From Terriglobia bacterium (lineage in GTDB: Bacteria; Acidobacteriota; Terriglobia; UBA7540), in NCBI GenBank assembly GCA_035712365.1, contig DASTAW010000029.1, positions 1 to 64,000 on the forward strand: 64,000 bases of DNA, in the 5' to 3' direction. The notes beneath the pieces were generated by a model, which saw only the letters and a program-made list of their open reading frames with translations, did no database searches and was not told where the DNA came from. A program made the translations under genes and the position numbers. Below, one piece after another: positions 1 through 64,000 of this stretch (its first letter is position 1; each line of letters starts with the position of its first letter).

Positions 1-125
1 GAGCCACGAGGCATGCCTGTACTGAAAATAAAAGACTTAATCCGAACGTCTACTCCCTCGTTTGGAATTGCTCGCGTCTGGTCAAGCATTTCAATAGGTT
101 CCATGGGGTTTTGAAATGACTTCTA

Positions 126-635
126 GTGTTGTTCGGTGCAGATGGCAAGCGGGGCGTCGGGCTTGTTGTGGAGCCTCAAGGACCGCATTTGTCGCTAACG
201 GATTCGAATGGAGTACGCAGAGCAGAACTGGCGATTGCGTCGCAGGGACCAGACTTAATTTTATCTGACTCGAAGGGCAAGCCGACAGCATCTCTATGCG
301 CTAGGCCTGACAACGCGTACCTATTCCTGAATGACCCGAACGGCCCTTCGGTGGCCCAGCTCGGATTCGACCAGCACGAGCCGGAATTGGACTTCTTCGC
401 CGGGAGGGACGGAATTGTCAAAGGGCAAGTTGGGGCGAGTTTTATGGGCCTGAGTCTTGCTACCTACATAGGTGGCAACATCGACAAGGGATCAGGACTG
501 TTTTTTACCCCGGGACCGCACCCGATAATTGAGTTTACCGGGCCCAAGAACGGCGTTCTCCTCAGGATGGATCGACCAGAGCCAAGCTTTCATGTTGTGG
601 GACCGCACGGAGAGAGCCTTGGGCCAATCCACTGA
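126..635 (+). CDS. Hypothetical protein with ~22-residue beta-type repeats
   Basis: I do not recognise a named family. The 169-residue product is built of degenerate units of about 22 residues with the pattern P-x-L-x-L-x-D-x-x-G-x-x-x-A-x-L, seen from about residue 18 to residue 110. Such units suggest stacked beta strands or a beta-solenoid. The start is a GTG. An in-frame TGA lies only 6 bases upstream (117-119), so the frame cannot extend. The protein begins inside the first repeat with no signal peptide or membrane segment, so the N-terminus may have been lost to a frameshift or rearrangement. The CopG-like gene follows 27 bases downstream on the same strand. Confidence 0.6.
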   Translation: MLFGADGKRGVGLVVEPQGPHLSLTDSNGVRRAELAIASQGPDLILSDSKGKPTASLCARPDNAYLFLNDPNGPSVAQLGFDQHEPELDFFAGRDGIVKGQVGASFMGLSLATYIGGNIDKGSGLFFTPGPHPIIEFTGPKNGVLLRMDRPEPSFHVVGPHGESLGPIH

Positions 636-662
636 GGACAAAGGAAGTTTTAGAGTCGCTAC

Positions 663-887
663 GTGAAGAATGAATCCCAATACCGAAAGGTCGATTTTGA
701 GCCGGCGAAGATCAAGGCTGCAATGAAGAGGCGGAAAGAGTCTCGCAAGCAGCCCACTTCGGTGGCTCTCGACCCTGAATTGATCCTGGAGCTCAAGGCC
801 GAAGCGAAAGCTCGCGGCGTTCCCTACCAGGTCCTCATGCGCATGTTTATCATCGATGGATTTAAGCGCCTCAAGCTCGCAAGCTGA
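663..887 (+). CDS. CopG/BrnA-like antitoxin-type DNA-binding protein
   Basis: A 74-residue basic protein. Its C-terminal half holds the block typical of CopG-type antitoxins: VALDPELILELKAEAKARG, then VPYQVLMRMF. This is a ribbon strand followed by two helices. Such proteins bind operator DNA as dimers and neutralise a toxin such as BrnT. No toxin gene is seen on either side: the upstream neighbour is a beta-repeat protein and the next gene, modC, is on the other strand. It is therefore an orphan antitoxin or a stand-alone regulator. GTG is the chosen start; an internal ATG near 724 is possible. Family assignment rests on motif resemblance. Confidence 0.6.
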   Translation: MKNESQYRKVDFEPAKIKAAMKRRKESRKQPTSVALDPELILELKAEAKARGVPYQVLMRMFIIDGFKRLKLAS

Positions 888-902
888 TTTCGCGCTGGCA
901 CG

Positions 903-1988
903 TCAACCAAGGATGTGGCAGGAACTCGCTTTGATGAGGAGATAAATCTCTACGTCGAGTGCGAGCTCAAGCGCGCGCTCGGCCTGTGGCGTGACACGCA
1001 CTTTGAGATCGACTCCACAAGCTGCTACCAGTTCGATGCTCTCTCCGTCGCGCAGCAGATGCCGCACCTTCCCCGCCAGCAGGTTCCGCGCGCTGGTGCG
1101 GCCGATGCGTTCCCGGGAAATAATGATGTCCTCCGCGCGGATGCCAAGGGTGACGCGGCTGCCATCGGCAAGCTGGCTGCGGGGAATAACCATCCGGCAC
1201 CCGCCGAGATCAACAATGCTGATGCCCTCCTCCGGCTGATGCCCGGCAATCCTTCCCACCAGAATATTTTCCGTTCCCAACACGCGGGCCGCCGGAACGT
1301 TGAGCGGCGCATTGAACACCTCCAGCGGCCTGCCCTGCTGGACGATGCTGCCCTCCGACATCACCAACAGCGAATCGCCGATGCGCACCGCGTCCGCCGG
1401 GCTGTGGGTGACGTAAAGAAACGGAATGCCGGTTTTCCGTTGCACTTCGACGATTTCATCGAGCAGCCGCGATCGGGTTGCCACGTCCACGGCGGAGAGC
1501 GGTTCATCGAGCAGCAGAATGGCGGGGTCTGAGGCCAGCGCGCGGGCCAGCGCCACGCGCTGCTGCTCACCGCCGGAAAGCTCTGCGGGCCGGCGGCCAG
1601 CGGCATAGTCCACACCTACCAGTTTGAGCAATTCGCCGGCCTGTTGCTGTCGAGCGTGCTCGTGCCGCGCCTTGGCCCCGTAGGCGACGTTTTCAGCCGC
1701 GCTCAGGTGCGGAAACAGCAGGTAATCCTGAAAAACAAATCCCACGCGGCGCTTTTGCATGGCGAGGTCCACCCGCGCGGCGGAGTCGAAATAGACCGCA
1801 TTGCCCAGCGATATCCTTCCGGCGTCCGGCGTCACCATGCCGGCAATCGAGCGCAACGTGGTTGTCTTGCCCGATCCCGACGCTCCGAACAGTACCGTGA
1901 TGCCCTGGCTGGCCGTGAAATCGGCACTGAGCGCAAAGCCGGCGCGGCCATTTGAGGCGAACTGCTTTTTGATGGCGACGTTCAGCAT
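903..1988 (-). CDS. modC: Molybdate ABC transporter ATP-binding protein ModC
   Basis: ATPase of the molybdate importer, which hydrolyses ATP at the inner membrane to drive oxyanion uptake through ModB. The 361-residue protein has Walker A GASGSGKTT (35-43), signature LSGGEQQR (137-144) and Walker B ILLLDEP (157-163). A C-terminal TOBE/Mop-like region spans about 290-355, and its presence and overall length are typical of ModC. It is the last gene of a minus-strand operon (regulator, modA, modB, modC), starting 3 bases after the modB stop. TOBE domains bind molybdate or tungstate, so feedback by substrate is likely. Sulfate or iron importers share the ATPase fold, but the neighbours settle the call. 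Confidence 0.93.
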   Translation of the reverse strand: MLNVAIKKQFASNGRAGFALSADFTASQGITVLFGASGSGKTTTLRSIAGMVTPDAGRISLGNAVYFDSAARVDLAMQKRRVGFVFQDYLLFPHLSAAENVAYGAKARHEHARQQQAGELLKLVGVDYAAGRRPAELSGGEQQRVALARALASDPAILLLDEPLSAVDVATRSRLLDEIVEVQRKTGIPFLYVTHSPADAVRIGDSLLVMSEGSIVQQGRPLEVFNAPLNVPAARVLGTENILVGRIAGHQPEEGISIVDLGGCRMVIPRSQLADGSRVTLGIRAEDIIISRERIGRTSARNLLAGKVRHLLRDGESIELVAACGVDLKVRVTPQAERALELALDVEIYLLIKASSCHILG

Positions 1989-1991
1989 GGG

Positions 1992-2654
1992 TTATGCGGC
2001 CTTCGGCGGACGGGTCAGCACGTTGGTCAGGTAGATCACCGCGATCGATGTCACTGTAAGAATCACCGCCATGACCTGGGCCTTCTGGTCTTCGCCGGAG
2101 ATGAACGCTTCATAAATCGCCAGCGGCATGGTCTGCGTTTTGCCGCGAATGTTTCCGGCCAGCATCAGCGTAGCGCCGAATTCTCCGAGCGCCCGCGCAA
2201 AGCTGAGCACCACTCCGGCCAGGATTCCGCGCGAAGCCAGCGGCAGCGTGACTCGGAAGAACGTTTCGAACTCGCTCTTGCCCAGGCTGAAGCTGACCAG
2301 TTCGTAGCGCCGGTCAATTGATTCCAGCGCCGCCCGCGCCGACTTCACCATCAGCGGCAGCGCCATCACACCGGCGGCAATCGCCGCTGCTTCCCAGGTG
2401 AAAGCGATTGTCCATCCCGTCATTAAAAATAGATAGCGGCCCAGAAGGCCGCGCCTGCCAAGCAGGAGAATCAGATAGTAGCCGGTCACCGTGGGCGGCA
2501 GCACCATGGGCAGCATTACCAGTGAATCCAGCGCTTCCTTGCCGTGGAATTCGCGCCGCGCCAGAAGAAATGCCAGCGCCGTGCCCGCCAGCGTGACTGC
2601 CAACGTCGCCACGCTCACCACCAGCAGCGATAATTTGAAAGCCGACCAGATCAT
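1992..2654 (-). CDS. modB: Molybdate ABC transporter permease ModB
   Basis: Membrane channel subunit of the molybdate importer. The 220-residue protein has about five hydrophobic segments. The conserved cytoplasmic loop that docks with the ATPase is visible as ALGEFGATLMLAGN near residue 160, followed by GKTQTMPLAIY, which is characteristic of ModB. Length matches E. coli ModB (about 229). It sits between modA, which ends 3 bases upstream, and modC, which starts 3 bases downstream, so the three are probably co-translated. Confidence 0.93.
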   Translation of the reverse strand: MIWSAFKLSLLVVSVATLAVTLAGTALAFLLARREFHGKEALDSLVMLPMVLPPTVTGYYLILLLGRRGLLGRYLFLMTGWTIAFTWEAAAIAAGVMALPLMVKSARAALESIDRRYELVSFSLGKSEFETFFRVTLPLASRGILAGVVLSFARALGEFGATLMLAGNIRGKTQTMPLAIYEAFISGEDQKAQVMAVILTVTSIAVIYLTNVLTRPPKAA

Positions 2655-2657
2655 TGA

Positions 2658-3464
2658 CTACTTTACCGGAAGGAACCCGAATTCTTGAAGCACGCGCCGC
2701 CCATCGGGCGCCAGCACGAAGCGCACGAACTCCTTCGCCGCGCCGGGATGCGGGCTTCCCTTGATTGTGGCGATGGGATAGAGAATCGGACCGTAGGTCC
2801 CTTCGGGAGCGCGCGCCGCCACCTGCACCTCGCCATGCGCAATGCTCACGTCGGTGGAGTAAACAATTCCCGCGTTTACCTCTCCTCGCTCCACGTACTC
2901 CAGCACCTGCCGGACGTTTTCCGCAAAAATCAGGCGGGGCTGGAGTTTTTGCCACAATTGCATGTGGGCCAGCATCTGCTGCGCGTACATCCCCGCCGGC
3001 ACCGTTTTGGGATTCCCGATGGAAATCCTTTTGACCGCAGGCCGCGCCAGGTCGCTGACGGCGTTCAAGCCGAGCGTGGACCCGGCGGGCGCCACCATCA
3101 CGAGCGAGTTGCGTGCGAAGTCAGCACGGGTAGCGACTTCCACCATTCCTTTTGATTGCAGATCGTCCATCTCGCGCTGGCCCGCGCTGGCAAAGGCGTC
3201 AATGGGTGCGCCGGCTTCGATCTGTCGCAACAGCTCGCCGGAAGCGCCAAAGCTGAAATTTACCTTGTCGCCGGTGCGTTCCTGATAGGTTTGCGCCATG
3301 GAAAGAAAGGCGTCCTTCAGGCTGATGGCCGCGGCAACGGTGATTTGTCCCCCGTCGGTTCCAACCAATCGAGAACCGTGGCGGCTGCAGGAGAAAACAG
3401 CACACGCGAGAAGTGGCGCGAGCAGCATGACGAATTTATTTGCGCGACGGAGCATGGATTTCAT
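2658..3464 (-). CDS. modA: Molybdate-binding lipoprotein ModA
   Basis: Extracytoplasmic solute-binding protein that captures molybdate or tungstate for ModBC. The N-terminus has a positively charged start, a hydrophobic stretch and a Cys at residue 26 (AVFSC) that fits a loose lipobox, so it is probably membrane anchored. The mature part shows the ModA hallmarks: ITVAAAISLKDAF, FGASGELLRQIEAGAPIDAF, and a C-terminal block ending in RRVLQEFGFLPV. Length is 268 residues. It follows the HTH-Mop regulator by 39 bases and precedes modB by 3. An internal ATG three codons in is an equally possible start. Confidence 0.93.
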   Translation of the reverse strand: MKSMLRRANKFVMLLAPLLACAVFSCSRHGSRLVGTDGGQITVAAAISLKDAFLSMAQTYQERTGDKVNFSFGASGELLRQIEAGAPIDAFASAGQREMDDLQSKGMVEVATRADFARNSLVMVAPAGSTLGLNAVSDLARPAVKRISIGNPKTVPAGMYAQQMLAHMQLWQKLQPRLIFAENVRQVLEYVERGEVNAGIVYSTDVSIAHGEVQVAARAPEGTYGPILYPIATIKGSPHPGAAKEFVRFVLAPDGRRVLQEFGFLPVK

Positions 3465-3503
3465 CTTGGAGATCTACAGTTCCTGGCCGGGGCGAGTGAG
3501 TGC

Positions 3504-3977
3504 TCAGGAAGCTTTCCAGTTGGGCCGGATGATCATCACTTCCGTGGCCTTGATGAGTGCCGCGGCCGTGTCGCCCACTTTCAGTTTCAGGTCGAGGCAG
3601 GCATCGCGCGTGATGACGGAGGTGACAATCTGCCCGCCGACATCGAGAGAAACTTTTGTGAGCAGGCCGATGGTCTTGAGCCCGACAATCCGGCCCACCA
3701 ACTGGTTTCTTCCGCTGATGAATTCCTGAAGGCCAGTTCCCGTTGCCGGACGCGCTTTGGGAAGCTGAGGCTTGGAATGCTGCGCCGTCTGCGCCTGGCG
3801 GCCCTGCTGGAACAGCAGGCGGTCAATTTCCGATTGCGCGATGCGATGATGCCCGCCCACGGTCTTCACCGTGCGGAGTTTGCCGCGGTAGATCCACTGC
3901 TTCACGGTGGGATAACTGACGCCCAGCCGCTGCGCCGCTTCGCGAACACCCAAAAAGTCCATAGTTCGGATATCCAC
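3504..3977 (-). CDS. Excisionase-type HTH regulator with C-terminal Mop/TOBE domain
   Basis: Probable molybdate-responsive regulator of the mod operon. Residues 8-55 form a MerR/excisionase-like helix-turn-helix (VREAAQRLGVSYPTVKQWI, then a GGHHRI wing). Residues ~88-154 form a Mop/TOBE molybdopterin-binding fold (SGRNQLVGRIV, TSVITRDACLDLKLKVGDTA, IKATEVMI). It thus combines a DNA reader and an oxyanion sensor in 157 residues, a smaller design than E. coli ModE. It is the first gene of the minus-strand operon. An AT-rich leader with an inverted repeat at 4001-4018 lies just upstream, a likely autoregulatory site. The role is inferred from domains and neighbours. Confidence 0.85.
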   Translation of the reverse strand: MDIRTMDFLGVREAAQRLGVSYPTVKQWIYRGKLRTVKTVGGHHRIAQSEIDRLLFQQGRQAQTAQHSKPQLPKARPATGTGLQEFISGRNQLVGRIVGLKTIGLLTKVSLDVGGQIVTSVITRDACLDLKLKVGDTAAALIKATEVMIIRPNWKAS

Positions 3978-3979
3978 CT

Positions 3980-4018
3980 CTATATAATTTTAGATAGTTA
4001 ATATAGACGAATCTATAT
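3980..4018. promoter_or_regulatory. AT-rich operator/promoter region of the mod operon
   Basis: The 39 bases directly upstream of the HTH-Mop gene are strikingly AT-rich in a GC-rich genome. They contain an inverted repeat ATATAGA-cgaa-TCTATAT (4001-4018) and a second TATATAA motif at 3981-3987. Known ModE boxes are built on TATATA-type half-sites, so this looks like the operator of the adjacent regulator. Binding by that protein is inference. Confidence 0.55.
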
Positions 4019-4031
4019 CATTGGTCAAGAG

Positions 4032-4055
4032 GTAGCACAGGCACTCTTGCCTGTG
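4032..4055 (+). repeat. Single REP-like element (GTAG plus hairpin)
   Basis: GTAG is followed directly by an 8-bp-arm hairpin, CACAGGCA-ctct-TGCCTGTG. No second inverted copy ending in CTAC is found nearby, so this is a solo REP or a decayed pair. It belongs to the family of GTAG-tipped palindromes in this window. Confidence 0.6.
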
Positions 4056-4081
4056 GAGGTGCGTATACGTGAACAAGACCC

Positions 4082-4228
4082 GTCATGCTGAGCCCGTTCG
4101 CCTCCCACGCGCGAACGCGGCCCTGATCCCGCACGGCGAGAGAGGGGGTCCAGCGTAAACTACGCGAAGCATCTGCTGTTCCCACCCTCGAACGCCTTAA
4201 GCAGATCCATCGCTGCGCTCAGGATGAC
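4082..4228. repeat. Intergenic inverted-repeat element (GTCATGCTGAGC / GCTCAGGATGAC)
   Basis: The 332-base gap between the mod regulator and the nuclease gene holds a 12-base arm at 4082-4093. A near-matching inverted arm lies at 4217-4228. A related right-hand arm with the same flank (GATCCTTCGCTGCGCTCAGG) recurs near 5599-5630, so this is a dispersed repeat family distinct from the GTAG type. Nothing else coding is seen in the gap. Confidence 0.5.
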
Positions 4229-4309
4229 AGGCATGGAGCGAAGTGCGTGCTACTGTGCCGGGCCCGGGGGATAAGCTGGCAGTTCTGGCGGCAGCGCATC
4301 GATCCAGCT

Positions 4310-5338
4310 TCAGTGCGGTGCAGCCGCTCCCTCTTTCGTCACAAAAAGGTCGGCGATCCGCTGAATTTCTTCATGGCTTCGGATGTACCCCGCCCAGCCT
4401 CTGAAATCATCTGGTGCCGTTGGATAGTAAGCATAATCTTCCGGGCCGCTCGGCAGGTGTTTAAGGATGACGTCTGTTGTTGTGTCAGCATAGTCGGCAA
4501 GCCTCTTCCCATAGACCTGATATCTCAAACCTTTCTGGTTGCTACTCTTGCCGGGTATGAGCGACAAAATCATCTTGCGCGATGAGCCATCCTCAATAGC
4601 ACCGGAAAACCACAGCGCGGTCTTATTCGTCCCATGATTTTCGAAGCAAGGAGCAAGAGTACGAACACACTGGCGGTAGATTTCGCCGACGCCAGCATCC
4701 TCTGCTCGACGCTCCATCTCCGCAGGACTGGGAACGGTCCGTTTTCCTTTCGCACTGGTTTTCTCGGCTTCTTCCGGGGCAACCGTGAATGTCCGAGAGA
4801 GGAATTCCCGACCATCTCTCGATTGAAAGAACCAAAAGCTCACCGCATTTATGCTAATTCCCGCTTCTGAGAGGTAACGGATGATTCGCTCTGTGCTGTC
4901 ATCTATTTCCGAAGCCACGACCAGCATCGAATGATGTTCGTTGAGCACGTCCGGGAGCTCGGCATTGAATTTCTTTTTGAACGCTGATTCGAGTGACTGC
5001 CCCTTGAGATACGCTGACGCGATGGCCTCGATTTCGTCTGCATTCAGCATCTTCACCCACGATGCGTAGTCCAACGCTTGCGCGGTTACTTCACGCGGCG
5101 TTTTGTCACGCTTTAGTTCTACTATGACGAGTCCCCCGGACGAATCCATGCACAACAGATCAATAAACTTGCCGTATGCGGTTTCCAACTGTTCACCGAT
5201 GGCGAGCAAGTCCGAAGCTAGAACGGAGATGTCGCGCAGGACCCATTTCTCGATACGGTCCTCCTTGTCCAGCTTGGCACGGCTGATTTCTATTAAGCTG
5301 TCATCATCCACTTCCCAAAGGCGAACTTCCTCGGCCAT
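4310..5338 (-). CDS. NucS/DUF91-like PD-(D/E)XK nuclease family protein
   Basis: Predicted endonuclease-like protein of 342 residues. The N-terminal half carries a restriction-type core: YGKFIDLLCMD, then GGLVIVELKRDKTPREV, where D and E-x-K are the expected metal and catalytic residues, then the helix AQALDYASWV. This arrangement is seen in NucS/DUF91 proteins, which cut branched or mismatched DNA. The C-terminal half is not recognised. The start is placed at the second Met because AGGAGG lies 7 bases before it; a start 27 bases further up has no comparable site. It is monocistronic between dispersed repeats, so its role (repair or defence) cannot be deduced from context. Confidence 0.65.
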   Translation of the reverse strand: MAEEVRLWEVDDDSLIEISRAKLDKEDRIEKWVLRDISVLASDLLAIGEQLETAYGKFIDLLCMDSSGGLVIVELKRDKTPREVTAQALDYASWVKMLNADEIEAIASAYLKGQSLESAFKKKFNAELPDVLNEHHSMLVVASEIDDSTERIIRYLSEAGISINAVSFWFFQSRDGREFLSRTFTVAPEEAEKTSAKGKRTVPSPAEMERRAEDAGVGEIYRQCVRTLAPCFENHGTNKTALWFSGAIEDGSSRKMILSLIPGKSSNQKGLRYQVYGKRLADYADTTTDVILKHLPSGPEDYAYYPTAPDDFRGWAGYIRSHEEIQRIADLFVTKEGAAAPH

Positions 5339-5649
5339 TCCTATACCTCCTGAAGTTGTTAACATTGAATCCTCTGCGCGTTGGGCGTGAAATCGAGCCG
5401 AACCTGATGATCCACGAACGGCATAATATCAAAGATGCCTTGCCTTTTAGGCGATCAGCGAGAATGGCCGGAGTTTGTTAGCCGCATCTGACCCTTTCGC
5501 GAAGCGGGAAGGAGACAGCGGTTTCTGCCGCCCGCGGGTTTTCAGTATTACCCGCCGTGATGTGCAGCAACAATCTGTTCTTTCACCAAAGCGCCGAAAG
5601 CAGATCCTTCGCTGCGCTCAGGATGACAAGCGCGGAGCGAACTTCGCGG
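5339..5649. other. Intergenic region with a half repeat
   Basis: No gene is seen. The stretch includes the ribosome-binding site of the upstream nuclease gene (5346-5351). Near 5599-5630 it has a copy of the GCTCAGGATGAC repeat arm also found at 4217. No convincing terminator is visible. Confidence 0.5.
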
Positions 5650-8600
5650 CTACTCTCCCGGTCCCGGTGGATACGCTGGCAAATCCGGCGGACGCGGCGG
5701 CAGCTTCTTGGGGTGCTCCTGGATTTCCTTCATCAGGTACTGGATGGCGCGTTCCAGTTGGGGGTCCTGGCCCTTCATCACCAGGTCGGGACGATTGTCC
5801 ACCTCGATGTCGGGCGCCACGCCGTGGTTCTCGATGATCCATTGGCTGTCGAGCCCATAAAGCGAAAATTCCGGCCGCGTGAAGTATCCACCATCGATTT
5901 CCGGGATGTAACCGCGGATGCCGCGCACGCCGCCCCAGGTGCGTTCTCCGATCACCGGGCCCAGCTTGTATTTCTTGAAGAAGTAGGTAAAGAAGTCGCC
6001 GTCCGAGGCGCTGTAGCGGTTGCTCAGGTCAGCCATATATCCGTGGAAGACGTTGTCGGGGATGGTATTGCTCTCAAAGTTGCGGGCGGATTCCATGGCG
6101 GCCAGAATGCGGCGCAGGTGTTCCAGGATGATCTGGTCAACAAAGCCACCGCCATTGTAACGCACGTCGAAGATGAGGCCCTCTTTTCGGATCTGCGGGA
6201 AGTACTGCCTCACAAATTCATTCAGGCCGGTGTCTTCCATGTCGGGCAGGTAAACGTAACCCACCCTGCCGCCGGTTGCCTTATCGACCTTCTCGCGGTT
6301 GGTTTCAATCCAGTCGAGTTCGCGCAGCTTGAATTCGCTGCGGATGGGCCTCACCAGCACGTCCCAGGAGCCTTCCGTGGCGGGTTTACTGTTGACGGTG
6401 AGGGTGACGTCCTGGTCCGCTGTGTTCACGAACGGCTTGTAGGGATTTTCAGGAAGGTGCAAGGGTTTCCCGTTTACGGCCAGCAGGTAATCGCCTTCCT
6501 TCGCCTTCACGCCGGGTTCGGTGAGCGGCGAACGCACGGCAGGGTCCCAGTTCTGCCCAGGATAGATTTTCTTGAAGCGATAGAATCCGCTGGCAGTGTC
6601 CGCTTCAAAATCCACGCCCAGCAGGCCGACGTCCACGGGATGAAGATCGGGAAAGTCGCCGCCGCCCACATAAGTGTGCGAATTTGAAAGCTCGCCCAAC
6701 ATTTCGCCAAGGATGTAATTCAGGTCAAAGCGGTTGCCTACGTAAGGCAGCAGGGCCGCATATTTCTCCCGCACCCTGGCCCAGTCCACGCCGTTCATCG
6801 ATTTTTCAAAAAAGTAGTCGCGTTCCTGCCGCCACATATCGTCGAAAATTTCTTTCCATTCTGCCGCAGGATCCACATCCATCTGCATGGCGGCCAGGTT
6901 CAGGGCACCGGCGCCAACGTGCTGCGGTTCTCTTTCCGGCGGCTTGGCATCAATAATGCCGAAGGTCTGCGAACTGCCGCCTTCTTCAAACAGGGCGGCT
7001 GCTGCGCCGCCTGCGGCTGCGCTGGGCGCCGAATAGAGCAATTTATTGCCATCAAAAGAGAGCGTGTAGTTGTTCGCGCCGTCCATCAGCACACTGTCCT
7101 TGCGCTTCTCCATGTCAAACACGTGGATGGCAGTAGACTCTCCGGGCAGCGGGCCGCTCAGGCCCATTGTCGGCGCAGACACGTAAAAGACGTTGCCTTT
7201 GTTGGCCTGGAGGTCGTTGTAATTGCCCGGCGGAATGGGCAGGCCAACCACGCGGCCTTCAATTCCTTCGAGGTCGATTTTGAAGTTCTTCAGAGCGTCT
7301 TCCTGAGCCTTCTCTTTCTTCTTGGCCTCTGCTTCGGATTCCGAGGCCGATTTGGGCTTGCTGGCGGCAACCTCGTCGCTGCGGGGAGCGAAGGGAGAAG
7401 GCAGGTCGGCGCGCAGCGTGACGGCAAAAATGCCCGTCGACTTGGGATTTGAGAACTCCATGTCGTAGGGTCCCAGCACTTCGTTGTAAGTGCGATTGGA
7501 GAGGAAGTAGAGATACTTCCCGCCGGGATCGAAGGCCGGATTCGAGCTCTCGGTAAAGCTGGTGGTGACGGCGGTGATCTTTTTGTCGGCCAGTGAATAG
7601 AGGTAAATGGCATCGTTGTTATTGCTCGCGGCCTTGGCATAGGCCACCCACTTGCTGTCCGGCGACCAGACGTATTGGGTGAGGTCGGAATACTTGCCCT
7701 GGTCAATCAGGATGGGCTTCTTGTCGTGGACGTTCACATAATAAAGATGCAGGGTGGAGTCGGCATAGAGCAGCTTGGTACTATCCGGCGACCAGGCGGG
7801 CGGCAGCAGAAAGACTTTATTGTCGGTGGTGATCTGGGTCTCCTCGCCGGACTGCTTTTGCGGCCGGATGTAGAGCTGGTTCTCGCCGGTGCGATCCGAG
7901 ACATAAGCCACCCACTGGCCGTCGGGCGACCAGGCCGCGTCTCTTTCCTGGATGTCCGGGGTCTGGGTGAGATTGCGGATGCTGCCGTGTTCGGCGGGCA
8001 CGGTGAAAACGTCTCCGCGCGCCGTGAAGAGCGCCCGCTTGCCCTCGGGCGAAAGATCGAAGGCGGAGATCAGCTTGCCGACGTTTTCCCAGCGGCGCCG
8101 CATCTGGTCACGATCGCCGGGCAGGGTCACCGTCATCTTCCGGGCCTTGTGGCTCTTCAGGTCGAAGATGTAAAGGTAGCCGCCATTCTCAAAAATGATG
8201 GAATCCGGCCCCAAGCTGGGCCACATCACATCGAAATCGGTGTAGTGCGTCAACTGGGTGACTTTTTTGTTGCCGAGATCATAGCTGTAAAGGTTCAGGC
8301 GCTTGTCGAGGCCGCGGTCAGAAGTGAAGTAGATGGTGTCGCCGTGCCACATGGGGAAGGTATCCGTTCCCGCATAGTGGGTGAGCTGCTCGATGGTGTT
8401 GGCCTTCAGGTCGTAGAGCCACAGGTCCTGTGCCATGCCGCCTGTGTAGCGCTTCCAGGTGCGGAAATTGCGGAAGATGCGGTTATAGACAATTTTGGTC
8501 GCGTCGGGCGAAAAGGTGGTGAGGCCACCCTTGGGCAGCGGAAACTTTTCGGGAAGGCCGCCGTCAATGCTGACCGTGTAAAGCTGGCCAAACCAGGTGT

Positions 8601-9030
8601 TGAAGGTGGAGCGGCGCGAGAGGAAGAGGATGCGCTTGCTGTCGGGATACCAGGTGATCACCTCGTTGTTCGGACCCATGCGCTCGGGAATGCTGGCGAC
8701 GTCGGGCAGATAAGTCAACTGGCGCGGCTGGCCGCCCTCGCTCGGCATTACGTAGACGTTAAAGTTGCCGTCGTATTGCGCCGTGAAGGCAATCCATTTG
8801 CCGTCGGGTGAAAACTTGGGGAAGAGTTCCAGGCCCGGACTGGTGGTGATCCTGCGGGCCTCACCACCGGAAGCGGACGCGAACCACAAATCGCCCGCGT
8901 AGCTGAAGACCACTTTATCCTTATAAATATCAGGGAAACGCATCAGGCGGCCTTCAGATAACTGCTGCCCGAAACAGATCGAAGTGAATCCCATGAGCGC
9001 GATAACAACGCAAGAGCGGAAGAAGCGCAT
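5650..9030 (-). CDS. Secreted tricorn-like protease (S41B family)
   Basis: Large serine protease predicted to degrade peptides outside the cytoplasm. The 1126-residue protein starts with a Sec signal (MRFFRSC, hydrophobic core, cleavage near Gly21). About 600 residues of WD40/PD40-type propeller follow, with repeated SPDGKWIAF and SPDSKRILF motifs. Then come a charged linker (~565-600), a PDZ-like domain, and a C-terminal protease core. His785 (NSHTYVGG), Ser1009 (YSASDGD) and Glu1067 (WIIENHG) fit the triad. The Ser-Glu spacing of 58 equals that of Thermoplasma tricorn (S965, E1023). The start is set by GGAGG 8 bases before the ATG; upstream frame extension lacks a signal sequence and is rejected. 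Confidence 0.88.
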   Translation of the reverse strand: MRFFRSCVVIALMGFTSICFGQQLSEGRLMRFPDIYKDKVVFSYAGDLWFASASGGEARRITTSPGLELFPKFSPDGKWIAFTAQYDGNFNVYVMPSEGGQPRQLTYLPDVASIPERMGPNNEVITWYPDSKRILFLSRRSTFNTWFGQLYTVSIDGGLPEKFPLPKGGLTTFSPDATKIVYNRIFRNFRTWKRYTGGMAQDLWLYDLKANTIEQLTHYAGTDTFPMWHGDTIYFTSDRGLDKRLNLYSYDLGNKKVTQLTHYTDFDVMWPSLGPDSIIFENGGYLYIFDLKSHKARKMTVTLPGDRDQMRRRWENVGKLISAFDLSPEGKRALFTARGDVFTVPAEHGSIRNLTQTPDIQERDAAWSPDGQWVAYVSDRTGENQLYIRPQKQSGEETQITTDNKVFLLPPAWSPDSTKLLYADSTLHLYYVNVHDKKPILIDQGKYSDLTQYVWSPDSKWVAYAKAASNNNDAIYLYSLADKKITAVTTSFTESSNPAFDPGGKYLYFLSNRTYNEVLGPYDMEFSNPKSTGIFAVTLRADLPSPFAPRSDEVAASKPKSASESEAEAKKKEKAQEDALKNFKIDLEGIEGRVVGLPIPPGNYNDLQANKGNVFYVSAPTMGLSGPLPGESTAIHVFDMEKRKDSVLMDGANNYTLSFDGNKLLYSAPSAAAGGAAAALFEEGGSSQTFGIIDAKPPEREPQHVGAGALNLAAMQMDVDPAAEWKEIFDDMWRQERDYFFEKSMNGVDWARVREKYAALLPYVGNRFDLNYILGEMLGELSNSHTYVGGGDFPDLHPVDVGLLGVDFEADTASGFYRFKKIYPGQNWDPAVRSPLTEPGVKAKEGDYLLAVNGKPLHLPENPYKPFVNTADQDVTLTVNSKPATEGSWDVLVRPIRSEFKLRELDWIETNREKVDKATGGRVGYVYLPDMEDTGLNEFVRQYFPQIRKEGLIFDVRYNGGGFVDQIILEHLRRILAAMESARNFESNTIPDNVFHGYMADLSNRYSASDGDFFTYFFKKYKLGPVIGERTWGGVRGIRGYIPEIDGGYFTRPEFSLYGLDSQWIIENHGVAPDIEVDNRPDLVMKGQDPQLERAIQYLMKEIQEHPKKLPPRPPDLPAYPPGPGE

Positions 9031-9390
9031 CAACATTCCCTCCAAACAAATGATTCCCTGCCTGAAAGAACGAACAGCCATTGTAATCCCTGGCGGCGGT
9101 AAAAGAGCAATTTTGAGTTTCGCGTGCGATCCGGGAGGCAGCCTGACGCCTCTCCTGCGGTATCCCGGTTTCTCCTGCTCCGCCGGGGGGCCAGACGCGT
9201 CTCTGACGAGCCTTTTTTGATTGTCGTGCACAGCCGGTATAATGCTATCGAGGGCCCTGTACCGTTCAGCGAAAATCAGTCGATCGCCGAGACACAGCGA
9301 TAGCCATCGAAGCCAGGAGCCCGATTGTCGGCATCTGCCAGCTCGCGCATTGAGCCGCCTCCCCGCGAGACAGATAAAAGGCGGCGGGGC
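9031..9390. other. Divergent intergenic region with a plus-strand promoter
   Basis: It separates the protease gene from the small secreted ORF. A plus-strand TTTTGA-N17-TATAAT promoter candidate lies at 9215-9243. The complementary side carries the GGAGGG ribosome-binding site of the protease gene (9038-9043). No other gene is supported. Confidence 0.4.
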
Positions 9391-9687
9391 TTGGGAGCGC
9401 GTGCCAGCGGCGGGCGACCAAAACGACTCACTCAATGCCTCGGCCTGATTGCTGTCACCGTCACTCTCGCCTGCGCGTCGCCCGGCCAAGCGCAGGCAGG
9501 GCCCGAAACCCAAAATACAATTGGAAATGAAAAGCCGCGCAGTGGTCCGACTTCAACCGCCGAGGGGACGACGATTCATGTCGCTTCGCCTCCGGTGGTA
9601 GTGCCCCGCGAACCACAAACCGACGGCGAGAGCCTACATAACTCAGCCGAGTCTCTGATTTTGCGCCAATCGGATTTTCGCGACTGA
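9391..9687 (+). CDS. Small putative secreted protein
   Basis: Tentative 98-residue gene with no recognised family. The N-terminus looks like a Sec signal: basic RPKR, a hydrophobic run (CLGLIAVTVTLACA), then a small-residue cleavage zone (SPGQAQA). The rest is polar and low in complexity. The proposed start is TTG with a G-rich stretch (GGCGGCGGGG) upstream; another TTG at 9325 is possible. Support is the signal-like N-terminus and a TATAAT-containing promoter candidate at 9238. It could still be a chance frame. Confidence 0.35.
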   Translation: MGARASGGRPKRLTQCLGLIAVTVTLACASPGQAQAGPETQNTIGNEKPRSGPTSTAEGTTIHVASPPVVVPREPQTDGESLHNSAESLILRQSDFRD

Positions 9688-9921
9688 ACAACCAGCCGGA
9701 GACGAACGGAAAAGCGATCAATTATTGCTAAATAGGGTCTGGCTCGGGCTCCCGCGGTCGGTTGCGCGTGGGTCTCGCAGGACCGGCCGGGAGGTAATCC
9801 GCGAGGAATTGCCGGCAGCGACGATTCAGTTGGACCAAGCTGGCTGTTGCAAATAGTGACTTTTGCGGTAATATGGCACCGTCATCTGGCTTTGAATTCT
9901 TACCCAGTGGAAGGAGCATCA

Positions 9922-10875
9922 ATGGGAAAGACGTGGACCCGCCGGACGTTTATGGGGGCTGCGCTTGCGGCCCTGCCGAGTGTGGCATACTTGAAGGCTG
10001 CGGCGGCTTCGAGGGCTATGGGCTGGAAACTCGGAATTATTACTGACGAAATTACCGAGAATTTTGAAGAGGCGCTGGACTTTATCTCGCATTACGACCT
10101 CGGGTACGCCGAGCTGCGCGACATATGGCGGAAGAACATCATGAACGCGCCGCAGGCGGACCTGGACAAGGCCAAAGGTCTGATTGACAAGCATCACCTG
10201 AAAGTGACCGACATCGGCTCACCGATTTTCAAGTACAACCTTCCGCAAATGCCTGCGAAGAAGGGGGAGAAGCGGGACACGTTCCGGGCCGACTTCACTG
10301 AGCAGGATTCGGATCACCTGCTTCAGCAATCGTTCAAGCTGGCCCGGTTTTTCGGCACGCGCAAGGTGCGCATCTTCAGCTACTGGCGCGTAGCGGAGCC
10401 GGAAAAGGCTTATCCCTACGTACGCGACCGGCTGGCGAAGGCGGCCAAACTGGCGGGCGAGAATGATATCGTCCTGATTCTTGAAAACGAGCATGAGTGC
10501 AACATCGGGACGGGCGAAGAGCTAGGCAAAATTCTCCGCGACGTCAATTCGCCCTACCTGCGCGGAAACTGGGACCCGGGAAACGCGGCCATGCTCAAGG
10601 AGATCCCCTATCCCAACGGGTACAGTCACGTGAAGGGTCTGTTCCCGCACATGCACATCAAGGACGTCAGGAAAGGACCCAACGGCAAACTGCAATGGGC
10701 ACCCGTCGGCGGCGGGTTTATCGACTGGAAGGGACAATTTGAAGCGCTCCGCCGCGACAAATATCAGGGTGACATGTCCCTTGAAACCCATTACCGGCGC
10801 CCGGATGGAAACAAGGTAGAGAGCACTCGAGAGTCACTGATGGGCCTGTTTAAAGTGATAAAGGAAACAGCCTGA
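9922..10875 (+). CDS. Tat-exported sugar phosphate isomerase/epimerase-like TIM-barrel protein
   Basis: A 317-residue protein of the xylose-isomerase-like TIM-barrel superfamily. The N-terminus carries a twin-arginine signal (RRTFMGAALAALPSVAYLKAAAA), so it is probably exported folded. Barrel features include LGIITDEI, GYAELRDIW, a metal-ligand type ENEHECN segment, GNWDPGNAA, HMHIKDV and MSLETHY; the E, D, H and E residues are typical divalent-metal ligands. The substrate is unknown. The start is the ATG preceded by AAGGAG at a 5-base spacing; an upstream frame extension is ignored because it would bury the Tat signal. It is monocistronic. Confidence 0.82.
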   Translation: MGKTWTRRTFMGAALAALPSVAYLKAAAASRAMGWKLGIITDEITENFEEALDFISHYDLGYAELRDIWRKNIMNAPQADLDKAKGLIDKHHLKVTDIGSPIFKYNLPQMPAKKGEKRDTFRADFTEQDSDHLLQQSFKLARFFGTRKVRIFSYWRVAEPEKAYPYVRDRLAKAAKLAGENDIVLILENEHECNIGTGEELGKILRDVNSPYLRGNWDPGNAAMLKEIPYPNGYSHVKGLFPHMHIKDVRKGPNGKLQWAPVGGGFIDWKGQFEALRRDKYQGDMSLETHYRRPDGNKVESTRESLMGLFKVIKETA

Positions 10876-11040
10876 TCAGCCATGCCCGCCGGGCAAAGGC
10901 TCGCGACGTCCGGACAGGCAGGGAAAAACGGAGCGGCCCCGTCGATCGCGGTTCCCGGGAGGGGACTGTCACTTGCTGACGATAGATGACGGGGGAGTCA
11001 GGGGTTGCTTCAGTCTCCGTGAGACCGCGACCGAAGGACC

Positions 11041-12213
11041 ATGTTCTCATCGCGCACGGACTGGCTTCTGGCGCCGAACCGTCTGACCCGGCAACTCGAG
11101 GAGCGCCGCCGACACGGTTTGCCCGTCCTCGACCTTACGGAATCGAATCCCACCCGCTGTGGTTTTGCACCTGAACCGGAAATACTCAAGCTGCTCGAGG
11201 ACCCGCGGTCGCTGACCTATGAACCAGACCCGCGCGGCCCCCTCTCCGCGCGTCAGGCCGTTTGCGAATACTACGCGGCCCGGGGCGCGAGCGTCGCGCC
11301 GGATCAGGTATTCCTCACCACCAGCACCAGCGAGGCCTACACCTACGCGTTTCGTCTGCTGGCGGACCCGGGGGACAAGGTCCTTGTCCCTCAGCCCAGC
11401 TACCCTCTTTTTGAATTCCTGGCCGGTATCAATGACCTTGAGGTCGTTTCCTACGCGCTGCGTTACACGCACGAATGGCGCATTGACCTCGACGACGCGT
11501 CTGACCGCTGGGTGGCTGGACCCAAGGCCATGATCGTGGTACATCCCAACAATCCCACGGGATCGTTCGTCAAGCGGGGCGAGCTCGAAACTCTTGCCGA
11601 ATCTTGCCGGGGCGACCGGGGCGCATTGATCGCAGATGAAGTTTTTGCGGACTACGCTCTCGAGGGCGGCGACGATCGTGTTCCGTCGCATGCAGCCGCA
11701 TCGGAGGTGCTCACATTCACGGTGAGTGGGCTGTCAAAAATTTCGGCATTGCCCCAGATGAAGCTTGGATGGCTGGTGGTGACCGGGCCGAAAGGGGAGT
11801 TAGAGACGGCGCTCGAACGCCTCGAGGTGATTGCTGACACTTACCTTTCCGTGAGCGCTCCGCTCGCCCACGCGCTGCCGGCCCTTCTGGAGCTTCGAAA
11901 GACGATCCAACCCAGGATTATGCAACGGCTGCGCTCCAATCTGTGCTGGCTGGACCAGCAAGCGGCCTCCTGTCGAGTGGTCACACGCCTGAAGGTAGAA
12001 GGTGGCTGGTACGCGGTTTTGAGAGTCCTCGGAACCGCCAGCGACGAGGATTGGGCGGTGGACCTGCTGATGGCCGAAGGCGTGCTGGTTCACCCCGGGC
12101 ATTTTTACGATTTTCGGGACGAAGGTCACCTTGTGATTAGTCTACTGACGGATGAGCAGATCTTCCGGGAAGGAGTGGGCAGGCTTGTAGCGCGCCTGTC
12201 TGAAAACAGATAG
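11041..12213 (+). CDS. Pyridoxal-phosphate aminotransferase, class I/II
   Basis: Fold-type I aminotransferase of 390 residues. Visible family blocks are LDLTESNPTRCGF at the N-terminus, TTSTSEAYTYAFRLLADPGD for phosphate binding, VVHPNNPTG, LIADEVFADY, and the cofactor lysine Lys233 in SGLSKISALPQMKLGW. Substrate specificity cannot be read from the sequence; aspartate or branched/aromatic amino acid transfer is possible. It lies 46 bases upstream of the hemD-hemE fusion on the same strand and may be co-transcribed, although no haem-specific function is evident. Confidence 0.87.
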   Translation: MFSSRTDWLLAPNRLTRQLEERRRHGLPVLDLTESNPTRCGFAPEPEILKLLEDPRSLTYEPDPRGPLSARQAVCEYYAARGASVAPDQVFLTTSTSEAYTYAFRLLADPGDKVLVPQPSYPLFEFLAGINDLEVVSYALRYTHEWRIDLDDASDRWVAGPKAMIVVHPNNPTGSFVKRGELETLAESCRGDRGALIADEVFADYALEGGDDRVPSHAAASEVLTFTVSGLSKISALPQMKLGWLVVTGPKGELETALERLEVIADTYLSVSAPLAHALPALLELRKTIQPRIMQRLRSNLCWLDQQAASCRVVTRLKVEGGWYAVLRVLGTASDEDWAVDLLMAEGVLVHPGHFYDFRDEGHLVISLLTDEQIFREGVGRLVARLSENR

Positions 12214-12259
12214 ACTGATATGGAGTCGGGGCCTGACACGTAAAGAAATCAAAGAAACT

Positions 12260-14260
12260 ATGCCGCACGAAACCGGCGCGAAACCGAACTTTGGAGGCCT
12301 GGAGGTCGCAGCCTTTGAGAGCCGCAGAGCCGATGAGATCGCGACACTTATCGCCCGCTTCGGAGGAGTTCCGCGCGTCGGACCGAGTATGAGGGAAGTC
12401 CCGCTGGAGGACAATCCTGCGGTTTTCGAATTTGCCGAGCAGCTTTTGGCAGGCAATATCCAGGGCGTTGTGTTTATGACGGGCGTCGGCACACGGACGC
12501 TGTTTGAGGCCCTGCAATCCCGTTACGCGGTAGAAGAAATTGTTCACGGCCTCTCATCCACAACGATTGTGGCGCGAGGGCCCAAGCCGGCGCAGGCACT
12601 TCGTGAATTCGGCGTGCCGATCACCATCATTGCGCCTGAGCCGAACACCTGGCAGGAAATCCTTCAGGAACTTGATGAGAATCCCCGCAGCTTCACCCTC
12701 CAAGGCAGCACAGTAGCAGTTCAGGAGTACGGTGAACCCAACGAGGATTTTCTTGATGAGCTGAGGTCGCGCGGCGCCAGGCCGTTACGCGTGCCGGTTT
12801 ACCGCTGGGCGCTTCCCGAAAACCCTGGTCCGCTGAAGGAAACCATCAGCGCCATTATCGCTGGGCGTGCAAGAGTCGTACTTTTTACCAGCCGTCACCA
12901 GGTTGCGAACGTCCTCGCTGTGGCGGCTGAAGAATCAGCGCAGGACGGCCTGATGAAGGCCCTGCGACGATCGACTGTCTGCTCGATCGGCCCCACCTGC
13001 AGCGCGGCGCTGGTGGCAGCGGGCATCCCGGTTGACGTTGAGGCGTCGCCACCCAAGATGGGCGTCCTGGTGCTTGAGGCCGCGCGCCATGCTCCTGATC
13101 TGTTGCCGCGTAAACCGCCCGGCGGTACGGTTTCCGGCGAGAGTCCTGATGGCGAGCGGTTCGAAGCCGCCTCCAGAGCGGCCGTAACGGAGCCGGCGCG
13201 TGCCGGGTTTGTTGCCAGTGAGGCGTTGAAAAACTCGCGCTTTATGAAGGCTTGCCGCCGCGAACCCGTTGATGCAACTCCGGTCTGGCTGATGAGGCAG
13301 GCGGGCCGATTTATGAAGGAATATCGCGAGCTGCGGGCGCGCGTTCCCTTTCTCGAACTCTGCAAGAGCCCTGATCTGGTGGCCGAAGTAACGGTCGGTG
13401 CGGCCCGAAAACTCGGCGTGGACGCCGCGATTATTTTTGCCGACTTGCTCCTCATTATCGAACCTCTCGGGCTCGAGCTTGAATATGGCAAGGGCGATGG
13501 CCCGATTATCCGTCCAGCACTTCGTGAACCGGGTGATTTGGACCGATTGCGTACCGTGAACCCGGAGGAGTCTCTCGGTTACCTTTATGAGGCCATCCGG
13601 CGGACGCGCGCCGTCCTGCCGCCTGACCTGCCGCTGATCGGCTTTGCCGGCGCGCCCTTTACGGTGGCTTCTTACATGATCGAGGGCGGGGCTTCCAGGA
13701 CTTTCCGCCACACGAAAAGCCTGATGTACCGCGACAAAGACGTCTGGCGCGCGCTGATGGAGCGGTTGAGCTGTGAAATGGCCAGGTATGTCAACGCGCA
13801 GATTGAGGCGGGCATCCAAGCAGTCCAGATTTTCGACTCCTGGGTTGGTTGCCTTGGACCCGAAGATTACCGGAGGTTCGTGTTGCCCTACACGCGCCTT
13901 CTGCTGAGTCGGATCACTCCCGGCACGCCCGTGATTCATTTTGGGACAGGCACAGGAATGTTTCTGGAAGAAATGCGAGAAGCCGGCGGCGACGTCATCG
14001 GGCTCGATTTCCATGTGGAGCTTGGAAAGGCCTGGAACCGCTTGGGAGAAGGGGTGGGTGTGCAGGGTAACCTGGATCCAGCGGCGCTGTTTGCGAACAT
14101 GGCGTTCATCAAAACGCGAGTTCGGGATATTCTGGACCAGGCGGCGGGGCGTCCTGGACATATCTTCAACCTGGGCCATGGAATCCTGCCGGATACGCCC
14201 GAAGAAAACGTTATCGCGCTGGTGAAGATGGTGCATGAGTTGAGCGCACGCCGGAATTGA
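12260..14260 (+). CDS. hemDE: Fused uroporphyrinogen-III synthase / uroporphyrinogen decarboxylase
   Basis: Bifunctional haem-pathway enzyme of 666 residues. Residues 1 to about 280 resemble HemD, which cyclises and inverts hydroxymethylbilane to uroporphyrinogen III (VVFMTGVGTRTL, VVLFTSRHQVANVL, SIGPTCSAALVAAGI). After a linker of ~45 residues, residues ~326-666 are HemE, which decarboxylates it to coproporphyrinogen III. HemE landmarks are MRQAGRFMKEYRELR, the catalytic Asp in IIFADLL, YMIEGGASRTF and FNLGHGILPDTP. No stop or frameshift separates the parts, and no strong internal ribosome-binding site precedes the HemE Met329. Two consecutive steps on one chain suggest substrate hand-over. 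hemH follows after 39 bases. Confidence 0.9.
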   Translation: MPHETGAKPNFGGLEVAAFESRRADEIATLIARFGGVPRVGPSMREVPLEDNPAVFEFAEQLLAGNIQGVVFMTGVGTRTLFEALQSRYAVEEIVHGLSSTTIVARGPKPAQALREFGVPITIIAPEPNTWQEILQELDENPRSFTLQGSTVAVQEYGEPNEDFLDELRSRGARPLRVPVYRWALPENPGPLKETISAIIAGRARVVLFTSRHQVANVLAVAAEESAQDGLMKALRRSTVCSIGPTCSAALVAAGIPVDVEASPPKMGVLVLEAARHAPDLLPRKPPGGTVSGESPDGERFEAASRAAVTEPARAGFVASEALKNSRFMKACRREPVDATPVWLMRQAGRFMKEYRELRARVPFLELCKSPDLVAEVTVGAARKLGVDAAIIFADLLLIIEPLGLELEYGKGDGPIIRPALREPGDLDRLRTVNPEESLGYLYEAIRRTRAVLPPDLPLIGFAGAPFTVASYMIEGGASRTFRHTKSLMYRDKDVWRALMERLSCEMARYVNAQIEAGIQAVQIFDSWVGCLGPEDYRRFVLPYTRLLLSRITPGTPVIHFGTGTGMFLEEMREAGGDVIGLDFHVELGKAWNRLGEGVGVQGNLDPAALFANMAFIKTRVRDILDQAAGRPGHIFNLGHGILPDTPEENVIALVKMVHELSARRN

Positions 14261-14299
14261 GCAATGGCGCAGAGAGGCGTCTGAAAACCTGAGGCTGTA

Positions 14300-15253
14300 T
14301 TGCTGACTCGGAATTCAAGTGCGGCAGATCAATCGGGCTGGGCGGTTTTGCTGCTGGCCCACGGCGCCCCTGACCGCCTGGGCGACATTCCACAATTCGT
14401 GCTGAACGTGCGCTCCGGGCGCGGGCTCTCGGAGAACGCCGTGCAGGAAATCATCCATCGTTATGCCAGGATTGGCGGCGGTTCCCCGTTGTTGCGCGTC
14501 ACAACTCAGCAGGCCGGCGGGCTGGCAAGGGCCCTGGGGGTGCCAGTGTACGTCGGGATGCGAAACTGGACGCCGTATATCGAAGATGCTGTGCGGAAGC
14601 TGGCGGAGGATGGGGCCAGCCAGGTTGTGGCCGTCTGCCTCGCACCGCAGAATTCGCGCACCAGCATTGGACTTTACCGTAGCCATCTCTTAAAGGCCGT
14701 GGACAAGTCTGCGCCGGGGCTCCACGTAGAATTCGTGGAAAGCTGGCACAATGATGCCGCCCTGATTGCTGCTTTCCGCGAGAAGGTTTCGGCGGCGCTT
14801 ACGGGCGCTGAAGCGGAATCCGGCCGTCCTGTTCCCGTTGTTTTCACGGCCCACAGTGTTCCTGAAAGGACCATCGCCGAGGGCGATCCCTACGAAAATC
14901 AGGTGAGGGAAACCGCCCAACTTTTGGCGAACGCAATGGGCCTCACGGAATACAAGGTGGCATTTCAGAGCCAGGGCATGACCTCTGAGCCGTGGTTGGG
15001 TCCCACCGTGGAATCCGTAATTGACGACTTCGCAGAAAAAGGTAGCCAACGATTGTTGCTGGCGCCTATCGGTTTTGTTTCTGACCATGTTGAAATTCTC
15101 TACGATGTCGATGTCGCTTTCCGGGAATACGCGCAAAAGAAGGGTGTCTGCGTCGTAAGGCCGGAATCGCTGAACGCCAGCCCGCTTTTCATACAGTGTC
15201 TGGCTTCGATCGTATCAAAGCGAATCGAGATCGCTGCTGGCAGGCCATCATGA
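14300..15253 (+). CDS. hemH: Ferrochelatase HemH
   Basis: Inserts ferrous iron (into protoporphyrin IX or coproporphyrin III) to form haem. The 317-residue protein has the family blocks VLLLAHGAPD, GGGSPLL, GMRNWTPYIEDAV, the catalytic His185 in FTAHSVPER, and the late FVSDHVEILYDVDV. The start is a TTG with GAGG 5 bases upstream. Its stop overlaps the next gene's start as ATGA (15250-15253), so hemH and hemG/Y are probably translationally coupled. Confidence 0.92.
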   Translation: MLTRNSSAADQSGWAVLLLAHGAPDRLGDIPQFVLNVRSGRGLSENAVQEIIHRYARIGGGSPLLRVTTQQAGGLARALGVPVYVGMRNWTPYIEDAVRKLAEDGASQVVAVCLAPQNSRTSIGLYRSHLLKAVDKSAPGLHVEFVESWHNDAALIAAFREKVSAALTGAEAESGRPVPVVFTAHSVPERTIAEGDPYENQVRETAQLLANAMGLTEYKVAFQSQGMTSEPWLGPTVESVIDDFAEKGSQRLLLAPIGFVSDHVEILYDVDVAFREYAQKKGVCVVRPESLNASPLFIQCLASIVSKRIEIAAGRPS

Positions 15254-16692
15254 ACACAGACGTTGGATCATATCGCCGCGTTGCTGTTGTGGGTGGCGGC
15301 ATTTCAGGCCTTACGGCTGCCTACACGCTCGCCCAGGCACGGGAACGGGGCGTACCCGTGTCGGAATTCCTGATCGAGGCGGAGGACCGGCTGGGCGGCG
15401 TGGTGCGCACGGACCATCTTGAGGGGTTTGTCCTCGAGGGCGGGCCAGACAGCTTTATTTCTGAAAAGCCGGAGGCAGCGGAGCTCTGCCGAGAATTGGG
15501 GCTTGGGAATTCGCTGATCGGCTCGAACGATGACGAACGACACACCTATATTCTCCACAAGGGGAGACTGGTTCCTCTTCCCGAGGGCCTGATGCTGCTG
15601 ACTCCCACTCACATCCGGCCGTTCCTGAAGTCGCCGTTGGTTCCGCTTTCCACCAAATTGATGATTGCCACGGAATGGTTCGTTACTCCCACGAAGTCGC
15701 GGGACTATGATGAATCGATCGCGACTTTCGTCCGCCGCCATTTTGGAAAGGCAATGCTGGAAAACATCGTTGACCCCTTACTGGCCGGTGTTTATGGAGG
15801 CGAAGCCAAATCTCTCAGTTTGCAGTCTGTTCTACCCAGGTTTCGGGAGATGGAGAACCAGTATGGAAGTCTCATCCGAGGCGCCAGGGCAACGACCAGG
15901 AAGAAGGGCGTAAAAAGCAACACGTATGGTGAAAGTAGTGCCAATTCTGTGTTTGTGACCTTGAAAAATGGGTTGGGAGACTTGACCAAAGCTTTGGAAT
16001 CTCGTCTGGATGCGTCACGGACACACCTGGGGCAGCGAGTCGTGTCCATTGAGAAGGTGGATCACCACTGGAAGAGCCCGTACAAGATTCGCTGTGAGGG
16101 AAATCAGGATTGTGAGACGGACGCGGTCATACTCGCGCTACCTGTTCATGCGTGCGCCCAATTCTTTCCTACCCTGCCCGAGGAACTGGCGGAAGCCTTC
16201 CGCGCCGTCCCATATAGTTCTGCAATTACCGTCAACCTCGGCTTTGATGAGCATGTCGCAGCCGCGTTGCCGCCGGGATTTGGCTTCCTGGTTCCAGCCA
16301 AGGAGCGCAGTCGCCTGCTCGCCTGTACGTTTGTACACAGAAAATTTCCGTATCGAGCGCCGCAAGGGAAGGCCCTGCTTCGCTGCTTCCTTGGAGGGAC
16401 GCGCGACCCGGAAATCATGAATCTTTCAAACAATGAGATCATTCCGCTGGTCCGGCAGGAGCTGCGAAACATCCTGGGGCTGGAAACCGCGCCATTGTTT
16501 TCTTTCATCTCGCGCTGGCCTTCTGCGATGGCTCAATACACCGTAGGGCACGAGGACCACATCAAGCGGATCGCGAGCGTGCTGCAGAAATACCCTCGGA
16601 TGTATCTGGCCGGAAACGCCTATTCCGGAATTGGCATCTCCGACTGTATCCGTACCGCAAGAGCTGCGGCGCAGCAGGCCATCGATATCTGA
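15250..16692 (+). CDS. hemY: Protoporphyrinogen/coproporphyrinogen oxidase, HemG/HemY type
   Basis: FAD-dependent, oxygen-linked oxidase acting late in haem synthesis. The 480-residue protein begins with the dinucleotide-binding GGGISGLTAAYTLA, then the second FAD motif EAEDRLGGVVRT. It ends with MYLAGNAYSGIGISDCIRTA, characteristic of the HemY family. The start is the ATG overlapping the hemH stop; an upstream in-frame extension of 18 codons lies inside hemH and lacks the expected N-terminus. Whether the substrate is protoporphyrinogen or coproporphyrinogen cannot be told; no hemQ is present in this window to decide. Confidence 0.9.
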   Translation: MNTDVGSYRRVAVVGGGISGLTAAYTLAQARERGVPVSEFLIEAEDRLGGVVRTDHLEGFVLEGGPDSFISEKPEAAELCRELGLGNSLIGSNDDERHTYILHKGRLVPLPEGLMLLTPTHIRPFLKSPLVPLSTKLMIATEWFVTPTKSRDYDESIATFVRRHFGKAMLENIVDPLLAGVYGGEAKSLSLQSVLPRFREMENQYGSLIRGARATTRKKGVKSNTYGESSANSVFVTLKNGLGDLTKALESRLDASRTHLGQRVVSIEKVDHHWKSPYKIRCEGNQDCETDAVILALPVHACAQFFPTLPEELAEAFRAVPYSSAITVNLGFDEHVAAALPPGFGFLVPAKERSRLLACTFVHRKFPYRAPQGKALLRCFLGGTRDPEIMNLSNNEIIPLVRQELRNILGLETAPLFSFISRWPSAMAQYTVGHEDHIKRIASVLQKYPRMYLAGNAYSGIGISDCIRTARAAAQQAIDI

Positions 16693-17086
16693 AACCCTTT
16701 CATCCTGAGATAGCGCCGAGTTGGGCCGTAAGTCAGTTACGGCCAGTCCTGGCGGCGCTCCGCAGAAGCTGCGCCCTCCGGTTTTAATTCAGACAAAGAG
16801 AAATGATTATGCTATAATCGCCGGTTCAACTATACCGGTTCAATACTTATCAGGGCCATCATAGAAGTCCCTCAAGATGCCCGGTATAGGAATGGGAACA
16901 AGTGGACGCGGCCGGGCGGGCGAAGTGGCACAACGCGGAGAGATCGCAAGCCCTGGAAACCGTGGTCGCCTTGTGCTTCCGGGATTTGCCGGCTGCACCG
17001 GTGGTGAAAAGCCGAAACAATTTCAACTGACTTGCCATCCTCGCGCGAGGGGGCACCTGAAAAGTTTGGGAGAGATCTGACGCGCA
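16693..17086 (+). promoter_or_regulatory. nuo operon promoter and long leader
   Basis: The 394-base gap has a good TATAAT at 16813-16818 with only a weak -35 (CAGACA at 16790). A 9-base direct repeat, CCGGTTCAA, occurs at 16821-16829 and 16835-16843, close to the expected transcription start. The distance to the nuoA ATG implies an untranslated leader of about 260 bases. Short frames in it lack family resemblance. No known riboswitch is recognised. Confidence 0.5.
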
Positions 17087-17461
17087 ATGGTACTCTGGCC
17101 CCTTGTTCTATTCTTCTTTGTCGTCCTGCTGATTCCTGCGGGAATGATTGTCCTCTCCTATCTGCTGGGCCAGCGTCATAGCGAGCACGCGACGGGTTCC
17201 CCCTATGAAAGCGGCATCGTGTCCGAGGGCTCTGCGGAGGCCCGCTTTTCGGTACGGTTTTACTTGATTGCAATGTTTTTTGTGGTGTTTGATTTGGAAG
17301 CAGTCTTCATCATTTCCTGGACCATCGCGGCGCGTGAGGTTGGATGGGCCGGATACCTGGAAATACTGTTCTTTACGATTATCCTGGTTGCCACCCTTGC
17401 ATATCTGTGGCGGCTGGGCGCTCTCGATTGGGGACCCAAGACGCGGCGCAAGGCGCTTTAG
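17087..17461 (+). CDS. nuoA: NADH-quinone oxidoreductase subunit A
   Basis: Small membrane subunit of respiratory complex I. The 124-residue protein has three hydrophobic helices and the conserved loop [26 protein letters not shown]. Many homologues have Cys where this one has Ser in PYESG. FDLEAVF precedes the second helix. It opens a 14.5-kb operon in the canonical order A to N, with nuoC and nuoD fused. Confidence 0.93.
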
Positions 17462-17481
17462 GAGCGGTACGACTCAGGCTT

Positions 17482-18123
17482 ATGAAGTGGTCGATAACCA
17501 AGCCGCAACTGACCGTGCCGATGACCAACACGGCTCCGGAACCCTTTGAAGAGCGCGTCCGCGAGAGCCTGATTATGGCCCGTCTTCAGGACCTTGTGGC
17601 ATGGGGCCGCAAGAATTCCATCTGGCCGTTCGCCTTTGGCCTTTCGTGCTGCTTCGTTGAAATGGCCACCAGCATCACCAGCCGCTACGACATCTCGCGC
17701 TTCGGAGCGGAAGTGATCCGCGGAACTCCGCGGGAAGCAGACTTGATGGTGATTGCGGGCACCCCCTTCATCAAAATGGCGCCCGTCATTCAGCGCTTGT
17801 ATGAGCAGATGATGGAGCCGCGCTGGGTGATTTCCATGGGCTCGTGCGCGAATTCGGGCGGCATGTACGACATTTACAGCGTCGTTCAGGGCGTGGACAA
17901 GTTTCTCCCGGTGGATATTTACGTTCCCGGATGTCCGCCTCGTCCGGACGCATTTCTGGAAGGCATAACTTTATTGACCAAACTCGTGGGCACGGAACGG
18001 CGCCCGTTGAGCTGGGTGGTGGGACCGCAGGGTGTCGAACGCGCTCCCGCGCCTTCCCAGCGGGATCTGAAGCGGAGCGAAAGGCAGAAAGCCACCCGGT
18101 TGCGTCCACCCAATGAGATCTGA
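17482..18123 (+). CDS. nuoB: NADH-quinone oxidoreductase subunit B
   Basis: Peripheral-arm subunit carrying the terminal 4Fe-4S cluster N2, which passes electrons to quinone. Ligands are visible as the Cys56-Cys57 pair (SCCFVEMA), Cys122 ([11 protein letters not shown]) and Cys151 (VPGCPPRPD). Length is 213 residues, with a basic C-terminal tail. The start is the ATG 21 bases after nuoA; a later ATG (17521) is possible because the nearest GGAG is 17 bases away. Translation from further upstream would overlap nuoA and lacks homology. Confidence 0.93.
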
Positions 18124-18135
18124 ATTGCGCACCCT

Positions 18136-19884
18136 ATGATCGCAAACCCAATCATCCTTCAGGAGCTTCAGGCGAAGTTTGGCGAGGCTTTGATCACTCC
18201 GCACGCCACCTGCGATCAGGTGCCGACCTTGTGGACGTCGAAAGAAAAGGTTCACGAGGTTGTCGAATACCTCAAGAATCAGGTTGCCAGCCCCTACCGC
18301 ATGCTCTACGACATCACGGCCACCGACGACCGTGTGCGCCAGCATCGCGACGGACTGCCGGCGAGCGATTTTACGGTTATCTACCATCTGCTCTCCTTCG
18401 AGCGAAACGAATACATCCGCATCAAAGTTCCGCTTGAGGGAGACTCTCTGAGCCTGCCCACCATCACCGACGTCTGGCCCGCGGCCAACTGGTACGAGCG
18501 GGAAGTCTGGGACATGTTTGGGATTAAATTTGACGGGCACCCTTTCCTTGCCCGCATCCTCATGCCGAAGACCTGGGTGGGGCATCCGCTGCGCAAAGAT
18601 CATCCAGCTCGCGGAACGGAGATGGGTCCCTTCAGCCAGAGCCATGAAAAAGAAGAGGCTGAGCAGGAAGCGATGCGGTTTCGGCCGGAAGATTGGGGCA
18701 TGAAGCGCGGCGAGGACGGGACCGACTTTATTTTCCTGAACGTGGGCCCCCAGCATCCTGGAACTCATGGTGTCATCCGAATCGTGGTTCAGCTTGATGG
18801 CGAACAGATTGTCGACTGCGTTCCGGAGATCGGGTTCCACCACCGGGGCGCGGAAAAGATGGGCGAGCGCCAGACCTGGCACAAATACGTTCCTTATGCC
18901 GACCGCATCGACTACCTCGCGGGAGTCATCAATGAGCTTGCCTACCTGGTGGCGTTTGAAAAGCTGGCGGGAATCAAAGTTCCTCCGCGCGCACAGGTGA
19001 TCCGCGTGATGATGTCTGAGTTGTTCCGGATCATCAGCCACCTCGTGTGGTACGGAACCTTCGCCCAGGACCTGGGCCAGATGTCGCCCGTGTTCTATTG
19101 TTTCAATGACCGCGAACGCGCCTTCGACATCATCGAAGCGGTTTGCGGCGCTCGGATGCATCCAGTCTGGTTCCGGATCGGCGGAACATCGCAGGACCTG
19201 CCGGACGGTTGGGAAGGCATGTTTCGCGATTTTCTGAAGTACCTGCCGCCCCGCCTTGTGGAATATGACCGCGTGGTGATGAAAAACAGGATCTTCAAGG
19301 CGCGAACACAGGGTGTAGGGGTCATGACGGTAGAGCAGGCCATCGAATGGGGCGTGACCGGTCCCATGCTGCGGGCCGCAGGCATGGATTGGGACTTCCG
19401 TAAGAAGCAGCCCTACTCCGGTTATGAAAATTTCGACTTCGACATTCCGACGGGCACGCACGGCGATTGCTATGACCGCGCCGTGGTCCACGTCGAGGAA
19501 ATGCGCCAGAGTCTGCGCATCATCGAGCAGTGTGTGAACAACATGCCGGAAGGTCCATTCATTGCAGATCATCCGCGGGTGGCTCCGCCCAGGAAAGAAC
19601 GTACGATGCACGATATTGAAACGCTGATAACGCACTTCCTGGGCGTAAGCTGGGGCCCCGTAGTCCCGCCGGGTGAGGCGCTCGGAGCAATTGAAGCGGC
19701 CAAGGGGAACAACGGCTACTACCTGGTGAGTGACGGCAGCACATATTCTTACCGGACCCGAATTCGCGCCCCTTCATTTGCCCACATGCAGACGCTTCCT
19801 TTGCAGTGCCGGGGATTGCTGGTTTCGGATCTGCTCGCCATCCTGGGAAGTATTGACTTTGTCCTGGCGGACATCGACCGATAA
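18136..19884 (+). CDS. nuoCD: Fused NADH-quinone oxidoreductase subunit C/D
   Basis: A single 582-residue chain joins NuoC (about 1-190, with the ERE-W-MFGI and [10 protein letters not shown]-type motifs) to NuoD (about 197-582, with [12 protein letters not shown] near its start). NuoD lines the quinone pocket near cluster N2 and lies next to NuoB. The fusion resembles E. coli NuoCD; many bacteria keep two genes. The C-terminal [19 protein letters not shown] is typical. It begins 12 bases after nuoB. Confidence 0.94.
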
Positions 19885-19896
19885 GGAGCTTGAAAG

Positions 19897-20361
19897 GTGT
19901 TAAGTCCTGAGGAGCGGCAGGAGATCGAAGGGGAGTTCGGACACTACCCGGACAAGCGCGCCCTGAGCATTGACGCCATGAGGATCGTCCAGAGACACCG
20001 GGGCTGGGTTTCTGATGATGCGCTGAAGGACATTTCTGAGATCCTGGAAGTCCCGGTCAGCGAACTGGACAGCGTGGCCACCTTTTACAACCTGATCTTC
20101 CGCAAACCGGTTGGTCGACACGTGATTATGGTCTGCGACAGCATCAGTTGCTGGGTGATGGGTTACGACCGGCTGCGGGACCATTTGACGGGCCACCTCG
20201 GCATCAAAATGGGTGAGACCACGGCGGACGGGCGATTTACGCTGCTTCCCATCGTTTGCCTGGGCACTTGCGACCACGCTCCGGCCATGATGGTGGACAA
20301 CGATCTGCACCGGGACCTGGACGCGGAAAAAATCGACGGCATACTCGAGCAGTACAAGTAG
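19897..20361 (+). CDS. nuoE: NADH-quinone oxidoreductase subunit E
   Basis: Part of the NADH-oxidising module; it holds 2Fe-2S cluster N1a in a thioredoxin-like fold. Ligands are Cys80 and Cys85 (VCDSISCWVMG) and Cys121 and Cys125 (CLGTCDHAP). Length is 154 residues. The start is GTG with AAGGAG at an 8-base spacing; nuoF begins 7 bases downstream. Confidence 0.92.
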   Translation: MLSPEERQEIEGEFGHYPDKRALSIDAMRIVQRHRGWVSDDALKDISEILEVPVSELDSVATFYNLIFRKPVGRHVIMVCDSISCWVMGYDRLRDHLTGHLGIKMGETTADGRFTLLPIVCLGTCDHAPAMMVDNDLHRDLDAEKIDGILEQYK

Positions 20362-20368
20362 AACCGAT

Positions 20369-21640
20369 ATGGAGAAAGTTCTCACAAAGGATGTTCCAGC
20401 CGACGGCTCGGCTTTTGATCTCAGGACGTACGAGCGGGCTGGTGGATATCAAGGGGTGCGCAAGGCGCTGAAAATGGCGCCCAAGGAAGTCGTCGAGGTC
20501 ATCAAGCAGTCGGGCTTGCGCGGCCGCGGCGGCGCGGGTTTTCCAACCGGGCTGAAGTGGAGCTTTGTGCCCACTGGGACGGATGCTCCTCACCCCAAGT
20601 ACCTGTGCTGCAATGCCGATGAAATGGAGCCTGGCACCTTCAAAGACCGCCTGCTGATGGAATCGACGCCACACCAACTGATCGAGGGCATGATCTGCGC
20701 GGCGCGTGCCATTGAGGCCGATGTCGCTTACATCTTCCTGCGCGGGGAGTATGTGCTTTCAGCGGAGCGCCTCACAAAAGCGCTGACGGAAGCTTACGAG
20801 CACAACTACCTGGGCAAAAATATTCTGGGTTCCGGCTTTAGCCTTGAAATGCATCTGCACCTGAGCGGCGGACGTTATATGTGCGGTGAAGAGACCGGGC
20901 TGTTGAACGCGCTTGAAGGCAAGCGCGCAAACCCGCGCACCAAGCCACCGTTCCCTCAGATTTCCGGACTCTTTGGCAAGCCAACCATCGTGCAGAACGT
21001 CGAAACCCTCTGCAACATTCATCACATCATCAACAACGGGCCGGAATGGTTCAAAGGCCTGAGCAAATCAGCAGACGGCGGAACAAAACTTTACGGAGCG
21101 AGCGGGAAAGTGAAGCGCCCTGGATTGTGGGAACTCCCCATGGGGACCACGGTCCGCGAGATTCTGGAAGAACACGCCGGCGGAATGCGGGAAGGCTTGC
21201 GTTTCCGCGGGTTGCTGCCCGGAGGCGCTTCGACGGATTTTCTGGTTGAAGAACACCTTGACGTGAAGATGGACTTTACGGAAGTTCAGAAGGTTGGCAG
21301 CCGCATGGGCACAGGAACCATGATCGTAATGGATGACCGGACGTGCCCGGTTGGATTTTGCAAGAACCTTGAGCACTTTTTCGCGCAGGAATCCTGCGGC
21401 TGGTGCACGCCGTGCTGGAGCGGGCTTTCGTGGGCGGAGAAAATGCTAGGCAGCATCGAGGATGGCGAGGGGCAGGAAGCAGACCTCGAGAGGCTGGCGT
21501 ATATTTGCAAGTTCTGCGCGCCTGGCAACACCTTCTGCGCTCTTGCGCCCGGCGCCGTCGAGCCTTTGCAAAGCGCCTTGAAATACTTCCGCGAGGACTT
21601 TGAGCGGCACATCCATGAGAAGCGGTGTCCCTGGAGATAG
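20369..21640 (+). CDS. nuoF: NADH-quinone oxidoreductase subunit F
   Basis: NADH- and FMN-binding subunit that takes hydride from NADH. The 423-residue protein shows the nucleotide-binding GLRGRGGAGFPTG, ADEMEPGTFKDR, the FMN-site ALEGKRANPRTKPPFP, and the 4Fe-4S N3 ligands in ESCGWCTPCWSG plus a late Cys in NTFCALAPG. The C-terminal block GAVEPLQSALKYFREDF is close to E. coli NuoF, which supports an E. coli-type complex together with the nuoCD fusion. Confidence 0.93.
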   Translation: MEKVLTKDVPADGSAFDLRTYERAGGYQGVRKALKMAPKEVVEVIKQSGLRGRGGAGFPTGLKWSFVPTGTDAPHPKYLCCNADEMEPGTFKDRLLMESTPHQLIEGMICAARAIEADVAYIFLRGEYVLSAERLTKALTEAYEHNYLGKNILGSGFSLEMHLHLSGGRYMCGEETGLLNALEGKRANPRTKPPFPQISGLFGKPTIVQNVETLCNIHHIINNGPEWFKGLSKSADGGTKLYGASGKVKRPGLWELPMGTTVREILEEHAGGMREGLRFRGLLPGGASTDFLVEEHLDVKMDFTEVQKVGSRMGTGTMIVMDDRTCPVGFCKNLEHFFAQESCGWCTPCWSGLSWAEKMLGSIEDGEGQEADLERLAYICKFCAPGNTFCALAPGAVEPLQSALKYFREDFERHIHEKRCPWR

Positions 21641-21642
21641 CG

Positions 21643-24348
21643 GTGGCGAAGATCTGGGTCGATGACAACTGGTACGAGGTAAGGCCGGACCAGAGCCTCC
21701 TTCACGCGTGCCTGGAGCTTGGGTTTGACCTGCCATACTTCTGCTGGCACCCTGCCCTCGGCTCGGTCGGAGCCTGCCGTCAGTGTGCCGTTAAGCAATT
21801 CAAGGATGAGAATGACTCCCAGGGGCGGCTGGTGATGTCCTGCATGACTCCCGCCGCCGAAGGTACCAGGATCTCGGTCAAGAACTCCGATGCGGCGGCT
21901 TTCCGCGCAGGCGTGATTGAAGGCCTGATGATGAACCACCCGCATGACTGTCCGGTGTGCGACGAAGGGGGCCATTGCCACCTGCAGGACATGACGGTAA
22001 TGACAGGCCATAATTACCGGCGTTACCGTTACAAGAAGCGCACCTTTCGCAACCAGGACCTCGGTCCCCTGCTCAATCACGAAATGAACCGTTGCATCCA
22101 GTGTTATCGCTGCGTGCGGTACTACCAGGATTACGCAGGCGGGGATGACTTGCAGGCCTTTGTCCTGCGGGACACCGTGTTCTTCGGCAGGCATGAAGAC
22201 GGTGTATTGCAAAATGAGTTTGCCGGCAACCTCGACGAAGTGTGCCCGACCGGGGTATTCACCGACAAGACCGTCAAGGGACACTACACGCGCAAGTGGG
22301 ATTTGCAGATGTCTCCCTCGGTATGTGTCCATTGCGGCGTCGGATGCAGCACATCGGCGGGCGAGCGTTATGGGATGCTCCGGCGCATCGTGAACCGCTA
22401 CAACGGCGAAGTAAACGGTTATTTCTTATGCGACCGCGGCCGCTTCGGATACGAATTTGTCAACAGTGAACGGAGGGTGCGGCAGACGCTTTCCCGCCAG
22501 GACGGCAGGCTGAAGGCCCTTCCGAAGGCCAAAGCCGTCGAGCACTTGCGTGATGTGCTGAAGGGCAATGACAAGGTGATCGGAATCGGCTCGCCGAGGG
22601 CGTCGCTGGAATCCAACTTCGCGCTCCGGACCCTGGTGGGGCCGGACCGTTTCTTCAACGGCATGTCGGACGAATCTTCTCACTTGGTCGCGATGATGGC
22701 GGAGATTCTGCGGCAGGGGCCCGCGCGGTCCCCGTCGCTTCGTGAGATCGAGAATTCCGACGCCGTGCTCGTGCTTGGCGAAGACGTCAGCAATACGGCT
22801 CCAAGAGTGGCTTTGGCGCTCCGGCAGTCGGTCCGGCAGCAGCCGATGGAAACGACCGACAAGATGAAGATTCCCCGCTGGCTTGACCACGCGGTCCGCG
22901 AGGCGATCCAGCATGGCGCCGGCCCGTTGTTTATCGCTACGCCCAACGCGACGCGGCTGGATAGCGTGGCAACCGTTACTCATCGCGCCGCTCCGGATGA
23001 CATTGCGCGCCTTGGCTTTGCCGTGGCCCATGCGCTGGACTACGAAGTCCCGTCCACACCCGAGCTTTCGGCAGACCTTCGCGAGGTGGCGGAGCGCATC
23101 GCCCAGGCCCTGAAGTCGGCGAAGCGCCCGCTGGTCATTGCCGGATCCAGCCTGAACAGCGAGACGATCATCCAGGCGGCTGCGAACGTGGCAAGGGCGC
23201 TCATTAAGCAAGGCAAAACGGCCGCGCTGAGCCTCACCATGCCAGAGGCAAACAGCCTTGGTGTTGCCCTTTTGGGGGGCGGAAATCTAAGCGCCGCCTT
23301 CAAAGCAGTCGAGGATGGGGCCGCGGATACTGTTGTTATCCTGGAGAATGATCTCTACCGCCGGGCGCCGGTCCGGGAGGTGGACAGTCTGATGCAGGCG
23401 GCCCGGCACATCATCGTTCTGGACCATCTCATGACTCCGACCGCCTCCAAAGCAGAGTTTGTGCTGCCCGCCGGCACTTTTGCCGAATCCGACGGGACCT
23501 TTGTGAATAGCGAAGGGCGCGCCCAACGGTTTTTCCAAACTTATGTTCCGAAAGACAGCGTCCAGGAAAGCTGGCGCTGGCTGATCGAGATGCTGCAGGT
23601 GGCCGGGAATGCAGAGTCATCCTCCTGGAGCGTGCTGGACGATGTGGTATCTGCCACGGCGGGTGCTGTGCCGGCGCTCGAAAGAATCACCGAAGCGGCG
23701 CCGACCGCAAAATTTCGCATCGCGGGCGAAAAGGTCCCGCGCGCGCCGCACCGTTATAGCGGCCGGACGGCCATGCTGGCCAACATTAACGTCAGCGAGC
23801 CGAAGCCGCCGACTGACCCCGATTCCGCGCTGGCCTTTTCCATGGAAGGCACCCCGACGCAGCCGCCAGGCGCCCTGACGCCTTTCTTCTGGGCCCCCGG
23901 CTGGAATTCCATCCAGTCGGTGAACAAGTTCCAGAGTGAGATCAACGGCGCGCTTCGCGGAGGCGATCCGGGGGTGCGGCTGATCGAACCGCCGCAGGTC
24001 GGCAGCGCCTTGTATTTCTCGGGGCCGCAGAAGCCTTTCCAGCCGCGGGGTGACGAATGGCTGCTGGTGCCGCTCTATCATGTTTTTGGCTCCGAGGAAT
24101 TGAGCAGCCAGTCGCCTGCCATTGCACAATTGGCTCCCAAACCGTATGTTGCGCTGAATGCTGCGGATGCGGAGCGGCTGCAGCTTCAGGATGGCGTTGA
24201 GGTTGAACTGAACGTGGCCGGGAATGCCCACAAGCTGCCTTTGGTGGTTCAGCCTGACCTTCCAGACGGGATTGCCGGAATTCCGGCAGGTTTGGGACTG
24301 CTGGCGGGAACGGGCCTGCCGGCCTGGACCAGAATTTCACGACCATGA
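21643..24348 (+). CDS. nuoG: NADH-quinone oxidoreductase subunit G
   Basis: Largest peripheral-arm subunit, an electron wire with several iron-sulfur clusters. The 901-residue protein has an N-terminal 2Fe-2S set ([18 protein letters not shown]), the His/Cys N5 site [12 protein letters not shown], the 4Fe-4S set [10 protein letters not shown] with CPTG, and a further CVHCGVGC cluster like E. coli N7. A degenerate molybdopterin-oxidoreductase domain fills the rest. I chose the GTG at 21643 because GGAG lies 6 bases before it; a GTG at 21625 would overlap nuoF by 16 bases. Confidence 0.93.
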
Positions 24349-25298
24349 ACGAGACGCTCTACTACATTATTGTTATTTTCGTTGTCCTGATGATTCCTCT
24401 GAATCTGGCGGCGCTCTTGATCTGGCTGGAGCGGCGCTTGCTGGCCCTCTGGCAGGACCGCTACGGTCCGAACCGCGTGGGGCCGTTCGGGCTGCTTCAG
24501 TCTCTCGCCGACATGGTTAAGATCTTTTTCAAGGAGGACTGGGTTCCTCCCTTCGCGGACAAGCCGGTGTTCGTGCTGGCGCCCGCCATCATCGTGGTGA
24601 CGGTCCTGCTGACGTTTGCGGTGGTTCCTTTTGCGCCGTCGTTTGTGGTGGCCAACCTCAACATCGGTGTGCTGTTTTTCCTGGGCCTGTCGTCGCTGGG
24701 AGTGTACAGCGTGGTGCTCGCGGGCTGGTCTTCCGGCAGCAAGTATTCGCTGCTGGGAGGATTGCGCGCCGCGGCCCAGATGCTGAGTTACGAAGTGTTC
24801 ATGGGACTGGCCATGATGGGCGCTGTGCTGATGGCAGGCTCGTTCAACCTCTCTGATATTGTGGAAGCCCAGCGGCATCTCTGGTATGTCATTCCGCAGT
24901 TCCTGGGGTTCGTCCTTTTCTTCATCGCCGGCATCGCTGAAACCCGCCGCCTGCCGTTTGACCTGCCGGAAGCGGAAAGCGAGCTGGTGGCCGGTTTCCA
25001 TTCCGAATATTCCGGCATGAAGTTCGGCATGTTTTTCGTCGGCGAATATATGGGGATCATTCTGATTTCCTGCATGATCACGCTGCTCTACCTGGGCGGC
25101 TGGCTGGGGCCATGGCTCCCATCGGGCGTCTGGTTTGCGGCGAAGGTGTTCCTGCTGATTTGCTTCTTCATTCTGCTGCGGGCGGCGCTGCCCAGGCCCA
25201 GATTTGATCAACTGATGTCCTGGGGATGGAAAATTATGCTGCCGCTTGCCCTGGCGAATCTGCTGGTGACGGGGGCGGTGGTGCTGGCATTCAAGTAG
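24345..25298 (+). CDS. nuoH: NADH-quinone oxidoreductase subunit H
   Basis: Membrane subunit forming the quinone channel at the junction with the peripheral arm. About eight hydrophobic helices are visible in 317 residues. Conserved loops include [28 protein letters not shown] and [26 protein letters not shown], both split here for brevity. The start ATG overlaps the nuoG stop (ATGA at 24345-24348). Confidence 0.94.
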
Positions 25299-25332
25299 CA
25301 GGGCAAGGCTGCCGTTTTACGGAGTCGTTTAG

Positions 25333-25848
25333 ATGCTGAGCGTATTAAGATCGCTTTGGTATGTGCTTCTGCACATGTTTCAGCGGCGGGTGACCGTACA
25401 GTACCCTGAGCAGAAACCGTACCTTCCTCCCCGGCACAAGGGCCGTATCATCCTTAGCCGTGATCCCGATGGAGGTGAGCGCTGCGTCGCCTGCTACCTG
25501 TGCGCCGTGGCTTGTCCGGTGGATTGCATCTCCTTGCAGGCAACTGAGGACAAAACCGGGCGCCGGTATCCGGAATTCTTCCGGATCAATTTCTCACGCT
25601 GCATCTTCTGCGGTTACTGTGAAGAGGCATGCCCGACCTATGCCATCCAGTTGACGCCTGATTTCGAGATGGGTGAGTACAAGCGGCAGAACATGGTTTA
25701 CGAGAAAGAGGATTTGCTGATCAGCGGAGAAGGCAAGTACCACGGCTACAATTTCTGGCGGGTTGCGGGCGTCAAGATCGGCGGAAAAGACAAGGGGGAA
25801 TCCGAAAACGAAGCGCCTCCCACGGACCTCCGCAGCCTGATGCCCTGA
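25333..25848 (+). CDS. nuoI: NADH-quinone oxidoreductase subunit I
   Basis: Ferredoxin-like subunit holding 4Fe-4S clusters N6a and N6b, which relay electrons to NuoB. Two typical motifs are present: Cys51, 54, 57, 61 ([12 protein letters not shown]) and Cys90, 93, 96, 100 ([12 protein letters not shown]). Length is 171 residues. Confidence 0.94.
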
Positions 25849-25858
25849 GATCAAGGTT

Positions 25859-26365
25859 ATGGAAATTGTTTTCTACATTGCGGCCATTGTGGCGATTGCC
25901 TCGACCCTTATGGCCATTTCGCGCCTGAACCCCGTGCACGCGTTGCTGTACTTGATCCTTTCGCTGCTTTCGATTGCCATCATCTTTTATGTCCTGGGCG
26001 CACCCTTTGTTGCCGCGCTGGAAGTCATCATCTATGCCGGCGCCATCATGGTGCTGTTCGTCTTCGTGGTCATGATGCTGAACCTTGGACAAAGGACCGC
26101 CGATATGGAGCGGCAATGGCAGCGGGGAAGCATGTGGATTGGTCCGTCGATCCTGGCCCTGGTTCTGATTGCGGAAGTGGCCTACCTGGTTGCCAGCCCG
26201 GGAACGGCGGCCTACGGCGCCGCAGCGATTGAGCCGAAGCAGGTTGGGATTGTTCTGTTCGGGCCCTACCTGATTGGAGTGGAACTGGCATCGATGTTGC
26301 TGTTGGCAGCTCTGGTGGGAGCCTTCCACCTGGGCCGGCGCACACCGGAGAAAACGGAGAAGTAG
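25859..26365 (+). CDS. nuoJ: NADH-quinone oxidoreductase subunit J
   Basis: Membrane-arm subunit with five predicted helices, 168 residues. The conserved helix VIIYAGAIMVLFVFVVMML, in which the pi-bulge helix of complex I lies, is clear. The stop is followed directly by the nuoK ATG with no spacer. Confidence 0.92.
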   Translation: MEIVFYIAAIVAIASTLMAISRLNPVHALLYLILSLLSIAIIFYVLGAPFVAALEVIIYAGAIMVLFVFVVMMLNLGQRTADMERQWQRGSMWIGPSILALVLIAEVAYLVASPGTAAYGAAAIEPKQVGIVLFGPYLIGVELASMLLLAALVGAFHLGRRTPEKTEK

Positions 26366-26674
26366 ATGGCATCCATACCCATGCATCAGGGACTGCTTCT
26401 GGCGGGCATCCTGTTCGCGCTGGGACTCGTGGGCTTGCTGGTGCGGCGCAACGTGGTTTTCACGCTGATGTCGCTCGAGATCATGCTGAACGCCGCCGGG
26501 CTGGCGTTCGTGGTGGCCGGCGCCCGCTGGGGTCAGCCGGATGGACAGATTGTGTTTATGTTTATTCTGACCATGGCGGCCGCTGAAGTCTCTGTGGGGC
26601 TTGCCCTGGTCCTCAGGATCTATCACAGGTTTAAAACGCTGGATGCTGATGCTGTGAGTGAGATGAAAGGATAA
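26366..26674 (+). CDS. nuoK: NADH-quinone oxidoreductase subunit K
   Basis: Small membrane-arm subunit of 102 residues with three helices. The proton-path glutamates appear in [11 protein letters not shown] and [11 protein letters not shown]. It abuts nuoJ and is followed after 1 base by the GTG start of nuoL. Confidence 0.93.
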
Positions 26675-26675
26675 C

Positions 26676-28568
26676 GTGCTCCACCTGTTGTGGTTGGTTC
26701 CCGCGCTCCCGCTTGCCAGCTTTGCGGTCCTGGCAACCCTCGGGAAACGTATGCCTCGGAGGATGGTCCCGGTTTTGGGCGCCGGCTCGGTCGGGTTGTC
26801 AGCCGTCGTGGCGATCATCATCACGATCAATTTCCTCAGTTCTCCTCCGCCGGGCAACCACTTTACACAGGTACTCTGGACGTGGATCGACGTGGGAGGG
26901 TTCCGGCCGGAGATTGCGTTCTATCTGGACTCGCTTTCACTGCTGATGACCCTGGTGGTCACCTTTGTTAGCTTCCTGATCCATTTCTACTCAGCGGAGT
27001 TCATGGAGGAAGATGAAGGGTACAGCCGCTTCTTCGCCTACATGAACCTGTTTGTTGCCTCGATGTGCATTCTGCTGCTGGGATCAAACCTTCTGCTCCT
27101 GTTCCTTGGGTGGGAGGGCGTCGGTCTGTGCAGCTATCTGCTGATTGGTTTCTGGTACAAAGATCCAGTGAACGGTCTGGCGGCGCGGAAGGCCTTCATC
27201 GTTACGCGCGTCGGCGACACGGCCATGACCCTCGGTCTCTTCCTCCTTTTTACCAACCTTGGGACCCTTGACATTCAGGAGCTCATGCACCGGGCGTTGG
27301 CGCAATGGCCGATGGGTTCAACACTGCCAGTCGCGGCCGGTCTGCTGCTGCTGGGCGGCGCGGTGGGGAAATCGGCGCAGCTTCCTCTGCAAACCTGGTT
27401 GCCGGACGCCATGGCAGGCCCCACGCCCACCAGCGCCCTGATCCATGCCGCCACCATGGTGACTGCCGGTGTTTATCTGATTGCGCGGACCCACGTTCTG
27501 TATTCTCTAGCTCCGGCCGCGCAGCTTGCGGTGGCCGTGGTGGGCGCGGCGACGCTGATTCTGGCCGGTTTTAGCGCGATCACGCAATCGGACATCAAGC
27601 GCGTGCTCGCTTATTCCACGGTCAGCCAGATCGGGTACATGTTCCTCGCCCTGGGCGTTGGCGCCTGGTCAGCGGCGATCTTCCACTTTATGACGCACGC
27701 CTTCTTCAAAGCCCTGCTCTTCCTCGGCGCCGGGGTCATTATTGAGTCGCTCCACCACGAGCACAGCATTTTCAAGATGGGCGGCCTTCGCAAAGAAATG
27801 CCCGTGGCTTTCTGGACGTTCCTGGTTGCGGGCTGTTCGCTGGCCGGCCTGCCGCTGATTACCGCCGGCTTCTACAGCAAGGGCCTGATCATCTGGGACA
27901 CCTGGTCGTCTACGCGCGGGAGCGCCGCGCTATGGGTGGCGGCCGTTTTCGGGGTCCTGCTGACCTCGCTCTATACCTTTCGACTGATCTTCCTGGTCTT
28001 CTTCGGCGAAATGAAGACCCAGATCCACAAACGCCCCGGCTTCAGAATGTTAATGCCCTGTGTGGTGCTGGCGGTCCTGTCGGTGGTGGGAGGTTTCGTT
28101 GATACGCCCGGGTTTCTGGGCAATGTGCACTCCTTCACCGATTTCATGCGTCGTGCCCTGCCGCCCGTGACCGAAGGGCCATTACGCGGGATGTCAGAAC
28201 TCGGGTCAGAAAGCCTGGTGACGCTGGCCTTCCTGATCGGCCTTTCTGTCGCTTACCTTTTCTTTATCCGGAAGCGCGAGTACGCGGAAGCGATTACAAC
28301 GCCTGTGCTCGCGAAGTCGCTTCACCGGTTCTGGTATGCCGACTGGGGAATGGACTGGCTGTATGAAAGAGTTTTTGTCCGCCCCATTCTCTGGTTTGCA
28401 CGGGTCGATAAGGGCGATTTCGTGGACTATATTTATTCGGGAATCGCCCTCTTCACCGAACTTCTTTACCACGGTGTTCGGAAAACGGAAAACGGTCGCA
28501 TGCGGTGGTATGCAGCAGGAATTGCGGCTGGTTCCATCATCTTTCTGGCGATTGTGTTGTTCCTATGA
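26676..28568 (+). CDS. nuoL: NADH-quinone oxidoreductase subunit L
   Basis: Antiporter-like proton-pumping subunit with the long lateral helix at its C-terminus; 630 residues, close to E. coli NuoL (613). Landmarks are FLGWEGVGLCSYLLIGFW with the key Glu, KSAQLPLQTWLPDAMAGPTP with the pump Lys, and IKRVLAYSTVSQIGYM. It starts with GTG. Its stop overlaps the nuoM ATG (28565-28568). Confidence 0.94.
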   Translation: MLHLLWLVPALPLASFAVLATLGKRMPRRMVPVLGAGSVGLSAVVAIIITINFLSSPPPGNHFTQVLWTWIDVGGFRPEIAFYLDSLSLLMTLVVTFVSFLIHFYSAEFMEEDEGYSRFFAYMNLFVASMCILLLGSNLLLLFLGWEGVGLCSYLLIGFWYKDPVNGLAARKAFIVTRVGDTAMTLGLFLLFTNLGTLDIQELMHRALAQWPMGSTLPVAAGLLLLGGAVGKSAQLPLQTWLPDAMAGPTPTSALIHAATMVTAGVYLIARTHVLYSLAPAAQLAVAVVGAATLILAGFSAITQSDIKRVLAYSTVSQIGYMFLALGVGAWSAAIFHFMTHAFFKALLFLGAGVIIESLHHEHSIFKMGGLRKEMPVAFWTFLVAGCSLAGLPLITAGFYSKGLIIWDTWSSTRGSAALWVAAVFGVLLTSLYTFRLIFLVFFGEMKTQIHKRPGFRMLMPCVVLAVLSVVGGFVDTPGFLGNVHSFTDFMRRALPPVTEGPLRGMSELGSESLVTLAFLIGLSVAYLFFIRKREYAEAITTPVLAKSLHRFWYADWGMDWLYERVFVRPILWFARVDKGDFVDYIYSGIALFTELLYHGVRKTENGRMRWYAAGIAAGSIIFLAIVLFL

Positions 28569-30139
28569 TTCTTGTCTGGCTCATCGCGATTTTGCTCGTG
28601 GCCGGCATTCTCGCCGAGATAAGCGGGCGCATCAGTACGCTCTGGCCGCGTGTCATTTCGTTGGCTGCGGTCATCATTGATTTTGCCATCGCCCTGGCTC
28701 TATGGCGGGAGAATTCCGCGGGGATCACGCTCGCCACTCAGAGCGAGTGGTTCAGGCAGGTGGACTGGGCCTGGGTCCCTCAGTACGGCATCCATTTCCA
28801 CCTGGCGATGGACGGATTGAGCCTTCTGATGGTTGTGCTCACGTTCCTGCTGGGCATTATGTCGGTGCTGGCTTCCTGGAAAGAGATTCAGGAAGGTGTC
28901 GGCTTTTTCCACTTCAATCTGATGTTGATTCTGGCCGGCATCGTGGGCGTCTTCCTCGCGGTGGACCTCTTCCTGTTTTACTTCATGTGGGAGCTGATGC
29001 TGGTGCCCATGTACTTCCTGATCGCGATCTGGGGCCATGAGCGTCGCATCTATGCCGCCGTGAAATTTTTCCTCTTCACTCAGATCAGCGGTCTCTTCAT
29101 GCTGATTGCCATTCTGACGCTTTACTTCATCCATCATGGCGTTTCTGGGGTCTACAGCTTTGAATATAAGGACCTGCTGGGCACCGCGCTGACACCTCAC
29201 ACAGCCATGCTGCTGATGCTGGGTTTCTTTGTTGCCTTTGCCGTCAAGCTCCCCATGTTTCCGTTCCATACCTGGCTGCCGGACGCGCACACCGAGGCCC
29301 CCACAGCAGGAAGCGTCATCCTGGCTGGACTCCTGCTGAAAACCGGAGCATATGGAATGCTGCGCTTTGTAGTGCCGCTGTTTCCCGGCGCCGCGCACCA
29401 GTTCGCTCCCATTGCTATGCTGCTGGGAGTGATAGGGATCATCTACGGTTCTGTTCTTGCCTTTGGCCAGACGGACCTGAAGCGGCTGGTGGCATACACG
29501 AGCGTCAGCCACCTGGGGTTCGCGCTGGTCGGCATATTTGCCTGGAATCCCATTGCGCTCCAGGGAGTGATAATCGTCATGATCGCTCATGGCATCAGCA
29601 CCGGCGCGCTGTTCATGCTGGTCGGTGAATTGCAGGAACGGACCCACACGCGCGAAATGGACCGCCTGCACGGACTTTGGGCCACGATTCCGGCGATGAG
29701 CGGCGTATTCATGTTTTTCGCTCTGGCTTCCATCGGCCTGCCTGGCTTGGGAGATTTTATTGGTGAATTCCTGACGCTGCTGGGGACCTACCGGGTCAGC
29801 CTCGGCGTGACCATCGCAGCCGCCATCGGCATCCTGATCTCCACGCTTTATACGTTGAAAGTGATCCAGCGCGCCTTCCATGGCCCCAATACTCATCAAT
29901 GGACGCTGCCTGACCTTGGCAAGCGGGAACTGGTGATGATGGTCCCGATGATGCTCATCCTGCTCGGGATTGGCCTTTATCCGCAACCGCTTTTTAAGAC
30001 CTTTGAGCCGGCCATGCGCAAGCTGCAGCAGTATGCCGCGCCGCAGCCGGTGTTGACGGTAGTCCCCGATACGCACCATGTGCCGTACCGCCAGGACGCT
30101 TCCAGGGATGACTCGGAGATGAACCTTGAACGGCGCTGA
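28565..30139 (+). CDS. nuoM: NADH-quinone oxidoreductase subunit M
   Basis: Second antiporter-like pump subunit, 524 residues. It shows YFMWELMLVPMYFLI with the essential Glu, KLPMFPFHTWLPDAHTEAPT with the pump Lys, and LKRLVAYTSVSHLGF. I start it at the ATG overlapping the nuoL stop, which gives the typical hydrophobic N-terminus. The longer frame from 28505 lies inside nuoL. Confidence 0.93.
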   Translation: MILVWLIAILLVAGILAEISGRISTLWPRVISLAAVIIDFAIALALWRENSAGITLATQSEWFRQVDWAWVPQYGIHFHLAMDGLSLLMVVLTFLLGIMSVLASWKEIQEGVGFFHFNLMLILAGIVGVFLAVDLFLFYFMWELMLVPMYFLIAIWGHERRIYAAVKFFLFTQISGLFMLIAILTLYFIHHGVSGVYSFEYKDLLGTALTPHTAMLLMLGFFVAFAVKLPMFPFHTWLPDAHTEAPTAGSVILAGLLLKTGAYGMLRFVVPLFPGAAHQFAPIAMLLGVIGIIYGSVLAFGQTDLKRLVAYTSVSHLGFALVGIFAWNPIALQGVIIVMIAHGISTGALFMLVGELQERTHTREMDRLHGLWATIPAMSGVFMFFALASIGLPGLGDFIGEFLTLLGTYRVSLGVTIAAAIGILISTLYTLKVIQRAFHGPNTHQWTLPDLGKRELVMMVPMMLILLGIGLYPQPLFKTFEPAMRKLQQYAAPQPVLTVVPDTHHVPYRQDASRDDSEMNLERR

Positions 30140-31580
30140 TCTCATTGCGATACTTCCTCTGCTGGTCCTGACTGCGGCAGCGGTGGTGGTGATGGTTGCA
30201 ATCTGCATCCGGAGGAGCCACCTTCTGGCCGTGTGGCTGACGGCTGCGGGCCTGGTCCTTGCCTTCGCGTCGCTCTGGAAGTCGGCTTCAGCGGCGCCCA
30301 CTCAGGCAACCCCGTTGCTAATCATCGACGGTTACGCGCTCTTTTACATGGGCCTCATCATAGCCGCCACTTTCGTGACCGTCATTCTTTGCTACGGTTA
30401 CCTGGAAAACCAGCAAGGATACCGCGAAGAGCTTTATGTCCTGGTTCTCACGGCGGCGCTGGGATCATGCGTGATGGTCGCCAGCAACCATTTTGTATCG
30501 TTCTTCCTGGGGCTGGAAATCCTGAGTGTTGCTCTCTACGCGATGAACGCCTACGTCTGCAGTCGCAAGATTTCGCTGGAGGCCGGAATCAAATATCTGG
30601 TGCTGGCCGCCGCTTCCGCCGCCTTCCTGCTGTTCGGTATGGCGCTGATTTACGCGCAGCTCGGGACACTGCAGTTCGGCCAGATCGCCTCCATGCTGAT
30701 GAGCGGCGTTGCGTACGAGAAAACCCTGATCTATCCGGGTATGGCCTTGATGATCACCGGCATCGGCTTCAAGCTTGGCGTTGTTCCGTTCCACATGTGG
30801 ACGCCCGACGTTTATGAAGGCGCGCCCGCGCCTGTCACTGCTTTTGTCGCCACGATCTCGAAGGGCGGAATGGTCGCACTGCTGCTCAGGTATTTTTATG
30901 AAACGGGCGCCTACCGTCTGCACTCGGTGTTCGTGGTTTTCAGCATCATTGCCATTGCTTCCATGGTCGCCGGAAACCTGCTGGCGCTGCTCCAGAACAA
31001 CGTCAAGCGCATCCTTGCCTATTCGTCGATTGCCCACCTCGGCTACATCCTGGTGGCCTTCCTGGCCGGAGGCAACCGGGCCGCCGAGGCCGTTACGTTT
31101 TATCTGGTGGCCTACTTTGTCACCACGCTGGGCGCGTTTGGAGTGGTCAGCGTCCTTTCCAACGACGACCGCGATGCCGACTCCATGGAGGACTATGAAG
31201 GTCTGTTCTGGCGTCGGCCGGTCCTGGCAGGGATCTTTACTCTGATGCTGCTCTCGCTTGCTGGAATTCCGCTGACTGCCGGATTCATCGGAAAGTTTTT
31301 TGTGATTGCCGCGGGAACTTCCGCGTCGCTGTATGGACTGATTTTCGTGCTGGTCGTCACCAGCGTTGTGGGCCTCTTTTACTACCTTCGCATCCTTGTG
31401 GCCATGTACAGGCCTCTGGCTGAAACGGGCAAGACCGCGCCCGTCGCGCACCCTTCCCTGTCGCGCTCCGGCAGTTTCGCGCTGGCCGGACTCACGGTGC
31501 TGCTGGTGTGGATCGGCGTCTACCCTGGGCCGTTTCTTGACGCCATCCAGCGCGCGGTTTCAACGCTGCGAATTTTCTGA
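30126..31580 (+). CDS. nuoN: NADH-quinone oxidoreductase subunit N
   Basis: Third antiporter-like subunit, 484 residues (E. coli NuoN 485). Landmarks are FFLGLEILSVALYAM, KLGVVPFHMWTPDVYEGAP and VKRILAYSSIAHLGY. The start is TTG with GGAG 7 bases upstream and overlaps nuoM by 14 bases, so it may rely on coupling. It ends the nuo operon. Confidence 0.93.
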   Translation: MNGADLIAILPLLVLTAAAVVVMVAICIRRSHLLAVWLTAAGLVLAFASLWKSASAAPTQATPLLIIDGYALFYMGLIIAATFVTVILCYGYLENQQGYREELYVLVLTAALGSCVMVASNHFVSFFLGLEILSVALYAMNAYVCSRKISLEAGIKYLVLAAASAAFLLFGMALIYAQLGTLQFGQIASMLMSGVAYEKTLIYPGMALMITGIGFKLGVVPFHMWTPDVYEGAPAPVTAFVATISKGGMVALLLRYFYETGAYRLHSVFVVFSIIAIASMVAGNLLALLQNNVKRILAYSSIAHLGYILVAFLAGGNRAAEAVTFYLVAYFVTTLGAFGVVSVLSNDDRDADSMEDYEGLFWRRPVLAGIFTLMLLSLAGIPLTAGFIGKFFVIAAGTSASLYGLIFVLVVTSVVGLFYYLRILVAMYRPLAETGKTAPVAHPSLSRSGSFALAGLTVLLVWIGVYPGPFLDAIQRAVSTLRIF

Positions 31581-31867
31581 TTTGCTCAAATTGTAACTTT
31601 TACCCACTGTGCGCGAATTGAACAGAAATCGCGTGCGATGGCATATTTAGGTTCTACAATCTCCAGCTAAGTCTTTTTATAACAGATGGTTACAAATTTT
31701 AGAATTTTTGCCGTCGAAAATCCCACGCGTCCCATTTCGGGAGTTTACGCTCGAGATAGTAGCCTATATAAGTGGGTCTATCGCAAGTTTGGCGTGCCGG
31801 TATTCCCTTGCCGCGCGCCCGAGTGAAATCCGCCGGCCGACAGACTGGCGCCAAAGGAAGCCCGACG

Positions 31868-32431
31868 ATGAATCGAATCCACCGCTGGCTTTGCCGGTCC
31901 GCCCGATGGAAGAAGGTGCTGGAAGCGACGGTCCTTCCCTCCGTGGTAAAGGACGCCGATCTCGGCGACAACCTGCTGGAAGTTGGTCCCGGCCCCGGCC
32001 TCACCACCGACTGGCTGCGCCGGCGGATTGGTCAACTCACCGCCGTTGAAATTGACCGCCGGCTGGCGCGCTCGCTGGCCATCCGGATGCGCGGCGCCAA
32101 CGTGCGCGTCGTGCGGGCTGACGGCGCCGCCTTGCCGTTCCGGGACAACTCCTTTTCCGGGGCTGTGGCCTTCACCATGTTCCACCACGTCCCCTCCGTC
32201 GAGCTCCAGAACCGGCTCTTCCAGGAGGTCTGCCGCGTCGTCCGGCCTGGCGGCATGTTTGCCGGCGTGGACAGCACGGATAGCTGGATGATGCGCCTGC
32301 TCCATATCTCCGACACCCTGGTTCCTGTTGACCCTTTGACGCTGCCCGCACGCCTCCAGTCCGCCGGGTTCACAAAGGTCTCCATCAATACCGATCAGAG
32401 AGGATTCCGCTTTTCTGCGATTTGCCCATGA
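31868..32431 (+). CDS. Class I SAM-dependent methyltransferase
   Basis: A 187-residue methyltransferase of the Rossmann type. Motif I is LLEVGPGPGLTTDWL, then the acidic AVEIDRRLA, the motif RADGAALPFRDNSFSGAVAF, and VVRPGGMFAGVDS. This is the UbiE/Methyltransf_11 pattern; the acceptor is unknown. AAGGAA upstream supports the ATG. The AT-rich 287-base gap before it separates it from nuoN and probably contains its promoter. Confidence 0.85.
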   Translation: MNRIHRWLCRSARWKKVLEATVLPSVVKDADLGDNLLEVGPGPGLTTDWLRRRIGQLTAVEIDRRLARSLAIRMRGANVRVVRADGAALPFRDNSFSGAVAFTMFHHVPSVELQNRLFQEVCRVVRPGGMFAGVDSTDSWMMRLLHISDTLVPVDPLTLPARLQSAGFTKVSINTDQRGFRFSAICP

Positions 32432-32706
32432 GCCGCGAATTGAATCTCGACACGTAATCGAAGCTCGGCACGCTTACCACTGAAGATCTGTCGCGGCTAG
32501 GTGCCGATTAAGTTTGATTCCTACTCGATGGCACGGCCATCCTGGCCGCGTCTCTTTGGCCGCAGCACGGGCGAGGACAACCCGCTTCAAAAAACCTTGC
32601 TCAAAAAGGTTGAAAGTCGGACAATAACCCTCCGTTGTTCGCAGCGTGCTAGGCCGCTGGCGTCCGGCGCAGGATTGCAGGCAACACCAACGCCCGAGGG
32701 AGGGCC
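32432..32706. repeat. Intergenic region with a degenerate palindromic element
   Basis: About 32529-32592 resembles a worn inverted pair: ATGGCACGGCCATCCTGGCC on the left and CACGGGCGAGGACAACCCG on the right. The right half matches the left half of the 54955 element in inverse orientation. No gene is seen. A G-rich ribosome-binding site (GGGAGG) precedes the methylase at the end. Confidence 0.4.
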
Positions 32707-35574
32707 ATGCCGCGTTCTAATAAATCAAGAAAAAATAATTCAGGCAAGAAACCCATCGAGCAATATGAACACAAGGACAAGAAACGGACGAATAATCCCC
32801 CTGTGGGCCTAGTAACGCCCGAGTCTGACCCACCCGACCCGCCACAGAAAACCTACGCCTATGATCCCCACCTTGACCCGCAACTGGAGTGGGCGGGCAA
32901 AGCCGAGCGGATGTCGTTCGAGGTCCCTACTGTTTCACTCCACGTCCACGAGCGGATTGACCCTCGCACCATCATCGAGGCAGCGCGCAAGAACGGTTCC
33001 AGTAGGGGAGCGCTGCGCGCTCCCGCGGGAGGGCAGAGCCCTCCCCTACAAATTCCGATGTTCGAATCGCCCGCCGAAAACCCGCCGTTTCGCGAAGCCA
33101 TTGATTTCTACAAGCACGCGCACAACTGGTCAAACCGGCTGATTGCCGGGGATTCGCTGCTGGTGATGAATTCGCTTCTCGAAAAGGAAGGGATGGCCGG
33201 GCAGGTGCAGATGGTCTATATTGACCCGCCTTACGGCATCAAGTACGGCTCGAACTTCCAGCCCTTCGTCAACAAGCGCGACGTGAAGGACGGCAAGGAC
33301 GAGGACCTGACGCAAGAGCCTGAGATGATCCGGGCCTTCCGCGACACCTGGGAGCTTGGGATTCATTCTTACTTGAGCTACCTGCGCGACCGGCTGTGGC
33401 TCGCAAAGGAAATGCTCAATGAAAGCGGCTCGTGCTTTGTGCAGATTAGCGATGAGAATGTCCACTTGGTACGCGATCTGTGCGACGGCACCTTTGGTCC
33501 CAGCAATTTTGTGGCACTGATAGCGTTCCAGAAGACTTCAGGGCAGACCGCGCAGTACCTGGCTGGCACTGCTGATTATCTGGTCTGGTACGCACGCGAC
33601 CACGACAGGCTCAAATATCGTTCACTGCACATCGAGAAGCGGCTCGGTGGTGCGGGTGGTTCTATGTATCAATTCGTCGAAATGGAGGGCGGCGAGAGAC
33701 GACGCTTAACATCGGAAGAGCTACGCGGTGAACTGTCGCTCCCCTCGGGAGCCAAGGTATATCGCCTTGGGGATATAACTTCGCAACGACAGGGGCGGCC
33801 ATCAGGGCCGGGATCTGCAATGTATTTTCCCGTCGTGATTGAGGGAGAAGAATTTTTTCCACCGGGTTCCCGGGGCTGGACGACAACCAAGGAAGGGATG
33901 GAGCGCCTAAAGCTCGCTGGGCGATTGGTCGCCCAAGGGAGCCGCCTGGCATACGTCCGATATCTGGACGACTTTCCAGCGTTTGAATTGGGGACGGTTT
34001 GGACCGACACGGCGGGCACTCAAGACCGCATCTATGTCGTCCAGACTAGCACGGAAGTGGCCAAGCGAGCTCTTCTTATGACCACCGATCCCGGCGATCT
34101 GGTTTTTGACCCCACGTGCGGTTCAGGAACAACGGCTTACGTGGCCGAGCAATGGGGGCGGCGCTGGATAACGTGCGACACGTCGCGGGTGGCGGTCACG
34201 CTGGCCAAGCAACGCTTGATGACCGCGATTTACGACTACTATGAACTGGCACACCCGGAAGAAGGCGTGGGCAGCGGCTTCAAATACAAGACCGTGCCGC
34301 ATGTGACGCTGAAATCCATTGCCAACAACGAACCGCCCGCGCAGGAGACTTTGTACGACCAGCCGTTTGTTGACAAGGGCCGGGCGCGCGTTTCCGGCCC
34401 GTTTACGGTCGAGGCTGTGCCCGCGCCCACGGTGAAATCGATTGGCGAAATCGCTTCCGTAGGGGCAGGGCTTGCCCTGCCCTCGGAGGGCGCAGCAAGC
34501 CGCGCCCCTACAGCAGACACCCGCCTTGCCCTGCCCTCGGAGGGCGCAGCGAGCCGCGCCCCTACAGCGGACACCGGCCTTGCCCTGCCCTCGGAGGGCG
34601 CAGCGAGCCGCGCCCCTACGGCAGATGGCGAGGCTCGCGATGCAATGTCACGCGGTGAGACCGCGGGGGCGGGGCAAGCCCCGCCCCTACGGGATATCGC
34701 CCGTTCGGGCGAAACGCTGCGCCAGAGCGAATGGCGAGACGTGCTCTTGAAAGGCGGGGTACGCGGCAAGGGCGGGCAAAAGATCGAATTTTCCCGCGTC
34801 GAGCCGCTTGGGGGCACGCGATGGCTCCATGCCGACGCAGAAACCAAGGGCGTGAAGGCCGAACGGGTGCTGGTCTCTTTTGGCCCGGAATATGCGCCGC
34901 TCGAACAGCGGCAGGTGGAACTTGCCTGGGAAGAGGCGCGCCAATTATCGCCGCGACCGGCCATCCTGCTTTTCGTCTACAGCGACATTGACCCGGAAGC
35001 CGGCAAAGACATTGCGGAACTCACGCCGGCGAAAACCGGAATGACTTTCCTTGCGGCGAAGATCGACGCCGATGTCTGGACCAAAGACCTCAAGAAGAAA
35101 GCCCGGGTCTCGCCCTCGGTGTGGCTGGTGGGCCAGCCGGACGTGGAATTGCGGCCAGTTTCCGTAGGGGCTGGGCTTGCCCTGCCCTCGGCGGGTTCAT
35201 CCCGCCACGTGAAGAATGGCGACGTAAAGTCGCCGCTACGTTACGTCGTGGAAGTTTGCGGGTTCGATTATTTCAACACCAAGACCGGCACAATCGAATC
35301 GGGCGATACGTCCAAAATTGCGATGTGGCTTCTTGATACCGACTATGACGGCAGAAGCCTTTATCCCCGGCAGGTTTTCTTCCCCATGGCCGATGAAGAT
35401 GAAGGCTGGGCGCGGCTGGCCAAGAACCTGAAAGCCGAAATTGACCCGGACCTGATCCAGGCGTATCGCGGCACAGTGTCTCTGCCGTTCGAGCCGGGCC
35501 AGCACAAGCGTATCGCGGTCAAGATCGTGGATGACCGTGGAATTGAGAGCCTGAGAATCGTGGAGGTGAAGTAA
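32707..35574 (+). CDS. Type III-like DNA methyltransferase (Mod) with in-frame repeat insertions
   Basis: Site-specific adenine/cytosine-N methylase of 955 residues. The order is beta-type: catalytic DPPYG (173-177) before the SAM-binding FDPTCGSGTT (467-476). The N-terminal block (FEVPTVSLHVHERIDPR, HNWSNRLIAGDSLLVMNSLL) is typical of large mod genes paired with helicase-nuclease subunits. Three segments look foreign: residues 99-115, 585-660 and 820-845. They are rich in G/A/S/P/R, and their DNA is palindromic, with GTAG...CTAC ends. The frame survives all three, and they lie outside the catalytic motifs. The restriction gene overlaps the stop (TAATG). Methylation target unknown. Confidence 0.9.
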   Translation: MPRSNKSRKNNSGKKPIEQYEHKDKKRTNNPPVGLVTPESDPPDPPQKTYAYDPHLDPQLEWAGKAERMSFEVPTVSLHVHERIDPRTIIEAARKNGSSRGALRAPAGGQSPPLQIPMFESPAENPPFREAIDFYKHAHNWSNRLIAGDSLLVMNSLLEKEGMAGQVQMVYIDPPYGIKYGSNFQPFVNKRDVKDGKDEDLTQEPEMIRAFRDTWELGIHSYLSYLRDRLWLAKEMLNESGSCFVQISDENVHLVRDLCDGTFGPSNFVALIAFQKTSGQTAQYLAGTADYLVWYARDHDRLKYRSLHIEKRLGGAGGSMYQFVEMEGGERRRLTSEELRGELSLPSGAKVYRLGDITSQRQGRPSGPGSAMYFPVVIEGEEFFPPGSRGWTTTKEGMERLKLAGRLVAQGSRLAYVRYLDDFPAFELGTVWTDTAGTQDRIYVVQTSTEVAKRALLMTTDPGDLVFDPTCGSGTTAYVAEQWGRRWITCDTSRVAVTLAKQRLMTAIYDYYELAHPEEGVGSGFKYKTVPHVTLKSIANNEPPAQETLYDQPFVDKGRARVSGPFTVEAVPAPTVKSIGEIASVGAGLALPSEGAASRAPTADTRLALPSEGAASRAPTADTGLALPSEGAASRAPTADGEARDAMSRGETAGAGQAPPLRDIARSGETLRQSEWRDVLLKGGVRGKGGQKIEFSRVEPLGGTRWLHADAETKGVKAERVLVSFGPEYAPLEQRQVELAWEEARQLSPRPAILLFVYSDIDPEAGKDIAELTPAKTGMTFLAAKIDADVWTKDLKKKARVSPSVWLVGQPDVELRPVSVGAGLALPSAGSSRHVKNGDVKSPLRYVVEVCGFDYFNTKTGTIESGDTSKIAMWLLDTDYDGRSLYPRQVFFPMADEDEGWARLAKNLKAEIDPDLIQAYRGTVSLPFEPGQHKRIAVKIVDDRGIESLRIVEVK
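33002..33049. repeat. REPIN-like element A inside mod
   Basis: A 48-base segment starts GTAGGGGAG and ends with the exact inverse, CTCCCCTAC. Between them lie two hairpins, GGGAGCGCtgcGCGCTCCC and GAGGGCagaGCCCTC. At 48 bases it preserves the frame and encodes about 16 residues (SRGALRAPAGGQSPPL) between the N-terminal block and the catalytic domain. Confidence 0.75.
34459..34620. repeat. Triplicated 54-bp REP element inside mod
   Basis: Three head-to-tail copies of 54 bases (34459-34512, 34513-34566, 34567-34620). The first begins GTAGGGGCAGGGC and each ends with GCGCCCCTAC plus one base. Each copy encodes 18 residues sharing LALPSEGAASRAPT. Copies 2 and 3 have lost the left GTAG tip, as expected if one inserted element expanded by slippage or recombination. 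Differences are a few bases, so the expansion is recent. Confidence 0.85.
34664..34690. repeat. Partial REP element downstream of the triplication
   Basis: A perfect-looking hairpin, GGCGGGGC-aa-GCCCCGCC, runs into CCTAC. It is a right-half element of the same GTAGGGGC family, 44 bases after the triplicated array, still in the methylase frame (AGAGQAPPLRD). Confidence 0.6.
35164..35239. repeat. Composite REPIN-like element C inside mod
   Basis: This 76-base segment starts GTAGGGGCTGGGCTTGCCC and ends GGCGACGTAAAGTCGCCGCTAC-like. It has three hairpins: GGGC..GCCC, GGCGGG..CCCGCC and GGCGAC..GTCGCC. The left half matches element B; the right half matches the intergenic 38465 element. It therefore joins two REP subfamilies. 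It encodes roughly residues 820-845 of the methylase. Confidence 0.7.
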
Positions 35575-38393
35575 TGGGAACCGCCACGATCCCGAAACTC
35601 ATCATCAACTCGCCTTACGAGGAACCGGCGCAGCACTGGAATTACGACCCGAAGACACGCACCTTCAGCCTTGTGGAGGGCCGCAGGCCAGCCGGATACG
35701 TGACCGCAACACCCGGCGCTGGCTCATTTGATGATCCTGGTATCTTTACCCCCTTGCCGCTGGTGAACCAGATTCGCCCGCGGGTGGCGGCGTGGCGAGA
35801 AAAGGGCTATGCGGGCGCGAGCGGAGTCACCAAGGCGCTGCTCGAACACTGGCGCGACCCGGAACAACGCGACAGCAGCCGGAGGCTGTTTTTCTGCCAG
35901 CTTGAGGCTATCGAAATCCTCATCTGGCTGACGGAATCGCCAGCGGCAGACCGGCAGGGGATTGAAATTCCCTCAGATGGCGGGCCATTCACTCGCCTGT
36001 GCGCGAAGATGGCAACCGGCGCCGGGAAAACCATCGCCATGGCGATGCTGATTGCATGGCAGGTGCTCAACAAGACGACCTATCCCCAAGACAGGCGCTT
36101 TTCGAAGCACATCTTCGTGCTTGCGCCGGGGTTGACCGTTAAAAATAGGCTCCAGGTGCTCGAACTGAACGCCAAGCCGGGCAATTTCTATGATGAGTTC
36201 ACTCTGGTGCCCACAGGAATGCTGGACCGCCTGAGGCAAGGAAAAATCCTTATACGCAACTGGCACACCTTGATGCCGGACGACCCCGACGCAGGGCCGC
36301 GCGTGGTGAAGAAAGGGCCGGAGAGCGACGAGGCCTTTACGCGCCGCGTGCTGGGCGACATCGCGAACGCACAAAACATCCTGGTGATTAACGACGAGGC
36401 GCATCACGCCTGGCGCGCGGCCCCGAAATCGACCATCAAGGGCGTTCGCAAGGAAGACATCGAACAAGCGACCAGGTGGATTGAAGGACTCGACCGCATC
36501 CACAAGACGCGCGGAATCCAGACTTGCTTTGACTTTTCGGCTACCCCCTTTGCCCCAACCGGGAAGGCCAGCGGGGAAGAAACTCTGTTTGGGTGGATTG
36601 TCTCTGATTTCGGCCTGAACGATGCTATTGAATCAGGGCTGGTGAAGACTCCGCAAGTGGTGGTTCGGGATGACGGACAGCTCACCAAGGAGCAAAAATC
36701 CCGCCTGTACCACATCTACATGGTCCCGGATGTCAAAGACGATCTGAATCGAAATGCAGAAGAGCAAGTGCCGCTGCACGATCTGGTCAACAATGCGTAT
36801 GTCCTGCTTGGGAAAGACTGGCTGGAAACTGCCGCCAAGTGGAAAGATGCCGGACGCGACGTGCCGCCGGTAATGATTACGGTGGCGAACCGGACCGAGA
36901 CGGCGGCACGCGTGAAATATGCCTTCACCCACAAAAGGATTCAGATCGATGAACTGGCCGAGCCTGGCGGGATTCTGCACATCGACTCGAAAGTGCTCGA
37001 AAAAGCGGAAGCACGCGAGGAAGCCCCCGAAGGCGATGACCCCAGCCTGGAGAACGGGAACAATTCAAACGATGAAGAGTCACCGCGCAAGAAGCTCTCA
37101 AAAAAAGATCAGGCGGAATTGCTCCGCCTGCAGGTCGATACGGTTGGACAGGAGGGCAAACCTGGCGAAAAAATACAGAACGTGATTTCCGTTGGCATGC
37201 TGTCTGAGGGATGGGACGCACGGACGGTTACCCACATCATGGGCCTGCGCGCTTTTACGTCACAATTGCTCTGCGAACAGGTTGTGGGCCGGGGACTCCG
37301 GCGCACGTCGTATGAGATACAGGCGGACGGCGAATTTAAGGGCTTGTTTAAGCCGGAGTACGTGAACATCTTTGGAGTGCCCTTCCGGTTTCTGCCGCAC
37401 GAAGGTGGAGTAGAAACGGTGCCCACTCCGCCTGAGCCACCCATTCCTGTCTTTGCCGACCCAAACAGGAAAGAGTATGAGATTTCGTGGCCGAACATCA
37501 TTCGCATTGACCACGAGTACCGGACCAGGCTTGACTTGACTCTATCAGACGTGCCGGTGCTCGAATTGGATGCACTCGACACCGCCACGCTTGCAGAGAT
37601 GGCCCCGGTGGTGGAAGGCAGACCGGATGTGACGCAACTTACCGAAATCAACCTGCGGGAATTGGCGCAAAAAAGGGGCCGCTGGCAGACCATCATCTTC
37701 AGGACGGCGCAAGAAGTGTACGACCAGATGGAGCCGACATGGACAGGAAACAAGGAAATTTTGCTGGCGCAGGTTGTCGGACTGGTGGAACAGTTTATCG
37801 GAAGCGATCGTATTGTGATTACACCGCCTCTGTTCAATCAAGATGATGTGCGCCGCCGAATCATGCTCATGCTCAACATGACCAAGGTTGTGCAGCACAT
37901 CTGGCAGAGCATCCGCCCTGGAAACACGCGGGCCCTGGTCCCACAGTTTGACCGCGAGCACCCAATCCGATCTACAGGCGATATGCGGCCTTGGGGCACT
38001 CGCAAGCCATGCGAGATTACGAAGCTTTCCCACATTAACCTTTGCGTCTTTGACAGCACGTGGGAAGCGAGCGAAGCGTTTGAGCTTGACCGCAACCAAG
38101 CGGTAGCAGCATGGGCCAAGAATGATCACCTTGGATTTGAAATTCTATACACGTACCAGGGAACGGTGAGGAAGTACCGGCCTGATTTCCTGATTCGACT
38201 TAGGAACGGCGCAATGTTGGTACTGGAAGTGAAAGGGCAGGACTCACAGGAAAACCAGACCAAGCGCGAGTTTCTGGATGAATGGGTAGAGGCGGTCAAT
38301 GGACACGGCGGCTTTGGCCGGTGGGCATGTGACGTCTCACGGCATCCCATGGACATTCCGGGTATTCTGGAAAAGCACGATCGGGTGATGTGA
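35574..38393 (+). CDS. Type III-like restriction subunit: DEAD/H helicase with PD-(D/E)XK nuclease
   Basis: A 939-residue restriction partner of the preceding methylase. Helicase motifs are Walker A MATGAGKT (146-153), DEAH (274-277), FSATPFAPTG (motif III) and EQVVGRGLRR (near 568-577, motif VI). The C-terminal nuclease core is YRPDFLIRL with Asp870, then VLEVKG with Glu885 and Lys887. This order matches large Res subunits of the BPTD_3080 type. The start overlaps the methylase stop (TAATG), so the pair is coupled. All key residues are present, so activity is expected provided the repeat-bearing methylase works. Confidence 0.9.
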   Translation: MGTATIPKLIINSPYEEPAQHWNYDPKTRTFSLVEGRRPAGYVTATPGAGSFDDPGIFTPLPLVNQIRPRVAAWREKGYAGASGVTKALLEHWRDPEQRDSSRRLFFCQLEAIEILIWLTESPAADRQGIEIPSDGGPFTRLCAKMATGAGKTIAMAMLIAWQVLNKTTYPQDRRFSKHIFVLAPGLTVKNRLQVLELNAKPGNFYDEFTLVPTGMLDRLRQGKILIRNWHTLMPDDPDAGPRVVKKGPESDEAFTRRVLGDIANAQNILVINDEAHHAWRAAPKSTIKGVRKEDIEQATRWIEGLDRIHKTRGIQTCFDFSATPFAPTGKASGEETLFGWIVSDFGLNDAIESGLVKTPQVVVRDDGQLTKEQKSRLYHIYMVPDVKDDLNRNAEEQVPLHDLVNNAYVLLGKDWLETAAKWKDAGRDVPPVMITVANRTETAARVKYAFTHKRIQIDELAEPGGILHIDSKVLEKAEAREEAPEGDDPSLENGNNSNDEESPRKKLSKKDQAELLRLQVDTVGQEGKPGEKIQNVISVGMLSEGWDARTVTHIMGLRAFTSQLLCEQVVGRGLRRTSYEIQADGEFKGLFKPEYVNIFGVPFRFLPHEGGVETVPTPPEPPIPVFADPNRKEYEISWPNIIRIDHEYRTRLDLTLSDVPVLELDALDTATLAEMAPVVEGRPDVTQLTEINLRELAQKRGRWQTIIFRTAQEVYDQMEPTWTGNKEILLAQVVGLVEQFIGSDRIVITPPLFNQDDVRRRIMLMLNMTKVVQHIWQSIRPGNTRALVPQFDREHPIRSTGDMRPWGTRKPCEITKLSHINLCVFDSTWEASEAFELDRNQAVAAWAKNDHLGFEILYTYQGTVRKYRPDFLIRLRNGAMLVLEVKGQDSQENQTKREFLDEWVEAVNGHGGFGRWACDVSRHPMDIPGILEKHDRVM

Positions 38394-38464
38394 CAACTAT
38401 GGCGAGCTGAAAAGCAGATTCTTCTCCCGCCTTGCGGGATCAGAATGACGTATGCGGCGCTGCC

Positions 38465-38524
38465 GTAGCGGCGAGTTTACCTCGCCACGTCCAAACCCGG
38501 ATGGCGGCGTAAAGCCGCCGCTAC
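38465..38524. repeat. Intergenic REPIN-like element
   Basis: A 60-base unit in the order GTAG, hairpin CGGCGAG-tttac-CTCGCC, a spacer, hairpin GGCGGC-gtaaa-GCCGCC, and GCTAC. This is two REP units in inverted orientation. The right hairpin is nearly the same as the end of element C inside the methylase gene. Confidence 0.75.
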
Positions 38525-38567
38525 ATATGATGGCATAAGGTGGCCGGTTTCTCGATGGTGAGAGCAG

Positions 38568-38596
38568 GTAGCCACGGTCAGTGTTGTTCTGACCGT
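38568..38596 (+). repeat. Left 29-bp inverted repeat flanking the transposase remnant
   Basis: It starts GTAGCCACGGTCAG and ends TTCTGACCGT, so the repeat itself is palindromic (ACGGTCAG/CTGACCGT). Its exact reverse complement lies at 38887-38915. Confidence 0.85.
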
Positions 38597-38685
38597 AGGT
38601 TCTTCGCAAGGCAGAATACCCACGGGCAAGCAAGCTTTGTCCATAGCTACCAGACTGTGTGAATTTGGCGTAGATTAGCGCCGCC

Positions 38686-38922
38686 ATGTCGAATGTGCAT
38701 CGTCTGCGTACCACGGATCGGATCTTTTATGTGACGGTCAACCTGCGCCGTTCGGTTCGGCCGTTCGATGCGCCCGAATACCAGACGATGATCGAGGTCC
38801 TGGAGGGCTCGCGAGCAAGGTCCAAGGTTGCCCGATCAAAATTGATTACGCGCGGCTACCGAAGGGATATCGCGGATAAAAACCCCACGGTCAGAACAAC
38901 ACTGACCGTGGCTACCCGCTAA
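38686..38922 (+). pseudogene. Truncated REP-associated tyrosine transposase (RAYT) remnant
   Basis: The 78-codon frame starts with about 42 residues that resemble the N-terminus of RAYT/Y1 transposases (LRTTDRIFYVTVNL, then RSVRPFDAPEYQTMIEVLEG). These enzymes mobilise REP/REPIN elements as single-stranded DNA. The domain stops there: the His-x-His site and the catalytic Tyr, expected about 30 and more residues later, are absent. The frame then runs on through unrelated sequence and the right inverted repeat. It is a relic that can no longer act alone. The flanking 29-bp inverted repeats match how RAYT genes are usually bordered by REPs. Confidence 0.7.
38887..38915 (-). repeat. Right 29-bp inverted repeat flanking the transposase remnant
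   Basis: Exact reverse complement of 38568-38596, ending GACCGTGGCTAC. Together with the left copy it bounds a 348-base unit. Confidence 0.85.
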
Positions 38923-39064
38923 CAAGAAAAGTTTCCTTCACCTTCAAAAGAAAAAATACCCTTGATATTCAAGAGAGAATCTACCTGCTGCGAGGCAAGC
39001 ATCTGCGCCACCCGCCCGCGAGAATTGCCGATGCCGCTGGCCGCGCCGCTACAACGGGAACAAA

Positions 39065-39757
39065 TCAATCAACCAGTCCAACGGATGGCGAGGGAGGCGG
39101 CGGAAGGGGCGTGACGATGGCGCGGTGGTCGTCGATCCAATAGGCCCAGGCGAGGAAAATCCAGCAGAAAACTCCGGCCCACTCCACCGCGTCCACGCTG
39201 GGCGGAGGCGGGGCGGCGAGTGATGCCAGATAAATCAGGACCAGTAGCGCGATAAAGGTCTTGTAACTGTACTCGCCGATCCTGTCGCGCGGGCGGGTGG
39301 TGCGGCTGTAAATCATGGCGCCGATGATGAAGATGCCGCCTTCAATGATGAGCGTCACCGAGATCGAGTTCCACACTCCCAGGCCGACCAACTGGCTGCC
39401 GGGATAGAGAGGAAGGTCCGGGCGGTGGCTGATGTAATCCAGCAGCCAGTGGCTCATCACGCAGGCCCAGATGACCAAGGCGCCGCGCTGGCTCTTTTTG
39501 AAGATGAGATAAAGCCCGGCCAGCAGCATCGCCCAGCCGAAAACGGCCAGCAGGCTGTGAGTAAACGGATAGCTGACGAACTCCAGCGGATTCGCGGCCG
39601 TGATGCCGGGGACAATCCGGACACGCTCCCAGCCGAGCATCAGGAACAGCGGCCAGATGAGGTCAGGCAACTGGGCCGCCAGCAGCAATGTGCCAAACGA
39701 TGTTTTAGGCGCTGCCTTCTTGGCGCCCAGCGCAACGGCGACGTGACCGATCAGCAT
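39065..39757 (-). CDS. Multi-pass membrane protein, YdjM-like/unknown
   Basis: A 230-residue integral membrane protein with about six hydrophobic helices. The N-terminus MLIGHVAVALGAKK, the AAQLPDLIWP loop, PFTHSLL, and SHWLLDYISHRPDLPLYPG place His and Asp residues near membrane faces. That pattern is seen in the YdjM/LexA-regulated metal-dependent-hydrolase-like family. A proline-rich tail ends the protein. Function unknown. It stands alone, facing away from the FAD oxidoreductase gene. Confidence 0.7.
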   Translation of the reverse strand: MLIGHVAVALGAKKAAPKTSFGTLLLAAQLPDLIWPLFLMLGWERVRIVPGITAANPLEFVSYPFTHSLLAVFGWAMLLAGLYLIFKKSQRGALVIWACVMSHWLLDYISHRPDLPLYPGSQLVGLGVWNSISVTLIIEGGIFIIGAMIYSRTTRPRDRIGEYSYKTFIALLVLIYLASLAAPPPPSVDAVEWAGVFCWIFLAWAYWIDDHRAIVTPLPPPPSPSVGLVD

Positions 39758-39834
39758 CAGGAATACTCAATGGCCTGTGCAGGGAATAGTCTAAAGATAC
39801 CATACTGCGGGGATTGCCCGATAGACGACGAGGC

Positions 39835-39904
39835 GGTAGGTGGTAGACGGCAGCTAGTAGGTGGCTGGTGGCATATGGCAGGTGGCATGCGGTATGTGGG
39901 ATGG
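39835..39904 (+). repeat. Degenerate heptanucleotide tandem repeat
   Basis: Ten consecutive 7-base units, nearly all beginning GG and fitting GGYAKRY (for example GGTAGGT, GGTAGAC, GGCATAT, GGCAGGT, GGCATGC). One unit begins AG. The period is exact over 70 bases while the units diverge. Confidence 0.75.
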
Positions 39905-40053
39905 ACTACGGGCGGGTGGAAGTGGCCATCACGCCCGGCGCCGCTATTCACCCGCCACGCTGCATTGCCCGCCTTCCGAATCCACAAACCGCCCCCGCAC
40001 GCCGCCAAATCCTGCCGGGTGGTTTCAGGCGTGCGTAGAATAAAGCCCTTAAT

Positions 40054-40072
40054 CTACGCATAGTATGCGTAG
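40054..40072. promoter_or_regulatory. Perfect 19-bp palindrome, possible operator
   Basis: CTACGCATA-g-TATGCGTAG, two 9-base arms around a single G. No T-run follows, so it is not a typical terminator. A partial half-site, TGCGTAG, is found 22 bases upstream at 40032. It lies 190 bases before the FAD oxidoreductase gene. Confidence 0.5.
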
Positions 40073-40261
40073 ACTAAGCCGACGTGGCGAGCAGTGTCAT
40101 CCCATCCTTAGGGCTTACCCCCTCCAGAAAGGCTCAAGGGGTCGATTGCTCATTGCTGCTCCGCCATCAGCCCTTCCGGTTTTTTCACAAGCTTCTGTTG
40201 TGTTTGGGAATTTTGAGCAATACTTTATGTCCGGCTGCCTGCGGGTTAAACGGAGAAGCGA

Positions 40262-41881
40262 ATGAAGCGGCGGGTCTTCCTGAAGAAATCTTTGGCTGGG
40301 CTGGGCGGCGCGCTTTTCGCTTCTTCGCGGGCCTTTGGCGCCGAGCAATCTTATGACGTGGTGGTTTACGGAGCGACGGCATCTGGCGTTGCGGCAGCGG
40401 TGGCGGCGGCGCGGCAGGGAGCGCGGGTGGCGCTGGTTGAGCCCGGCAGTCACGCTGGAGGGATGGTTTCCGGCGGGCTGGGGCATACCGACACGGGAAG
40501 AGTGGAAACCATCGGCGGCATTTCACTGGAGTTTTTCAAGCGCGTGGGGCGGGAATACAACCAGGACGTCGCCTGGGATTTTGAGCCGCACGTTGCCGAA
40601 GATGTTTTCAAAACGATGGCGCGCGAGGCCGGGGTGAGCGTGGTTTATGATACCCGGCTGCGCGAGCACGGCGCCATCCAGAGGAAAAGCGGCCGCATCA
40701 CCAGCTTCACGACGGGAAGGGGCGATGTTTTCTCCGGCCAGGTTTTTATTGACGCGAGCTATGAAGGCGACCTGATGGCGCAGTCCGGAGCGGCGTTCAC
40801 CTGGGGGCGCGAGGGCCGGGAGCAGTATGATGAATCCCTCGCCGGAGCGCGCGAGGGGCACGAATACGCCGGGCACTGGTTCAAGGTCCCAGTCTCCGCT
40901 TACGATTCGCGCCACGGCCTGCTGCCCAACGTCAATCATGGCGCGCGCGGGAAGGCCGGAGCGGCCGACAGGAAAATTCAGGCGTACAACTTCCGTCTGT
41001 GCCTGACCAAGGACAAGAGCAATCAGGTCCCGATTCCCCGGCCGGACAATTACAACCCGCATGAGTACGAACTGCTGGCCCGGTTGATCGAGGCGACAGC
41101 GAAGGCGAAGAAAATTCCTCCGCGGCTGGAGGAGCTTATCAGTATTTCGCCGCTGCCCAACGGCAAGACCGACATCAACAACAATGGAGCTTTTTCAACG
41201 GACTACATCGGCAGAAACTGGGATTATCCCAACGCCGGTTACCAGCGCCGGGGCGAATCATGGCGCGAACACGCGGGTTATACCGCCGGGTTCTTCTACT
41301 TTCTCGGCCACGACCGTGGCGTGCCCAGCGAGTTGCGCAGCGAGATGCTGGAGTGGGGCCTGGCGAAGGATGAATTTACCGACACGGGGAACTGGCCCTT
41401 CCAGCTTTATGTGCGGGAATCGCGGCGCATGGTGGGCGAATACGTGATGGTGCAGCGCGATCTTGAGACCGAAGTTGCAAAGCCTGACGCCATCGGAATG
41501 GGCTCGTACAATACGGACTCGCACAACGTGCAGCGCTACGTGGATGAGACGGGCAACGCGCAGAACGAGGGCGACGTGGAGGCCCCGACCATCCCGTTCC
41601 AGATTCCCTACCGCGCGCTCGCGCCCAAACGCCAGGAGTGTGGCAACCTGCTGGTTCCCGTGTGCGCTTCGGCTTCGCACATCGGCTATGGCGCGCTGCG
41701 GCTGGAGCCGGTCTACATGATTATGGGAGAGGCGGCGGGCGTTGCGGCCGCTATGGCGGCTGGCAGGAAGCAGGCGGTGCAGGCGGTTGATGCGGGCGCG
41801 CTGGCGAAAGAATTAATGAAGCGCGGAGCCGTTATGGAGTGGACCAATCCGAACCATCAGCAACTGAAACCCGTGGCCTGA
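40262..41881 (+). CDS. Tat-exported FAD-dependent oxidoreductase (FAD_oxidored type)
   Basis: A 539-residue flavoprotein. The N-terminus has a Tat-like signal (KRRVFLKKSLAGLGGALFA) with cleavage near AFGAEQ. The FAD fold follows: DVVVYGATASGVAAAVAAAR, then VEPGSHAGGMVSGGLGHTD. Later blocks FIDASYEGDLM and ESRRMVGEYVM are typical of this group, often linked to sugar or xenobiotic degradation in soil bacteria. Substrate unknown. GGAG lies 7 bases before the start. Monocistronic, with the 19-bp palindrome upstream. Confidence 0.82.
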   Translation: MKRRVFLKKSLAGLGGALFASSRAFGAEQSYDVVVYGATASGVAAAVAAARQGARVALVEPGSHAGGMVSGGLGHTDTGRVETIGGISLEFFKRVGREYNQDVAWDFEPHVAEDVFKTMAREAGVSVVYDTRLREHGAIQRKSGRITSFTTGRGDVFSGQVFIDASYEGDLMAQSGAAFTWGREGREQYDESLAGAREGHEYAGHWFKVPVSAYDSRHGLLPNVNHGARGKAGAADRKIQAYNFRLCLTKDKSNQVPIPRPDNYNPHEYELLARLIEATAKAKKIPPRLEELISISPLPNGKTDINNNGAFSTDYIGRNWDYPNAGYQRRGESWREHAGYTAGFFYFLGHDRGVPSELRSEMLEWGLAKDEFTDTGNWPFQLYVRESRRMVGEYVMVQRDLETEVAKPDAIGMGSYNTDSHNVQRYVDETGNAQNEGDVEAPTIPFQIPYRALAPKRQECGNLLVPVCASASHIGYGALRLEPVYMIMGEAAGVAAAMAAGRKQAVQAVDAGALAKELMKRGAVMEWTNPNHQQLKPVA

Positions 41882-41888
41882 TGCCGTG

Positions 41889-41963
41889 GTAGCGCCGACC
41901 CCGGCGGGGCGGGGTCGGCAGCGGTGACAAAAGCGAAAATGCCGGGTTGAAACCCGGCGCTAC
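41889..41963. repeat. REPIN-like element
   Basis: A 75-base unit running GTAGC, hairpin GCCGACCCC..GGGGTCGGC, an AT-richer spacer, hairpin GCCGGGTT-gaa-ACCCGGC, GCTAC. A further half copy (GCCCGGCGATAC) follows immediately. It fills the gap between the oxidoreductase and the O-methyltransferase. Confidence 0.75.
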
Positions 41964-42022
41964 TAGCTTGAAGCCCGGCGATACGGTCGTATGAAACACC
42001 GGAGAGAGAATAAGGAGGCAAA

Positions 42023-42661
42023 ATGCCAGGAATTCTTGAATTGCCAGTGGAGAGCTACATCGATTCGCTGCTGCCGGCGCGGGATGCCGTGCTGCGGAAG
42101 ATGGAGTCTTACGCCGCGGAGCACAAAGTTCCGATTGTCGGGCCGGCGTGCGCCCGCGTGCTGCACCAGCTCGCGCTGATGGTCGGCGCGCGGCGGGTGT
42201 TTGAGATGGGCTCGGCCATCGGATATTCAACGCTGTGGCTGGCGCGGGCCGTAGGGCCCCGCGGGAAAGTTTTCTACACGGACGGCGACCCGGCAAATGC
42301 CGAGCGCGCGCGGGCCTGGCTGCGCGAAGCTGGAGTGCTGGGCCGCGTCGAAATCCTGGTGGGCGACGCGCTTCGATCGCTGAAAGCGACGCCGGGACAT
42401 TTTGATCTGATTTTCAATGATGTCTCGAAGACGCAATATCCTGAAGTCTTCAAGCTGGCGGTCCCCAGGGTGCGCGCGGGAGGATTGTTCATCACCGACA
42501 ACGTGCTGTGGTTTGGAAGAGCGGCGCAGGCTGCAGCCGTGGACGATGCGGAAACACGCGCCATCCAGAGATTCAACCGGCTGATTTACAAATCCAAGGA
42601 CCTGCTGACCACGATTGTTCCGCTGCGCGATGGAATGGCCGTGTGCCTGAAAGAGCGGTGA
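42023..42661 (+). CDS. SAM-dependent O-methyltransferase
   Basis: Class I methyltransferase of the COMT-like Methyltransf_3 group, 212 residues. Motifs are VFEMGSAIGYSTLWLA for SAM binding, YTDGDPANAERARAWL, GDALRSLKATPGHFDLIFNDVSK near the metal site, and FITDNVLWFGR. These enzymes usually methylate catechol-like or hydroxylated aromatic acceptors; the acceptor here is unknown. AAGGAGG precedes the ATG by 6 bases. Confidence 0.87.
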   Translation: MPGILELPVESYIDSLLPARDAVLRKMESYAAEHKVPIVGPACARVLHQLALMVGARRVFEMGSAIGYSTLWLARAVGPRGKVFYTDGDPANAERARAWLREAGVLGRVEILVGDALRSLKATPGHFDLIFNDVSKTQYPEVFKLAVPRVRAGGLFITDNVLWFGRAAQAAAVDDAETRAIQRFNRLIYKSKDLLTTIVPLRDGMAVCLKER

Positions 42662-42670
42662 GGCCGCGCG

Positions 42671-43495
42671 TCAATTCATCATGCCCTTCAGGCGGCCGAC
42701 CATCTGCAGGACTTCCTGGACTTCGGGATCTTCGCCTTCCGCCAGCTTCAGATAGACCTTCAATTCTCTGAGGGCGTCGGAATACCGGCGCATGGCGACA
42801 TAGACCATTCCGCGGTCGCGGATGTTGCTGAGGACGTCCTCGCGGGTGGCGAGAGAAAGCTCGATCATGGTGAGGACCTTGCCATAATCGCAGCGGCGAT
42901 AGTACGTTCCTTTCAGATTGTTGAGCATGCGGGCCAGGATCTGTTTCTTGGTGGAGGCGGCAAAGAATTCCGGCTTAAGCTCGGCCTCGGGCCCGAAGTG
43001 CTCCCTGAGCAGCGCCGCGCAGTCAGAAACGGACAAGATGGTCCCGCGGTGGAAAGGGTCAACCAGGATGTCCGCCGGCGGCCCCGGATGCTTCACCAGA
43101 AAGTGGCCGGGAAATCCTACCCCGGCCAGAGGCACTCCCTTTCGCCGCGCAACCTCCGTATAAACCAGCGAGAGGGTGATGGGGATTCCCTTCTTGCGTT
43201 CCAGCACATCATTCAAATAGCTGTTGCGCGGATCGTCGTATTCCTTTGCGTTGCCGGTGAATTCTTCTTCCTCAAACAGCACGGCGTTAATGGCGGCGAT
43301 ATTGGCCAGGGCAGAAAATGTGGGATCGGCCTGCACGCGGGCGGCCAGCCGATCGAGTTCCTCGAGCCACGGCGCCGAGTCGAGTCCGGGATATTCGGTG
43401 GCGGCAATGGCCAGGGCCGCCTCTGCCAGGTCAATCTGCTCATCGGGGCAGTCCGTCATGGCCTCAAATTGCCGAATGGGGTCGATTTGAATCAA
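42671..43495 (-). CDS. SirB1-family transglutaminase-like/TPR protein
   Basis: A 274-residue protein of the SirB1/Transglut_core2 family. The core block IPITLSLVYTEVARRKGVPLAGVGFPGHFLVKH is present (shown in part); its His fits the remnant transglutaminase fold. A C-terminal tetratricopeptide-like region follows (GTYYRRCDYGKVLTMIEL to ALRELKVYLKLAEG). Molecular function is not established for the family. The start is the TTG with GGAG 6 bases upstream; a start 30 bases further up has no such site. Confidence 0.78.
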   Translation of the reverse strand: MIQIDPIRQFEAMTDCPDEQIDLAEAALAIAATEYPGLDSAPWLEELDRLAARVQADPTFSALANIAAINAVLFEEEEFTGNAKEYDDPRNSYLNDVLERKKGIPITLSLVYTEVARRKGVPLAGVGFPGHFLVKHPGPPADILVDPFHRGTILSVSDCAALLREHFGPEAELKPEFFAASTKKQILARMLNNLKGTYYRRCDYGKVLTMIELSLATREDVLSNIRDRGMVYVAMRRYSDALRELKVYLKLAEGEDPEVQEVLQMVGRLKGMMN

Positions 43496-43566
43496 GGCAA
43501 TCTCCGGTCCCTGTCGGGGACCCAACTACCACGTTAACAGATTCGGGGCTGGCACGCCGCCGGCAA

Positions 43567-44505
43567 CTATTTTGATCGCGCATGCGCAGCTTCGGCCAGA
43601 AACTTCTCAGCGTCCATGGCGGCCATGCAGCCCGTTCCGGCGGCCGTCACTGCCTGCCGGTAGATGTGGTCACGGCAGTCGCCGGCTGCAAAGACGCCGG
43701 GAACATTGGTTTGCGAACCATCGTGCGTCACCAGGTAGCCAACTTCATTCATCTCGAGTTGGCCCTTGAAAAGCGCGGTGTTGGGGGAATGTCCGATGGC
43801 AATGAAGACACCGTGGGCCTCTTTGACCGATTCTTCTCCTGTCTGGAGGTTTTTCAACTGGACGCCCGTCACTTCGCCTTTGGCCGGGTCGAGCACGTCG
43901 GTTACCACCGTGTTCCAGATCGGATGGATGAGCTTGCTGTCGAACATGCGCTGCTGCATGATCTTGGAGGCGCGCAACTCGTCGCGCCGGTGCACCACGT
44001 TCACCTGTTTGGCGTAGCGGGTAAGGAACAGCGCGTCCTCGGCTGCAGTGTCGCCGCCGCCCACCACCACCACGTCCTTGCCGCGATAGAAGTAGCCGTC
44101 ACAGGTGGCGCAGGTTGAGACCCCGTGGCCCAGCAGCTTGCGCTCGGAATCCAGCCCCAGCAGCTTGGCTGAGGCCCCTGTGGCGATGATCAGGGCCTGC
44201 GTTTCAATTGTCTCCTTGCCCAGTTCCAGCGTGAAAGGGCGCTTTGAAAGATCGGCGCGGGTGATGTCGCCTTCCTGGAATTCGGCCCCAAATTCCTCCG
44301 CCTGCTTTTGCATCAGTTCAATCAGCTCGGGCCCCTGGACGCCTTTGGGGAAACCGGGGTAATTCTCCACCAGGGTGGTGAGCGTGAGCTGGCCTCCCGC
44401 TTCATGCCCGCGGACCACCAAAGGGGTCAGGTTGGCGCGGCCGGCGTAGATGGCCGCAGTCAGTCCCGCGCAACCCGAGCCGATAATGACGACATTTCTC
44501 ATCAT
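43567..44505 (-). CDS. trxB: Thioredoxin reductase TrxB
   Basis: FAD/NADPH flavoenzyme that reduces thioredoxin. The 312-residue protein has GSGCAGLTAAIYAGRANL for FAD, the redox pair Cys132/Cys135 in CATCDGYF, NADPH-binding VVVGGGDTAAEDALFLTR, and the late GVFAAGDCRD. GGAAGGG lies upstream of the ATG. Transcribed alone, with repeated AAGATAAGA motifs in the upstream 50 bases. Confidence 0.94.
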   Translation of the reverse strand: MMRNVVIIGSGCAGLTAAIYAGRANLTPLVVRGHEAGGQLTLTTLVENYPGFPKGVQGPELIELMQKQAEEFGAEFQEGDITRADLSKRPFTLELGKETIETQALIIATGASAKLLGLDSERKLLGHGVSTCATCDGYFYRGKDVVVVGGGDTAAEDALFLTRYAKQVNVVHRRDELRASKIMQQRMFDSKLIHPIWNTVVTDVLDPAKGEVTGVQLKNLQTGEESVKEAHGVFIAIGHSPNTALFKGQLEMNEVGYLVTHDGSQTNVPGVFAAGDCRDHIYRQAVTAAGTGCMAAMDAEKFLAEAAHARSK

Positions 44506-44731
44506 GTCAGGTCCCTTCCTTATTGTCTTATCTTCAACAGAAGCGTTATCTTATCTTATGCGCGAACCTTCGTACAGCCGCGCATCCACCAGGGGCAGCA
44601 GGCTGCAGATTGACCGGCACGCGCAATGGTTGAGTGTTGAATACCATCTGAGTTTGATGCTACAAATCCCCATCGGTTTCTTTCCCTGGCCGCAGCTTCG
44701 GATACCGGGGTAAAGGCAAGATCGAACCAAC
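44506..44731. promoter_or_regulatory. Divergent promoter region of trxB and the ABC exporter
   Basis: On the minus strand, just before trxB, AAGATAAGA occurs twice (around 44526-44534 and 44549-44557), separated by about 14 bases. A third, overlapping GATAAG extends the second. This may be a regulator's direct-repeat site. No factor is identified. Confidence 0.35.
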
Positions 44732-45637
44732 ATGAATGCAGTAAGCCTTGAGAAGGTTACGAAGCGCTACGATTCCTTCGATGCGGTCAGCAGCCTGACG
44801 ATGGAAATCAGGGAAGGGGCCGTCTTCGGTCTGCTGGGGCCGAACGGGGCCGGCAAAACCACCACGCTGCGCATGATTGTCCGCATCCTGATTCCCGACC
44901 AGGGATCCGTCCAGGTCCTGGGCGAGCCGCTCAGCGAACGGACGCAGGACCTGATCGGGTATCTGCCGGAAGAGCGGGGGCTCTATCGGCAGATGCGGCT
45001 GCTTGAAATCCTGCGCTTCCTGGGAGCGCTGAAGGGCCTTTCGGAAGCGGAATCGGAACGCCGCGCGCGCGTCTGGCTCGAGCGGTTGGGGCTGGCGGAC
45101 CGGCTGAACGTCGAGGTCCACAGCCTGTCACGCGGCATGCAGCAGAAAGTCCAGTTTATTGCCGCCATCATTCACCGGCCGCGGCTGGTGATCCTGGATG
45201 AGCCCTTCACGGGGCTCGATCCGGTCAACGCCGCCCTCATCAAGGACGTTATGCTGGAACTCCGCAATCAGGGCGCAACCATCATCCTCTCGACACACCG
45301 CATGGACCAGGTGGAGCAGATGTGCGATTCCATCTGCCTGATGAACAAAGGACAGAAGCTTCTGGACGGAGACCTGAAGGCCATCAAGAAGTCTTATGGC
45401 AACAACACGGTCAGGATGGAATTTGCAGGCGACCAGACTTTTCTTCAGCTTCCCGGCGTTATTGAAAGAATCAACTCGTATGGCGAGATGGTTGACATCA
45501 CTCTGCGCCCCGGGGCGGACGCGCAGCGGATCCTGAAGAGCGCCGTGGAGCGCGGCGTTCAGGTCCGCCGTTTTGAACTGATTGAGCCTCCCTTGAACGA
45601 CATTTTCATCGAGAAAGTATCGGAGCGCAATGCGTAA
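44732..45637 (+). CDS. ABC-2 type exporter, ATP-binding subunit (NatA-like)
   Basis: ATPase of 301 residues: Walker A GPNGAGKTT (36-44), signature LSRGMQQKVQF, Walker B LVILDEP followed by FTGLDPVN. The C-terminal ~80 residues form the extra domain usual in NatA-like exporters. It works with the overlapping permease downstream (8 bases), probably exporting a small ion, drug or lipid. Substrate unknown. Confidence 0.88.
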   Translation: MNAVSLEKVTKRYDSFDAVSSLTMEIREGAVFGLLGPNGAGKTTTLRMIVRILIPDQGSVQVLGEPLSERTQDLIGYLPEERGLYRQMRLLEILRFLGALKGLSEAESERRARVWLERLGLADRLNVEVHSLSRGMQQKVQFIAAIIHRPRLVILDEPFTGLDPVNAALIKDVMLELRNQGATIILSTHRMDQVEQMCDSICLMNKGQKLLDGDLKAIKKSYGNNTVRMEFAGDQTFLQLPGVIERINSYGEMVDITLRPGADAQRILKSAVERGVQVRRFELIEPPLNDIFIEKVSERNA

Positions 45638-46901
45638 GATCTGGCTGATCTTCAAACGTGAATACGTCACCCGGGTGCGGACCAAGGCCTTCATTCTGGG
45701 GACCCTCGCTCTGCCGCTGCTCTCGATGGCCGTCCTGGTGATTTCCATTTTTCTCTCGGGAGGAACTTCCCGAAATTCCACCAGAATTGCCATCATCGAC
45801 GAAGTGGGCGGCGTCGGCGGCGCGGTCGAAAACGCGCTGACCGAGGGCAAATCAACCACCCACCCCAAGCCTGACGTGGTCCAGGTTGTGGAACATCCTG
45901 CGCCGGAGACGGAGGCGTATCTCAATTCCCAGGTCATGCAGAATGAAATTGACGGGATTCTGGTGCTGCCGAAAGGCCTGTTGAAAGGGACTGCCGCAGC
46001 GCAGTTCCATGCCAGAGGCATGCACGCGGCGGCTTTGATGGGACCCATCGAGCGGGCCGTGAACGCGGCCATCATTGCGCGGCGGCTGAGCGCCGAGGGG
46101 AAGAGCGCCAGCGCCATGAAGAACGTCTTCAAAGTGGTGCAGGTCCAGCTCGTGAACGCTTCGTCCGAAAAAGCGGAGGACCCCAGCGAAACCAATTTCG
46201 CCATCGCCATTGTCGCCGGCATGGTCCTTTACATGACGCTGATTGTTTACGGGATGTCAACCATGCACTCGGTGATGGAAGAAAAGACCACACGCATGGT
46301 GGAAATCCTGGTTTCATCCGTCAAGCCCTTCGACCTGTTGACGGGAAAGATTGTGAGCGTTGGGGCCGTGGCGCTCACTCAATACCTGATTTGGGCGGTG
46401 ACCGTGGGCGCGCTGTTTGCCTCCGCGGCAAGCGTCACGGCGCTGGTGCGTCCGGGCGCTGCCACGCCCGGCATCAATCTGTCCCCCATGCTGCTGGTTT
46501 ATCTGGTGGTTTTTTTTCTGGCGGGATATTTCCTCTACTCGGCGCTTTATGCGGCGGCCGGCGCCATCGTTTCGAACGACGAAGAGGCGCGCCAGGCGCA
46601 GATGCCGCTCACGCTGTTGATCCTCTGCAGCTTCATGCTCTTCAATGTAATCCTGAACAATCCCAATTCCACCACTTCCGTCATCCTGTCGATGACGCCT
46701 TTCCTTTCGCCCATTCTGATGACGCTTCGCGTGGCCATGCAGACGCCGCCGCTTTGGCAGATCGTTCTGGCGCTGGCCTTTTCAATCGCAACCACCTTCT
46801 ACACGATTCGTATCTCGGCCAGGATTTACCGTGTCGGCATCCTGATGTATGGGAAGCGGCCCTCGCTTAAGGAATTGCGGCGCTGGCTGCGGTATTCGTG
46901 A
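45630..46901 (+). CDS. ABC-2 type exporter, permease subunit (NatB-like)
   Basis: A 423-residue permease. One N-terminal helix (FILGTLALPLLSMAVLVISIF) is followed by a large extracytoplasmic region (~45-185). About five C-terminal helices follow, with the motif MHSVMEEKTTRMVEILVSSVKPFDLLTGKI, typical of the NatB/YhaP group. It overlaps its ATPase gene and runs convergently into the iron operon with a 16-base gap. Confidence 0.87.
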   Translation: MRKIWLIFKREYVTRVRTKAFILGTLALPLLSMAVLVISIFLSGGTSRNSTRIAIIDEVGGVGGAVENALTEGKSTTHPKPDVVQVVEHPAPETEAYLNSQVMQNEIDGILVLPKGLLKGTAAAQFHARGMHAAALMGPIERAVNAAIIARRLSAEGKSASAMKNVFKVVQVQLVNASSEKAEDPSETNFAIAIVAGMVLYMTLIVYGMSTMHSVMEEKTTRMVEILVSSVKPFDLLTGKIVSVGAVALTQYLIWAVTVGALFASAASVTALVRPGAATPGINLSPMLLVYLVVFFLAGYFLYSALYAAAGAIVSNDEEARQAQMPLTLLILCSFMLFNVILNNPNSTTSVILSMTPFLSPILMTLRVAMQTPPLWQIVLALAFSIATTFYTIRISARIYRVGILMYGKRPSLKELRRWLRYS

Positions 46902-46917
46902 GGGCGCAAGCGGGTCC

Positions 46918-47994
46918 CTACCGCCTGGGGCAGCAGACTCCCGGCGGGATCGGAGATCCGTGCGGGCAAGTCTCGGGATGTTTGAGGAGCACGCAGAGTT
47001 TTTCGGTGACTTCGGCGCTCAGGCTATGCTCAATCTTGCCGGCATTCTCATCCAGCAGATCTTTGTGGATCTGGAACATCTCATAGAACAGCCGCTCGGA
47101 GAGCCGGTGGCGGCGGATCACGTGGTTGGCTTGCCGCTGGCCCTTCGGGGTGAATGACAGCCGGTCGTCCTGGTCAAGCCGCACCAGCCCTTCCTGGGCC
47201 ATCAACAGGAAGGTCGCACGGTTCTGGGGAAACTCCGGCAGTTCAGAGCAAGGGAAAATCTCCTTGCCCGTATCCTCCTCGTAGTGCCAGACGGCCTTGA
47301 GAAGATTTTCGATCAGTTCCTGCTCGTAGACCGGGAAGACGGAGACCTCCGAAAGCCTTCCATGGTGGAGCTCGATGCGTCGCTCCGCCATGCGGCCGAT
47401 TTCAGGGTCGTGCGTCACCATCACGATGGTGTGGCCCTCGCGATGCAATTCGGTGAACAGGCCCATCACCAGGGTTTCATTGACTTCATCGAGGTTCCCG
47501 GTGGGCTCGTCGGCAAGAATCAGGTTGGGCTGGTTGATGAGCGCCCGCGCCACGCAGACCCGCTGCTGCTCGCCGCCCGAGAGTTGCGAGGGAAGATGAT
47601 GGATACGGTCACCCAGACCCACCTGCACCAGCGCCTGGCGCGCTTCCGGTTCGTCCGCGAGACTGTGGAAATACTGCGCCAGCATCACGTTTTCAACCGC
47701 CGTGAGGTAAGGCACCAGATGGAACTGCTGGAACACGAAGCCGATTTTTTCGGCGCGAAAACGCGCCAGCTCGGTGGAAGAAAGCCGGCCGATTTCCTCG
47801 CCGCCAATCCGGACCGCGCCTTCGCTCGGCGCATCGAGCCCGCCAAGGATGTTCAGCAGCGTACTCTTTCCCGACCCGGACGGGCCCATCACAGCAATCC
47901 ATTCTCCCTTGTCCACGGAGAAGGAAACCTCGCGCAGGGCGGCGATGGATGCGCCGTATCGCCGGGTCAGATTTTCAACTTCAATGAAGGCCAA
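46918..47994 (-). CDS. ABC transporter ATPase fused to a DtxR-like metal-sensor module
   Basis: A 358-residue fusion. Residues 1-222 are a LolD/MacB-type ATPase: Walker A GPSGSGKST (37-45), signature LSGGEQQR (138-145), Walker B LILADEP (158-164), His195. Residues ~224-292 resemble the DtxR winged helix (ENLLKAVWHYEED, EGLVRLDQDDRLSFTPKGQ). Residues ~293-358 resemble its dimerisation/metal domain (RRHRLSERL, AGKIEHSLSAEV, KHPETCPHGSPIPPGVCC). Against DtxR, His79, Glu83, Glu105 and His106 are kept as His296, Glu300, Glu322 and His323. His98 is Asp315 and Cys102 is Gly319. Extra cysteines lie at 343, 354 and 355. It is last in the iron operon, 4 bases after the FtsX gene. Confidence 0.85.
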   Translation of the reverse strand: MAFIEVENLTRRYGASIAALREVSFSVDKGEWIAVMGPSGSGKSTLLNILGGLDAPSEGAVRIGGEEIGRLSSTELARFRAEKIGFVFQQFHLVPYLTAVENVMLAQYFHSLADEPEARQALVQVGLGDRIHHLPSQLSGGEQQRVCVARALINQPNLILADEPTGNLDEVNETLVMGLFTELHREGHTIVMVTHDPEIGRMAERRIELHHGRLSEVSVFPVYEQELIENLLKAVWHYEEDTGKEIFPCSELPEFPQNRATFLLMAQEGLVRLDQDDRLSFTPKGQRQANHVIRRHRLSERLFYEMFQIHKDLLDENAGKIEHSLSAEVTEKLCVLLKHPETCPHGSPIPPGVCCPRR

Positions 47995-47998
47995 CGGA

Positions 47999-49216
47999 TT
48001 ACTCTCCCTTAAGCGCGGTGGCCGGCTGAATGCCGCGCATGATGCCCACGGGGAAGAAGGTGGCCAGCGCCGCCAGCAGAATGGTGGCTCCCCAGACCAG
48101 CGGCAACGTCCACCACACCACGCCCAGGCTCACGCCGAAAAGCCGCTGGCCTACCTGGGCGGCCAGCAAACCGCCCGCCGCAAATCCTGCCAGGCCAGCC
48201 ACTAGCCCCAGGCTTGCGCCCTCCACCAGAAACAACCGGGTGACTTTCTGGTTGGTGGCCCCCAACGCTTTCATCACCGCGATGTCTTTTCTTCGCTCCA
48301 GCACGATGGCCGTCATGGTGGCCATCACGCAGAGAGCGATGATCGCCAGAATCAGACCCATCAGAGAAATCAAGAGTCCACGGATGGTGTGCAGGACCTT
48401 CCCTTGAGAATACACAATCTGGCGGACAGGCCGCACGTCAAGCTGGGGGAAAGCTGCCGCCATCTGATGAACGCCCCGCTCGATGTCGACCGTCTGGCCG
48501 GGGATGTTCATCTGAATCATGCTGATTTTGCTCTCGAGGCCAGCCAGCTTCTGCAGTTCTGGCAGAGAAACGAAAACCTGGTCGTCTTCCGACGCGCCAG
48601 TGGAAATCACGGCTGCCACTTGAAAAGTTTCGGATGCCGCCGAGCCATCGCCGGCTGTGAGTTTCAGCGAGTCTCCCGGCTTCAGCCGGAAGCGCTCGGC
48701 AAGGTGCGCCCCCACGGCGCATGAGCCCGGACCGAGGGGACCCTCATCTGCTCCGGCGGCGATTCGCCAGCCCGGCACCAGGGCCTTCAAGGCGGCGAAA
48801 TCAGATCCCACGCCGACAACGTTTTCGAAGTCCGGCAGCCGGGGCTCCGTCGGCACGCGTGAAACGCGCGCCACCAGGTAGAGCACCGGCGCGGCGACAA
48901 GACCTTTCACCCCGGATTGCAGGGATTCCACCCGCTGGAAGACTGCTCCGTCGATCAAGGCCCCCAGGGCTGCCTGGCCGCTCGAGGCCGCTGCCTTGCT
49001 GCTGAGAATGACGTTGGCGCCGTAAGAACGAAACTCCTGGGTCATCTTGCGGTGAACGTCGCCGTAAAGGTTGAGAAGCATCGATGCCAGCGAGGCCCCA
49101 ACCAGCAGGGAAATCACAGCCAGCGCGGCTTGCGGCCGCCTTACCACCAGAGAGCGGACCCACAGCCGCCAGAAAAGCGAACGGCGCTTTCCGGGTTGTT
49201 CAGCTCTTTCACTCAT
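47999..49216 (-). CDS. FtsX/MacB-like ABC permease (iron operon, second)
   Basis: A 405-residue permease with one N-terminal helix, a large periplasmic domain (~60-270) and three C-terminal helices with the FtsX signature (VLERRKDIAVMKALGATNQKVTRLFL, shown here as a family landmark). It overlaps the preceding permease gene by 8 bases and is followed by the ATPase-DtxR gene. It likely forms a heterodimer with its neighbour. In Campylobacter p19 and E. coli Fet loci, similar permease pairs accompany an FTR1 protein. Confidence 0.87.
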   Translation of the reverse strand: MSERAEQPGKRRSLFWRLWVRSLVVRRPQAALAVISLLVGASLASMLLNLYGDVHRKMTQEFRSYGANVILSSKAAASSGQAALGALIDGAVFQRVESLQSGVKGLVAAPVLYLVARVSRVPTEPRLPDFENVVGVGSDFAALKALVPGWRIAAGADEGPLGPGSCAVGAHLAERFRLKPGDSLKLTAGDGSAASETFQVAAVISTGASEDDQVFVSLPELQKLAGLESKISMIQMNIPGQTVDIERGVHQMAAAFPQLDVRPVRQIVYSQGKVLHTIRGLLISLMGLILAIIALCVMATMTAIVLERRKDIAVMKALGATNQKVTRLFLVEGASLGLVAGLAGFAAGGLLAAQVGQRLFGVSLGVVWWTLPLVWGATILLAALATFFPVGIMRGIQPATALKGE

Positions 49217-50483
49217 TTCTCAACACCGCGACGGGTGAGACTTTCAGTCCCCGGGCCAGCGGGACAGCGCTTCCTGCCAATGTCACCAGCAAGGCCAGCG
49301 TCAGGACCGTGGGCAGAATCACCCATTCGATTCCGGTCGGAACGCCGAAAACGGCAAGCGACAACCGGCTTGCCATCCAGCTCCCCAGCCCGTATCCCAC
49401 AATGCCGCCCGCAAGGCCGACTCCAAAAGCTTCCAGCAGAAAGATTGACGCCACCCGGCGGTTGGTGGCTCCCAGGGACTTGAAGAGGCCGATTTCCGCC
49501 CGGCGCTCCAGAATGATGGCAAACATCAGCGAAGCCATCGCCAGGGCGGCCGTCACCAGCGCTGCCACGGCAAGAAGCGTCATCAGGAGGCTGATGTTTT
49601 TGATAATCGAGCCCTCCGTTGCGGCCACGCGATAGACGGGCCTGGCCTCTGAGCCGGGGACCGCCTGCTGAATCTGCCAGGCGATTGAACTCACGTAGGG
49701 CGTGCAATACCAGCGCTCATAGTCGGCGGCGTTCAGCCGGGTGACGTCGGAGCGGCCGAATTCATCCTCGGGCTTGGTCAAGGCGCTCACTTCCACGCGG
49801 CGCACCTTTCCCGGCAGGCCGGTGAATTCCTGCACCGCGGCAAGCGGCGCCAGAACTTCATCGTCTTCCTCTCCTCCGGTCCCGAGAATGCCACTCACCG
49901 CGAGGGCCATCGTGGAGTCCGGGCGGCCCTTGCTCTGGAAAATCAAATTGGCTCCCGGCTTGATTCCCAGTTCCCCCGCGAGGGTAATGCCCACCAGGCA
50001 CTGCTGCGATCCGTCTTGCGGCCAGTTTCCCTCGACGTTCCATCCAGGATGAAGCTTTTCCAAGCCCGTGCGGAAAACGTCTCCACGCTGCACCTCGAGG
50101 GCGTGGTTGAACCAGCTTCCGATTACGACGACCGGGCGCCCCTCGACCGTGGCGGGCGCGTAGAGGAATGGGGCAAACCCCATGATGTTATTGCGCCAGA
50201 ATATCTTTCTCAGTTCGGGCAGGCTGGATTCGGGCAGAAATGCGCCGGCGCCGGCAGGCCGGTAGTCCACTCCGCCCACGGCGATCGACAGGCTATCCGC
50301 GGCTGGGGTCACAGAAATGTTGGCCCCGAACGAGCGAAGCTCGTGCGCCACGCGGTCCCCTACGCTCAGAGAAAGCGTTCCTGCCGCCGTGGTAACCCCA
50401 ATCCCCAGAGCCACGGCTGCGACGCCCAGCAGTTTGCGCTTTCGCCGGCGTATGAGCGATCTGCCGACAATTCTGCTTAACAT
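49209..50483 (-). CDS. FtsX/MacB-like ABC permease (iron operon, first)
   Basis: A 424-residue permease of the same build as the next gene: N-terminal helix (LLGVAAVALGIGVTTAAGTL), a periplasmic domain, then three helices with ILERRAEIGLFKSLGATNRR. The two permeases are clearly related but not near-identical, suggesting an old duplication and a heterodimer. It starts 6 bases after the FTR1 gene and overlaps the second permease. Confidence 0.87.
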   Translation of the reverse strand: MLSRIVGRSLIRRRKRKLLGVAAVALGIGVTTAAGTLSLSVGDRVAHELRSFGANISVTPAADSLSIAVGGVDYRPAGAGAFLPESSLPELRKIFWRNNIMGFAPFLYAPATVEGRPVVVIGSWFNHALEVQRGDVFRTGLEKLHPGWNVEGNWPQDGSQQCLVGITLAGELGIKPGANLIFQSKGRPDSTMALAVSGILGTGGEEDDEVLAPLAAVQEFTGLPGKVRRVEVSALTKPEDEFGRSDVTRLNAADYERWYCTPYVSSIAWQIQQAVPGSEARPVYRVAATEGSIIKNISLLMTLLAVAALVTAALAMASLMFAIILERRAEIGLFKSLGATNRRVASIFLLEAFGVGLAGGIVGYGLGSWMASRLSLAVFGVPTGIEWVILPTVLTLALLVTLAGSAVPLARGLKVSPVAVLRNE

Positions 50484-50489
50484 AAAGCC

Positions 50490-51755
50490 TTAGTGGAAAT
50501 AGCGGGCCGAACTTTCAAGACTGGCCTTTGAAATCTCCAGCATGTTGCCGTGCACCAGATAGTCAATATGGACGGGATTGCAGCCGCCAGCCGACCCGAT
50601 GGTCGGGGCGTAAATGGCGGACGCGCAGTTCCGGCAAATCACGTTCTGGCCCTGCTGGTAGTATCCCTGGTCGCCGCAAATCTGGCAGGCATCAAGCCCC
50701 ACCCGGACCGTATCTGACGAGTCCAGGATGGCGATGAATCGCACCTGCTTGCCCCCGGCTTCCACCTGATAGGTGTGCAGCTTGTGGTCTTTCAACCCAT
50801 CAACAGGCACCTGAGCAATGTTGCCGATAAACGCCAATTCGACAGGCGGCCGGACCACCTGGGCAACCCGGGAATAAACATAGTCAGCGCTGATCAGGAT
50901 GATGATGATCAGCCCCACGGCGCTCGCCGCCGTCTTCCAGAAGCGTTCACGCCGCTGGCTGGCAACCATCTTCCGGCGCTCCGGCGCGGCCATGCGCGAA
51001 AGCGCATCGGCTGACACTGACCCGGTCCGGATTCTCTCGGCCAGGACCAGAAACAGGCACAGCGCAATGATGGCCACAAAGAAGAAAGTGTCACTGTTGG
51101 CGATCGGCCCGATAACGGCCATTTCGCGGCGGCTGGAAGGAAGAATCTGGGCCTCGGAAAGCTCGTGCAAACCGGAAACCAGCAATTGAAACGCAACCAC
51201 CAGGAGCACCAGGCTGGTGACGCTGAAAAACCTGCGAAGGTTAACCTTGATGCTTCCCTTGAAGAAGGCCACGCCCAGTCCTATGGCCAACGCCAGGCCC
51301 AGCACGGCCCCCATCAGGTTCATCAGCTCGGTGGTGCGCAATGAAACGGCGCCCAGGAAGATCGCTGTTTCGGCGCCTTCGCGGGCCACCATCAGGAGCA
51401 CCAGCGCGAAGATTCCCCAGGCTCCCGAGCGCGACGGTTTGATGGAGAGGTCTGAAATCCTGCTCTCAATTTCCTTCTTCAGCCCTTTCGACGCCCGCAT
51501 CATCCAGATCACCACGGAGGCCACAAACACGGCGCCCAGCAACATCATCCAGCCTTCGTAGGCGTCTTCGCTGATGGCCCACTTCTGGAGAAAAAAAGCA
51601 GCGGCGGCGCTGACGGCAACCGCCGCGCCCACTCCCCACCAGACAAACGGGACCCATTCATCCCGGCCGGCCTTCTTCAGATAGCCGAGGATGATGCCGA
51701 CGATCAGCGCGGCTTCAACGCCTTCACGCAGCGTGATGACTAAGGAATCGAACAT
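50490..51755 (-). CDS. FTR1-family iron permease with C-terminal DUF2318 domain
   Basis: High-affinity iron permease of 421 residues. Two REGxE iron-passage motifs occur at residues 10-14 (REGVE) and 125-129 (REGAE) among about seven helices. Residues ~330-421 are a DUF2318-like domain with Cys357, Cys360, Cys374, Cys377 and Cys392 (CQICGDQGY, VICRNC, TIGSAGGCNP), probably metal- or Fe-S-binding. This matches FetM and Campylobacter Cj1658. The start is the Met of MFDSLVITLREGVE; a 24-codon upstream extension overlaps fur. It starts 19 bases after the fur stop. No P19/FetP-like gene is adjacent. Confidence 0.92.
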   Translation of the reverse strand: MFDSLVITLREGVEAALIVGIILGYLKKAGRDEWVPFVWWGVGAAVAVSAAAAFFLQKWAISEDAYEGWMMLLGAVFVASVVIWMMRASKGLKKEIESRISDLSIKPSRSGAWGIFALVLLMVAREGAETAIFLGAVSLRTTELMNLMGAVLGLALAIGLGVAFFKGSIKVNLRRFFSVTSLVLLVVAFQLLVSGLHELSEAQILPSSRREMAVIGPIANSDTFFFVAIIALCLFLVLAERIRTGSVSADALSRMAAPERRKMVASQRRERFWKTAASAVGLIIIILISADYVYSRVAQVVRPPVELAFIGNIAQVPVDGLKDHKLHTYQVEAGGKQVRFIAILDSSDTVRVGLDACQICGDQGYYQQGQNVICRNCASAIYAPTIGSAGGCNPVHIDYLVHGNMLEISKASLESSARYFH

Positions 51756-51774
51756 ATTAAATCCGTGCGGAGAA

Positions 51775-52308
51775 TTACCGGTCGTCCGCGCAACCGCGGC
51801 CCGCCTTCTTTTGCTCGACGGCGCCAACGGAAACGGGCGGAGTGCCTGTTTCTTTGGCCTTGGCCGCGCACTTCGCGCAAAGGCCGCCCAGTTCCAGCCG
51901 CGCCACGCGGAGGGTAAACCCGTGGCGTCCTGCGATCTGGTTCTTCAGCCTTTCAAACAGCTCATCCTGAATTTCGAACACCGCATGACACCGCTGACAC
52001 GTGAAGTGCATGTGGTCCTTGTTGGTGCGGGCCTCGTAGTAATGCCCGTGCCCGTTCACGTGCATCAGGTCAAGCTCATCAATGATGCCAAGTTTCTTGA
52101 GCGATTCCAGGGCGCGATAGACGGTGGCCAGATGCAGGCCGGGCATTTGCTGCCGGGCCCTGCGCAGCACTTCAGGCGCGTCGAGGTGCTCTCCGGCTTG
52201 CTGAAGCACATCCGCGATCACGCGGCGCTGGCGGGTCAGACGGAGACCATGCTCGCGAAGCTGGGTGGTGACGGAGCGGCGTTGCTCGAGGTGTTTGGCG
52301 AGGACCAT
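51775..52308 (-). CDS. Fur-family metalloregulator
   Basis: A 177-residue metal-dependent repressor. The winged helix occupies ~15-85 (GLRLTRQRRVIADVL, LATVYRALESLKKLGII). The sensor part has His87/His89, His99/His101 and two CxxC pairs, Cys104/Cys107 and Cys144/Cys147, which fit a structural zinc site. As first gene of the iron operon it likely represses itself and the downstream uptake genes when iron is plentiful. PerR or Zur specificity cannot be excluded; the FTR1 neighbour favours iron. Confidence 0.9.
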   Translation of the reverse strand: MVLAKHLEQRRSVTTQLREHGLRLTRQRRVIADVLQQAGEHLDAPEVLRRARQQMPGLHLATVYRALESLKKLGIIDELDLMHVNGHGHYYEARTNKDHMHFTCQRCHAVFEIQDELFERLKNQIAGRHGFTLRVARLELGGLCAKCAAKAKETGTPPVSVGAVEQKKAGRGCADDR

Positions 52309-52330
52309 ATGCAGTTGCGAATGGGTCGCA

Positions 52331-52378
52331 ACAGAAATTATCCCAAAATCTATACTTTTATGTCAAGAATTATCTCAC
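52331..52378 (-). promoter_or_regulatory. Iron-operon promoter with GATAAT-type repeats
   Basis: Read on the minus strand, TTGACA (52361-52366) and GATAAT (52337-52342) are 18 bases apart, a good sigma-70 promoter, about 30 bases before the fur start. GATAATT occurs both before the -35 and at the -10. Fur boxes are arrays of GATAAT-like hexamers, so autoregulation is plausible. Confidence 0.6.
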
Positions 52379-52492
52379 AGGAACCCCTCCAATGCGCTGC
52401 TCAGTGCCATGGCCCATTTTACATTGGGTATGCTCCGGCGGGCAAGGACGGGCATGATGGAGGACGATAACCGCGCCGGCGATTGACTTCAA

Positions 52493-53296
52493 TCACCTTC
52501 CGAATGGGACGTCGCGCGCACTTTCAAGCTGCAATCCCTCCGGAGCAACCTTGTACGTCTGTTCATGTCTTGGCGGAAGATGGCCCTGCTGAGTCTGGCG
52601 GACGTATTCGTCCCGATCGACATAGCTGATGACCACCGTGTTGCTATTCGCGTTAAGCTTGCCGTCGAACAGGTTCTCCACCTTCCATTGAGATTCAAGC
52701 GTTTTTCCGTCAAGGCTGTAGAGGACTGCCGACAGGCGCGGATGGCTCATCCCGAGCCTCCAGCCATACGCGAGGAAGCGAAAATTGCCATCAGGTGACG
52801 GAGCCACAATGGCGTAGTGCATATCAATACGGGGCACGAAGTCGGTGGTTGTCACTTCCAGAGTGCGGCCGTTCTCGTTTTCGTAGATCACAAGCACGTT
52901 GATGCGCCAGATGTTGCTCCAGCCCAGCGTATAGCCGGCGCCGATCAGATTCACGCTCTTCCAGGGCGCTATAAAGATGGCAGGGGTTCCAACCGCAGGG
53001 TATTCCAGCTTTGAAAACGTCTGCTCGAGTTCCTGGCGCAATTCGATGATGCTCGGCGTGCGGTTGGCGATCCAGGTGTTCAGGTGGTCCACTACGAGCT
53101 TCTGGATTTCATCCGTGATCGGCTTTGCGTCCTCGATATCCAACCCGTAGAGCTTTTTGCCCAGCGAGGAGATCTGCTCGGGCAGTCCGGGCTTGGGTTT
53201 GGGCTCCTTTTCGCGCGCCTGCGCCGTCTCCAGGCCGAAGGCGATGGCCGCTACCAGTAATGTGGTGAGGACTGCTGCCGCTCGGACCTTCCGCAT
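52493..53296 (-). CDS. Secreted hypothetical protein
   Basis: Unrecognised 267-residue protein. The N-terminus is a Sec signal (MRKVRAAAVLTTLLVAAIAFG, cleavage near AQAREKE), followed by a Lys/Pro-rich stretch. The mature part looks beta-rich (WRINVLVIYENENGRTLEV, FRFLAYGWRLGM, TVVISYVDRDEYVRQ), with an SPDGNFRF motif. No catalytic signature stands out. The start is chosen to begin at the signal peptide; the open frame continues upstream without one. Confidence 0.62.
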   Translation of the reverse strand: MRKVRAAAVLTTLLVAAIAFGLETAQAREKEPKPKPGLPEQISSLGKKLYGLDIEDAKPITDEIQKLVVDHLNTWIANRTPSIIELRQELEQTFSKLEYPAVGTPAIFIAPWKSVNLIGAGYTLGWSNIWRINVLVIYENENGRTLEVTTTDFVPRIDMHYAIVAPSPDGNFRFLAYGWRLGMSHPRLSAVLYSLDGKTLESQWKVENLFDGKLNANSNTVVISYVDRDEYVRQTQQGHLPPRHEQTYKVAPEGLQLESARDVPFGR

Positions 53297-53432
53297 TGTG
53301 CCTGTTCTATCAATCACTGTGCTCCCGGCCTCCCCCGGAATTTGCCCGATGAAATGGGATTGAATTCCATTGCTTATTTGATGCAGAACACCCGGCCCAG
53401 CGCTGTACCGCGCAATGGCGAAGAACCACTCC

Positions 53433-54830
53433 CTACGAAATGCGCTCAAAAGCGTGAATGATCGCCGCGTCCTGGTCGTCAAAAACCGTCCGCAGATCGA
53501 GCAGCAGGCGGTCCCTCTCGACGCGGGCGATGACGGGCGGACGGTTGCGCCGAAGCGCTGCTTCCATTTCCTGCGCGCCAAGCCTGCCGTGACACACCGC
53601 AACCAGTTTCGTGGGCAGCGACTGCCCAGGCGTCGAGCCTCCGCCGGCCACCGATTCGCCGTCTTCAATCCCGGCGGAAATGGAGGGAATATCCACCAGC
53701 CTGGCCACGAGCGAAGCGGCGCGCGCGGCCAGTTCCTCGAGCGGCCGTCTCATCATGCGCAGCGCCGGAATGGCATCAAGGTTTCCGTCAAGGTAAAGCC
53801 TGATGGTTGCTTCGAGCGCAGCGATGGTCAGCTTGTCAACTCGCAGGGCGCGAAACAGAGGGTTCTGGCGGATGCGGTGCAGAAACTCCCGTCGGCCTGT
53901 GATCAGGCCCGCCTGCGGCCCTCCCAGCAGCTTATCTCCGCTGAACGTCACCACGTCCACACCCGCCCTGAGGCTTGCCGCTACCAGGGGCTCATCCCGG
54001 ATGCCCAGGGGCCTGAGATCGAAAAGGCATCCGCTGCCGAGGTCCTCGATCAGGGGAAGATGATGCTGATGGGCCAATTCGACCAGTTCCGCCAGTTCCG
54101 GCCTTTCGGTAAACCCAACAACCCGAAAGTTGCTGGGATGGACGCGCATCAGCGCCCGGGTGTGTTCATTGATCGCCCCGGCATAGTCTGCCAGCCGCGT
54201 CCGGTTGGTGGCGCCCACTTCTTTGAGCCTTGCGCCGCTCTTGGCGCAAATATCCGGGATGCGGAAAGAACCGCCGATTTCAATCAGCTCCCCGCGCGAA
54301 ACGATGACTTCTCCGCCTTCGGCCAACGCGTTCAGCGTGAGGAAGACGGCGGCGGCATTGTTATTCACCACCAGCGTTCTCTCGGCGCCGGTCAATTCCG
54401 CGAAGAGGCGGTCGGTGTGTGAGTCGCGCTTTCCGCGCCTGCCTTCACCCAGATCGTATTCCAGATTCGAATAGCAGCCGGCAATTTCCTCGATGTGCTC
54501 GACGGCCCTGCGAGCCAGAGGAGCACGCCCCAGATTGGTGTGGAGGACCACGCCTGTGGCGTTGATGACGGGCTGGAGTGAATATGCTGCCAGGTCAGTG
54601 GCGGCGGTGGCGATCTTTTCTTCGAGCTCAGCCGGTGAGAACGCTCCAGCGGTCCCCTTCGCAATCCCTTCACGCATTTCTTGCAGGATGGTCCGGGCGG
54701 CCTCGACAACGACGCGGTGGCCCAGTTCCGCTTCAAGACGCTTCAGGCCGTCTCGGCCCAGCAGTTCGTCCACGGAAGGAATCTGCCGCAGCATTTCCGT
54801 CGCGGCGTTCGCATGGCTTTTGCTTTCCAT
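53433..54830 (-). CDS. selA: L-seryl-tRNA(Sec) selenium transferase SelA
   Basis: Pyridoxal-phosphate enzyme that converts Ser-tRNA(Sec) to Sec-tRNA(Sec) using selenophosphate. The 465-residue protein has the SelA N-terminal tRNA-binding region (QIPSVDELL), PVINATGVVLHTNLGRAPL, NNNAAAVFL, and the cofactor Lys300 in FSGDKLLGGPQAGL. GGGAG precedes the ATG by 8 bases; the upstream frame is rejected. It implies a selenocysteine pathway in the genome, but selB, selC and selD are not in this window. Confidence 0.92.
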   Translation of the reverse strand: MESKSHANAATEMLRQIPSVDELLGRDGLKRLEAELGHRVVVEAARTILQEMREGIAKGTAGAFSPAELEEKIATAATDLAAYSLQPVINATGVVLHTNLGRAPLARRAVEHIEEIAGCYSNLEYDLGEGRRGKRDSHTDRLFAELTGAERTLVVNNNAAAVFLTLNALAEGGEVIVSRGELIEIGGSFRIPDICAKSGARLKEVGATNRTRLADYAGAINEHTRALMRVHPSNFRVVGFTERPELAELVELAHQHHLPLIEDLGSGCLFDLRPLGIRDEPLVAASLRAGVDVVTFSGDKLLGGPQAGLITGRREFLHRIRQNPLFRALRVDKLTIAALEATIRLYLDGNLDAIPALRMMRRPLEELAARAASLVARLVDIPSISAGIEDGESVAGGGSTPGQSLPTKLVAVCHGRLGAQEMEAALRRNRPPVIARVERDRLLLDLRTVFDDQDAAIIHAFERIS

Positions 54831-55144
54831 CGACGTAGCTCCCTTGCCGAGTAGCTGGGCGGTGTGCCGGGTTGCACACCCCACGGCCATTTCAACACAA
54901 CAGCAGAGCAAGGGTCAACTTGCGCAGCGTCTCAGGAGCGGCCCAGTTTGAATTGTGGCACGGGCGTCCTCGCCCGTGTTCCGGTCAAAAAACACAGCCA
55001 GGATGGCTGTGCCACGAAACAGGAACTGAGTCACCACAAGGCTTGCTGGCGTTCGTTTTCGCGGTTTCGGCGCTTTTGTCGTAGTGGTTTTCTGCCGATG
55101 GGAGTTATAATGGCCTATCTGGCGCTCACCTTCGAGGTCCCCCG
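54831..55144. other. Divergent intergenic region between selA and the MXAN_5187-like gene
   Basis: This 314-base gap contains the palindromic element at 54955-55015 and a plus-strand TATAAT at 55106-55111, about 34 bases before the next gene's GTG. No convincing -35 was found. No further gene is seen. Confidence 0.45.
54955..55015. repeat. REPIN-like element of the GTGG subtype
   Basis: A 61-base unit: GTGG, hairpin CACGGGCG-tcct-CGCCCGTG, an A-rich spacer, hairpin CACAGCCA-gga-TGGCTGTG, CCAC. Same architecture as the GTAG elements but with GTGG/CCAC tips. Confidence 0.75.
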
Positions 55145-55693
55145 GTGACGGTTGACGAGGAACTGTCCAGGCTCGAGGAGTACATCCGCCGTCTCAAAAT
55201 TGAGTATGAGGCTTACTTTAGCGGAGGGAAGCCGCACCCTCCAAGTGACGCTGTCTTCCGGGTTGAGCAGGTCATCAAAAATTTTGCGAGCGATGCGGGC
55301 CGGTTGAACGTCAGCCAGCGCTTCCGGTTCAACGGTCTCTCGCAGCGATATGCCGTCCATAACGATCTCTGGCGGAAGAGGCTTCGCTCGAGGGAAGAGG
55401 GCCGCGAGGCCGCGCCGCGAAGGCCGTTGGCGGAAACGGATTCGGTGGCGCGGATCGTCTGCTGTGATCCAGACCGCGAGCAAGCCCAGGTGGATAAACT
55501 CCTCCATGCCCTCGTGAACGCCAAACAACGCGTGGGGGAGCGGACCGACGATCTTGACCCTGCAAGGTTTCGGAAATTCGTTTGTGAAAAGACCACGCAG
55601 CTCAAGCGGGAACTGGGATGCGACAGGGTCCAGTTTTCCGTCACCATCAAACGCGGCAGGGTGCGGTTTACGGCAGTGGAAGCTGACTCGTAA
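55145..55693 (+). CDS. MXAN_5187-like C-terminal domain protein
   Basis: A 182-residue cytoplasmic protein resembling the MXAN_5187 C-terminal domain family, best known from myxobacteria. A Glu/Arg-rich N-terminal helix (EELSRLEEYIRRLKIEYEAYF) and FRVEQVIKNFASDAGRLNVSQRFRFNGLSQRY precede a charged linker and a final basic strand region. No catalytic motif is known. It starts with GTG. purH follows 170 bases downstream on the same strand. Confidence 0.65.
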   Translation: MTVDEELSRLEEYIRRLKIEYEAYFSGGKPHPPSDAVFRVEQVIKNFASDAGRLNVSQRFRFNGLSQRYAVHNDLWRKRLRSREEGREAAPRRPLAETDSVARIVCCDPDREQAQVDKLLHALVNAKQRVGERTDDLDPARFRKFVCEKTTQLKRELGCDRVQFSVTIKRGRVRFTAVEADS

Positions 55694-55863
55694 AGCTTCA
55701 GGGCCTTGAAAAAATTGTCGCACTGCTCGTCGGCGAGGCTGAGGCGCCTGAGACTGCGGCTGGCGCTGCGCGCGCGTTCTCCAGTGACATCCCGGTAGCG
55801 TTTTCCTGTCGTGGTCCGACCTTTTCCCATGTTGAATCCAGATCAATTATCTCAGGAGCGTTC

Positions 55864-57414
55864 ATGAAACCCATCACCCGTGCGTTGCTTAGCGTCAGCG
55901 ACAAAGCTGGCATTGTTGATTTTGCGGCAGGGCTGTCAGAGCTGGGCGTCGAGATTGTATCGACGGGCGGCACCGCCAGGCTTCTCCGCGAGAAAGGCGT
56001 GAAGGCACGCGACGTTTCCGAACTCACCGGCTTTCCGGAAATGCTCGATGGGCGCGTGAAGACGCTGCATCCCAACGTCCACGGCGGCATTCTGGCCATC
56101 CGGTCAAATCCCACCCACGCGGCAGCTTTAAAGGACCATGAGATCAGCGTCATCGACCTGGTAGCGGTGAATCTGTATCCCTTCGAAAAGACGGCTGCCA
56201 AGCCGGGCGTGGAATTCGAAGAGTTGATTGAAAACATCGACATTGGCGGACCTACCATGATTCGCTCGGCTGCCAAAAATTTCGAGGACGTTGCGGTTGT
56301 GGTTGATCCTGCCGACTATGCCGCTATTCTGGAAGAACTCCGCAGAAACGGAGGGCTTGAGCGTGAATCGCGCCTGGCCCTGGCACGAAAGGCTTTTGCC
56401 ACCACCGCGGCCTATGACGGTTTTATTTCCACCACCTTGCAGGAGCGCGCAGCGCCCGGCCTGCCGAAAAGCTTTCATTTGAACTTCGAGAAAGCCATGG
56501 ACCTGCGCTATGGCGAAAATCCTCACCAGAGCGCGGCGCTCTACCGCAGCAGAGCCGTCGCCGGCAGGGGATTGGCATATGCTCCGCAGCTCCAGGGCAA
56601 AGAACTTTCATACAACAACCTGGTGGACCTGGAAGCGGCGTGGCGCCTGGCTCAGGAATTTACGGAGCCGGTGACGGCCATCATCAAGCACACCAATCCC
56701 TGCGGCATCGCGATCGGCAAAACGCTGGCGGAAAGCTATGTCCGGGCGCTTTCGGTCGATCCGGTGTCGTCGTTTGGCTCGGTGATTGCCGTGAACCGCA
56801 AGCTTGATCTGGCGACGGCTGAGGAGATGTCGAAGCTGTTTGTTGAAGCCATCATCGCTCCGGGATTTGACCCGGTCGCGCTGGAGAAGCTGAAAGGTAA
56901 AAAGAACCTGCGCCTGATTGATATGTCAGCGACCGCCGGCGATGAGTACGGCCCGCAACTGAAGAGCGTGGGAGGCGGGTTGTTGGTGCAGACTCCAGAC
57001 ACGGCAGGCGCCAAACCTCAGGATTGGAAATGCGCCACCACGCGCCAGCCAACGGAGGAGGAGATGCGCGGGCTGGTGTTTGCCTGGAGCGTGGTGAAGC
57101 ACGTGAAGTCCAACGCGATTGTCTTCGGGCGCGACGGCATGATCGTGGGCGTTGGCGCCGGGCAGATGAGCCGGGTGGATTCCGTGAAGCTGGCGGCGAT
57201 GAAAGCCCGCGACCTGAAGCATGAACTGAAGGGAAGCGTGGTGGCGTCTGACGCGTTCTTCCCCTTCCCGGACGGCGTGGAAGAAGCCGCAAAGCACGGC
57301 GCCACGGCCGTGGTCCAGCCCGGCGGCTCGGTCCGCGACAATGAAGTGGTTGAAGCCGCCGATCGCCTGGGAATGGCCATGCTGATGACCGGCATCCGGC
57401 ACTTCCGGCACTGA
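55864..57414 (+). CDS. purH: Bifunctional AICAR transformylase / IMP cyclohydrolase PurH
   Basis: Catalyses the last two steps of purine synthesis. The 516-residue protein has an N-terminal MGS-like cyclohydrolase domain (LLSVSDKAGIVDFA, STGGTARLL, GRVKTLHPNVHGGIL). The transformylase domain has the catalytic Lys-His pair in IIKHTNPCG and RYGENPHQSAALY. The C-terminal GGSVRDNEVVEAADRLGMAM and TGIRHFRH are standard. AGGAG lies 6 bases before the ATG. Confidence 0.95.
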   Translation: MKPITRALLSVSDKAGIVDFAAGLSELGVEIVSTGGTARLLREKGVKARDVSELTGFPEMLDGRVKTLHPNVHGGILAIRSNPTHAAALKDHEISVIDLVAVNLYPFEKTAAKPGVEFEELIENIDIGGPTMIRSAAKNFEDVAVVVDPADYAAILEELRRNGGLERESRLALARKAFATTAAYDGFISTTLQERAAPGLPKSFHLNFEKAMDLRYGENPHQSAALYRSRAVAGRGLAYAPQLQGKELSYNNLVDLEAAWRLAQEFTEPVTAIIKHTNPCGIAIGKTLAESYVRALSVDPVSSFGSVIAVNRKLDLATAEEMSKLFVEAIIAPGFDPVALEKLKGKKNLRLIDMSATAGDEYGPQLKSVGGGLLVQTPDTAGAKPQDWKCATTRQPTEEEMRGLVFAWSVVKHVKSNAIVFGRDGMIVGVGAGQMSRVDSVKLAAMKARDLKHELKGSVVASDAFFPFPDGVEEAAKHGATAVVQPGGSVRDNEVVEAADRLGMAMLMTGIRHFRH

Positions 57415-57490
57415 GGCGGTTGTGAGCTGGTTGTTGAGGCGTGGCTCGGGGCAGCGCCTGGCGAGCCGGCCCTGGGCATCGCTGCCTGCC

Positions 57491-58660
57491 TTACGCCTTC
57501 GGTGAGTAGTAGCCTTCGCGGGAGAGCACGCGGTATTTGACCTTCTTGCCCTTCTTATCTGTGATGAGCAGCGGATTCCCCTGTGTATCCACCAGTTGGA
57601 CGTCCAGCTTGTGGTACTTCCCGTCCTGAGTGCTGTTGGTGGGAATAAAGCCGAGGCTGTACTGGTGCCGAAGCTGACCGGCGACCTGCTGATAGATGTC
57701 CGGAACGGCAGCTTCAAAGCGTGGGAAGTAGGCGTCTCCGCCCGAATACCTGGCGATTGAAGTCAACGCATTCCGCGCCTGCAGCGTTTCAATGTTTTCC
57801 CCGTAACGAATCGAGACAAATTCCTCGATACTGATCGCGTAGATGGGCGTGTTCGAGCCCTTGGCGATTTTGAGCATGTCGCCGTAAGTCAGCTTGCTGA
57901 AGGTGTCAAATCCGCTGACGATTGCGATGATGGCTTTGCGCCCGCCAACATTCTTCATGCGGTCGATGGTGAACGAAAGGGCATCGTACAGGTTGATCTC
58001 GCTGAAACCGGGTATCCGCAGCGTGTCAAGCGCGTTCCGCACCTGAGAACGATCATGCGTGAAGTCCTGCAGGATGTGCGGCTGCATGTCAAAATCAATG
58101 ACGCCCACCCAGTCTTGAGGCTGCATAAAACCCAGAAACTGATAGGCGTCCTCGAGGGCGAGGTAAAGATATCCCCACCACTTGTTGCTGAACTCAATCA
58201 GCATCGCAACCGTGATGGGCGCCTCAGCCGTCGAGAAGTTGGTGACGGATTGCGGCACGCCGTCATCCGTGATCTTGAAATTGGTCTTGGAGAGCCCTGT
58301 GATCGGGCTGCCATTCTTGTCCGTCACCAGCACATCAACGTTCACCAGGTTGGACTGGGTGGAAAGAGTGTAGACCTCGTTGGGATTGATTTTTTCGGGC
58401 TGCTTTTCCTGCGGCGCAGGCTTGCCGGCCTCCTCAGGGGCCTTCTCAGGCTGCTCTGAGGGTTGGTTTTCCGGCTGCTGCTGAAGGTCTGGCTTCGCCG
58501 ACTTTTTGGGAGCGTAGACCGTTTCCCCTGTCTGGGGAGTCGGCCCCGGGCCAGGCTCCTGCTGAGCGTGGGCTACTGGGTTCGACCCGAAAGCCCAGAA
58601 GGTGGCGGCCACGCAAACAGCCGCCACGGCGCATATCATCTTTGTTCTAATCTTCTTCAT
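57491..58660 (-). CDS. Acidobacterial VWFA-related secreted protein
   Basis: A 389-residue exported protein of the acidobacterial VWFA-related family. The signal peptide (KMICAVAAVCVAATFWAFG) ends near AHAQQ. A Pro/Glu/Gln-rich linker covers ~45-92. The domain then begins with VNVDVLVTDKNGSPITGLSKTNF, and includes ARIP-type IVSGFDTFSKL, RYSGGDAYFP and a C-terminal YRVLSREGYY. The metal-site strand reads MLIEFSNKW, so the expected D-x-S-x-S of von Willebrand A domains is changed. Role unknown; surface binding is a guess. It is the strongest taxonomic marker here. Confidence 0.85.
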   Translation of the reverse strand: MKKIRTKMICAVAAVCVAATFWAFGSNPVAHAQQEPGPGPTPQTGETVYAPKKSAKPDLQQQPENQPSEQPEKAPEEAGKPAPQEKQPEKINPNEVYTLSTQSNLVNVDVLVTDKNGSPITGLSKTNFKITDDGVPQSVTNFSTAEAPITVAMLIEFSNKWWGYLYLALEDAYQFLGFMQPQDWVGVIDFDMQPHILQDFTHDRSQVRNALDTLRIPGFSEINLYDALSFTIDRMKNVGGRKAIIAIVSGFDTFSKLTYGDMLKIAKGSNTPIYAISIEEFVSIRYGENIETLQARNALTSIARYSGGDAYFPRFEAAVPDIYQQVAGQLRHQYSLGFIPTNSTQDGKYHKLDVQLVDTQGNPLLITDKKGKKVKYRVLSREGYYSPKA

Positions 58661-58907
58661 TCAGCCAATCCCTCCTTGGTATGATGCCATCCGCGCGCAA
58701 AACGGTCAACCGAAGGGCCGTTGGAATGGTCCTTCAATTCCCGGCGGTGGCGGAAAGGGCGTTTCTGCGGACTTCTTTCTTCTTGCTTCCTCGCTCGGGT
58801 TGCGGTATATCAGTGCAATATAGGACAGAGACCAGGTCTGTGGGGCTTCGTCCGGTGATGGATTCCGGGGCCCTCCATCCAACTTTGCACGCATTGGAGA
58901 GAACACC

Positions 58908-60080
58908 ATGAATGCATACTCCACTCAAGTGTTGACGGAGAGTGCGCAGGCACAGCAGTCGAAACCAGCGAGTACAGGACTGCACGCTGTCGCCCCTTCC
59001 GAGCGCGTCTTATCGGTAGATGCGTTACGCGGGTTTGATATGTTCTGGATCGCTGGCGGGGCCCCGTTCGTCATGGAATTCTTCAAGCTGTTCGCCAATC
59101 CCTTGCCGCCCTGGCTCGGCGGACAGTTTGAGCATACTCCCTGGGTGGGTTTCGACTTCTGGGACATTATCATGCCCCTCTTCCTCTTTATTGTGGGCGT
59201 TGCCATGCCGTTCTCGATTGGCAAGCGGGTTGAACGGGGTGACAGCCGCGCCAGCATCTACCGCAAGGTGGGCTACCGAGTGGTGGTGCTGTGGGTGTTG
59301 GGCATGGTGGCCCAAGGGCATCTGCTGCTCTTTACGCTGGGCAACTTTCAGATTTACAGCAACACTCTGCAATCAATTGCCGCGGGCTACCTGATAGCCT
59401 CGATTGCGCTGGTGGAGATGCCGGTGCGCTGGCAACTGGGCCTTGCGGCTGCGCTGCTGGTGGTCTACTGGGGGCTGATGATGTTCGTTCCGGTGCCGGG
59501 CGTGGGCGCCGGGGTCATGACGCCTCAGGGCAACCTGGCCATGTGGGTTGATACCGTGGTTCTGGGCCGCTTCCGCGACGGCACCAACTACACCTGGATC
59601 CTCAGCAGCCTGGGCTTCGGCGCAACCACGCTGATGGGCGTGCTGGCCGGCCACCTGCTGCGAGGGCCCAAGCCGAAGGAGCGCAAGGCGCTGCTGCTGG
59701 CGGGCTCCGGCGTGGCATGCCTGATTGCAGGCTGGCTGTGGGGCTTTGAATTCCCGATTATCAAGCACATCTGGACCAGCTCCATGGTGCTGTGGTCGGG
59801 CGGCTGGTGCCTCCTGCTGCTGGCCTTGTTCTACTACGTCATCGACGTAAAGGGCTACCGGCGCTGGTCGTTCTTCTTTATCGTTTTCGGCATGAACGCC
59901 ATCGTCGCCTACATAGCTCCGGATATTATTCCCTTCCGAACCATCAGCCGCACCCTGTTCGCGGGCCTCGGCGCGCACCTGGGAATATTCGGCCCCTTCC
60001 TCGTCGCTGCGGGAACGGTGGGAATCCTCTGGCTGGGGCTGTACTACATGTTCCGCAAGAAGACCTTTGTGCGAATTTAG
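58908..60080 (+). CDS. Heparan-alpha-glucosaminide acetyltransferase-like membrane protein (DUF5009/COG4299)
   Basis: Polytopic protein of 390 residues with about ten helices. The opening block RVLSVDALRGFDMFWI, FDFWDIIMPLFLFIVGVAMPFS, and YSNTLQSIAAGYLIA are characteristic of this acyltransferase family. Bacterial members probably transfer acetyl groups to sugars across the membrane. The specific substrate is unknown. Nearest neighbours are unrelated. Confidence 0.83.
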   Translation: MNAYSTQVLTESAQAQQSKPASTGLHAVAPSERVLSVDALRGFDMFWIAGGAPFVMEFFKLFANPLPPWLGGQFEHTPWVGFDFWDIIMPLFLFIVGVAMPFSIGKRVERGDSRASIYRKVGYRVVVLWVLGMVAQGHLLLFTLGNFQIYSNTLQSIAAGYLIASIALVEMPVRWQLGLAAALLVVYWGLMMFVPVPGVGAGVMTPQGNLAMWVDTVVLGRFRDGTNYTWILSSLGFGATTLMGVLAGHLLRGPKPKERKALLLAGSGVACLIAGWLWGFEFPIIKHIWTSSMVLWSGGWCLLLLALFYYVIDVKGYRRWSFFFIVFGMNAIVAYIAPDIIPFRTISRTLFAGLGAHLGIFGPFLVAAGTVGILWLGLYYMFRKKTFVRI

Positions 60081-60454
60081 CACAAGGCCCGGAAGAATAA
60101 GGCTAATTCCATGCTGCGGATGCCCGAAGGGTTCGCAGAAACCGCGAAGTTCCAGGCGGGACTTGCAGACTTTTGCTAAACTCAGAACAGGTAAACCGCA
60201 CAGTGCTGCGGCGAGAAGGCTTACACGCTCATTTCTTCTGCTAAGCCTCCGGATGAAGTGGATCCGAACCTGAAGCAGATCACGAACAGGGCTACGGGCA
60301 TTGCTCACTTGATCCAAACCAAGCGCTGTCCACCCGCCTGGCCCATCCATCTTTGGCAAATCGGAAACGACGGGTCCGCTGTTGGCCGGCAAATTTGCAC
60401 GTAACTATCATGCCGGTGCAACGTGGCGGCGATACCCTGGCATACGGGTTCAGA
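60081..60454. other. Intergenic region without recognised features
   Basis: A 374-base gap. I see no gene, repeat or clear promoter. An upstream extension of the amidotransferase frame (from 60353 or 60410) is possible but has no supporting ribosome-binding site. Confidence 0.4.
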
Positions 60455-61153
60455 ATGCGTGTTCATATCATCCAGCACGTAGCGCTTGAAGGGCCAGGCG
60501 CGATCAGCCAATGGGCTCGAGAGCGAGGCCACTCGACCTCGGTCACCGAACAGTTCACACGGGGAACGCTGCCGGCGGTCGGCGATTTCGATTTCCTGGT
60601 CATCATGGGTGGGCCGATGAGTGCGAACGATGGCGCGCAGTTCGATTGGCTTGCCGGCGAAAAACAGTTGATCGAGGAGGCGCTGGGCGAGGAAAAGGCG
60701 ATTTTGGGCGTGTGCCTGGGCGCGCAGCTTCTGGCCCAGGCATTGGGAGCACGGGTTTACCCCCACCCCGAGAAAGAGATTGGCTGGTTTCCAGTCCGTT
60801 TGACTCTTGAAGCGGAGCGCAGCAGATTATTTTCCGGCCTGCCCGCAAGAATGACGGTCCTGCACTGGCATGGCGAGACGTTTGACCTGCCGGAGGGCGC
60901 CACGCTGCTGGCCGAAAGCAGGTTGTGTCGCAACCAGGCCTTCGAGCTCGACGGCAGGGTCCTGGGGCTCCAATTCCACCTGGAAGTCCAGCCGCAAGGG
61001 CTTGAGCGATTGATTGAGAAATCGGCGGCGGAACTCACTCGTGCAGCGGCGGTGCAAACGGCGGCGGAAATTCGCGCCTCGGCGCACCTTGCGCATACTC
61101 TTCGACCCACGCTTTACACGGTCCTTGATCGCCTGGCTGCCGCTGCGTCCTGA
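60455..61153 (+). CDS. Class I glutamine amidotransferase (GMP synthase-like)
   Basis: A 232-residue stand-alone glutamine amidotransferase. The triad is visible as Cys87 (GVCLGAQLLAQ), His175 and Glu177 (LQFHLEV). DFLVIMGGPMSAND forms the oxyanion region. Such proteins hydrolyse glutamine or gamma-glutamyl amides; the partner or substrate is unknown. The start gives the usual MRVHIIQHV N-terminus. Confidence 0.87.
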   Translation: MRVHIIQHVALEGPGAISQWARERGHSTSVTEQFTRGTLPAVGDFDFLVIMGGPMSANDGAQFDWLAGEKQLIEEALGEEKAILGVCLGAQLLAQALGARVYPHPEKEIGWFPVRLTLEAERSRLFSGLPARMTVLHWHGETFDLPEGATLLAESRLCRNQAFELDGRVLGLQFHLEVQPQGLERLIEKSAAELTRAAAVQTAAEIRASAHLAHTLRPTLYTVLDRLAAAAS

Positions 61154-61297
61154 TGACAATTGTGAAGGCGATCCTTGCAATCCTCAGCGGTTTCCTCTTA
61201 AAGTTGTGCTTTGCGAGAGTCAGTTCGTGCTCCACCGCGCGCTTTGCGGCAGATTGGAACTGCGCTCAATCCGCGCAATTGAAAGGATAGTGAGTCA

Positions 61298-61822
61298 ATG
61301 ACGGCAGAATGGAGCGGGCCGCTGAAGATTCGGCAGGCCCGCGTTGACGACGCAAAGGAGATTGCCAGAATCTACAATCAGGGCGTGCAGGACCGCGCCG
61401 CAACTTTTGAAAACGCCTATGTTACTCCGGAAGAGCGTTACCTGTGGCTGGCCGCGCGGCCGGACCGTTACCCGGTGCTGGTGGCGGAGGTGAAACACAC
61501 CCTGATGGGCTGGGCGGCGCTCAATCCTTACAGCCCGCGGAGGTGTTTTGAAGGGGTAGCGGAACTGTCCATTTTTATCGAGCGCAGCCTGCGCGGGCAC
61601 GGCGTGGCGCAGCAACTCATCAAAGCCATGCAGGATGCGGCGCGCGAGCGAGGCTTCTACAAGCTCGTAGGGCGCATTATTGCCGACAACAGCCCGGCGC
61701 GCAAACTGTGTGAACTGGCCGGCTGGCGGGAAGTCGGCGTCTTCCACAAGCACGGAAGGCTCGGGAGCGAGTGGCATGATCTGGCGCTGGTGGAATATCT
61801 GATTCCTGAAAACCTGAAGTAA
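61298..61822 (+). CDS. GNAT acetyltransferase, phosphinothricin-type
   Basis: A 174-residue acetyltransferase. It begins with the group's block IRQARVDDAKEIARIYNQGV, then GWAALNPYSPR, the CoA-binding RSLRGHGVAQQLIKAM, and GRIIADNSPARKLCELAGWREVG. Known relatives acetylate phosphinothricin, methionine sulfone or related amino compounds, often as detoxification. The actual substrate is unknown. A TPR gene follows 18 bases downstream. Confidence 0.87.
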   Translation: MTAEWSGPLKIRQARVDDAKEIARIYNQGVQDRAATFENAYVTPEERYLWLAARPDRYPVLVAEVKHTLMGWAALNPYSPRRCFEGVAELSIFIERSLRGHGVAQQLIKAMQDAARERGFYKLVGRIIADNSPARKLCELAGWREVGVFHKHGRLGSEWHDLALVEYLIPENLK

Positions 61823-61840
61823 ACGAGATGGGATTCTGCC

Positions 61841-62182
61841 GTGGGCGAAAACGAAACGGGAAAATCGTCGCTCGAATCGTTCGAGGAAATGGCCGCCAAG
61901 GCTCCTGAAAACGTGATGGTCCGCTACAGCCTGGGGCGAGAATACCTGAAGGCAAAGAGGTACGCCGAAGCGGAGCGGGAATTACGCGAGGCGCTGCGGC
62001 TGAAGCCGGATTACTCGGCCGCCTGGCGCGAATTGGGAAAATCACTGGTGGGGCTTGAGCGGCTGGATGAGGCGCGCGAGGTTTATACCAAAGGCGCCGC
62101 CGTAGCTTGCGAAAAGGGTGATCTGCAAACTCAGCGTGAGATCGAGGTTTTCCTGAGGCGGCTCGAAAAAGCCGGGGGCTAA
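61841..62182 (+). CDS. Small tetratricopeptide-repeat protein
   Basis: A 113-residue soluble protein with about two TPR motifs: VMVRYSLGREYLKAKRYAEA-ERELREALRLKP and YSAAWRELGKSLVGLERLDEA-REVYTKG (hyphenated here). TPRs mediate protein-protein contacts. The start is GTG; no ATG is in frame. Likely co-transcribed with the GNAT gene. Confidence 0.75.
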   Translation: MGENETGKSSLESFEEMAAKAPENVMVRYSLGREYLKAKRYAEAERELREALRLKPDYSAAWRELGKSLVGLERLDEAREVYTKGAAVACEKGDLQTQREIEVFLRRLEKAGG

Positions 62183-62233
62183 GCCTTCCCGCTTGCGAAA
62201 TACTAAAACAATCGGCTGGAATAAAGGCTTCGG

Positions 62234-63100
62234 CTAGTCGAAGGGAGGCCGTTGCGCCATTTTCAGCCGAAGCTGGCGCGTCAGGCTGGTCTTGACGGTT
62301 TCAAATGCTTCGTGCGGGCTGTCCACAAAGCGGATCAGCTTTGACTCCTCCGCGGTGACCGTGCCAGTCTCCCTCAGCCAGTCGAAATTCACCGCTTTCT
62401 TCCAGAACCTGGATCCGTAAAGCAGGATGGTTGAGCGATGGCCCATTTTGTGGGTTTGGATCAGCGTCAGGAATTCCCACATTTCGTCCATGGTGCCAAA
62501 GCCTCCAGGAAAAACGATGACGGCGCGCGAAGGTTGGGCGAACCACAGTTTGCGCATGAAAAAGTAACGGAACAGGAAGCCCAGTTCCGGAGTGATGTAA
62601 GGATTCGAGCCTTGCTCCATGGGCAGCCGGATGTTGAAGCCGATTGAGACCCCTCCGGCTTCCTGCGCGCCCCGATTGGCCGCTTCCATAATTCCCGGTC
62701 CACCCCCTGAGCAGACCACAAGAAAATGCTTGCCGTTTTTCAGGCTCAGAGACCAACTGGTGATCAGGTGGGCCAGTTCCCGGGCCTGCTCGTAATATTT
62801 TGACATCTTCAGCGCCATGCGCGCGGCGCGCAATTCTTCCTGGGTGGGCTGCGGGCCGCCGCACTTTGCTCGGGTCATCACCTCCCGCAGGTTTTCACGC
62901 GCCGTGTCGTGGGGCAACACCCGCGACGACCCGAAAAATACCACGGTGTTTTGCACCCCCGCCCGGCGCAGGCGCACCTGCGGATCCAGATATTCCGCCA
63001 CGATTCGCAGCGTGCGGGCGTCGGCACTGTCCATGAAGCGGTCATCTCGATAGGCGAGCTTGGGTGAACGGGAGTGGTTTTGCCGTGTGAGCTTGCTCAT
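62234..63100 (-). CDS. LOG-family (TIGR00730-type) Rossmann-fold protein
   Basis: A 288-residue protein of the lysine-decarboxylase-like/LOG family, which cleaves nucleoside monophosphates (for example AMP or cytokinin riboside phosphate) to base and ribose phosphate. The diagnostic motifs are VCSGGGPGIMEAANRGA and VIFPGGFGTMDEMWE. The N-terminal ~90 residues are longer than in short LOG proteins. The start is the ATG with AGAGG 4 bases upstream. Confidence 0.87.
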   Translation of the reverse strand: MSKLTRQNHSRSPKLAYRDDRFMDSADARTLRIVAEYLDPQVRLRRAGVQNTVVFFGSSRVLPHDTARENLREVMTRAKCGGPQPTQEELRAARMALKMSKYYEQARELAHLITSWSLSLKNGKHFLVVCSGGGPGIMEAANRGAQEAGGVSIGFNIRLPMEQGSNPYITPELGFLFRYFFMRKLWFAQPSRAVIVFPGGFGTMDEMWEFLTLIQTHKMGHRSTILLYGSRFWKKAVNFDWLRETGTVTAEESKLIRFVDSPHEAFETVKTSLTRQLRLKMAQRPPFD

Positions 63101-63443
63101 AGTGCCTCTTAATGAGGATTGCATAATAGAGTGACGGACTTCCGTAGCGCCGGCATCTTGCCGGCCCTGAAAATTGCCGCCGGGACGGCGGCGCTACAAA
63201 CGATCTTGTCACCATATTTTGTAATCCTCAGCAGAAGTAGTATCCGTCTGCAGCGATTTACAGCATAACAAACGGATAGCTTTTTCGTACATTAAGTGGC
63301 GAACCACTGCCGAAATCGAGCGGCGAGCCTGCCGCCGCCGCTTCAGGTCGAGTGCTGAAATGAGGAAGGAGGCGCCGCAGCCAGAGCTCGGACGAGATTC
63401 CAACCAGGCGGGCCCGGGAGAAACCGAAATGCGTGGTGACTGC
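63101..63443. other. Intergenic region with one REPIN-like element
   Basis: A 343-base gap between the LOG-family gene and the tRNA. Apart from the element at 63144-63197 and an AT-rich stretch (63205-63300) I see no gene or clear terminator. Confidence 0.45.
63144..63197. repeat. REPIN-like element
   Basis: A 54-base unit: GTAGC, hairpin GCCGGC-atctt-GCCGGC, an AT-richer spacer, hairpin GCCGCC-ggga-CGGCGGC, GCTAC. Same architecture as the elements at 38465 and 41889. Confidence 0.75.
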
Positions 63444-63519
63444 TGGTGAGCCGGCCGGGACTCGAACCCGGAACCCTTGCCTTAAAAGGGCAATGCTCTA
63501 CCACTTGAGCTACCGGCCC
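63444..63519 (-). tRNA. tRNA-Lys (anticodon UUU)
   Basis: A full cloverleaf folds on the minus strand: acceptor GGGCCGG with CCGGCTC (one G-T pair), D-stem GCTC/GAGC, anticodon stem TTGCC/GGCAA around loop CTTTTAA with anticodon TTT, T-stem CCGGG/CCCGG with TTCGAGT. The discriminator is A and the CCA end is encoded at 63444-63446. Confidence 0.96.
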
Positions 63520-63748
63520 GCTTGATGAATTCCAGTGAACTGCAACGCGAATGCACTGCTCGCCGCATGCGAATTGCCCGGCGTTCTCTCCAGGCGAGCA
63601 CCGCGGAACGCCGCATTTCACTCGGCTTTGCGCCTGCACCCCGTTCCGTTGCAGTGATATTAGAATGCCCCACCACTTCCTTTGCTGTCAACAAAGCAGC
63701 ACGTCGCGGCAGTTAAACGTAGCTCGCAGCGAGAGTGCTTGTTCGGCG

Positions 63749-63762
63749 TATAATTTCTCGCT
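63749..63762 (+). promoter_or_regulatory. TATAAT box immediately before the last gene
   Basis: TATAAT at 63749-63754 ends 8 bases before the ATG at 63763. Transcription from it would begin at or next to the start codon, giving a leaderless message. The -35 is not clear. Confidence 0.5.
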
Positions 63763-64000
63763 ATGACGGTCGCGGAGATATTCGAAACAGACGGCCTTTC
63801 GCCGTGCGGTCCCGTGCGATGGGACGAGCTTGTGCACGAGAGTTCAATGGGTGTTTACGTAATTGCCCGCACGCACAGACTGGATACCGGCTGCAGACCA
63901 TGCGAATTGGCGCTCCGCAGGCCAATTCCAGCTTACCTCGAAATTGACCGTGACTACGAGCTTAAACGCTGGCTCCGTTATGAGCCTATCATCTACATCG
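63763..64000 (+). CDS. Partial protein, GIY-YIG-like N-terminus
   Basis: Open frame cut by the window edge, 79 codons visible. GVYVIAR (from about residue 30) and EPIIYIG-type EPIIYI (near 73-78) resemble the paired strands of GIY-YIG nucleases, with a longer, cysteine-containing insert between them. The catalytic Arg and Glu would lie beyond the edge. No Shine-Dalgarno is visible, in line with the leaderless promoter. Confidence 0.5.
   Translation, partial: MTVAEIFETDGLSPCGPVRWDELVHESSMGVYVIARTHRLDTGCRPCELALRRPIPAYLEIDRDYELKRWLRYEPIIYI

Follow-up and report, generated by a model that had tools for sequence, protein, structure and literature searches.

Bacterial iron control is understood mainly as transcriptional control by Fur and DtxR/IdeR. 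An operon that shares an FTR1 permease, DUF2318/FtrD, two FtsX-like permeases and one ATPase with the locus described here is the fet cluster of Campylobacter jejuni (fetMP-fetABCDEF), whose ATPase is FetD (PMC10783030). Growth under iron limitation depends on FetBCD (PMC10783030). In other transporters, the C-terminal domains of MetN and ModC dimerise around bound substrate and block transporter cycling. FeoB levels, in turn, are set by FeoC, whose winged-helix fold carries an Fe-S cluster sensitive to O2 (PMC10710835).

Here we analyse a gene fusion in a 64,000-nucleotide stretch of DNA from a Terriglobia bacterium (the window), in which an ABC ATPase continues in frame into a module derived from DtxR repressors. 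We propose, with a probability of roughly 55%, that the protein is the FetD-equivalent ATPase of an FTR1/Fet-type iron-uptake system and that its module, probably without DNA binding, senses cytoplasmic iron, as Fe(II) or as Fe-S, to control the ATPase post-translationally. The protein is an ABC subunit with a C-terminal DtxR-fold domain and not a categorically new system; in the literature searched, which covered few subscription journals, the fusion is described nowhere.

An ABC ATPase Fused to a DtxR-Derived Module in an Iron Operon

The fusion gene occupies positions 46918–47994 on the minus strand, stop codon included, and encodes 358 residues in one frame. It begins with TTG at 47994, a few bases past the stop of the upstream FtsX gene and preceded by a purine-rich GGGAGAG. 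Residues 1–218 (47341–47994) form an ATPase with Walker A (GPSGSGKS), signature (LSGGEQQR) and Walker B (LILADE) motifs, and Pfam places ABC_tran at residues 20–165 (E = 1.7e-35). A fold search with the full-length model finds that this part resembles MacB, LolD, YbbA and FtsE. The motifs, the MacB-like fold and the FtsX-type partner permeases together mark it as a MacB/LolD/FtsE-type ABC ATPase.

The remaining residues, 219–358, make up the DtxR-derived module. Its metal-binding and dimerisation domain, Fe_dep_repr_C (PF02742), lies at residues 282–350 (46945–47151) and is recognised by Pfam (E = 7.5e-24; score 84 bits, cut-off 27), phmmer, AF2 and Foldseek. With phmmer, residues 220–358 match PDB chains of IdeR, DtxR, SloR and ScaR (best E = 6e-13). 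The initial annotation, made from the DNA alone, had read the gene as a MacB/LolD-like ATPase joined in one frame to a DtxR-type module. It had staked this reading on a DtxR profile match within residues 224–358, which PF02742 provides, and Pfam, phmmer and the AF2/Foldseek comparison agree with it. A C-terminal domain on the nucleotide-binding subunit is a layout shared with MetN/ModC-type ABC importers.

The gene is the last of an operon with the order fur, FTR1-FtrD/DUF2318, FtsX1, FtsX2, ATPase-DtxR in the Pfam scan, which bears out the earlier placement of the module in an iron operon. The first gene encodes a Fur-family regulator (51775–52308, minus strand; FUR, 7.9e-28) and has upstream of it a consensus match to a sigma-70-like promoter, TTGACA-18-GATAAT (52337–52366, minus strand). 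After a gap of about 19 bp comes a gene that joins an FTR1 iron permease and an FtrD-like (DUF2318) domain in one protein (50490–51755, minus strand, likely ATG at 51755; FTR1, 2.1e-37; FtrD-like, 4.4e-31). The two permeases, one of FtsX type (49209–50483, minus strand; Pfam FtsX) and one of FtsX/MacB type (47999–49216, minus strand; FtsX and MacB_PCD), precede the fusion gene. The FTR1/Fet gene set of FTR1 permease, DUF2318/FtrD, two FtsX-like permeases and ATPase is thus present in one operon. Unlike in the C. jejuni cluster, FTR1 and FtrD are one protein here, fur leads the operon, the ATPase bears a DtxR module, and no thioredoxin gene lies between fur and the ATPase. The genome (98.9% complete) also yields no match to the periplasmic P19/FetP family (PF10634), and none to FeoB_C. 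It encodes one further PF02742 protein, a canonical DtxR-like regulator with an HTH.

Conservation and Loss of the Fusion

The single-frame fusion is found in about 60 loci from many genera and families and several classes of Acidobacteriota. It extends across the class of the window organism (families f1, f2, f5, f6, f7, f10, f12 and f14) and reaches seven other groups of family rank within the phylum. In relatives whose operon can be seen, the gene order is FTR1-FtrD/FtsX/FtsX/ATPase-DtxR. Among the best 80 of at least 563 matches in a collection of named genomes, the fused loci are from Acidobacteriota plus one 3.9-kb contig of a Planctomycetota MAG (L053), which may be a binning error; further fusions with lower scores may exist elsewhere.

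This conservation bears directly on the possibility, raised by the initial annotation against its own reading, that a sequencing error near 47325 had artificially joined two genes. The recurrence of the single-frame fusion in other genomes refutes an artefact, be it a frameshift, a sequencing error or an assembly error. In comparison with two congeners, moreover, the third-codon-position substitution bias and equal lengths of a coding sequence continue unbroken across the domain junction. We regard the chance of an artificial join as practically nil.

The module is not universal. Twenty-three related genomes have a strong ATPase match, of which 20 are full-length or nearly full-length fusions, two are fragments and one (G037) is unfused. 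The short ATPase of G037 was considered as a split gene with a separate downstream module and rejected, as the next ORF is not DtxR-like. Sister lineages carry the same operon with a short, module-less ATPase (L146–L154 and L190–L197), namely genus g38 of f10, several genera of f6 and one f5 genome. In a tree of the ATPases, most unfused proteins are nested among fused ones, which suggests that the module was lost repeatedly while the operon stayed; three deep unfused rows make the root state unsure. When genomes with an unfused ATPase were searched for the module, they gave no match or weak matches at the level of canonical DtxRs, and in two Acidobacteriota a standalone copy follows FeoB. Lineages that retain the operon but lack the module are what one would expect if the module is a regulatory add-on. 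FeoB is present in 7 of the 32 fused genomes tested.

Standalone Relatives beside FeoB

Among the matches listed, the nearest relatives without a fusion measure about 220–230 residues and combine the same module with FeoA (PF04023). They come from Myxococcota/'Deltaproteobacteria', Nitrospirota, Brocadia and other taxa (L043–L114), and for the members scanned NCBIfam names distant DtxR/MntR models only. Like the fusion, these proteins have a degenerate HTH, the invariant C-PHG-CC motif and an iron transporter as neighbour; they differ in being separate proteins with a C-terminal FeoA domain that stand beside FeoB and are unfused to an ABC ATPase. A FeoB-like ORF lies just upstream in 27 of 55 standalone loci, often with fur preceding it (L046–L048, L050, L052, L057, L059, L060, L063, L064, L066, L070, L073, L074, L081, L083, L088, L093, L096, L097, L102, L103, L105–L107, L109 and L110). 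For Geobacter and Desulfuromonas, a 2004 study lists 'feoB1 - R' operons as predicted targets of Fur (PMC545781); R may belong to this family.

In a tree of 132 modules, canonical acidobacterial DtxRs stand apart from the fused and standalone proteins taken together (100/99), and the standalone family encloses a single clade (98/85) of the 61 fused modules from Acidobacteriota; this tree rests on few columns and contains long branches for L053 and L064. The module was probably taken from a FeoB-associated DtxR-FeoA protein, in which it may have a similar role. In a Nitrospirota MAG (L113:1006-2548), the gene for the standalone DtxR-FeoA protein overlaps the FTR1 gene that follows it, which is a third way of tying the module to an iron transporter.

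Predicted Fold and DNA-Binding Half

In the full-length AF2 model, the fold-search matches listed were ABC proteins only; the module was therefore modelled alone, giving a pLDDT of 96 and a pTM of 0.89. All 50 of the PDB neighbours listed by Foldseek for the module are DtxR, IdeR, SloR or DR2539 repressors, with TM (query) of 0.69–0.83, and its predicted fold agrees with DtxR/IdeR at a TM of about 0.8. The structure prediction that had been proposed as a check thus returns a DtxR fold. The full-length model has a pTM of 0.61, with a pLDDT of about 57 around residues 211–220. The NBD ends at about 218 and the first module helix begins at 222, leaving a low-confidence linker of a few residues, across which NBD and module may be stiffly coupled.

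The N-terminal part of the module (residues 222–281; 47152–47331, minus strand) is a degenerate winged helix. AF2 places helices at 222–242, 254–257 and 259–267 and wing strands at 271–273 and 278–281, so that HTH helix 2 is reduced to 254–257. Fe_dep_repress (PF01325), the HTH domain of the DtxR family, is not found in the fusion protein at E ≤ 0.1, and those standalone relatives that were scanned score under its cut-off; the genome's own canonical DtxR-like protein passes it with 35.4 bits. The median net charge of the recognition-helix segment is +1 in fused, −2 in standalone and +3 (range 2–4) in canonical modules. Canonical recognition helices begin with Thr/Ser-Pro, a feature absent from the examples inspected. 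The DtxR-like winged helix of the earlier description therefore holds as a scaffold in the AF2 model but not as a recognisable Fe_dep_repress domain. These features are evidence, not proof, that the module probably no longer binds DNA.

The initial annotation had offered two readings: metal in the cytoplasm controls the pump allosterically, or the transporter doubles as a regulator. In the latter, one bifunctional protein would serve as a transporter ATPase and as a DNA-binding, metal-dependent repressor of its own operon. Descent from DtxR and the retained winged-helix scaffold would fit this role, but PF01325 is unmatched, helix 2 is reduced and the basic recognition helix is lost. The operon, moreover, already carries a Fur gene, and a membrane-docked ATPase would need to reach DNA. 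We consider such a dual function very improbable given the degenerate HTH, and allosteric control fits the evidence better.

An Eroding DtxR Site and Invariant Cysteines

The alignment covers 62 modules from fusions, 55 from standalone proteins and 15 from canonical DtxRs. At the family level, the fused proteins share with DtxR/IdeR repressors the whole-module fold, PF02742 and most primary and ancillary ligand positions. They differ from them in the undetected PF01325, the absence of an SH3/FeoA domain, the fusion to an ATPase, the extra C334 and CC, and, in the window protein, Gly at 319.

Residues H296, E300, D315, G319, E322 and H323 align with H79, E83, H98, C102, E105 and H106 of DtxR. 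Of the DtxR ligands (M10, C102, E105, H106; H79, E83, H98), the window protein thus keeps H296, E300, E322 and H323 and has D at H98, G at C102 and N at about M10. In helix 1 it carries N230 and K233 where most relatives have Glu. E300 is invariant across fused, standalone and canonical modules, and H296, E322 and H323 occur in 55, 59 and 55 of the 62 fused modules, respectively, with E322/H323 lost in some relatives. At the position of C102, Cys is found in 50/62 of the fused modules and 55/55 of the standalone ones, and Glu in the canonical acidobacterial set. Codon 319 is GGC (Gly) in the window species and TGC (Cys) in both congeners, so that Gly319 is confined to this species within its genus. 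The four kept ligands and the D315 and G319 substitutions had been named correctly before; the Gly at 319 is unusual, as 50 of the 62 fused relatives keep the Cys. As judged from the alignment, the family appears to retain an iron-type (Cys) DtxR site in most members, some, including the window protein, being without it, and the classical site may be dead in the window protein.

The earlier emphasis on the classical site misses a second set of residues, C334 ... C343-P-H345-G ... C354-C355 (46930–46995, minus strand). C334, C343, H345, C354 and C355 are each present in 62/62 fused modules. In the standalone modules, C334, C343 and C354 are present in 55/55 and H345 and C355 in 54/55, the exception at C355 being a cut-off row; C334, C354 and C355 occur in 0/15 canonical DtxRs. 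The CPHG...CC tail had been described as an addition to DtxR, and this is so for GxCC only: CPHG-PIP is the ordinary end of the DtxR dimerisation domain, as the PF02742 match reaches residue 350 and CPHG is also found in canonical acidobacterial DtxRs. Since the Cys/His tail set is never lost while the DtxR site erodes, it is the best candidate for the function under constraint.

Two observations concern variation around these sites. In the family of the window organism (f1), the Cys102 equivalent at 319 is variously Gly, Ala, Leu, His or Gln (L036, L115, L020, L024, L040, L041, L120, L025, L026, L039 and L023), with an unchanging Cys tail. In family f10 (L140–L145), an insertion of about 30 residues between the wing strands, exemplified by APHPPQPHGHKHVVNPCHD in L141, is rich in His and Pro with some Cys, and is possibly another metal site.

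The invariance of the cysteine set, alongside erosion of the Fe(II)-type DtxR ligands in the window lineage, could instead mean that the module works as a switch for oxygen/redox or Fe-S status, with no sensing of free Fe(II). A labile cluster on the four invariant cysteines would be lost, with the loss altering activity or exposing the subunit to proteolysis, as for FeoC and FeoB. FeoC offers the precedent of a winged-helix protein whose O2-sensitive Fe-S cluster controls FeoB levels (PMC10710835); it shares the winged-helix fold and cysteines with the module and acts on an iron transporter, not on DNA (PMC10710835, PMC7762939). FeoC is nevertheless a small separate gammaproteobacterial protein acting on FeoB, a functional analogy only. 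Against a redox switch, conservation throughout the family is also strong for E300 and, in most members, for H296, E322 and H323, and the four cysteines might just as well hold Zn or Fe. A redox switch also overlaps with the sensor that we favour. We judge it unlikely, though deserving of real weight.

In a purely structural role, the module would sense nothing but would keep the ATPase pair or the FTR1 complex together, as a domain for dimerisation or stabilisation that might contain a Zn site. This would account for its dispensability in several lineages and for the erosion of the classical site in the window lineage. The fold is also a dimerisation domain by descent. Against this stand the derivation of the module from metal sensors, its retention beside two unrelated iron systems (FeoB and FTR1) and the invariant Cys/His ligand set, and we find a structural role distinctly unlikely.

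A Proposed Iron Sensor on the Uptake ATPase

The fusion is kept beside iron transport, and we propose that the module binds metal, dimerises and affects the ATPase. In the mechanism we propose for iron sensing, two ATPase subunits would sit beneath the FtsX1/FtsX2 pair, and their modules would dimerise under the NBD pair as in DtxR. Cytoplasmic Fe(II) would bind those ligands of DtxR type that remain, and/or C334/C343/C354/C355 with H345 would hold iron, tightly bound or as an Fe-S cluster. Iron binding would set the conformation of the module and limit closure of the NBDs, such that high cytoplasmic iron would lower ATPase activity and iron uptake (trans-inhibition). This would form a fast layer of control above transcriptional control by the Fur of the same operon. 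We favour inhibition by high iron over activation because feedback on uptake is the usual logic. Against the proposal stand the possibly dead classical DtxR site of the window protein, the dispensability of the module, which several lineages have lost, and the low confidence of the modelled NBD-module interface.

The C-terminal domains of MetN and ModC have folds that differ from that of the DtxR module. They share with it a regulatory position at the C-terminus of the nucleotide-binding subunit, and we propose the same logic (PMC10710835); MetN and ModC belong to ABC importers with binding proteins, whereas the permeases here are FtsX/MacB-like.

A broader reading takes in the standalone proteins. 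In it, a DtxR-derived family without repressor function, marked by the degenerate HTH and the invariant C-CPHG-CC, would sense iron or Fe-S for membrane iron transporters at the post-translational level. In several phyla it would partner FeoB as a DtxR-FeoA protein of its own; in Acidobacteriota it would have been fused early to the FTR1/Fet ABC ATPase to regulate uptake directly. We hold this tentatively, at somewhat short of even odds. If true, the DtxR repressor fold has been recruited as a direct sensor on an iron importer ATPase, with sister proteins beside FeoB, and the cell may sense iron at the transporter itself as well as at its genes. The four invariant cysteines and one histidine would then offer handles on the role of the ABC part in FTR1/Fet systems and on a quick shut-off of uptake.

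Flanking Genes

Convergent to the operon, at 44732–46901 on the plus strand, lie genes for a DrrA/NatA-like ABC ATPase and an ABC2_membrane_3 permease, which are unrelated to it. On its other side, a selenocysteine synthase gene, selA, is found at 53433–54911 on the minus strand (PF03841, E = 3.2e-141); given this gene, the organism may use selenocysteine.
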